Part shown: positions 1 to 30,156 of the stretch, in pieces
Layout of the letters: each line of letters opens with the position of its first letter
How positions within the stretch are numbered: position 1 is the stretch's first letter
Source of the DNA: a virus
IMG/VR virus record: IMGVR_UViG_3300025131_000265
Span: 1 to 30,156 of that record
Reading direction: 5' to 3' (one strand)
Length of the DNA stretch: 30,156 nt
The notes under the pieces: model-generated
Database searches by the model: none
What the model was told of the DNA's origin: nothing
What the model saw: only the letters and a program-made list of their open reading frames with translations
Made by a program: the position numbers and the translations under genes

Positions 1-573
1 ATCACAGTTGTAGGTTCTAGTACAACATTAACTATTGCTGATGCAATAGATGACGATGCATCTGATAATGACAGGGTATATACATTTACAAATGCATTTA
101 CTCAAAAGATTTTAAATGTTAACAATGCTTGGATTCGTACTACTGAAGATACTGACATACCTATTAATGTAATATCAAGGCAAGAGTATGTTGATTTAAG
201 TAAGAAGACCGAAAGCGGTAGAATAAATCAATTATATTTTGATCCACAAGTAACTACAGCTAATATGAATGTTTGGCCTGTTCCTGATGATTCATATACA
301 AACGATAGAATACATTTATATGTTACAAGAGCGTACGAGGATTTTGATGGTGTAACTAATGAAAGTGAACCTGACTTTCCCCAAGAGTGGTATTTACCAT
401 TATGTTGGGGATTGGCAGTTTTTATAGGTCCTAAATATGGTGTGAGTGATACTAGATTAGCTGAGTTACTTCAAATATCTTCATCATTAAAATCACAATG
501 TGATGATTGGTCAACAGAAAAACAATCATTATTTTTACTTCCAGCTGACAGGCAGGGAACATATAGGAGATAA
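1..573 (+). CDS. P22 gp4-like head-tail adaptor protein, 5'-truncated
   Basis: The reading frame is open from base 1 to the TAA at 571-573, so the gene begins left of the window; 190 residues are visible. The C-terminal half (FPQEWYLPLCWGLAVFIGPKYG, then a helical stretch ending near PADRQG) resembles the adaptor/tail accessory factor family typified by P22 gp4, which sits below the portal ring. The next gene is a gp10-like protein, as in P22, which supports the call. An internal ATG at 265 exists, but the open frame upstream keeps the same composition, so a start at 265 is unlikely. The family assignment comes from sequence pattern plus gene order, not from a search. Confidence 0.6.
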   Translation: MTVVGSSTTLTIADAIDDDASDNDRVYTFTNAFTQKILNVNNAWIRTTEDTDIPINVISRQEYVDLSKKTESGRINQLYFDPQVTTANMNVWPVPDDSYTNDRIHLYVTRAYEDFDGVTNESEPDFPQEWYLPLCWGLAVFIGPKYGVSDTRLAELLQISSSLKSQCDDWSTEKQSLFLLPADRQGTYRR

Positions 574-578
574 CTGCT

Positions 579-2024
579 ATGCCAATGGATGTATTAAGGG
601 TTCCCCTGTATGCGCTGCCTAATCAAAGACAATTTAGCACATCAGAGGACCAATGGTTTAAAAACTGTTATCCTGAACAAATTGCAACTCCTGCTGGAGC
701 AGATACTCCTTTAACATATATAGTTAAACGACCAGGATTTTCAGATGCTCAAACTACAGCCACAGCTGCTGGTAGGGGTTTATATTCTTGGACAGATGGG
801 GATGCCATTTACGCTGTTGTTGGAAATAAAATATACAAAGATGGTTCAGCATTAAGTGGTACATTAGATGATGCTACGGGTAGAGTAGATGTAACTGAGA
901 TTAGAGGTGGTACTCCGAGGTTAGTATTTAGAGTAACTGATAAAATATGGACAGTTGCTGCAGATGGTACAATGACAAAAATGACTGATGCTGATATACC
1001 AACTGGATTAGTTCCTGGTATAGTTAATTTAGATGGATTTATATTTGTTATGAAAGGATCTACTGGTGAAATATTTCATACTGCTGTAAATGATCCATCA
1101 GATTGGACAGCAACACATAAACTTACTTGTCAATTAGAACCTGATCAAGGAATTGCTTTAGCTAGGCATTTAAATTATATTGTGGCGTTTAATGAATGGT
1201 CAACAGAATTTTTCTTTAATGCTGGTAATGCATCAGGTTCTACCCTGGATCCAGTAGAAGGTATTGCTATACGATATGGATGTGCAAACGGAAAAACAGT
1301 TTGGTCAGGAGAAAACACAATAGTATGGATGGCTCAAGGTCGTTCAGGTGGTAAATCTATTATGATGTTTGAAGGTAATGATTTAAAAACATTAAGTACA
1401 AAACCAATAGAACGATTAATTGATGAGGAAGCTAATGGTGGTGGTAGTGGAATAGCTGATTCTTACGCATATGGATTGCGAGTAGGTGGACATCAATTTT
1501 ATGTATTAACTCTTAAAAATACAGCTAAAACTTTAGTGTGTGATTTAAGAGATGGAACTTGGTCTGAGTGGTCATCTTTTGATGGAAGTACCGAAACTTA
1601 TTTTACTGGTATTGATTATTGTAATCATGATGACCAGCATTTTATTTTAGATGAAGATAATGGAAAAGTATATAGAATGGATCTTGATATTAACCAAGAC
1701 TCAACAAATGATATTAAAGTAGAAATATTAACTAACAAATTTGATTTTTCAACGACAAGACCTAAATTTTTATATCGTCTTGGAATTATTGGAGATATAG
1801 AGGGATCGTCTTCTCCAATAACTGTAAATTGGTCAGATGATGATTATAATAATTATGGAACATCTAGAACTGTAGATATGCAAGATACCTTTCCAAGATT
1901 AGTATCTTTAGGAAGGTTTCATAGAAGAGCGTTTAGATTAAGACATACTGCAAATACTCCTCTGAGATTAGAAGCGTTTGAGATGGGATTATATTTGGGT
2001 AAGTATGGTGAAGGTGATAATTAA
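579..2024 (+). CDS. P22 gp10-like packaged DNA stabilization / tail hub protein
   Basis: This 481-residue virion protein probably closes the portal channel after packaging and carries the tail hub. The N-terminus (VPLYALPNQRQFSTS, then QWFKNCYPEQ and a YIVKRPGF segment) matches the Phage_stabilise (P22 gp10) family, and the length is close to that of P22 gp10. The rest is beta-rich with repeated short DG and GN turns, as expected for a propeller-like fold. An AGGAGAT ribosome-binding site lies before the ATG at 579, five bases after the preceding stop. The stop overlaps the next start as TAATG. Location is the virion neck. Confidence 0.75.
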   Translation: MPMDVLRVPLYALPNQRQFSTSEDQWFKNCYPEQIATPAGADTPLTYIVKRPGFSDAQTTATAAGRGLYSWTDGDAIYAVVGNKIYKDGSALSGTLDDATGRVDVTEIRGGTPRLVFRVTDKIWTVAADGTMTKMTDADIPTGLVPGIVNLDGFIFVMKGSTGEIFHTAVNDPSDWTATHKLTCQLEPDQGIALARHLNYIVAFNEWSTEFFFNAGNASGSTLDPVEGIAIRYGCANGKTVWSGENTIVWMAQGRSGGKSIMMFEGNDLKTLSTKPIERLIDEEANGGGSGIADSYAYGLRVGGHQFYVLTLKNTAKTLVCDLRDGTWSEWSSFDGSTETYFTGIDYCNHDDQHFILDEDNGKVYRMDLDINQDSTNDIKVEILTNKFDFSTTRPKFLYRLGIIGDIEGSSSPITVNWSDDDYNNYGTSRTVDMQDTFPRLVSLGRFHRRAFRLRHTANTPLRLEAFEMGLYLGKYGEGDN

Positions 2025-2599
2025 TGGCATTAGGACCTCCTCCATTACATACACCTCTTACCTCTCCTTTATGGAAGAGATACTTTGAAAGATTAAGTAG
2101 TCAGTTAGGAGGAACTGCTGCTGGAGGTGTTGGTTATTATAATGGATTAAATTTTACTAATTCTAATATTACATCAATACTTACTCGTAATCATAATGAT
2201 ACACAAAATAATCAAGGTGGAACTAGCGGAGAAAGATATCATTTAACAGCAGCACAACATACTGGAGTTACTGCTGGTGGAAATTTTGCAAAGTCAGTAA
2301 CTAATTCTATAACTGCTGGAACTACTCAAACCCAAGCTGGAGCAACAGCTTTAACTGCAGATATAAATAGAGTAACAACAGTTGGTAGTGATAATGATGG
2401 AGTTAAGTTACCAACGGCAGCTGCTGGGTTAGAAGTTTTAATTATAAATGATGATGCAGGTCAAGATGTAAAGGTATGGCCTAATACTGGAGATGCTATA
2501 GATGGTGGTTCGGCAAACGCAGCTGATTCTAATGTAATTGGTGAAGGAACTTCCAGAAGGTATATAGCAGTGGATGCAACTAATTGGTTTACAGCATAA
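2024..2599 (+). CDS. Small virion structural protein, tail needle/fibre position
   Basis: A 191-residue protein coupled to the gp10-like gene by a TAATG overlap, with AAGGTG upstream as ribosome-binding site. It opens with a Pro/Leu-rich segment and has a middle motif (QGGTSGERYHLTAAQHTGV) of a kind common in phage tail fibre and baseplate proteins. The C-terminal 90 residues look like a compact beta domain with Asp/Gly turns. In P22 the gene after gp10 encodes the tail needle gp26, so this product may play that plug or fibre role. That is inferred from order only; there is no coiled-coil heptad like that of gp26. Confidence 0.55.
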   Translation: MALGPPPLHTPLTSPLWKRYFERLSSQLGGTAAGGVGYYNGLNFTNSNITSILTRNHNDTQNNQGGTSGERYHLTAAQHTGVTAGGNFAKSVTNSITAGTTQTQAGATALTADINRVTTVGSDNDGVKLPTAAAGLEVLIINDDAGQDVKVWPNTGDAIDGGSANAADSNVIGEGTSRRYIAVDATNWFTA

Positions 2600-2600
2600 G

Positions 2601-3038
2601 ATGGAAATGAAAATAGAAGATGTTATTCCTAGAAGTCATGAAGATGCTAGAAATCTATGGGATGGATTGTTTAAAACAGCTCACTTTTGGGATGACTTAA
2701 TAGATAAAGATAATAAGAACGAAGATGTTCATGAGATCTTGTGGTTTTTGTTAGCTGAGTTACCACTTAACCCTTTTTATGTTAAGCATTTTTCTATGAT
2801 ACAACCAGCTATTACTCATGCTTGTATGACCTTTATAGCATCAGCAAAATTAGAAGAAAATAAAGAAAGATTAGATATATCTCATGTGTTAAGATATGAG
2901 CTAGGAGCAGTATTGTTACATATTGCTTTGATTATTCACGGTAAGCAGTTTGTTATGGATTACTCAGACAAAATATACAAATTAATTATAGATGATAATT
3001 TGGAAGATTATTTAAAAGAACAGGAAAATAAATCATGA
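2601..3038 (+). CDS. Conserved hypothetical protein in the virion module
   Basis: A 145-residue, helical, acidic protein with no family I recognise. It contains an aromatic/acidic segment (LFKTAHFWDDLIDKDNKNED) near residues 23-42 and long amphipathic helices after it. I place the start at 2601, one base after the upstream stop (taagATG). The open frame allows an ATG at 2574, but that would sit inside the preceding gene. A further in-frame ATG at 2607 is also possible. The stop overlaps the next gene's start at 3035. WDDLID superficially recalls metal-binding Asp-rich motifs, but nothing else supports an enzyme. Confidence 0.6.
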   Translation: MEMKIEDVIPRSHEDARNLWDGLFKTAHFWDDLIDKDNKNEDVHEILWFLLAELPLNPFYVKHFSMIQPAITHACMTFIASAKLEENKERLDISHVLRYELGAVLLHIALIIHGKQFVMDYSDKIYKLIIDDNLEDYLKEQENKS

Positions 3039-4180
3039 TTTTTAATTATTGGAAAAACGTAATGGGGTTTGCCTTTGCACCTTTATATATAAAAGGTAGC
3101 TTTATAAAGAAAGTAGCACCAATAGCTTTACCAGTTATAGGTGCCGCTGTTGCTGGACCATTAGGATTCTCAGTTGCAGCAGGAGCTGCTGCTGGAGGCG
3201 CTGTTGGTGGGATTGTTTCTGGCGGGGGACTGGAGGGAGCAATTATTGGAGGCATAACTGGTTATGCTGGAGCTAAATTTGCTACTGGACTTGGTGGTTC
3301 AGGAATATTTGGTGGTGGTACTTCTGGTGGAATTTCAAATGCTCCGAGTAGTCTAGTAATGGGAGCATCAGGAGTAGGAACAACTGGAGCTACAATTGCT
3401 AGTGGAGGATTAATTCCGCGTGCTGGAATGTCGATTGGTCAAAACTTAAGTGGTGTTAAAGGGATACAATCCATGATGGGCCAATCACCAGCCTCAATGG
3501 GATCACGTACTGTATCATCTCCTCTTACCCAACCAGGAGGTGGGGGACTCTCTGAACTTTGGTCAAAGATTACAGGGGGAAGTGGACCAAGTGGACAAGG
3601 AACTGTATCTCAGAATATAGGAGGAGGTCAAAGTAAGTTCCTAGGATTTGACAGAGGCAAGATCGAAGAAATGGTTGGAGCTGGATTCTCTGCATATGAA
3701 GGAGATATAAGACAACAGCAAATAGATGCACTACAACAAAACTTAGGACAATATCAAGATCAATTTGCTGGTCACTACGCTTCTGAGGCTAAGAGACGTA
3801 TAGGTGATTTGGCTGAAGGAAAATTACCCGCAACTTATACTGCAGCTCTTGAGAGAGAAAAAGATAGGTTAACAAGATTAATGATTGCTCAAGGACATAA
3901 TCCAGCTGAAGCTGGAAAAGGTGCTGAGGAAGTAGTACGAGGTACAATGGATCTTGAAAATCAATTTATTGCTAGAGAAATGGATTATTGGAGAGCTATA
4001 CAGGGCGGTGCTGATACAATGACTGCACAAATAGCTCAGCTTCAACAACAGCAAGCCAGTGAATTACGAGCTAAAGAAACTACCTTGGGAGAGCTTGGTA
4101 CTAGCGTAGTTGGGGGTCTTTTGGGAAATAAACCAAGAGGATCGGGTGGAATTAATATTAGTTTAGACAGCTTGGTATAA
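3035..4180 (+). CDS. Putative internal virion (ejection) protein, glycine-zipper membrane segment
   Basis: A 381-residue protein with AGGA spaced before the ATG at 3035. Residues about 28-115 form an Ala/Gly-rich hydrophobic region with repeated GxxxG spacing, suggesting a membrane-inserting glycine-zipper stretch. The middle is Gly/Ser/Gln-rich and flexible. The C-terminal third (residues about 210-355) is a charged, Gln-rich helical region likely to form coiled coils. Small hydrophobic ejection proteins such as T7 gp14 and P22 gp7 have comparable size and location, just before the larger internal proteins. I infer that it crosses the host envelope during DNA delivery; no diagnostic motif was seen. 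A second ATG lies at 3062. Confidence 0.5.
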   Translation: MIFNYWKNVMGFAFAPLYIKGSFIKKVAPIALPVIGAAVAGPLGFSVAAGAAAGGAVGGIVSGGGLEGAIIGGITGYAGAKFATGLGGSGIFGGGTSGGISNAPSSLVMGASGVGTTGATIASGGLIPRAGMSIGQNLSGVKGIQSMMGQSPASMGSRTVSSPLTQPGGGGLSELWSKITGGSGPSGQGTVSQNIGGGQSKFLGFDRGKIEEMVGAGFSAYEGDIRQQQIDALQQNLGQYQDQFAGHYASEAKRRIGDLAEGKLPATYTAALEREKDRLTRLMIAQGHNPAEAGKGAEEVVRGTMDLENQFIAREMDYWRAIQGGADTMTAQIAQLQQQQASELRAKETTLGELGTSVVGGLLGNKPRGSGGINISLDSLV

Positions 4181-4193
4181 CAGGAGATATAAA

Positions 4194-5447
4194 ATGGCAT
4201 TGGACACAGTAGCAACACATTTAGCTGACTTGGGAGAAACAAGAACAAGAACAGATCTCTATGGAGCGCAAGCAGATCTTACACGAACTAAAGATTTTGA
4301 AGCCCAAGCCACGCTTCCTGGTAAATTGGCAAAAGGAAAGGTAGATCTTGATACCGCTAAACTTATTTATAGTAACTTACTAGCTGATGAAACTTATAAT
4401 GATTTAGTAAGAAAAAATAACATTAATAGTATAGAGGCGGCATTGGCATATACTGAATCTAGGGGTGGACCAAAAGGTGTAGCGGAGGATATGATATTAG
4501 AGCAGCAGGTAAAGGAAGCAAAAGGTAACGTACAAAAAGTATATGCAGAGAATGATATGATATTAAATAAATTTACTCCTGTATATAATATGGCTGAAGA
4601 GCATTTTAACAATCCAACTGTACAAGGGCAGAACATGTTAGAAGCTGCTTATGAACAGTTTATTGGGGAGATGGTTGAACTTAATATAGCTGAACAAGGA
4701 CCAGCTTTCGATCAAGCAACTGGACAAGGGGTTACTGGTCCTGATGGACAGCCAGTGAATATTATGAGGGTTGCTATGCTTCCTGGTGGAAAATTTCAAA
4801 ATGATCCTTTAACAATAGCTAATTTCCCAAGTTTACAAGAACATATGGAGGGTTTTAAATCATTGGCGCAAAAGTCTGGAGCTTATTGGCAGCAGGAATT
4901 AATTCAAGAGAGTCAAACTGAACGAGAAAGAATTAAAGCAGAAGCAACTGGCGCACCAGATACATACTCACCTACTGAACTAAGTGCAATTGTAAAAGAT
5001 GTAGATCGTAGAATTATGGGTGCTTATCCTCAGGCTCTAATGGTTGACGATGACGGAAAGGTTACTGATAAGAAAGGGTACGAACATGGAAATACACTGA
5101 TTAGAGATTATGTAACAGGAGTTATAGATCAATCTAAGGTTGACCCTAGATTAAAAGACACGCCTCAAACTGCAATAACAGATGCGGCTATGCAAAACGT
5201 TAGAGAATCAGTGCAAACTCACGAAGGAAGATATGATCCTTCTGGTTTGGGTGATTGGAGTTACAATACCTACATACCTACGAAACAGTCAGCTGAAAGA
5301 ATGGGTACAACCCAAGCTGAATATATTTCTAAATTAGAGGCAATGATTGAACAATATGCAAAAGCTAGGGACAGCGCACAATCTATAGCAGATGAAATTT
5401 TAAATCAAAATTTTACTAACATGGTAACAACTACCCCAGGACAATAA
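4194..5447 (+). CDS. Putative internal virion protein, mid-sized
   Basis: A 417-residue protein with a strong AGGAGATAT ribosome-binding site before the ATG at 4194. It is helical and polar throughout with no membrane segment; its N-terminal 60 residues are rich in Leu/Ala/Asp repeats. It lies between a 381-residue glycine-rich protein and a 1371-residue protein, the slot held by the middle ejection protein in T7-like (gp15) and P22-like (gp20) phages. The role is inferred from size and order only; I recognise no catalytic motif. Confidence 0.5.
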   Translation: MALDTVATHLADLGETRTRTDLYGAQADLTRTKDFEAQATLPGKLAKGKVDLDTAKLIYSNLLADETYNDLVRKNNINSIEAALAYTESRGGPKGVAEDMILEQQVKEAKGNVQKVYAENDMILNKFTPVYNMAEEHFNNPTVQGQNMLEAAYEQFIGEMVELNIAEQGPAFDQATGQGVTGPDGQPVNIMRVAMLPGGKFQNDPLTIANFPSLQEHMEGFKSLAQKSGAYWQQELIQESQTERERIKAEATGAPDTYSPTELSAIVKDVDRRIMGAYPQALMVDDDGKVTDKKGYEHGNTLIRDYVTGVIDQSKVDPRLKDTPQTAITDAAMQNVRESVQTHEGRYDPSGLGDWSYNTYIPTKQSAERMGTTQAEYISKLEAMIEQYAKARDSAQSIADEILNQNFTNMVTTTPGQ

Positions 5448-5449
5448 AA

Positions 5450-8400
5450 ATGCCATTTACTTTTCAAATCTCGGGAGAAGAAGAATCCCAGGTTTCTGAA
5501 AACCAAGGTGGGTTTACCTTTAATATATCTGAACCTGGTGGAGAACCTACTCAATCACAACGTGGCCCGTTCTGGGCTGGTGAAGGAGTGGAAGAGGGTG
5601 CTACACCATTAAATATTATAAAAAGTATGGGAGGTACCGCAGAAGGTTTCGTAAAAACTGGTTTACATTTTGGTTTAGCTACCCCATATGCTACAGTAAG
5701 AGCTGCAACAGCATCTATTCTGGAAAGAGAACTAGATTTATTCCCCGAAGAATTTAATAGAATACTTCATGAAACTGCTGCAGAGACAGATATATTTGGT
5801 ATAAAACCTTTCGAATCTCAAACCAAGGCTGGTCAAAGATTTCAACATATGTTTCATGAAAAGGTCATGGCGCCAGTAATTGGTTTTTTTGAAAACAAAG
5901 CTGATGAAGTATTTGAAGAAACAAATGATCCCGCACTAGCTACCGCAGTAAGAACTTCTGGAGAACTTGTATCCCTTTTAATTCCTATATTGGGTATCAA
6001 AGGAGCGACTAGATTAACTAAATCTGTAGTCGATAAAATTCCTGAAAAACAAGTTATGGGAATGCCATTAGGAAGAGCCCCCTACCAAGATAAATCTATA
6101 AATCCAATTAATTTTAAAGACTTTAATGCTGAGTATACAAGAACCCTTCCAAAGAATGAGAAATATTCTTATCAAGGAGCAAGGGATGCATACAGAGAAT
6201 TCGATAGAAAACTAAGAGAAGGAGAAGAGTTTCAGGATAAGGGAGTAGTAGAAGATACTACTGGATCTGCTGAAGTATCTCCAGCACAAAGAACTATGGA
6301 TGCTGGAGTATTTTTATCTTCCTTCGAAGGATTGATTAATCCTAAAACTAAAAAACCCTACAATGATTCTTTTATAGCAAGAAAATTTGCGCAGCATGTA
6401 GATGACTTTGAACGTCCCGCCCCACAAAAAATAGGAGACCCTTACCAAGTTCCAGTTAAGGGAAAAGAAAGATATTCTCTACGTTGGGGTAAGAAAAAGT
6501 TTGGTTATGCCGAGACCATGCAGCAAGCAAGGGATAAAGGGGCAGCTATACAACATATGGCTAGACTTATTGATTTAAGAAAAAGAACTGGTAAGACTTT
6601 AGATTCATCAATTACTCAGCAACAAGCTATTAAGATACTTGAAGAGGGTAAAAGTGCTGTATATTCACCTGAAAGTAAAAGGATATATTCAGAGACTAAG
6701 CCTGGGGCTGGAGATGCTAGAGCAAAAGCACACGCAAATAAAGAACTTGATCAATACTTATCCTACGATGGAATTAGTAGTAGAGGAATTGTTAATAAGG
6801 GAACAAGATTTTTCTCTGAGTACGAAGTACTTCAATTAATGGAAAAAGCCCGAACAAATAGAATAGTTCCTGAATCAGAGTTTGCAAAAAAACTTAATCT
6901 TAAAGAAAGTATACTTAAAGATCCTGAACTTATGCCTGAATCTATTAAAGAAATGACCAGTGGTAGATTTGATAAAAGGCAGGCTCAACAGGAAGCACAA
7001 AAAACTCTTGCTAAAGGAGCAAAGGAAGTAAAGGCGTTGGCTCCAAAAGATATTAAAGAATCTCCTGGGGAACAACTCGTTAACGATTTAACACAGAGAA
7101 TGTGGGAAAGAGAAGGGGGTTGGAGAGGAAAAGCAAAGGCATTTGGTGGAAGAATAGGTCCTGATAACTATGGAGAATTATTAACTGGTTTAACAAAGGA
7201 CAGCGCTACCTTAACTTATGCACACGGAGAAAAGGCGTTACAGTATAAAGGAATGTCTACAAGACAGCAATCTTTATTCTCAGTAATTCTTGGTGGAACA
7301 ATGTATAAATCAATATCTCTACTCAATGAATGGAGAAATGTTTCCCCCACATTTGCTAAAGTGTACGACAGTATTGTTGCTCCTGATTTACATCTTGCTA
7401 TATATGATACAAGAGGTGCTGTTCGTCGTCCTAGAAGTGCTGATTCTTTTCAGACAGAAAAGGCCAATATGATTGGAACATTCATGACAGCCGATATGAA
7501 GCACAATGGATTCAAAGGATTAAACGAAATATTTCATGATGTTAGACCTGGATTCTTCCCTGGGATACAACAAACAGTTAGATATTTAGGTAAGAAAATA
7601 TCTGCTGCAGATAATTTAAAAATTATTAGAGCTGTCAGAGGACAAACTCCAATGCCTAAGGGCAAACTTGGACAAGTAGTTAGAGATTTACAGGAACTAT
7701 TTAGAAGGTCAGATGAATATATTAAAAAAGTATTTCCTGATCATGAAACTCTTGCAAACTATTTTCCACAATCCTGGAATCAAAGATACATAAAAAAACA
7801 TCAAGATCAATTTATAACTGACCTTACTAACTTCTTGGAAGATCCAAAAGTACGTAAGTATATGGAAGGCAAGCATGGTAAAATTCATGCATCACAACTT
7901 GCTGAAGAAATTACTCTTAACATTATTGGTGAAGGAAGAACTTTAGCAAGTAATAACATTAATGCTGTAATGTCAGATATAAAAAGAATGACTGGTACCG
8001 AAAGTTTAGCAGAAATAAAAGCTATGGCTAAGAGAGCCAGTGGTGTTGACCATGTACGAGTATTAAGGAACCTACCCTCAGAAGTATTTGAAAAATATAT
8101 GAAGAATGATGCTTATGAGGGAGCACAATTTTATCTAGAAGAAATGGTTTCTCGAGTAGAGTGGGCTAGACGATTTGGTGAGAACAATGAGTTACTGTAT
8201 AAAGGTCTTATTGATGGCGTAAAAGAAGCAAACGCTAAGGGAGTTGATATAGAAGGATTTAGAGTAGAACGAGCATTAAGAATAGCTGAAGCCATGCAGG
8301 GTGTATACAAAATGGGTGGACATCGAGGATGGGTAAAATTTCAAAGGGGATATACAGCTTTTTTAAATGCTGCTTTATTACCTTTAGCTACTGTAGCTTC

Positions 8401-9565
8401 TCTTCCTGAAGCAGCGTTACCTCTATATAATGGTGGAGTTAAAGCTTATGCAAAAAATTTACCTTCAGCATTAGAGACAGCTGTATTATCCGTAGGTAAA
8501 TCTATACATAAAGATTTTAAATTACTGGGCAGACCAGATAAAACCAGGGCTATGATTATAGCTGAGCAAGTAAGAAAATCTGGTGATGTTGCTGTAATGG
8601 AAAGAATGAATGCTCTATTCCAAGGAGATACTAGTTTCTTTGGTAATGCTGTATTTCGTTTGAATTTACTTCACTATTGGACTAAGTGGTTAAATCAGGT
8701 ATCCGTAGGTGTCTATGATTCTATGGTTAAAGATTATTTTAAATCTAAAGCTGCTGGTAAAAGAACTGGTCTAACAAAAGGCGAAGAAGTTCGCATGGAA
8801 CGATTGATGGAGTACTATGGATTAGACATGGCTGAAGGTATGGCTTGGTCAAGAGGTGGAGCTAAATTAGAAGGACCATTTTTTGAGAAGATGAAGCGTG
8901 GTGCTCACATGTTTGCTGAAGATTCAGTACTAACTCCTAATCCAGCTATATTACCTTTATGGCATGCTAATCCTAATTTAATGTGGTTAAGACATCTTAA
9001 AGCATTCCCAACTTTGATTGGTAATAAAGTTATGGCTAAGTGGGGAACAGAAATTTACAAAGGATTCCACGATCAAGGTATGCCAATATCAGGAGGAAGA
9101 GCTGGATTATATACGGTAGGTAGTGGGGCGGCAATACTTGCAACAGCTATGGCATCTAATGAAATAATAGATGTTATAAGATACGGTGGTAGAGAAAACA
9201 ATCCGCTATATAAGAAAAAATATAAAGACCTTTCGCCTCTTGAACAGGTTGTTATAAGAGCTGTAGAAAGAGCTGGTATTTTTGGTATGGGAAATTTTAT
9301 ATTTGATTCTGTATTTCATTCATACACAGGTGCATTTGGAGTATTTATGGGTCCAGCATTTACAAAAAGTGAAGCTTTATATATAGCCACAGCACAAGGA
9401 ATTATTAAAGGAAACCCAAAGGCATTAGCTAGAGAACTTGTTAAAATGACCCCAGTATTAAATGTTAATAAAGATCAAAGGGAAGAAGCTATTAAAATAT
9501 TAACAAATTTTCTTAAAAACAATACATTTATGGATAACGTTGGTGGTAGGAGAGACGTCAGATGA
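5450..9565 (+). CDS. Large internal virion / DNA ejection protein
   Basis: At 1371 residues this is the largest gene in the window and follows the preceding stop by two bases. The N-terminal part is Gln/Gly-rich and repeats a TFQIS / TFNIS phrase within 30 residues. The body is a long helical, Lys/Glu-rich protein; hydrophobic segments appear near residues 175-190, 970-990 and 1225-1245. Its size, its location before the lysis genes and its composition resemble the largest ejection protein of podoviruses (T7 gp16 class). I looked for a soluble lytic transglycosylase motif at the N-terminus and saw none, so any peptidoglycan-cutting role is unproven. Confidence 0.55.
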   Translation: MPFTFQISGEEESQVSENQGGFTFNISEPGGEPTQSQRGPFWAGEGVEEGATPLNIIKSMGGTAEGFVKTGLHFGLATPYATVRAATASILERELDLFPEEFNRILHETAAETDIFGIKPFESQTKAGQRFQHMFHEKVMAPVIGFFENKADEVFEETNDPALATAVRTSGELVSLLIPILGIKGATRLTKSVVDKIPEKQVMGMPLGRAPYQDKSINPINFKDFNAEYTRTLPKNEKYSYQGARDAYREFDRKLREGEEFQDKGVVEDTTGSAEVSPAQRTMDAGVFLSSFEGLINPKTKKPYNDSFIARKFAQHVDDFERPAPQKIGDPYQVPVKGKERYSLRWGKKKFGYAETMQQARDKGAAIQHMARLIDLRKRTGKTLDSSITQQQAIKILEEGKSAVYSPESKRIYSETKPGAGDARAKAHANKELDQYLSYDGISSRGIVNKGTRFFSEYEVLQLMEKARTNRIVPESEFAKKLNLKESILKDPELMPESIKEMTSGRFDKRQAQQEAQKTLAKGAKEVKALAPKDIKESPGEQLVNDLTQRMWEREGGWRGKAKAFGGRIGPDNYGELLTGLTKDSATLTYAHGEKALQYKGMSTRQQSLFSVILGGTMYKSISLLNEWRNVSPTFAKVYDSIVAPDLHLAIYDTRGAVRRPRSADSFQTEKANMIGTFMTADMKHNGFKGLNEIFHDVRPGFFPGIQQTVRYLGKKISAADNLKIIRAVRGQTPMPKGKLGQVVRDLQELFRRSDEYIKKVFPDHETLANYFPQSWNQRYIKKHQDQFITDLTNFLEDPKVRKYMEGKHGKIHASQLAEEITLNIIGEGRTLASNNINAVMSDIKRMTGTESLAEIKAMAKRASGVDHVRVLRNLPSEVFEKYMKNDAYEGAQFYLEEMVSRVEWARRFGENNELLYKGLIDGVKEANAKGVDIEGFRVERALRIAEAMQGVYKMGGHRGWVKFQRGYTAFLNAALLPLATVASLPEAALPLYNGGVKAYAKNLPSALETAVLSVGKSIHKDFKLLGRPDKTRAMIIAEQVRKSGDVAVMERMNALFQGDTSFFGNAVFRLNLLHYWTKWLNQVSVGVYDSMVKDYFKSKAAGKRTGLTKGEEVRMERLMEYYGLDMAEGMAWSRGGAKLEGPFFEKMKRGAHMFAEDSVLTPNPAILPLWHANPNLMWLRHLKAFPTLIGNKVMAKWGTEIYKGFHDQGMPISGGRAGLYTVGSGAAILATAMASNEIIDVIRYGGRENNPLYKKKYKDLSPLEQVVIRAVERAGIFGMGNFIFDSVFHSYTGAFGVFMGPAFTKSEALYIATAQGIIKGNPKALARELVKMTPVLNVNKDQREEAIKILTNFLKNNTFMDNVGGRRDVR

Positions 9566-9792
9566 TTTATAAACATCCAGAAACTGTAGTTAAAGCTATA
9601 GATTTTGTAACATATGGTTGTTCGGGGTGGGCTTGCGTTGCTGCTTATGTTGATCACTATTCAGCTTTGTTTGCTATTGGCATAGCTTTTTGCTCATTGA
9701 TTGTAAGTATTTATTTTAAACAAAAGAATTATAAATTAGAAAAAAAGAAACTAGAGGCTATGTATGGAACTAAAGTTAAAGAGAGTAGTTGA
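9562..9792 (+). CDS. Putative HP1-type holin, two membrane segments
   Basis: A 76-residue protein overlapping the preceding stop as ATGA, with AGGAG ten bases upstream. Two hydrophobic spans (about residues 12-30 and 33-52) are separated by a short HYS turn. A highly charged Lys-rich tail follows, the layout of small class II holins such as the HP1 family. It precedes a DUF5675 gene and a 3TM holin, so it belongs to a lysis cassette. It could instead be an antiholin or pinholin partner of the 3TM protein. Confidence 0.55.
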   Translation: MIYKHPETVVKAIDFVTYGCSGWACVAAYVDHYSALFAIGIAFCSLIVSIYFKQKNYKLEKKKLEAMYGTKVKESS

Positions 9793-10156
9793 AAATGAAG
9801 ATGCTACATTCGGTGTATTAATAAATGGAGATACACCATTTGCTGTAACCTTGGAGCCATCTTGGGAAGATAATAAAAAAGGTATAAGTTGTATTCCTTC
9901 GGGACCTTACTCTTGTAAGAGAGTTAAGTCTCCTAAGTTTGGAAATACATTCGAAATATTAGACGTAGCGGAAAGAACACATATATTGTTTCACAAAGGG
10001 AATAGTGAACGTAACACACAGGGATGTGTACTTATTGCTGAAGAATTCGGTAAACTAAACGGAAGGGCTGCAGTACTTGCTAGCGGAAGGGGGTTTACGG
10101 AGTTTATGTACATCTTACAAGACGTAGATGAGTTTGATTTAATTATAGAGGATTAG
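9764..10156 (+). CDS. DUF5675 family protein, candidate lysis enzyme
   Basis: A 130-residue protein whose start lies 29 bases inside the upstream holin-like gene; GAGG sits just before the ATG. It shows the DUF5675 layout: an IPSGPYSCKRVKSPKFGNTF segment (residues 44-63), then a motif with His77, Gly79, Asn80, Thr85, Gly87 and Cys88. The His...Thr-x-Gly-Cys pattern recalls the His/Cys signature of YkuD L,D-transpeptidases, although spacing and length differ. Genes of this family often lie in phage lysis cassettes, and no other endolysin is visible here. An enzymatic role on peptidoglycan is therefore reasonable but inferred. Confidence 0.6.
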   Translation: MELKLKRVVENEDATFGVLINGDTPFAVTLEPSWEDNKKGISCIPSGPYSCKRVKSPKFGNTFEILDVAERTHILFHKGNSERNTQGCVLIAEEFGKLNGRAAVLASGRGFTEFMYILQDVDEFDLIIED

Positions 10157-10158
10157 AA

Positions 10159-10530
10159 ATGTTACAAGCACTTATAGGACCAGTAGCTTCACTACTGGAT
10201 AAATTTATACCCGATGCTGATACTAAGCAGAAGTTAGCATATGATATAGCAACCTTAGCTGAGAGACAAGCTCACGAAATTGCTATAGCACAAATAGAAG
10301 TAAACAAAGAAGACGCCAAAGGTAATTGGTTTCAAGCGGGTTGGCGACCAGCGTGTGCTTGGGTATGTGTAGCTGGATTTACAGTTAACTTTTTAATTAG
10401 CCCATTAGCAGATCCATTTGGAATTATGGTTCCGCAGGCTGATATAAGTACGATGATGCCTGTATTACTAGGTATGCTTGGATTAGCTGGTGCTAGAAGT
10501 TTTGAACGTGTTAAAAAGGTTGGAAAATAA
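10159..10530 (+). CDS. 3TM-type holin
   Basis: A 123-residue protein of the GTA_holin_3TM family. It has an amphipathic N-terminal helix and a charged Glu/Gln/Lys middle (residues 30-52). The conserved NWFQAGWRPACAWVCVAGF stretch begins a first membrane span, a second hydrophobic hairpin follows, and the protein ends with LGLAGARSFERVKKVGK. The family forms inner-membrane pores that release or activate endolysin. GAGGATTAG gives the ribosome-binding site. With the 9562-9792 product there are two holin-class proteins flanking the DUF5675 gene. Confidence 0.75.
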   Translation: MLQALIGPVASLLDKFIPDADTKQKLAYDIATLAERQAHEIAIAQIEVNKEDAKGNWFQAGWRPACAWVCVAGFTVNFLISPLADPFGIMVPQADISTMMPVLLGMLGLAGARSFERVKKVGK

Positions 10531-10543
10531 AAGGAGTAATAAA

Positions 10544-10669
10544 ATGAAATTTGATGAACTAAGTTGGATAATAATTAAAGATAATGTAGTTGATTTTTGT
10601 GAAGCACTTCCTAATATTATCTGGTATGCTGGATGGTTTGTTATTGGATTTGTAGTCGGTTCTTGGTAA
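10544..10669 (+). CDS. Small single-span membrane peptide, 41 residues
   Basis: A short gene with an excellent AAGGAG ribosome-binding site (10531-10536) seven bases before the ATG at 10544 and stop TAA at 10667-10669. The product is an acidic amphipathic N-terminus followed by one hydrophobic span (IIWYAGWFVIGFVVGSW) reaching the C-terminus. It fills the gap between the 3TM holin and the ParB-domain gene with no spare bases. The size and single span would suit a holin modulator or spanin-like accessory, but this is positional inference. Confidence 0.6.
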   Translation: MKFDELSWIIIKDNVVDFCEALPNIIWYAGWFVIGFVVGSW

Positions 10670-10672
10670 AAA

Positions 10673-12637
10673 ATGCCTGAATCTAAAAGTTCATATGCTA
10701 GAAGTTTAGTAAATAAATTATATGGTGCTGGGGAAATAGGTGCTATGATTGGTACTGCTGCTATTGCTGAACCTTTTGCTGGATATAAAGGGTTATTTAA
10801 TATTGGTCGTGGTGCTGAGCAAGGAACAGAAGCGATTGAAGCCTTTCGAGATAAATATACATATCAACCAAGATCTGAAACTGCCAGGGGATGGTTAGAA
10901 TCAGCAGCTCCTTATGTTGAGAAAGCTGGTAAGTGGATAGATAGAAAGGCAACTGATTTAGAAACTGCAACAGGTATTCCAAGAGAACTTACAAAAGGCG
11001 CTGGTCAATTTACTTTTGAAATATCCCCAATCATAGCTGGTAAAGCAATCAAAGTAGCTAAAAAATCTAAAGCTAGAACTAAGCATATTGAAAAAGAACA
11101 AAAATTACGTGATGAAGTATTAAAACGAGAAACACCAGGAACAATCTTTCCACAAAGCAGAGAGGCTAGAAAAACAGTATATGAAAAAGAACAGAAAGTA
11201 TATGATGAAGCTGAGCACGGTTACGCAGACGTACGTGAGAAATTTCCTAAACCTCTAGTATCAGAAGTTGGTATTACCCAACCGTTACCTAGAAATAAAA
11301 TGCCTGTATTACGTGAAGATCTGGGTCCCAATGATGAATGGTTATTAAGGAAACAAAGAAATGTAGATAAACAAGTTCTTAAAAGTGTACGTAAAGAAGA
11401 TAGAGATTATCGAAAAGAGCGAGGTAAATCTGTTATAACTCATTATACGGGAGATGCTGAGATAACTGGGTGGTTTAAAGGTCCTGTTATGATACCTGTT
11501 TCAAAACTTAAAGATCTTAAAGGTGTTGTTGGAGAACATCGTGGTTTCGGAGAAGGTGGGGGAGCAAGCAAACTGGCAAGAGTACATAAAAACGTTGAGA
11601 GAGCAGGATGGCATCCAGAAGCGATTATGGTAAGAGTAAATCATCATGGTAGGGCATATATTCATAATGGCAATCATAGAGTGCAAGAAGCAGTAAGATT
11701 GGGTATAAAAGAGATACCTGTTCAGTTGCAGTATACACTAGGGGGTCAAACTGTTAAAGGTCCTTGGCACGTTGATAAAGTAAAAAAGATGCACTACAAC
11801 CCCTCACCCAAAAAATTTGTAGAAACAAAGTCTGGTGAAGGTGGAGCAATTCCTCACGTTGGAAAGGGAGGACCTTTAGGAAGAAAAAAGAAAAGCATGC
11901 AAAGAATAGAAGAAAGAGATAAAGCAATAGCTGAACAAAGGCAAAGAGATTTTAGTTTAGTTAAAGAGGACATCAGCAAAGGATCACTTCCTGGTGTACG
12001 AAGAAATGAATTAGATCCTAGTACAGGGGCTATGATTTACAATAAAAATACTCGCGAAATGATTTCAAATGATTTAAATAAACCAATATGGAGTAAAGGC
12101 AATACTTTAGAAAAGGAATATGGTAAAGACTTTGATGGAATACAAGCATTTTATAAAGAACGATTAGAATATTCTAAAACATCTCCAGGTACTAAAACTT
12201 CCCCCCATTATACTAAACATAAAAGGCAAGAAGGAAAATCTGCCCAGAGAAAAATAGAATTTATGAATTATGTTCGGGGAATGATACATGAAATATATAC
12301 GACTGGTGTGCCAAATCGTGAACTTGTTATGCATAAACTTTTGACTAGAGGAAAAATAACTCCCTCAGAGCACCCAAACGCAATGAAAAATTGGATAGAT
12401 ATTAGTTTAAGAAAAACTAAATTAAGAAGTAAAGAGTATAAATTAAAAGAGGAACTTACTCAAACAGAAAATATATTTCCCAGAAATAGAATAATTAAAG
12501 ATCTAGAAAAAGTAGAAGCAGATCTTAAGAAAATAGAAACAGAGGTTGACGAAGTTACTACAGATATTCTTACTGGTGAATATCTAAAAAAAGACATCCC
12601 ATATAAACGCTTTATAGATGAATACTTAGGTATATAA
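10673..12637 (+). CDS. Late protein with ParB/sulfiredoxin-fold domain, possible injected protein
   Basis: A 654-residue protein starting three bases after the preceding stop. Residues 1-125 are Ala/Gly-rich with an IGAMIGTAAIAEPFAGYKG stretch resembling membrane-active parts of ejection proteins. Residues about 130-260 are highly charged and helical. Residues 270-353 form a ParB/Srx-like domain: a PVMIPVSKL strand, a REDLG-type lead-in upstream, and the hallmark NGNHR at 332-336 followed by an AVRLGIKEIPVQL strand. The last 280 residues are Lys/Glu-rich helices. ParB-fold domains in phage multidomain proteins occur in DNA-binding, nuclease and nucleotide-dependent effector contexts. Lying at the end of the late region, it may be packaged and injected; no activity can be assigned. 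Confidence 0.6.
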   Translation: MPESKSSYARSLVNKLYGAGEIGAMIGTAAIAEPFAGYKGLFNIGRGAEQGTEAIEAFRDKYTYQPRSETARGWLESAAPYVEKAGKWIDRKATDLETATGIPRELTKGAGQFTFEISPIIAGKAIKVAKKSKARTKHIEKEQKLRDEVLKRETPGTIFPQSREARKTVYEKEQKVYDEAEHGYADVREKFPKPLVSEVGITQPLPRNKMPVLREDLGPNDEWLLRKQRNVDKQVLKSVRKEDRDYRKERGKSVITHYTGDAEITGWFKGPVMIPVSKLKDLKGVVGEHRGFGEGGGASKLARVHKNVERAGWHPEAIMVRVNHHGRAYIHNGNHRVQEAVRLGIKEIPVQLQYTLGGQTVKGPWHVDKVKKMHYNPSPKKFVETKSGEGGAIPHVGKGGPLGRKKKSMQRIEERDKAIAEQRQRDFSLVKEDISKGSLPGVRRNELDPSTGAMIYNKNTREMISNDLNKPIWSKGNTLEKEYGKDFDGIQAFYKERLEYSKTSPGTKTSPHYTKHKRQEGKSAQRKIEFMNYVRGMIHEIYTTGVPNRELVMHKLLTRGKITPSEHPNAMKNWIDISLRKTKLRSKEYKLKEELTQTENIFPRNRIIKDLEKVEADLKKIETEVDEVTTDILTGEYLKKDIPYKRFIDEYLGI

Positions 12638-12641
12638 ACTC

Positions 12642-12899
12642 TTAGAATAATTTTCTTAAAATCTTAGTTCTGACTACAGTCCCCTTAAGTATTTCTGAAT
12701 TACCACCATGCCCATCATCATTAGTAAGTGTATTCATTACGTGATATCTTATATCGTCTTCTTTGATTAACCACCCAACAGTCTTAGCTAGTATAGGTTG
12801 TTTTTCAAGTTCCTTTAATTCGATCCACCCCGCATCTCCTGAGTGGTCATACCATTCAATTAATACTAAAGGATACTTTTTAAATTTTTTGTTTTTCAT
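12642..12899 (-). CDS. Conserved hypothetical phage protein, 85 residues
   Basis: The terminal gene of the leftward operon, converging with the ParB-domain gene at 4 bases between stops. The N-terminus (KKYPLVLIEWYDHSGDAGW) has the pattern of small phage proteins that begin with a beta strand, Asp/His and a GW turn; the rest is a mixed alpha/beta sequence ending in basic residues. It overlaps the upstream gene as ATGA, so it is probably translationally coupled. No function is known to me. Confidence 0.55.
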   Translation of the reverse strand: MKNKKFKKYPLVLIEWYDHSGDAGWIELKELEKQPILAKTVGWLIKEDDIRYHVMNTLTNDDGHGGNSEILKGTVVRTKILRKLF

Positions 12900-13159
12900 A
12901 GGTTGTTATACACTCCATTTATCATAAGTACAAATAGTAACATCTGTAAACAAATTAAGTAATTTGCTTTCTTTAGAAAGGCCCACCAAGCCCATATTAT
13001 ATCACTGAATGCGTTTATTAAAAATCCCTCTACGTAGTATCCTTCCGATATCAAGAATACTCCAATTACTGTAGTAATAGTTCCAATTATTTCATAAAAT
13101 TTTTCCCATTTACCCTTGATTTTAATTACATAACTGGTCACTACTGTTCTCCAACTCAT
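12896..13159 (-). CDS. Small two-span membrane protein
   Basis: An 87-residue protein with a basic N-terminal 20 residues, a hydrophobic span around residues 24-47 (IIGTITTVIGVFLISEGYY), a Trp-rich stretch (IIWAWWAFLKKANYL) and a second hydrophobic segment at the C-terminus. It overlaps the upstream DUF3310 gene by 38 bases and the downstream gene by 4. The composition indicates an inner-membrane protein. Function is unknown. Confidence 0.5.
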   Translation of the reverse strand: MSWRTVVTSYVIKIKGKWEKFYEIIGTITTVIGVFLISEGYYVEGFLINAFSDIIWAWWAFLKKANYLICLQMLLFVLMINGVYNNL

Positions 13160-13349
13160 TCTTAATTAATATATTTAAGTACTCCTGAGCTTTATGTAAA
13201 TCTTCTAACCCACCCTTATATCTCCATCTCATTATGTATTTTATTACGTTACCTTCTACGTAAGGTATCTCATTTTCCATCATAAATTGTACAGGTTCTA
13301 TTTTCCACATAGCGTAGTGCTTTGGATCTTTTATGTTATCTGGATTCAT
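13122..13349 (-). CDS. DUF3310 family protein (related to C-terminal part of T7 gp1.7)
   Basis: A 75-residue protein showing the DUF3310 signature: DPKHY near the N-terminus, an IEPVQFMMEN helix, then VEGNVIKYIMRWRYKGGLED and a K-A-x-x-Y-L-N helix. The domain also occurs in T7 gp1.7, described as a nucleotide kinase, and in many phage early regions. Alone, as here, it is usually annotated only as nucleotide metabolism-associated. A GGGAG ribosome-binding site precedes the ATG, which lies inside the end of the upstream gene. It sits two genes downstream of a ribonucleotide reductase, consistent with a dNTP-supply role. Confidence 0.75.
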   Translation of the reverse strand: MNPDNIKDPKHYAMWKIEPVQFMMENEIPYVEGNVIKYIMRWRYKGGLEDLHKAQEYLNILIKNELENSSDQLCN

Positions 13350-13551
13350 ATCTTACTCCCTCATATTTTTTAAAAAGTAATCTCCACAACCAAGACCTGG
13401 TAATAGAAACACAAGTCATTATTAATGCAATCCCCATACTGTCAAAGATTGTTGGGTGAAATCCAAATATAGGGAAGATATATAATTGGACAACAACTGC
13501 TAAGAAAAAACCAGAACCAACATCAATTAAACTTTCAATAAAACTTCTCAT
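13336..13551 (-). CDS. DUF7220-like small membrane protein
   Basis: A 71-residue protein with two hydrophobic spans: SGFFLAVVVQLYIFPIFGF and a second around MGIALIMTCVSITRSW. The pattern of ESL at the N-terminus, a VQL..FP.FG segment and S.TRSW..R at the end fits a widespread phage membrane protein family annotated as DUF7220. The ATG follows the reductase stop directly (TAGATG), so expression is coupled to the reductase gene. Function is unknown. Confidence 0.6.
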   Translation of the reverse strand: MRSFIESLIDVGSGFFLAVVVQLYIFPIFGFHPTIFDSMGIALIMTCVSITRSWLWRLLFKKYEGVRYESR

Positions 13552-15420
13552 CTATATCTCGCACGAGCTTCCTGTGCAGGCTAGTTGTTGGGAACTACTT
13601 GTGTTGTCCTCTTCTTCAACTAAGAATGACCAATCCGCACTGGGAGTAACCCTTAACGCTTCCTCGTATTCTTCTTTGGTGCAGTCAGTGTATGGTGCTT
13701 GTTTATAGGTTCCACCATCGTAAGGTAGAAAAGATATGCCACTTATAGCATCGAAATGCTCATATACCCAAGCTCCAACTTTCATCCACTCATGCTCTCT
13801 GACATAAGCAGTAATAGATGGTTTATGCTCACACCAATTCTCTTGGTACACAAGCCAATGTTGCAACTGCTCTATAGCTGTTTTCTGGTTTCTAGTAATA
13901 GCCCCCTTAGGACTCTTACATCCAAAAGAAAATATAGTTGTTGAATCTTCTTTACCAAATGCGGGTTCCCAAGGAAATCCACATTCCTTCATAAAGGAAG
14001 TCAGAGGGTCTTTATTATCTTGACGCACTGTTCGTATATAGTATTGATTGTGACGAGGGTGTATACCACTAGCAGTATTGGTAAGCTGACTAACAGTACC
14101 ACTAGGCTTAACACAAGTAATTGCAGTACTTGGGTTAATACCGAGCTTACCCGCCCAAGTTTCATTAGTGTTGATTGCCACATCTTTCATCTCCCGTAGC
14201 CATTTTTTAGTTATGTCTCTGCAAGTACTGAGAGTTTGATGGTCCATTATGCCCGTCAATGATACTCCGAGTAATGCCTCTTCATCAGTATTCTTTTTCC
14301 AAGAAGATCTTAAATATCTGAAGTCAGTTAGGGTAGCCTGCATTGTGCCTATGATAGTAGCAATCTCTACCTTTCTCTTGAGATCTTTTAATGTATCTTT
14401 AGGTCTTACTATTACCTCAGATAAATTACAAAATTGATTAGGTCTTAATACAATCTCAGAGCATGGGTTAGTACCAAACTCCCAATCAGTATCCCTACGT
14501 TCAGGAGAGAACTTCCTAGCTGCTGTTCTGTTGAAGATACCACGTTCTCCTGAGTGGCTAAGATATAATGCTTGCCATTCAGACATAAATTGAGCCATAT
14601 CGGGGGTCTCAGTGTAACAGGCAGAATTGTTAGCTAACGCCCTTTGTCCGTTCAATTCCCACCAATTGCCAGACTTAGCTATTCTCATTCTGTCATCACT
14701 GAGATTAGATAAAGATATCAGCGCTGATCTCCTTACTCCCCCAACTACGACTATATCACCCACTTTACAACATATATCATGGCACTCTATGCTTGTAAGT
14801 TTCCTGCCCTTAGCATTAATAAAAGTATCCACAGTAAACTTAAATAAATCTTCCAATGGAGCTGGCCCTGAGGAACGCCCACCAAATGTCTTTAATCTCG
14901 CTCCAGCAGGACGAACTTTTGAAACGTCCCACGAGGGTATCCTGCCAGAATAAAGCAGGGATATAAGCTCTCTGTAAGCGCTAGACCACCCCAATTTTGA
15001 GTCAGTTACGTGTATTACAGTATTAGTATTATGCACCTCTTCAGATACTTGCGGTAGTTGGTTTATAAATTGTCTTTCTACACTAAACCCTACTCCAGTA
15101 CCACACATTAAGATATACATTATTTCATCAAATGATCGTGGATTATCTATAGGTAGATAGCTACAATTAAATCCAGCTACATTATCTCTATCCAAAGCTT
15201 TACCAGCAGTCATTAAACACCTCATAGATGGCATGACTTCTAAATTTAGTATAGATTTCTTTACTTCAGATAAATCAAATTCGTTATCAAATCTCTCAGT
15301 AAAAAAAGATATATACCTATCTACAGTTTCTTCCCAAGTCTCCCTGCGTTGTTTATCAGGAAGATGCCTTGCGTATCTACTCAAGTGTATAAACTGTTGG
15401 TATTCAGTCGGTAGGTTCAT
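13552..15420 (-). CDS. nrdJ: Adenosylcobalamin-dependent (class II) ribonucleoside-triphosphate reductase
   Basis: A 622-residue monomer-type class II reductase that would reduce ribonucleoside triphosphates to dNTPs using coenzyme B12. Visible catalytic features are the first redox Cys (C86, in FNCSYLP), the glycine-rich MCGTGVGFSVERQ segment (105-117), the radical Cys C320 in NPCSEI with N318 and E322, and the second redox Cys C331 in QFCNLSEV. KPSGTVSQL follows at 438-446, and a C-terminal CTGSSC pair (C615, C620) re-reduces the active site. It is shorter than the Lactobacillus enzyme (about 740 residues) but complete at both ends. AGAGGA lies upstream of the ATG. A B12 requirement implies a host that makes or imports cobalamin. 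Confidence 0.93.
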   Translation of the reverse strand: MNLPTEYQQFIHLSRYARHLPDKQRRETWEETVDRYISFFTERFDNEFDLSEVKKSILNLEVMPSMRCLMTAGKALDRDNVAGFNCSYLPIDNPRSFDEIMYILMCGTGVGFSVERQFINQLPQVSEEVHNTNTVIHVTDSKLGWSSAYRELISLLYSGRIPSWDVSKVRPAGARLKTFGGRSSGPAPLEDLFKFTVDTFINAKGRKLTSIECHDICCKVGDIVVVGGVRRSALISLSNLSDDRMRIAKSGNWWELNGQRALANNSACYTETPDMAQFMSEWQALYLSHSGERGIFNRTAARKFSPERRDTDWEFGTNPCSEIVLRPNQFCNLSEVIVRPKDTLKDLKRKVEIATIIGTMQATLTDFRYLRSSWKKNTDEEALLGVSLTGIMDHQTLSTCRDITKKWLREMKDVAINTNETWAGKLGINPSTAITCVKPSGTVSQLTNTASGIHPRHNQYYIRTVRQDNKDPLTSFMKECGFPWEPAFGKEDSTTIFSFGCKSPKGAITRNQKTAIEQLQHWLVYQENWCEHKPSITAYVREHEWMKVGAWVYEHFDAISGISFLPYDGGTYKQAPYTDCTKEEYEEALRVTPSADWSFLVEEEDNTSSSQQLACTGSSCEI

Positions 15421-15589
15421 GTTTTTTTAATTCCTCTATTAAATATTTTGTAAATTCTTCATCTCTTTCTTTCTCAGGTACATTAGCTTCCAGCCACTCA
15501 GCAGCAGCAAGTACATCCTCCTTATTGTTTAATTCTACAAATACCTGTGCTCTTCTTCTAGGCAAAAATGTATAATCAACATTACTCAT
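15404..15589 (-). CDS. Small hypothetical protein, 61 residues
   Basis: A short, acidic, helical protein. It has a good GGAG ribosome-binding site nine bases before the ATG, overlaps the metallophosphoesterase stop by one base (TAATG) and overlaps the reductase start by 17 bases. The C-terminal half is Glu/Lys-rich and ends in KKHEPTD. No motif is recognised. Its position suggests it helps couple translation of the reductase. Confidence 0.55.
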   Translation of the reverse strand: MSNVDYTFLPRRRAQVFVELNNKEDVLAAAEWLEANVPEKERDEEFTKYLIEELKKHEPTD

Positions 15590-16398
15590 TATAAATACTC
15601 CTCTTTTACTCTATCTATAGAGTGTTGTGTTATATCAATAGTTCCCTGACCAGTATGAGTTAGCATAACTAACCCTGACCACCAATCACATGTACTCTCG
15701 TTGCCCTCCATATATTCAGGTAGATAGTCTGCATACCAACCAACGTTACAAGATTGTATGAGAGGAGATATTGTAACATCATCAGACGTTCTCTTCATAG
15801 TATGCACACCAAATCTATGTGTGTGTCCAAATACTACTGAAGTATTATGCGTCTCCGTAGCTCTCTTAGTAACGTACTCACCGCTTATGGGTTGATTAAC
15901 TCTTCTATTCATTGGTGCGTGGGTAAATGCTGTGCCATCAATGTACACATATTGTCTATATTCTATTATGTCCCACTTATCTTTTCCCGCCCCAACAAAA
16001 TCTGTCTCGGGGAGAAACCCACTTAGTTCAGGTTTATCTAAGGTATATCTCCAAGTACGTAGTTCATGGTTTCCAAGCATCCAATATCTATTTGGGTTAT
16101 ACTTTTTAGTTTTCCACCGTGCTTGTTTTTTCCACAAGCCACGTATAGGTTTCATTATCTTTTCATAAGCTTCTATTCCTGAATCTATATCATCTTTTAA
16201 TCTCTTCCCTTCTTTTATTAAGGGCTTAGCATTGTCAAAGAAGTTTATAGAATCCAGATTCAGAAAGTCTCCTATTTGAACTATATTGTCAGGTCTATTT
16301 TCGACAATGAAGTTTCCAAGAGCTTCAAATCTGTCCTTATTATATTCAGGACCATCGTGAGAATCAGGAATCACCAGGGTCGTAGCATATTTCCTCAT
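15589..16398 (-). CDS. Calcineurin-like metallophosphoesterase
   Basis: A 269-residue protein containing all core motifs of the two-metal phosphoesterase fold: PDSH near the N-terminus (D12, H14 from the chosen start), IGDF (D44), GNHE (N110, H111), a THAP histidine (H160) and GHTHR (H192, H194). The substrate cannot be read; phage members may act on nucleotides or on DNA ends. Three in-frame ATGs lie at 16413, 16404 and 16398. I chose 16398 because only it has a GAGGA site at normal spacing. It sits between recombination nuclease and reductase genes, so nucleotide or DNA processing is the natural guess. Confidence 0.85.
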   Translation of the reverse strand: MRKYATTLVIPDSHDGPEYNKDRFEALGNFIVENRPDNIVQIGDFLNLDSINFFDNAKPLIKEGKRLKDDIDSGIEAYEKIMKPIRGLWKKQARWKTKKYNPNRYWMLGNHELRTWRYTLDKPELSGFLPETDFVGAGKDKWDIIEYRQYVYIDGTAFTHAPMNRRVNQPISGEYVTKRATETHNTSVVFGHTHRFGVHTMKRTSDDVTISPLIQSCNVGWYADYLPEYMEGNESTCDWWSGLVMLTHTGQGTIDITQHSIDRVKEEYL

Positions 16399-16591
16399 AT
16401 TCATTTTCCTCATAGTTTAAATTAAGTTCCCCACGTAGGTAGAGACTGTTTAATATGTCGTACGCCATGAGCACAGAGACAACTGAATGTTCTCCGCATT
16501 CATGGCATTCCGCCATTTCATTATCTAATCCTTTTTCAGACCTACTTCCACATCTGAAACAGTAATAGATTTCTTCTTCTCCCTTATCCAT
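16364..16591 (-). CDS. Small zinc-ribbon protein
   Basis: A 75-residue acidic protein with two CxxC knuckles (CFRCG and CHECG), 18 residues apart in a ribbon arrangement, followed by a Glu/Tyr-rich tail. It overlaps the endonuclease I gene by 67 bases at its 5' end and the phosphoesterase at its 3' end. The ribosome-binding site is weak, so coupling is likely. A nucleic-acid or protein-binding role is inferred from the ribbon only. Confidence 0.6.
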   Translation of the reverse strand: MDKGEEEIYYCFRCGSRSEKGLDNEMAECHECGEHSVVSVLMAYDILNSLYLRGELNLNYEENEYEEICYDPGDS

Positions 16592-16926
16592 TCTTTAGGC
16601 ACTTCTGTAAAACTGTACTTGAAGTCATGTCGTTTACACCACTCTGAGTACCTAGTCTTAGATGTTTTGTGCAACTTGTTATCATATTTAAACACAAACC
16701 TAATATCTAAACTAGGCTGCTGCTCCTTTATTAATAAATGTTTTGCTCTGTCGTAGGAAGTAAATCTTCCCTTGCCTTCAATTATAATTCCATTAGGTAA
16801 AACCCAATCAGGTTTATATGTATGAACTTTATAAAAAGGAATTATAAGTTTTTCGTACCTAGCTCTTGTTCCTTTTAACTTTTCAGCAATTTCTTCTTCA
16901 AATTTTGACCTGTATCTGATAGCCAT
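16525..16926 (-). CDS. Endonuclease I, T7 gp3-like Holliday junction resolvase
   Basis: A 133-residue enzyme that resolves branched DNA and, in T7-like phages, helps debranch replicating DNA. It matches Phage_endo_I: RSKFEEEIAEKL with catalytic E10, then YKPDWVLPNGIIIEGKG with D40, E50 and K52 (the nuclease-fold Asp, Glu and Lys), DRAKHLLIKEQ with the conserved basic run, and DIRFVF. The T7 enzyme has 149 residues and the same order of motifs. It overlaps the gene before it by 52 bases and the zinc-ribbon gene after it. Confidence 0.92.
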   Translation of the reverse strand: MAIRYRSKFEEEIAEKLKGTRARYEKLIIPFYKVHTYKPDWVLPNGIIIEGKGRFTSYDRAKHLLIKEQQPSLDIRFVFKYDNKLHKTSKTRYSEWCKRHDFKYSFTEVPKEWIREKKKSITVSDVEVGLKKD

Positions 16927-17078
16927 TTTTTTACGCCCTTCTGTCTAAGAACTTTTCTTAGTTGACTTGCGTGCCTCAACTCTTCTATGTCCTTTATATT
17001 AGTTTTACTAACTCCCTTCCAAAGTCTCTCTATACCAGCTCTGTCTAAGGTATCTTGTGCATCGTATTTCTTTTTCAT
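16875..17078 (-). CDS. Small basic hypothetical protein
   Basis: A 67-residue, Lys/Arg-rich helical protein (LRHASQLRKVLRQKGVKKWL near the C-terminal half). The ATG at 17078 overlaps the stop of a 35-residue membrane peptide as ATGA. A longer frame from a TTG at 17144 would run through that peptide's gene in another frame and lacks a good ribosome-binding site, so I rejected it. The basic charge suggests nucleic acid contact, but no motif is recognised. Confidence 0.5.
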   Translation of the reverse strand: MKKKYDAQDTLDRAGIERLWKGVSKTNIKDIEELRHASQLRKVLRQKGVKKWLSDTGQNLKKKLLKS

Positions 17079-17182
17079 ATCTTTAAATACAAATATATTA
17101 CGTAAGAAAAAGATGATATTATTATAGCAATAGTTGCATAACAAGCAATAGATGCTAAAATTTCTTCAAGTTTGTCGTTCAT
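17075..17182 (-). CDS. Very small membrane peptide, 35 residues
   Basis: A short gene with a clear AGGAG site nine bases before the ATG at 17182 and a TGA at 17077-17075. It overlaps the exonuclease end by 17 bases and the next start as ATGA, filling the gap exactly. The product has an acidic start (MNDKLEEIL) and one hydrophobic span (CYATIAIIISSFSYVIYLYL). It is a credible single-span peptide of unknown role. Confidence 0.55.
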   Translation of the reverse strand: MNDKLEEILASIACYATIAIIISSFSYVIYLYLKI

Positions 17183-18023
17183 CGTTCGCTTCTCCTAAGA
17201 TTATTAATCGTCTAGTCTCTTCTAAAATTTCTTCCCAAGTCATACAATACTCATTAGATTTTTCTATTCCTTTCTTAGTCTGAGTAAAAAAATGTTCATA
17301 CTCTTGGGATATTGCTTGCTCGTAATCATCAATTGATTCACACCATTCGAGACATTTCTCTGCGCTAACTGGCCCAACACCTGGGATACCCTCAATGTTA
17401 TCAGTGGAATCTCCCGTAAGTATTTGCACATACTTACTATGAATGCCCTGTTCTACAGATACTTCATATAGTTGGTCTTTAACCCAATTGTAATGCCATC
17501 CAGCAACTTGATCTAAATCTTTGTCGGTAGTAACAATACAAGTATTTTTATCTTGTAGGTCAGCCAGAACATCATCAGCCTCAAGACCTTCTCGCTCTTC
17601 AGCATTCCACACATTCTTTAGATACTCTTTAATCTCTCCATACCAATGAGGTTTATGCAAAGGATCTCTATTACCTTTGTACATTTTTATAGTAGCAAGA
17701 TCATGCCTAAAGGTTGTCTTTGGGCTGAGGAATACCTCTAGCTCAACATCACCAAACCTGTTGGATAAAAACTTCTTAACCTCAGTTAAGACAGTCTTAA
17801 CATTATTTAATGCGTTCTCAACAGGTTCTATGACTGTATCTACAGTAACAGTATACTCAGATTCTCCCTTGGCATATTCTTCACGCCAAGCAAGCATATC
17901 TTTCTTATACTTAAACTTAGGAATCTCTCCTAAGTAAGATGGTAAAGATAGGTTATATACTTTACTTTGTGCAGCAAAGCCACACCTATAAAGTATAATG
18001 TCTCCGTCTATTAGTGCTTTCAT
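17166..18023 (-). CDS. 5'-3' exonuclease, T7 gp6 / FEN-like
   Basis: A 285-residue nuclease of the flap/5'-3' exonuclease superfamily, likely removing RNA primers and processing ends and, as in T7, degrading host DNA. Metal ligands are visible in order: D6 and D8 (LIDGDIILYR), YKGNR with the basic pair (115-119), EADD (148-151), TTDKD (165-169) and GDSTDNIEGIPGVG (204-217, D205 and D208) that opens the helix-hairpin-helix DNA-binding element. It overlaps the upstream small zinc-binding gene by 4 bases. It completes a T7-like set with polymerase, helicase, primase and endonuclease I. Confidence 0.92.
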   Translation of the reverse strand: MKALIDGDIILYRCGFAAQSKVYNLSLPSYLGEIPKFKYKKDMLAWREEYAKGESEYTVTVDTVIEPVENALNNVKTVLTEVKKFLSNRFGDVELEVFLSPKTTFRHDLATIKMYKGNRDPLHKPHWYGEIKEYLKNVWNAEEREGLEADDVLADLQDKNTCIVTTDKDLDQVAGWHYNWVKDQLYEVSVEQGIHSKYVQILTGDSTDNIEGIPGVGPVSAEKCLEWCESIDDYEQAISQEYEHFFTQTKKGIEKSNEYCMTWEEILEETRRLIILGEANDERQT

Positions 18024-18226
18024 AGTAGTCCACCAATATTTGTTTCTTTTTTAGCCATATTAGTCAAATTCTTGTCTGAATTTTGATTTATACGCATTGG
18101 TCGTGCCTTATGCAGAGGACATTCATAACCCGTGCATTCTTCTACCTGTTTGCGCCATGTTCCTTTTGAGTATGGGTCATAGATGCAATAACGACACATA
18201 CTATTGATGGCTTCTCTTAGTTTCAT
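18020..18226 (-). CDS. Small Cys-rich, probably zinc-binding phage protein
   Basis: A 68-residue protein. CRYCIYDP, a GTWRKQVEECTGYECPLHKARP stretch and a basic tail form the pattern of a common phage protein family. Four Cys (two in CxxC, two spaced CxxxxC) and a His probably bind zinc. Function is unknown. It overlaps the exonuclease start as ATGA. Confidence 0.7.
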   Translation of the reverse strand: MKLREAINSMCRYCIYDPYSKGTWRKQVEECTGYECPLHKARPMRINQNSDKNLTNMAKKETNIGGLL

Positions 18227-18227
18227 C

Positions 18228-18482
18228 TTAGTTAATTAAAATCTTAGCTTCTTCTTCTTTCTTTCTAGCTTTCTCAGCAAACTTATCTCTCCAATCATCC
18301 AAGGTAGCTTGCATCTCGTGTAAACCTTCATACCCCTGTACTAAAAAAGGTACTTCAGCCTCTACTACGTCAGTTTCTTTATTAACTATTGCGTAAACAG
18401 CATGACCATTTGCGCTAGATGCGACAGATCCCTGTACTACAAGTTTGTAATCGAGGGTTTCGTCCAAGTATCTACTATTCAT
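18228..18482 (-). CDS. Hypothetical protein, 84 residues
   Basis: A small protein with a beta-rich first half (residues 11-50) and a Lys/Glu-rich C-terminal helix. GGAGAG lies ten bases before the ATG, within the end of the putative single-strand binding gene, so translation is coupled. I recognise no family. Its place between the ssDNA-binding candidate and the exonuclease suggests a replication accessory. Confidence 0.5.
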   Translation of the reverse strand: MNSRYLDETLDYKLVVQGSVASSANGHAVYAIVNKETDVVEAEVPFLVQGYEGLHEMQATLDDWRDKFAEKARKKEEEAKILIN

Positions 18483-19032
18483 AGCTCGTGTCCTCTCCTA
18501 AATTATTATTTAAATCATCTTGAGAAGGAGCATCGTATGCTCCATCTCTAGCCTCAGTTGCTTGGGTGTAAAAGATTTTAGTGTACGAATCAACCGCATT
18601 ATCTATAATCTCTACCTTCTTTTTAGCATTAGCACCTAAGGTCAATGCTCCAGAAGTAATTAATAAATCAACCATAGCAATTGCTCTTTGTAGACATGCT
18701 TCGTATCTAATTTCTTTAGAACGAAACTTGTCCTCTTCTTCTTTGTTAGACCAGTATGAGTCTCTGGTAACAGTTGCCCCAGCTGTAACTTTCGCTTTAG
18801 GCGCAGCTGCTGGTTGTAAGTTACTTGTCTCTGATGCATCCACTACTTCTACTGATTTCAAATCTATATTCTTATAGATTCCTTTTTCAGTATATACAAA
18901 TTTAATGGAATTACCTTCTTTAAAAGGTAGTTTATTTACGTCAAAACCAGCTCCGTACCAAGCACCACTTATTGATACTGATACGCCTCTGCCAGTTCTT
19001 ATAGTCTCTACGACTCCTTCTGCTGTATTCAT
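18475..19032 (-). CDS. Putative single-stranded DNA-binding protein
   Basis: A 185-residue protein. Residues 1-65 look like an OB-type beta barrel (VSVSISGAWYGAGF, then FKEGNSIKFVYTEKGIYKNI). A Pro/Ala linker near residues 70-88 leads to a helical region and then an Asp/Asn-rich acidic C-terminal tail (DDLNNNLGEDTSYE). Acidic C-terminal tails mark phage and bacterial ssDNA-binding proteins, where they contact polymerase and helicase. It lies next to the polymerase gene, where T7 has gp2.5 nearby. The assignment rests on architecture and location. Confidence 0.55.
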   Translation of the reverse strand: MNTAEGVVETIRTGRGVSVSISGAWYGAGFDVNKLPFKEGNSIKFVYTEKGIYKNIDLKSVEVVDASETSNLQPAAAPKAKVTAGATVTRDSYWSNKEEEDKFRSKEIRYEACLQRAIAMVDLLITSGALTLGANAKKKVEIIDNAVDSYTKIFYTQATEARDGAYDAPSQDDLNNNLGEDTSYE

Positions 19033-19033
19033 G

Positions 19034-20827
19034 TTAAGACCCCCAATGAGTTCCAGTTTTAATTTCAGCTTTTAATGGTATGTTGAAATCAATTCCGTAT
19101 AATTTCTTCATATATTTTACAGGAAAGTCCTGTAAAGACTCAGACATCACATTCATGAAAAAGTTCCGTTCATTTGGATGTACTTCACAAATAATAGAGT
19201 CATGTATAGTATTTGTGATAAAAGACTCAGCATTTACACTCTTAAAACAATGCCAAGCATATACTAAAGCAGTTGGAACAATCTCAGCAGTAGCTAAATA
19301 CTGCACAGGATAATTCCTAACAGAGGTATTACCCTCAACGTACCCAGTATGTGTAACCTTCAACGAGGGGAAGTAAAACTTCATCCCCGTAGGAAGTGTT
19401 AATTCTTTGTTTATTACAGCGTGATCTACCCATTTATCTTGCTCTCTAGTGACTCCCCTGTATTTTTCAGTAAACGCTCTATAATAACGTCTCTCAGATG
19501 GAGTTCCGCTTGTTCCACCATAGAGTGGCTTAAACGTATGTGCTTTAGCATTCTGTCTAGCAAGTTGCCTGTCCCTCTCTTTTGGGTATATAATACCAGC
19601 TGTGAATTCGTGAACATCAAAATTTCCCTGTATGTCTCGAAGTCCCTGATCATCTTGTCCATACCAGACAGCGACTCTGAACTCCAGTTGTGCTTCATCA
19701 GCTTCACCCACCAGCCAGCTTGGTTGTCGTGCTCTAAATAGTCGCTTAAATCCTCGATCCACATTCTGGAATTGGCATTTGTATGTTTTTCCAGTACTGC
19801 TGTACCTGCCAGTAGTAGTAACTGCTTGGTTGATAGAGGCGTGTAGGATTCCTCCTCCTTCCTCACAGCACGCATTAAACTTCTCCAAAGATTTCGTAAC
19901 TTGTGCATTTAGTTTCACCTGCCTTTGTTTTAGTTGTATAAATTTCTTTTGTTTACTAGTTTTAGGCTTCAGTAGAGATACTACTACCGACGAAGCACTT
20001 CTTTCTCCTTTCGGCGTTGCTATAGCATTACCATTATGGTCTTTTGGTACAGCAAAAGCAAGCTCACCATAAATAAACTCAGCCATTTGCTTGTTACTTC
20101 TTGGATTAAGTCCTCCAGTAAATTCATCTAATTCACGTTCAACGTGTCGTAATTCGGAGAGACACTGTTTGTACACCTCCTTAACTTTAGACGTATCTAA
20201 ACACATACCATTAAATTCTATATCTGCAATACAAGGTATCTGTAAACACTTAGTATAAAAAACACGTTCTAAGCCGTTTTTAAATAATTCTCTACGCTGG
20301 TGTTCAAATAATTTGTGCGTTTGCTCTACGTCGATTTTAGCGTACTTTTTTAGCCAATTTTCGGGCATTTCCGAAGGGCATATTCCAGAGCTCATCATGG
20401 CACTAATTATTGACTCTTTTCCTCCGAGTCTTCTTCGTCTAAGACATTCCTCAAGGGAGAGTCTACCTCGTCTGTTGGAACGGAGTACATATTCTGCCAA
20501 TTGTGTACAAAAGGGAAGTGTCTGCTCAAGTCTGACTCCGAGGCGCTTAAGCCATCCAAGTTCGAATTTTGCGTTGTGCGCAACAATGAAATCAGCTCTT
20601 TCCACTTCGTTAAGAAAGTCTTCGATATGTATTGGCTCGGGATATTGAACGAAAATTCCTCGTTCGTCACCATTCCTTCGCCATGCAATGAGTAAGATAC
20701 TGTTATTTTCATTTAATGGATCTCCTTTATCTAAGTTAGTAGTTTCAAAATCGAATACCAAATAATTCTCCGAATTAAATAATTCAGGGTCAGGATCTGT
20801 TACAAATTTTGGTATATTAATTGTCAC
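19034..20827 (-). CDS. Family A DNA polymerase with 3'-5' exonuclease domain
   Basis: A 597-residue replicative polymerase of the Pol I/T7 type. The proofreading domain shows Exo I DFE (D26, E28), Exo II HNAKFE (N85, E89 where Asp is usual) and Exo III YAKID (Y162, D166). The polymerase domain shows motif A GEADEAQLEFR (D377, E382), motif B RQNAKAHTFKPLYG (R424, K428, F432, Y436) and motif C IHDS (H542, D543). F432 aligns with Pol I Phe762. Motif C has Ser where Pol I has Glu883. It overlaps the upstream 93-residue gene by 11 bases. Confidence 0.93.
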   Translation of the reverse strand: MTINIPKFVTDPDPELFNSENYLVFDFETTNLDKGDPLNENNSILLIAWRRNGDERGIFVQYPEPIHIEDFLNEVERADFIVAHNAKFELGWLKRLGVRLEQTLPFCTQLAEYVLRSNRRGRLSLEECLRRRRLGGKESIISAMMSSGICPSEMPENWLKKYAKIDVEQTHKLFEHQRRELFKNGLERVFYTKCLQIPCIADIEFNGMCLDTSKVKEVYKQCLSELRHVERELDEFTGGLNPRSNKQMAEFIYGELAFAVPKDHNGNAIATPKGERSASSVVVSLLKPKTSKQKKFIQLKQRQVKLNAQVTKSLEKFNACCEEGGGILHASINQAVTTTGRYSSTGKTYKCQFQNVDRGFKRLFRARQPSWLVGEADEAQLEFRVAVWYGQDDQGLRDIQGNFDVHEFTAGIIYPKERDRQLARQNAKAHTFKPLYGGTSGTPSERRYYRAFTEKYRGVTREQDKWVDHAVINKELTLPTGMKFYFPSLKVTHTGYVEGNTSVRNYPVQYLATAEIVPTALVYAWHCFKSVNAESFITNTIHDSIICEVHPNERNFFMNVMSESLQDFPVKYMKKLYGIDFNIPLKAEIKTGTHWGS

Positions 20828-21098
20828 TTAAAATTGATCTCTTTTCGTATGCAACACTGGGTAACTTTTTATTATCTGCTATTTTGCATAAAGAATTTGT
20901 AAACTTTTCCATAGTGGAATAAAAAAATCTTCCATTTACTGATGCTATCCATAATTTGTTATTTACTTTTTTCATATAAGCATTTACGTGCTCAGTTCGT
21001 ATCTCAATAATTTGAGTTTCTTCAGGTACTGGGTTATAAGTCCCATCAGCATATTTAAAATACCCAGTCATGAATATTATACAAAGAGAGTCTAGCAT
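20817..21098 (-). CDS. Hypothetical protein, 93 residues
   Basis: A small protein between helicase and polymerase. The ATG at 21098 shares its A with the helicase stop (TAATG); an alternative ATG at 21071 gives MTGYFKYADGTYNPVPEETQ. It has mixed strands and helices with a basic/aromatic middle (KLWIASVNGRFFYSTMEKF). No family is recognised. Its invariable coupling to two replication genes suggests a replisome accessory, which is inference. Confidence 0.5.
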   Translation of the reverse strand: MLDSLCIIFMTGYFKYADGTYNPVPEETQIIEIRTEHVNAYMKKVNNKLWIASVNGRFFYSTMEKFTNSLCKIADNKKLPSVAYEKRSILSDN

Positions 21099-22285
21099 TA
21101 TATCGAAGTTACCTTATTAATTTTAGTATCTACAGTTACTGGAAAATATAAGTGCTCACCACTAAGCTTATTCTTAGGTAGAGATATCATTCTCCAAGAT
21201 TTACCATCGTATTCTTCATTAGAACCAATGCCAATAATTAAGTCCATCTGGGCAGGCATTCCAGTATTTGAGAAATCTATATCACCCATCTCTAATCGCA
21301 GTTTATTCGTTCCCGAATCTCCCGCTTGGGTAACTCCAATAACTAAGATATCGTTCTTCTTAGCTAGATTTCTTGCAGATGTGGCGGCTATCTCCATCTG
21401 TTCTACCCTACTTTCTTTACCTACCCAAATGTTACGGAGTTGGTTGATTACAACAACATCAACCCCGTGATGATCGATTAGACTCTGTATATCCCTAAAA
21501 GTTCCTGGGGATAATGATTTAAGTATTAAATTATTGTAGCCTCGTTGTCTTACTACGTTCTCGACCTCATCAGGATTCTCAATAACATCTATTAAAGGTT
21601 TATCTGCTAACCTGCAAATTAACCTAGACATCGTTGATTTCGCTGGGTCTTCATTCTCTATAAATAATACTTTGTAGCCATCATGTAACAGACCACCGAC
21701 CATGTTTATAATAAATAATGACTTGCCCACCTCTGGTCTACCAAAGACAAGCACGTTATTCCCTCGCATTGCTCCACCCGTAGCTTGATGTAAAGCTTTG
21801 GGCCATAATTTTATTCTGTTCTGATTTTTTAATGATTCTACAATGTCACATATCTTAGCTCCCTCCAATAGACTTTCATCTTCATGATCTTCGTCAAAGG
21901 AAGATTCTACGTTTTTATATTCGTCCATTAGTTCGAGGACGCCAGCTCTTTGGTGAGTTAGCAATAATGATGATAGTTCTCGAGCTATAGAATCTTTTTT
22001 AACGGCAATAACTTCATTCAATAAATTTGCTGACGAGGTGGTTTCGTTCAGAGTCTTTAGAATATTTCTATACAAATCTATTTGTTTGGGAAGTTCTCGC
22101 TCAATACGTTTCTCAACTAACTCCAAGTCTACAAATGATACACTTGTATCGTTGTCATAAAAGTCACACACAATATCGTATATAAACTTAGCTGGGTCAG
22201 AGAAAGAGTCCTTAACATTTAGTTTCGATAACTTGTTAAAAGATTCTCTGTCTTTAATAATTGAAGATAATATTTTAGATTCCAT
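21098..22285 (-). CDS. DnaB/T7 gp4-type replicative DNA helicase
   Basis: A 395-residue RecA-fold helicase. The N-terminal 150 residues are helical, like the DnaB N-terminal and linker region. The motor domain begins near residue 162 with Walker A GRPEVGKS (182-189, K188), the ENED segment with the presumed catalytic Glu (E210/E212), a Walker B-like strand VDVVVINQL (275-283, Asn281 where Asp is normal) and the GVTQ motif with Q320. It lacks a primase domain, which is a separate gene upstream. No ribosome-binding site is visible before the ATG, which lies at the edge of a 100-base AT-rich tract. Confidence 0.88.
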   Translation of the reverse strand: MESKILSSIIKDRESFNKLSKLNVKDSFSDPAKFIYDIVCDFYDNDTSVSFVDLELVEKRIERELPKQIDLYRNILKTLNETTSSANLLNEVIAVKKDSIARELSSLLLTHQRAGVLELMDEYKNVESSFDEDHEDESLLEGAKICDIVESLKNQNRIKLWPKALHQATGGAMRGNNVLVFGRPEVGKSLFIINMVGGLLHDGYKVLFIENEDPAKSTMSRLICRLADKPLIDVIENPDEVENVVRQRGYNNLILKSLSPGTFRDIQSLIDHHGVDVVVINQLRNIWVGKESRVEQMEIAATSARNLAKKNDILVIGVTQAGDSGTNKLRLEMGDIDFSNTGMPAQMDLIIGIGSNEEYDGKSWRMISLPKNKLSGEHLYFPVTVDTKINKVTSI

Positions 22286-22417
22286 AATTATATTATTATA
22301 TTATTATATTATATTATATAATGATTATATATAATATATATTACAATTGTAATATTATATTAATAATCAGTATGTTATGATGATTACAATAGTTGGACTA
22401 ACTAGAAGGGAATAAGT
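22286..22417. other. AT-rich intergenic island, candidate origin or promoter region
   Basis: A 132-base gap between primase stop and helicase start, by far the longest internal gap in the leftward operon. Bases about 22287-22368 consist almost entirely of A and T, with repeated TAT and ATTATA steps. They contain several TATAAT-like hexamers and the palindrome TTACAATTGTAA at 22341-22352. The side nearer the primase stop is of ordinary composition and can form a weak TAGTT/AACTA hairpin. It could be a replication origin, a promoter for helicase, or both; sequence alone does not decide. Confidence 0.5.
22341..22352. promoter_or_regulatory. Palindrome TTACAATTGTAA, putative operator
   Basis: A perfect 12-base palindrome (14 with its flanking A and T) inside the AT-rich island upstream of the helicase gene. 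It is identical to the site at 29998-30009 and matches the TTACANNTGTAA consensus seen four times near the right end. Confidence 0.55.
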
Positions 22418-23260
22418 TCAATTTATTTTTATAAGATTGATAATTTTGTTTATTAATTCATCATTACCCATATCTTTTGGGTCTTTGTCAATAGATATTA
22501 CTTGACAAGAATTAAAAAACAAAGAATATCTCTGCTTAATTTTTAAGGCGTGTGCTGTTGCGTCATTATCTAATACAATAACTATATTTTTTCCTGAGAA
22601 AAATCTCATAGCATTTGTAGGTATAGAATTAGATAATAATGCTACGCATTGTACGTGCCTAGCTACTCGTATTGAACTTATTATATCTTCTACTAGTACA
22701 AATATACCGTCTACATTGTAATTATTACAATAAGGAAAACTTACATTATAGTAATTATTACTTCTATTAATCCAATAAGTTCTAGACTTAACTCCGTCAT
22801 ACTGTTTATTAGACAATTCTTTGTAGAAACGAGATACATATCCTTTAGTATCACCACTTTGTGATAATATAGGATATATTATTCTTTCGGTTTTATTACA
22901 CCATTTTATTTTATTTAATATAATCTCCTCATTAGTTAAGTTAAATTTATTCTGCAAATATAAAATTTGTTTTTCACCTAAATTAATAATGTGCGACTCA
23001 AAAGGGTATTCCTCAGATTTACGAACAATCGAGTTAACAGGAGTAAATCTACGATTGCTCCATTCTCCTAAATTACTGGGAATAAATCCCTTAGAGTCGC
23101 ACGCGACCCTAAAACATTTGTATAATAACCCATCTTCAATTTTGGTTACAGCAAAGTCTCCATTCTGTTTTAAACAGAAAGGACATTGAGCAGACCTAGT
23201 AGTCTCCCCAATCTCTAACTCAGAATTAAGGTGTGAAAGTTGTGTTCTATAATTAGGCAC
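22418..23260 (-). CDS. DNA primase, zinc finger plus TOPRIM (T7 gp4 N-terminal-like)
   Basis: A 280-residue primase that would lay RNA primers for lagging-strand synthesis. A four-Cys zinc ribbon (C26, C29, C49, C54) is followed by an RNA polymerase core and a TOPRIM subdomain with E191 (VLVEDII) and the D231/D233 pair (VLDNDA). Length equals the primase half of T7 gp4, here split from its helicase. The start is a GTG at 23260, overlapping the cyclotransferase gene by 8 bases with no strong ribosome-binding site, so it is probably coupled. It links the accessory cassette to the replication genes. Confidence 0.85.
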   Translation of the reverse strand: MPNYRTQLSHLNSELEIGETTRSAQCPFCLKQNGDFAVTKIEDGLLYKCFRVACDSKGFIPSNLGEWSNRRFTPVNSIVRKSEEYPFESHIINLGEKQILYLQNKFNLTNEEIILNKIKWCNKTERIIYPILSQSGDTKGYVSRFYKELSNKQYDGVKSRTYWINRSNNYYNVSFPYCNNYNVDGIFVLVEDIISSIRVARHVQCVALLSNSIPTNAMRFFSGKNIVIVLDNDATAHALKIKQRYSLFFNSCQVISIDKDPKDMGNDELINKIINLIKIN

Positions 23261-23675
23261 GATAATCTGTGCCAGCTATACCATATGCAGGGTCGTTGTA
23301 ACCATACCAAGTACCATTATCTACACTTTTTAATTCTCTCGTAGCAAGTTCATCAGGGATAAAGTAAGTCCAACAAGTGTGTTCTCTACCTGCTGAATCT
23401 AATATCGTAAATTGTTCTCTTGCATAAAAAGTTGGATATCCTTCTAAATAATCCACATTTTTGAAAGACTCATCATCTACGTCCCATATCTCACCATTAA
23501 TTTCTTGTGGTGTATTGTTACCTACTTCTATTAATGCAGGAAATGAACCCATACTAACCATTCTGAAATTATTAGACTTAGGTAATCTGCCTACACCACA
23601 AAATATACCATTTTTAATAAGGGCAAAGTTTGGTTGATGTTGCTTTAACGTACCATATACAAATATTTTATTCAT
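23253..23675 (-). CDS. Gamma-glutamylcyclotransferase / AIG2-like protein
   Basis: A 140-residue protein of the cyclotransferase fold. It starts with the hallmark VYGTLK (YGTL at residues 7-10), continues with GEIWDV (E62) and carries DYLEGYPTFYAREQF, whose E78 is the likely acid-base residue by family comparison. Such enzymes release 5-oxoproline from gamma-glutamyl amines or peptides. I chose the ATG at 23675, which has GGAGG six bases upstream and overlaps the ATP-grasp stop as ATGA; the longer frame starts at TTG. Beside ligases that make amide bonds, it may trim or recycle gamma-glutamyl products. Confidence 0.85.
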   Translation of the reverse strand: MNKIFVYGTLKQHQPNFALIKNGIFCGVGRLPKSNNFRMVSMGSFPALIEVGNNTPQEINGEIWDVDDESFKNVDYLEGYPTFYAREQFTILDSAGREHTCWTYFIPDELATRELKSVDNGTWYGYNDPAYGIAGTDYRA

Positions 23676-24430
23676 AATAACCTCCGTACCTGTTGACAAT
23701 ATAAATCTAAAGTAGTTCCCTCTAATGCTGGGGCAGTATTAACTTCATAAACAAATGCTTTTTGAGAAGATTCCTGCCAACCAACATCTACAGCTCCAAA
23801 ATCTAAATTCAATGTTTCAACTGCTAATAACGCCTGTTCCACAACATCTTGTGGTACAGCTATGTTCTTACTACCAAATATCCACCCATTATTATAATTT
23901 CTTATTTGAAAATTGTTGCCCTCACTACCATTTCGTAACATTTTTTTCTGCATATGTAGAACAGTACCCATAAAAATATGTATTCTGTATTCAGCAGATT
24001 TCTTTACATACCGTGTGTACAACGCACAATCTGGTAAATCATCTACGTTATTAACTAATTGAATACCTCGTCCACCACAACCACGCAATAATGTTCTGGC
24101 TACAGCAACCCTCTCGCCCTCAATCCATACCTTAGCACATGATTTTAAGGTAGTAAATGTAGGAATACGAACCTTGCCATGCATTAACTCAAAAGCAACC
24201 AATTTATTTTGTGCCTTAGCTACAGATTTAGGATTATTTACAAGTGTAATATTATCTTTCCACCAACTAGGTAATCTTGGATTACCCCAATTTATAATCA
24301 GATGATTATCGTAGTACGAGTAGTTACCCTTCTCACGTACACGTTTACATTTTAAGTCAGACAGCGAAAATGATAGTTCTCGTGCTGATTCAGAATATAA
24401 ATTGTATGGATATATTATAGGTCTAAGCAT
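23672..24430 (-). CDS. ATP-grasp ligase (RimK-like)
   Basis: A 252-residue ATP-grasp enzyme expected to activate a carboxylate as acyl phosphate and join it to an amine. Visible features are the Lys-rich nucleotide loop before a glycine loop (RTLLRGCGGRGIQLV, residues 112-126), the adenine-binding hinge YTRYVKK (138-144), EYR (147-149), metal-binding D215 in FGAVDVG, and EVN (229-231) followed by TAPALEG. The order fits RimK/D-Ala-D-Ala ligase-type enzymes that add amino acids to peptides. It overlaps both its neighbours. In phage amidoligase cassettes such a ligase accompanies GS-like ligases and an amidotransferase. Confidence 0.88.
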   Translation of the reverse strand: MLRPIIYPYNLYSESARELSFSLSDLKCKRVREKGNYSYYDNHLIINWGNPRLPSWWKDNITLVNNPKSVAKAQNKLVAFELMHGKVRIPTFTTLKSCAKVWIEGERVAVARTLLRGCGGRGIQLVNNVDDLPDCALYTRYVKKSAEYRIHIFMGTVLHMQKKMLRNGSEGNNFQIRNYNNGWIFGSKNIAVPQDVVEQALLAVETLNLDFGAVDVGWQESSQKAFVYEVNTAPALEGTTLDLYCQQVRRLL

Positions 24431-24926
24431 TGGCTAGTGACTCATTAGTAACATCTAATACTTCACATACTTGATAATGTGGATTAACTTTAACTTTGGT
24501 AAGATACTTAGTCCACAGCTGTACGTGAAATTGAGAATTAGGATTCTTGACAGCTAATCCATCAGTACTCCACTCATCCCACTCAGCAAATTCTCGCGTG
24601 AGAAATACTGCCCGATTATTGCCACGCATCTTAACATAATCCATTAATATAACAATGCCCGCACTCCAAGAACGCTTATGTCCGCCCTCGTTGATGTAAT
24701 CTCTGAGTCTAGTAAACGCCTCTAATTTGAGCTCTTTACTAATATTTCTGTAAGACATGGATGAGTAGTATCCTTCATCGCCAGTCTCTCTCCAACTAGC
24801 AATATGTATATCAGCTAATACCTGTCCACCACAACAACTACCAACCTTGCTATAGTCGTAGCCAACATAGTATTTTTTAATAATGCCATTTTCATCTGCG
24901 AAAGTAAATTTTACTTTGTCGTGCAT
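24423..24926 (-). CDS. Hypothetical protein of the amidoligase cassette, 167 residues
   Basis: I do not recognise this family. The protein has an early GSCCGG motif (residues 29-34), a charged middle and a C-terminal half with aromatic residues (REFAEWDEWSTDGLAV). The two adjacent Cys may bind metal or form a thiol centre. An AGGAG site lies seven bases before the ATG. It lies between the amidotransferase and the ATP-grasp genes and overlaps the latter by 8 bases, so it probably works with the cassette, perhaps as substrate or carrier. That role is inferred from location only. Confidence 0.5.
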   Translation of the reverse strand: MHDKVKFTFADENGIIKKYYVGYDYSKVGSCCGGQVLADIHIASWRETGDEGYYSSMSYRNISKELKLEAFTRLRDYINEGGHKRSWSAGIVILMDYVKMRGNNRAVFLTREFAEWDEWSTDGLAVKNPNSQFHVQLWTKYLTKVKVNPHYQVCEVLDVTNESLANA

Positions 24927-24944
24927 GATATTTCTCCTGTAATA

Positions 24945-26354
24945 TTAACTTGGGTTAACTGCTATATGTGAATCAAACTCGCCCGACTTGGAGCAGTCGT
25001 AACAAATTGGACGATTAGTATCAGTCCACTTAATTCTGGAATCATCTATAGAATTAATTGGACAAGAACAAGCCTCGCAACCATCTTCGGTTGCTTTTCT
25101 AAATACCTCGTAGTCAACATAGTGACCATTAACTAAATACTTTTGCCCCACGTCACCATTAAAATAAGCATCATCATCGTCGTCAAAGATATAATCATCA
25201 TATTCTTCAAGTTCTATTATGTTAGTAGGACTAAGCATTAGCGTGTACTTCAAAGTCCAATCATTTATTTTTTTATCTTCTGATAATCCTATTAGCCCAC
25301 TAGACATTATTGCTCCTTTCCTTGTAGGCAGATGAGATTTACAATAGTTATGAACCTTAATTTTACGGTGAGGCCAGTCGCATTGCTTGCCGAGCATACA
25401 CCCACGCTCAGGGCTATTGCCGTATGGCTCAAAGGATTCATAATTAAATTCAACTTCATCATGTTTTTGCATACTAACAGCACTAAACGGATTGTCATCT
25501 TTATTCTCAGGAAATAAATCATTTACCCCCTTACTAACGTAAGGAGAACAACTTCCATAATCATCGTCCCAATAATTATTGTAATAATGTGGGTATCTTC
25601 CTCTGTAAGCCTGATAAGTAGGTCTAACTGGCTGTCCATCATATATTTTCTTAGTCTCAAAATTTCTGTCTTTATCAAATGTTAATAATGTACCAACATT
25701 TAATGAGAATATCTTAGATAATTCTACCTCATTTCTTTTAGCCACAAAGTATAGTGCCTCAGCCTCGGATGCAAATAATATTACATCCTCATCTTTTACA
25801 ATACCAAAATGTAAAGGACGCTCAGTATTGCGTATAAAATGTAGCTTCCTTTTTTCTACATCATACCATACGATAGCAAAAGCACCCTGTATTTTAGTTA
25901 CAAAATCTTCTATAGAATTTTTACTCAAAGCTATAGCTAATGATTCGGAATCCACCTCGCAGTCTGTACCTTTCTTATCACCAAGCACACATATCTCATG
26001 CTTATTACCCACACTTCCATTATGAACCAATGTTATATGTTCACAAGTAAACGGATGTGCGTTCTCATCATTAACCTGTCCAGTAGTAGCGTACCTAGTA
26101 TGCCCAATAACATATTTATAATCATTAAAATCTTTCATCATTAATCCGAATTCATTAGTTTCTATATATTCTCCTGCACACATAGCACGTTTAAATATTT
26201 TAATAGGTTTGCTGTTATCTAATGGCACAGTAAACATACCTGTCGAGTGCTTGCCACGCAAAGATGTAGCTACTAATAAGTCTCTGAATAACTTTTTCTC
26301 TGTCAACCCAAGTTGCAGTTGTGATAAATTAATTACGCCTGTTATGCCACACAT
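24945..26354 (-). CDS. Class II glutamine amidotransferase with C-terminal zinc region
   Basis: A 469-residue protein whose N-terminal 235 residues form an Ntn-type glutaminase. Cys2 immediately follows Met and is the nucleophile; GHTRYATTG (R87), HNGSVGN (N112, G113) and D135 complete the pocket. It would release ammonia from glutamine for amide synthesis. Beyond residue 240 it departs from known amidotransferases: a Tyr/Asp-rich stretch (RYPHYYNNYWDDDYG), a first Cys/His cluster near 310-345, an acidic run (DDYIFDDDDDAYF), then a CxxCxC...CxxC zinc cluster near the end. No synthase domain is fused. GGAG seven bases upstream fits. It overlaps no neighbour but is three bases from the amidoligase. 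Confidence 0.9.
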   Translation of the reverse strand: MCGITGVINLSQLQLGLTEKKLFRDLLVATSLRGKHSTGMFTVPLDNSKPIKIFKRAMCAGEYIETNEFGLMMKDFNDYKYVIGHTRYATTGQVNDENAHPFTCEHITLVHNGSVGNKHEICVLGDKKGTDCEVDSESLAIALSKNSIEDFVTKIQGAFAIVWYDVEKRKLHFIRNTERPLHFGIVKDEDVILFASEAEALYFVAKRNEVELSKIFSLNVGTLLTFDKDRNFETKKIYDGQPVRPTYQAYRGRYPHYYNNYWDDDYGSCSPYVSKGVNDLFPENKDDNPFSAVSMQKHDEVEFNYESFEPYGNSPERGCMLGKQCDWPHRKIKVHNYCKSHLPTRKGAIMSSGLIGLSEDKKINDWTLKYTLMLSPTNIIELEEYDDYIFDDDDDAYFNGDVGQKYLVNGHYVDYEVFRKATEDGCEACSCPINSIDDSRIKWTDTNRPICYDCSKSGEFDSHIAVNPS

Positions 26355-26357
26355 ACA

Positions 26358-27566
26358 TTACTCCTCATCATAATATTCTTCTTCATCATAATCACGATCC
26401 TCCTCGTATCTCTCCTGCTCATCATAATCTTCTTCATCATCATAATGTTCTTGTATATCTCCAGTCTTATCATTAAAGAAATTTCCCATAGCATATCTAA
26501 ACGACTGCTTATTAATATCTCTGTCTATTCTTTGCATATATTTATTTAGTGGATAAGGAATTACGTACTCATCTACCTGTTCGGCAACGTCTGTTTCTCT
26601 GGGTAGTAGTATATTATTACTCCTAAAATAATCTATGCTACTTTCTTTCATGTTGTTATAAAGTAAAATATCCTGTGCTAATCTTATACCCTCAACTATA
26701 TCTGACTCACATTCATTGTAGTCTAGTATTCGATGATAGTTCTTAAATACTTTCTCTAGGTAATTTGAGATACCAAATCTAGATATTTCTCTGTGTAAAT
26801 TATTGGCAGAGTTACCAATACAATTTTTCTTCAAACACATAATTATATTAATCCACTCTTTGACACGCATCATATCATATGTGCCACCATGTAATCTAAA
26901 TTCTAGACTGCCATAAATGGAAGTAGCTTTTAAATTTAATGCACTATACTTAGGAAAACCATTTACGTACTTCTTAAAGTCCAAGTCCTTTTCTACTGAT
27001 GTTAATATATTAGATAGTGTACGTTTAAAATCATCAGACTTAGCGAAGGGCAAACAATATAAATTTTCTTTTCTATGTATACCGCAATAATTAAATAATA
27101 CATTTTCAAATATAGCGTAGTCAATGAGCAATCTAGCGTACTCGGTTTTATTTAAGTCAGTAACATCTAAATGTATATGTACGCTACATCTGTCTGATGC
27201 AATACTATTAGGTATAGTATTAGCTACAAGATATAAATTTAATTCGTTCAGAGCTACAGCTAAATCTTTACCAAATATTTTCTTAGTAACAAATTCAACT
27301 CCATCATTACGTAAACTGCCATCACTCTTTACATTCCAATACCCAGTACCAAATAATGTTCCTCTGGTCTCCCCGTCAAAACTAAAATATGGATTATCAG
27401 AGTTTCTACGTACTCCATTATGTACAAAATGACTAGCCTCTTTCATATTTTCTAACTCAACTTCTACACCAATAATACATCTTGGCAATACAAAATCACT
27501 AGACTGCTCATATGAAAATACGTTTCTATTTTTTTCGAATATTGAACCTATGTTATCTCTGGGCAT
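26358..27566 (-). CDS. Amidoligase, GS-like COOH-NH2 ligase (PF12224-like), with acidic tail
   Basis: A 402-residue protein with the glutamine synthetase-like amidoligase signature. IGVEVELE (residues 32-39, E35 and E37) is the first metal site. WNVKSDGSL and the following VEFVT (77-94) add the Lys, Asp and Glu91. SVHIHLD (128-134) supplies the paired His, and SLEFRLHGG (220-228) the arginine. Such enzymes form amide bonds at carboxylates with ATP. After about residue 350 the sequence becomes a low-complexity Asp/Glu/Tyr tail of some 30 residues to the C-terminus. GGAGG eight bases before the ATG; the start overlaps the upstream gene by 14 bases. It is one of two such ligases here. Confidence 0.85.
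   Translation of the reverse strand: MPRDNIGSIFEKNRNVFSYEQSSDFVLPRCIIGVEVELENMKEASHFVHNGVRRNSDNPYFSFDGETRGTLFGTGYWNVKSDGSLRNDGVEFVTKKIFGKDLAVALNELNLYLVANTIPNSIASDRCSVHIHLDVTDLNKTEYARLLIDYAIFENVLFNYCGIHRKENLYCLPFAKSDDFKRTLSNILTSVEKDLDFKKYVNGFPKYSALNLKATSIYGSLEFRLHGGTYDMMRVKEWINIIMCLKKNCIGNSANNLHREISRFGISNYLEKVFKNYHRILDYNECESDIVEGIRLAQDILLYNNMKESSIDYFRSNNILLPRETDVAEQVDEYVIPYPLNKYMQRIDRDINKQSFRYAMGNFFNDKTGDIQEHYDDEEDYDEQERYEEDRDYDEEEYYDEE
26361..26455. repeat. Low-complexity Asp/Glu/Tyr codon repeat
   Basis: The 3' end of the amidoligase gene reads as recurring TTCTTCATCATAAT-like units on the + strand, coding for an acidic tail made almost only of Asp, Glu and Tyr. The DNA-level repetition suggests growth by slippage. 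Confidence 0.55.
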
Positions 27567-28224
27567 TTAACATTCCTCCAATCTGAATATTTTCTAATTG
27601 TATTAAATCTATTAAGTCATTGTTTCCATTGAATAAATCTACTGTTGGGTACATTGAGTTATCTCTCATCTTACCCACTAATATATCTTTATATCCAAGA
27701 TAAATGCCCTCGCCGTTCCACGTGGAACTGATATATAAATCTTTTGATATAGCACCTGAGTATCTGTCTCCAGATGTAATCCTACTTATAGCACCACTAG
27801 CTGTGAAATAAGTTGGAAAAAACACTTCCCGTATAAACTTTGGTTTTCTTAAATCTTCATAATTAAATAGGGGCAGTTTAAATATTTCTTTTATGTCATG
27901 ATTCAATTGAGTTATGTTTACAACCCTCTCATTAAAAGATTGTCTGTATTGTTGTGTAGCAAATCTAGATAGTCTAACAACACCTTTCTTAGCATTTAAT
28001 AATCCCAAGCTAGGAAACTTAAAATCAATTTCAATATATTCTACTCTGTGCCTAGTTGGCAACCACTCATCATCATCTCCAATAATTGAACCTGAAATAT
28101 TGTTTCTATCTTCATCAATATCGTCAACATAAAATAAGTTAGGCTTTTTGTCATTTATATAGAGTAATACAGTACAGGTTCTATATCTCTGTCTAAAATC
28201 TCTCCTATCTTCTGTAATAATCAT
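27553..28224 (-). CDS. Hypothetical protein of the amidoligase cassette, 223 residues
   Basis: I recognise no family. It is a mixed alpha/beta protein with an acidic loop (DDIDEDRNNISGSIIGDDDE, residues about 34-53), a basic middle and a Gly-rich, Ile-rich C-terminal third. The ATG shares its A with the ligase stop (TAATG at 28224), and its stop lies 14 bases inside the next amidoligase gene. Tight coupling between two GS-like ligases suggests it forms a complex with them or is their substrate. No catalytic motif is visible. Confidence 0.5.
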   Translation of the reverse strand: MIITEDRRDFRQRYRTCTVLLYINDKKPNLFYVDDIDEDRNNISGSIIGDDDEWLPTRHRVEYIEIDFKFPSLGLLNAKKGVVRLSRFATQQYRQSFNERVVNITQLNHDIKEIFKLPLFNYEDLRKPKFIREVFFPTYFTASGAISRITSGDRYSGAISKDLYISSTWNGEGIYLGYKDILVGKMRDNSMYPTVDLFNGNNDLIDLIQLENIQIGGMLNAQR

Positions 28225-29063
28225 TATGAAGTCTCCAAAGTTGGCACACGTATACCATAATTTTCACATAAATCCCAAGCATCATCAACAAGACCACGAT
28301 TAATAATCTCTTGAAAAGTATCTTCTCCAACATCTGCTATTCTTCGCTCATACGTAGGTTGGTCATTATTTGGTAAGCAATGTAATAAGTCAGAAGTCAT
28401 TGCTTTTATCTGGTCAAATACCCACACTTTTATTCTATCGTTACTCAACCATATATTACTAGGAGTTCTATATTCAATTCCATATTCTTTTTGTCTAAAT
28501 GAACCTGCCTGACCATAAAATGATTTTCTCTGTGATGTTCCCTCTAATACTGTTAGTGGTAATCCAATATAATAATCGCATCCTTTAACTAGACTACTTC
28601 TAGCCATTGGATGAAAATTAGGCTCAGTTAATCCAACGTGTATATGACCGCCCGCAGTTCGTATATTATCTTTGTGTAATAATTTAGTGTTCACAACATT
28701 TTGTTGTAAAGAATATATATTATAGTCAGGATCGCAACCAAACTGTTTAGCTTGTTCAGACTTTAAAAACTCAGGCTCAAACTTTTGGAAGTCCATTACT
28801 TTATAATGTAGGTTATGCGATTTTATGATAGTTCTTAATGATTCCATTACATCATTAGTCCTATTTACAAATTGAGTACCAGTAGTGCATGGCTCAATAT
28901 TAAGTTCAGCCATGACATTATCTTCTTGCACCGCACCACCTTTGACTTCTCTAGGACATTGCTTGCTACCACCTACTAAGCCAACACTCGGATATGCGTT
29001 ATTATTCTCATCATATAAGAATAATTCAGCATCATGACCAACAGTTACTATTTGTTTCGGCAT
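28224..29063 (-). CDS. PhiEco32-like COOH-NH2 ligase, type 2
   Basis: A 279-residue GS-like amidoligase. VGHDAELFL (residues 8-16, D11 and E13) begins the active site, EDNVMAELNIEP (48-59 region) supplies further Glu residues (E53, E57), AGGHIHVG (137-144) the His pair and GIEYRTPSN (195-203) the Glu/Arg element. The layout fits the COOH-NH2 ligase type 2 family first noted in phage phiEco32. It would couple ATP hydrolysis to amide bond formation. I chose the ATG at 29063, preceded by GGGAG; the longer frame begins with TTG. The first enzyme of the cassette to be translated. Confidence 0.87.
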   Translation of the reverse strand: MPKQIVTVGHDAELFLYDENNNAYPSVGLVGGSKQCPREVKGGAVQEDNVMAELNIEPCTTGTQFVNRTNDVMESLRTIIKSHNLHYKVMDFQKFEPEFLKSEQAKQFGCDPDYNIYSLQQNVVNTKLLHKDNIRTAGGHIHVGLTEPNFHPMARSSLVKGCDYYIGLPLTVLEGTSQRKSFYGQAGSFRQKEYGIEYRTPSNIWLSNDRIKVWVFDQIKAMTSDLLHCLPNNDQPTYERRIADVGEDTFQEIINRGLVDDAWDLCENYGIRVPTLETS

Positions 29064-29065
29064 AA

Positions 29066-29395
29066 TTATATCTCCCAATCGAATGTAAAGTTTTGACCAT
29101 CACGTTTTAAAAGAATTTTTCCGTTACTAAAATGTATTTTAATAAGGGAATCATTAACTTTTATAAGATTAATATTACACTTGTTATTTTTATTTTTTGA
29201 TAATCCAAGTGCTAACAACATATCATCTAAGGTATAAACATCAGAATCAACTTGAATATTTAATTCCTTGCTTAATTCCTTATCCTGTTGTAGTTCAATA
29301 ATTGCAGGACAGTCAGGAGTGAAATCCTCAGATGTTTCTTTGACTACCTCTACAAACTTTTTTTGCTTACTACCAAATATTGGAAATAATGACAT
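29066..29395 (-). CDS. Hypothetical protein, 109 residues
   Basis: A small protein with GGAG seven bases before its ATG, ending two bases before the ligase start. It is acidic in the middle with a helix around residues 55-66 (YTLDDMLLALGLSKN) and a beta-rich C-terminus (INLIKVNDSLIKIHF). No family is recognised. It may be the first dedicated member of the cassette or an unrelated early protein. Confidence 0.5.
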   Translation of the reverse strand: MSLFPIFGSKQKKFVEVVKETSEDFTPDCPAIIELQQDKELSKELNIQVDSDVYTLDDMLLALGLSKNKNNKCNINLIKVNDSLIKIHFSNGKILLKRDGQNFTFDWEI

Positions 29396-29399
29396 AAGA

Positions 29400-29618
29400 T
29401 TACTCCTTATGTAGTTGTGGGTTATAATTGCTATAAAATCCGTGTACAGGGCTACGGCTTAATTCTCTCGGTAAGCCAAAGGAATCGCTAGGTTTTTTAG
29501 TGATTGTCGGAAATAATGATGATAGTTGTCCTTTATTCCGTACATATCTTCTAGGTGTTGCCTCATTAGAATAGGACTGCAATGACCTAGTCGTGCTACG
29601 CTTTCTATTCTTTGACAT
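29400..29618 (-). CDS. Small basic hypothetical protein, 72 residues
   Basis: An Arg/Ser-rich protein (KNRKRSTTRSLQSYSN at the N-terminus) with low predicted structure and a Pro/Tyr-rich end. GGGAGA lies before the ATG. The palindrome TTACAAGTGTAA at 29636-29647 sits 18 bases upstream, so this gene may have its own regulated start. The basic charge suggests nucleic acid binding; no motif is recognised. Confidence 0.5.
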   Translation of the reverse strand: MSKNRKRSTTRSLQSYSNEATPRRYVRNKGQLSSLFPTITKKPSDSFGLPRELSRSPVHGFYSNYNPQLHKE

Positions 29619-29635
29619 TTGATTCTCCCAAATAG

Positions 29636-29647
29636 TTACAAGTGTAA
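29636..29647. promoter_or_regulatory. Palindrome TTACAAGTGTAA, putative operator
   Basis: A copy of the TTACANNTGTAA consensus in the short gap between the 39-residue and 72-residue genes, identical to the site at 29964-29975. Confidence 0.5.
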
Positions 29648-29767
29648 TTAATTATTGTCAGGGTTACGCAGTACAGGTATGTACTTGTAGTCCTTAACAT
29701 AATGTATCGTTACTGTATGCTTTACTAAATCATGCACAGTAACTTTTACTGGATTATCAGCTAACAT
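29648..29767 (-). CDS. Small protein, 39 residues
   Basis: A short gene with one of the strongest ribosome-binding sites in the window (AGGAGGTGAG, complementary to 16S rRNA over most of its length), eight bases before the ATG at 29767; the stop is TAA at 29650-29648. The product is MLADNPVKVTVHDLV followed by a Tyr/Lys-rich end. It fills the space between its neighbours with its stop at the palindrome edge. No family is recognised. Confidence 0.6.
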   Translation of the reverse strand: MLADNPVKVTVHDLVKHTVTIHYVKDYKYIPVLRNPDNN

Positions 29768-29768
29768 A

Positions 29769-29945
29769 TTATCTCACCTCCTTTTCTTCGCAATCATCTT
29801 CGTTCCAAGGATTTTTGTTAGCAATAAAACATTCTCTGCATCTCTCACCAAATGTTGTAAAGCCACCAATTTCCTCGTACTCTCCACAGCCACATCTTTC
29901 ATACCATTGCGGAACACCATTAACTGTCGTGCCTACTCCACTCAT
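29769..29945 (-). CDS. Small zinc-ribbon-like protein, first gene of the leftward operon
   Basis: A 58-residue protein containing CGCGEYEEIGG and CRECF, a four-Cys ribbon, followed by an acidic C-terminus (NEDDCEEKEV). The ATG at 29945 has GGAGG eight bases upstream; a second ATG at 29960 overlaps that ribosome-binding site and was rejected. As the first gene after the promoter and the palindrome array, it could be an early regulator, perhaps acting on the palindromes, but nothing shows DNA binding directly. Confidence 0.6.
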   Translation of the reverse strand: MSGVGTTVNGVPQWYERCGCGEYEEIGGFTTFGERCRECFIANKNPWNEDDCEEKEVR

Positions 29946-29963
29946 TATAAAATCCTCCAAATG

Positions 29964-30009
29964 TTACAAGTGTAATAAAGTTACAACTGTAACAATGTTA
30001 CAATTGTAA
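29964..30009. repeat. Three tandem TTACANNTGTAA palindromes at 17-base spacing
   Basis: Perfect 12-base palindromes begin at 29964 (TTACAAGTGTAA), 29981 (TTACAACTGTAA) and 29998 (TTACAATTGTAA). The spacers are five bases, and the period is exactly 17. They lie between the predicted leftward promoter and the first gene, in what would be the 5' leader. Only the central two bases vary, always in a way that keeps each arm (TTACA/TGTAA) intact, as expected for binding sites of a dimeric regulator. An alternative is iterons of an origin. Confidence 0.7.
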
Positions 30010-30035
30010 CTATTTTCTCACCGCTCACAAATTTT

Positions 30036-30052
30036 AAAAAGGGCTTCGCCCA
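30036..30052 (-). terminator. Short GC hairpin with U-run, terminator-like or 5' leader hairpin
   Basis: On the - strand GGGC-GAA-GCCC (30051-30041) is followed by TTTTT (30040-30036). The four-pair stem is short for an intrinsic terminator, but a GC-closed GAA loop is very stable. It begins about 7 bases downstream of a -10 box, so it may form the 5' end of the leftward transcript, or stop read-through from the right. Confidence 0.45.
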
Positions 30053-30057
30053 TCATT

Positions 30058-30086
30058 ATTATAACACGACTAGTATTAAATAGCAA
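30058..30086 (-). promoter_or_regulatory. Leftward sigma70-type promoter with extended -10
   Basis: On the - strand TTGCTA (30086-30081) is followed, after exactly 17 bases, by TATAAT (30063-30058), a perfect -10 hexamer preceded by TG-T (extended -10). The predicted start is near 30051. It is oriented toward the long leftward operon and would use host RNA polymerase, which fits the absence of a phage polymerase gene in this window. Confidence 0.6.
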
Positions 30087-30117
30087 TAGAATCAAGCACT
30101 TATTTACACCAGACCAA

Positions 30118-30140
30118 CACAATAATAAGCACAATAATAA
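30118..30140. repeat. Short tandem repeat of CACAATAATAA
   Basis: Two copies of the 11-base unit at 30118-30128 and 30130-30140, one base apart, upstream of the leftward promoter. Bases 29946-30156 hold no gene; beyond promoter, hairpin and palindromes nothing else is recognised. Confidence 0.5.
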
Positions 30141-30156
30141 ACTACTATCATCATTT

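Follow-up and report, generated by a model that had tools for sequence, protein, structure and literature searches.

What do phages make with several predicted amide-forming ligases encoded side by side? Phage amidoligase gene sets were reportedly proposed computationally in 2009, and in the literature searched no product of these cassettes has been published since; the first-pass annotation of the DNA analysed here, which had called the gene set computationally predicted and without a known product, holds in this respect. More than 300 sequenced phage records match the ligase families, including records of phages of E. coli and Pseudomonas that have been considered as therapeutic agents. We examine one such cassette in the window (the whole stretch of viral DNA analysed, 30,156 nucleotides), and we put at about one half the probability that it encodes a cytoplasmic amide-forming pathway running via a gamma-glutamyl amide, a reading in which the reactions, the step order and the gamma-glutamyl link itself are all inferred. 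Should it prove right, it would account for a gene set that is widespread but labelled as peptidoglycan modification only by analogy.

Organization of the cassette

The cassette (23253-29063) consists of seven genes on the minus strand, with adjacent genes overlapping by up to 14 bases or lying up to 18 bases apart, bearing out the compact seven-gene operon described earlier. In cassette order, followed by two context genes, they are:

28224-29063, minus strand: LIG2, phiEco32-type COOH-NH2 ligase type 2 with a predicted GS-like fold, 279 amino acids (PF14395, E 5.9e-14; phrog_3815, E 4.3e-63)
27553-28224, minus strand: U1, between LIG2 and AMD, no assigned function, 223 amino acids (phrog_11055, annotated unknown, E 1e-7)
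26358-27566, minus strand: AMD, Amidoligase_2, second GS-like ligase, with an acidic C-terminal tail, 402 amino acids (PF12224, E 1e-9; phrog_7469, E 6.6e-52)
24945-26354, minus strand: GAT2, class II glutamine amidotransferase whose C-terminal part is rich in cysteines, 469 amino acids (PF13522, E 1.7e-18; phrog_4736, E 3.9e-75)
24423-24926, minus strand: u167, no assigned function, specific to the close clade, 167 amino acids (no significant Pfam or PHROG family)
23672-24430, minus strand: GRASP, RimK-like ATP-grasp ligase, 252 amino acids (phrog_2599, E 6e-68)
23253-23675, minus strand: GGCT, AIG2-like gamma-glutamyl cyclotransferase, 140 amino acids (PF06094, E 2.4e-21)
22418-23260, minus strand: primase (Toprim-like), context gene (phrog_47, E 1.6e-17)
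21098-22285, minus strand: DnaB-like helicase, context gene (PF03796, E 1e-8)

The primase gene overlaps GGCT by 8 bases, and the gene block continues unbroken into the primase and the DnaB-like helicase, so position 23253 is not an operon boundary.

The five enzyme families named in the first-pass annotation are supported by Pfam or PHROG matches and by intact catalytic residues. LIG2 scores 52.4 bits against PF14395 (cut-off 25), and AMD, in the same operon, 39.1 bits against PF12224 (cut-off 22), with metal-binding and catalytic motif residues that are near invariant among its relatives. GAT2 begins with MCGI, which places the catalytic cysteine at position 2, and scores 67.3 bits against PF13522 (cut-off 27); its Cys2, Arg87, Asn112 and Gly113 are kept in all aligned relatives. 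GRASP is placed by phrog_2599, no Pfam model scoring above its cut-off (the best sub-threshold match is R2K_2, E 0.003). GGCT reaches 77 bits (GGACT) and its catalytic Glu79 is kept in 116 of 119 relatives.

Conservation and genomic context

The cassette is not a chance assembly: the block is kept in related contigs, dN/dS against close relatives is about 0.07-0.35 for the seven genes, and its genes match similar sets of phage records. AMD and GAT2 match 331-339 phage records and LIG2 317, with nearly equal tallies by genus. Scattered genes with decayed active sites were not what the comparison returned, since most catalytic residues are kept in about 92-100% of relatives (about 120-200 per family) and all 167 complete cassettes lie on a single strand. 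By sequence, the window cassette belongs to the phiEco32/LUZ24-type phage amidoligase cassettes, all of whose features (LIG2, AMD, GAT2, GRASP, U1 and either GGCT or Peptidase_C26, here GGCT) it carries.

In 126 of the 167 complete cassettes a member of the DnaB-like helicase family lies at most 4.5 kb away, and the genes that recur nearby are those for helicase, DNA polymerase and sigma factor; genes for cell-wall enzymes are not among them. These surroundings bear on the published reading, according to which the cassettes introduce unusual amide links into cell-wall peptides and thereby block superinfection by other phages. A gamma-D-glutamyl bond is indeed present in cell-wall precursors, but the neighbours speak against this reading, and no experimental support for this reading was found in the literature searched. 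The homologous genes of phage PaP3 are middle genes that peak at 10-30 min together with the replication genes (PMC4707531), which is late for exclusion of other phages and so a poor fit to that role, though not an exclusion of it. We regard the cell-wall reading as doubtful.

LIG2 and its companion U1

The AlphaFold model of LIG2 (pLDDT 95) was matched by Foldseek to glutamine synthetases, gamma-glutamylmethylamide synthetase, 1-naphthylamine glutamine synthetase and plant glutamate-cysteine ligase; the best match (glutamine synthetases, E 6.6e-6) has a query TM of only about 0.4, with large gaps. LIG2 is assigned by its modelled fold to the glutamine-synthetase-like ligase superfamily, and its ligase activity is predicted. 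Sequence searches of the PDB returned no relative for LIG2, AMD or U1.

U1 accompanies LIG2 in 119 of 132 LIG2 cassettes, and without LIG2 it occurs only in two cassettes truncated at the end of a contig. Its sequence is poorly conserved. A tblastn search with the 223 residues returned nothing from the phage records, and profiles were needed to find relatives (the window protein scores 152.8 bits against a profile iterated on relatives). The AlphaFold model (pLDDT 92) is matched by 11 phage proteins, and all whole-length matches are to phage proteins; the PDB yielded no whole-length match, only partial ones to small beta-barrels (best E 0.048). Of the two extra proteins that the first-pass annotation had counted as parts of the cassette, U1 is retained, whereas u167, which has no tblastn match in the phage records, was rejected as a core member together with a 109-aa and a 72-aa protein, all three being confined to the window and its close relatives. 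In two MAG contigs LIG2 adjoins a Peptidase_C26 gene with GGCT nearby, AMD and GAT2 being absent.

The structural relatives of the other enzymes raise the alternative of protein tagging, in which the RimK-like and GS-like ligases would put amide-linked residues on a host or phage protein (for example, a ribosomal protein or RNA polymerase), with editing of the tag by GGCT or Peptidase_C26. The nearest PDB sequences to GRASP are alpha-L-glutamate ligases/RimK (7qys, 5zct and 4iwx), and those to GGCT are YtfP and AIG2-like domain protein 1, the human form of which cuts gamma-glutamyl-lysine isopeptides. Nevertheless, no conserved candidate substrate protein is present in all cassettes; U1 comes nearest, but one cassette layout has no U1 match, and the poor conservation of its sequence also argues against such a role. 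Protein tagging seems unlikely.

A gamma-glutamyl-cleaving family in every complete, well-flanked cassette

No Peptidase_C26 (C26) gene was found in the window record, while other cassettes carry C26, GGCT or both. Co-occurrence was assessed in 68 non-redundant complete cassettes, chosen with seeds blind to GGCT and C26 and having no less than 3 kb of flanking sequence at both ends. GGCT and/or C26 is present in 67 of them (GGCT only in 27, C26 only in 22, both in 18), and the sole exception, Salmonella phage 7-11, has GGCT 4.3 kb beyond its ATP-grasp gene, outside the part of that phage used in the count. If the two families were distributed independently, 9.5 cassettes would be expected to lack both, a figure that ignores relatedness. 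Matches to the two families number 112 in the 1008 kb in and around cassettes versus 4 in the 652 kb farther out. On the core tree the minimum number of changes is 17 for GGCT and 8 for C26; PA11 has C26 and no GGCT in its whole record, while phiEco32, tf and 7-11 have GGCT and no C26. C26 is found in 92 of 132 LIG2 cassettes versus none of 14 LIG2-less ones.

What this comparison adds is that complete, well-flanked cassettes always come with a gamma-glutamyl-cleaving family. This lends support to the earlier suggestion that the cyclotransferase may trim or recycle a gamma-glutamyl chain. The idea that GGCT and C26 strictly exclude each other, hinted at by the first reference phages, was rejected (18 of 68 carry both), and a tree-based pair test of whether the two replace each other reciprocally gave no significant result. 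The two families have unrelated folds but the same expected bond specificity, so a gamma-glutamyl amide is probably formed and later cleaved.

The common presence of either family would be uninformative on gamma-glutamyl chemistry if C26 were an ammonia-supplying glutaminase and GGCT an unrelated housekeeping enzyme. C26 resembles class I glutaminases and could supply ammonia, and the cassette C26 proteins also match PF00117 (class I glutamine amidotransferase). Peptidase_C26 scores higher, however, and the best PDB matches (Lin1909, 7d4r/7d50/7d53 and PuuD) rank ahead of carbamoyl-phosphate synthase; moreover, the cassette already has a glutaminase in GAT2, and GGCT is concentrated in cassettes. 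We consider this combination quite improbable.

Proposed pathway

In the gamma-glutamyl amide pathway that we favor, LIG2, with U1 as its partner, would link an amine to glutamate, or to a close analogue of it, through the gamma-carboxyl group; GAT2 would release ammonia from glutamine; AMD and the RimK-like GRASP would form further amide bonds; and GGCT, or a PuuD-type C26 hydrolase in other phages, would remove the gamma-glutamyl group. PuuA/PuuD and BtrJ/BtrG are pairs that add and then remove a gamma-glutamyl group, and the removal step is proposed by analogy with them. Our first guess at the acceptor is a small amine metabolite produced in parallel with DNA replication; a cell-wall precursor or a protein ranks lower. 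The model is weakened by the co-existence of GGCT and C26 and by the fact that family names do not prove substrate, and GGCT could be a clean-up enzyme. More tentatively, and with the odds somewhat against it, we suggest a phage-dedicated protect-build-deprotect pathway, active during DNA replication, in which a specific amide product would arise via a gamma-glutamylated intermediate; U1 would contribute a phage-only fold as partner of the GS-like ligase, and either of two unrelated enzymes, depending on lineage, would perform the deprotection.

Alternatively, the genes may be auxiliary metabolic genes feeding glutamine nitrogen into amino acids for host or phage, as proposed for Planctomycetes phage ZRK32 (PMC10945688). 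Yet the published growth effect came from the whole phage rather than from the cassette, ordinary glutamine metabolism already exists in hosts, and the way in which several ligases strictly co-occur with U1 and a gamma-glutamyl-cleaving family suggests a single dedicated product; nitrogen salvage is highly improbable. The gamma-glutamyl amide pathway offers a concrete, testable chemical hypothesis, since the intermediate should accumulate without the cleaving gene, and it singles out LIG2 and U1 as a pair of biochemical interest.

Comparison with known systems

In the Puu pathway the GS-fold ligase PuuA makes a gamma-glutamyl amide from which the Peptidase_C26 hydrolase PuuD removes glutamate. 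Cassettes with C26 resemble it, by family and fold matches, in combining a GS-fold ligase with that hydrolase family; this is a comparison of how the systems would work, the cassette not being a member of that pathway. Unlike Puu, the cassette is phage-borne, includes a second GS-like ligase as well as ATP-grasp and GAT2, and lacks the oxidoreductase steps: neither a dedicated oxidoreductase nor a dehydrogenase turned up in the scan of window genes or in the list of frequent cassette neighbours.

Among phages, PA11, Vibrio IME234 and Klebsiella Klyazma have a five-protein core (LIG2, U1, AMD, GAT2 and ATP-grasp) in common with the window, but carry Peptidase_C26 upstream, and GGCT was not detected in the stretches read. 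In phiEco32 and Salmonella phage 7-11 the order of these five genes is as in the window, whereas GAT2 is much longer and small genes separate GGCT from the rest (by about 4 kb in 7-11). The RIO1-like phages PSA-HP1 and RIO-1, with their "seven-gene peptidoglycan modification cassette", match the window in their enzymes and in having seven genes, but in a different order (GGCT and GAT2 first, ATP-grasp last). The LUZ24-like phages (LUZ24, tf, PaP3 and UFV-P2) share the window's order of LIG2, a U1-like gene, AMD, GAT2, ATP-grasp and GGCT, followed by primase/helicase, with proteins that are about 19-36% identical; where the window has u167, they have a small protein of about 70 amino acids, and tf and LUZ24 have genes of about 300 amino acids upstream of LIG2, none being seen in the window's remaining 1.1 kb upstream. 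The seven-gene cassette has already been described in LUZ24-, RIO-1- and phiEco32-like phages, and the window cassette is itself not a new kind.

Gene content and conservation of the cassette

The window is a virus record of 30,156 bases. Besides structural genes it encodes a family A DNA polymerase, a DnaB-like helicase, a phage endonuclease I and a B12-type ribonucleotide reductase. At 23253-29063, seven further genes lie on the minus strand, given here in transcription order:

28224-29063, minus: LIG2, phiEco32-type COOH-NH2 ligase type 2 (PF14395 above cut-off)
27553-28224, minus: U1, 223-residue protein between the two ligases
26358-27566, minus: AMD, Amidoligase_2 (PF12224 above cut-off)
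24945-26354, minus: GAT2, class II glutamine amidotransferase (PF13522 above cut-off)
24423-24926, minus: u167, 167-residue protein
23672-24430, minus: GRASP, RimK-like ATP-grasp ligase (phrog_2599, ATP-grasp protein)
23253-23675, minus: GGCT, gamma-glutamyl cyclotransferase (PF06094 above cut-off)

The first-pass annotation had proposed a seven-gene amidoligase cassette here, and this is confirmed: five genes fall in the families it named (by Pfam cut-offs and phrog_2599), and it identified the parts correctly. Adjoining genes overlap by at most 14 bases or are separated by at most 18, and the operon runs past GGCT into a primase and a helicase. The C-terminal tail of AMD (26358-26450, DDEEDYDEQERYEEDRDYDEEEYYDEE) is strongly acidic and rich in tyrosine, a feature that most reference phages lack. 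The C-terminal part of GAT2 (24945-25100) is cysteine-rich and zinc-ribbon-like; most reference phages retain its two key cysteines (429 and 451), and phiEco32-like forms carry several additional ones. Two small genes upstream of LIG2 (29066-29395, 109 aa; 29400-29618, 72 aa) are conserved only within a close clade and evolve faster, with dN/dS up to 0.45.

The cassette is real and under selection. Against close relatives (L019, L022-L024 and L026), dN/dS of the seven genes is about 0.07-0.35, and against the contig stretch L108 the range is similar, except for U1 (0.40) and u167 (undefined). Scored over about 120-200 relatives per family, conserved residues include the GATase Cys2/Arg/Asn/Gly of GAT2, acidic, histidine and arginine motifs of the GS-like ligases, the ATP-grasp Lys/Glu/Asp/Asn, the catalytic Glu of GGCT (116/119), and the Cys, His and Glu of Peptidase_C26 (C26; 120/123, 121/122 and 122/122, respectively); AMD Arg86 (80%) and ATP-grasp Asn178 (78%) are looser. 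The primase-to-LIG2 block (22418-29063) shows dS mostly of about 0.7-2.7 against L108, L024 and L022, versus about 0.5 for DNA polymerase, and L108 shares 54% identity with the window in LIG2 and 89% in PolA; the mostly greater divergence of the block suggests recombinational cassette exchange.

Association of the families across phages

From 320 viral contig stretches (seeded with ATP-grasp, LIG2, C26 and GGCT, from which profiles were then built), 167 non-redundant complete cassettes containing LIG2, AMD, GAT2 and GRASP were obtained, each on one strand. The commonest adjacencies are U1-AMD (150) and LIG2-U1 (145). Where the flank is long enough, 119 of 132 LIG2 cassettes contain U1; its profile has no match in the other 13, most of which share a common layout of their own, and U1 without LIG2 was seen only at contig ends. 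Reduced forms lacking LIG2 also exist (AMD-GAT2-GGCT and AMD-GAT2-GRASP). Proteins of a further, unannotated family (about 300 residues; L180:5898-6851, L011:3381-4262, L010:4391-5872 and relatives, including RIO-1_7 and 7-11 gp106/gp107) occur in 93 of the 167 complete cassettes and 76 of the 125 with 3 kb flanks, mostly with C26 or LIG2 immediately downstream; the family is absent from the window and from the tf and LUZ24 stretches.

The predicted structure of LIG2 (pLDDT 95) best matches glutamine synthetases in the PDB, and the hits also include gamma-glutamylmethylamide synthetase, 1-naphthylamine GS and plant glutamate-cysteine ligase; TM by query is near 0.4, and thus the similarity is at the fold level only. 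For the U1 model (pLDDT 92), no PDB entry aligns over the whole length, the best hit (E 0.048) covering a small beta-barrel part. Eleven phage proteins resemble the model, including one of the cassette phage CW02; we infer that U1 is a phage-only partner of LIG2.

Gamma-glutamyl-cleaving families

GGCT and Peptidase_C26 have unrelated folds, both acting on gamma-glutamyl bonds. The reference cassettes of PA11, T5S1, IME234 and Klyazma, which lack GGCT, encode a C26 protein that passes the Pfam cut-off; its best matches among solved structures are Lin1909, three "probable glutamine amidotransferase" entries and PuuD. Among 68 complete non-redundant cassettes found with neutral seeds and having at least 3 kb on each side, 27 carry GGCT only, 22 C26 only, 18 both and 1 neither, versus 9.5 without either expected under independence (a figure that ignores relatedness); the single cassette with neither is that of Salmonella phage 7-11, where GGCT lies just past the stretch compared, at record positions 55539-55919. 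Mutual exclusion is rejected by the 18 cassettes carrying both. On the LIG2 + AMD tree at least 17 changes are needed for GGCT and 8 for C26, so the pattern is not that of one frozen ancestor; a strict pair test on the tree gave no significant support for reciprocal swapping.

The two families give 112 matches within 1008 kb of cassette and surrounding sequence versus 4 in 652 kb outside, and C26 occurs in 92 of 132 LIG2 cassettes versus 0 of 14 without LIG2. In two MAG contigs, possibly viral, LIG2 adjoins C26 with GGCT nearby and neither AMD nor GAT2, a minimal form whose study may be easier; GGCT lies downstream of LIG2/C26 in both (L348:5174-10066, labelled Stahlbacteria; L351:953-4571, labelled Geobacteraceae). 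Given two unrelated folds acting on the same bond, the most parsimonious interpretation is that the cassette makes a gamma-glutamyl amide, which GGCT or C26 would then cleave.

Expression and neighbouring genes

A published reading places the cassette at the cell wall, in blocking superinfection. In PaP3, ORF32-48 belong to the middle genes and reach their peak at 10-30 min along with the polymerase and primase/helicase (PMC4707531); this set includes the homologous cassette genes, the ligase and amidotransferase being p48 to p45. Families near the 167 complete cassettes, named from representative sequences rather than by profile scan, include helicase (126), DNA polymerase (89) and sigma factor (50), with no cell-wall enzyme recognised among the recurrent ones. 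This timing, and replication-type neighbours without cell-wall enzymes, weaken the superinfection idea. Proteomics of the phiEco32-like phage vB_EcoP_SU10 detected the ATP-grasp enzyme, glutamine amidotransferase and a YtfP-like protein as early products (PMC4281155).

Comparison with known cassettes

Phage records matched number 317 for LIG2, 331 for AMD and 339 for GAT2, with nearly identical genus tallies. Among 84,980 species genomes of bacteria and archaea, only 13 LIG2 relatives turned up, all in MAGs, a distribution consistent with a phage-borne gene. Phage genes of ZRK32 have been interpreted as nitrogen metabolism (PMC10945688); no cassette product is shown in the literature found. 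The cassette in the window is a further member of an already known kind: tf, LUZ24 and UFV-P2 (PMC3890496) share its gene order, with an uncharacterised protein separating the two ligases and with primase/helicase following GGCT. What is new here is the near-universal gamma-glutamyl-cleaving component, the links of LIG2 with U1 and with C26, and a testable proposed pathway.
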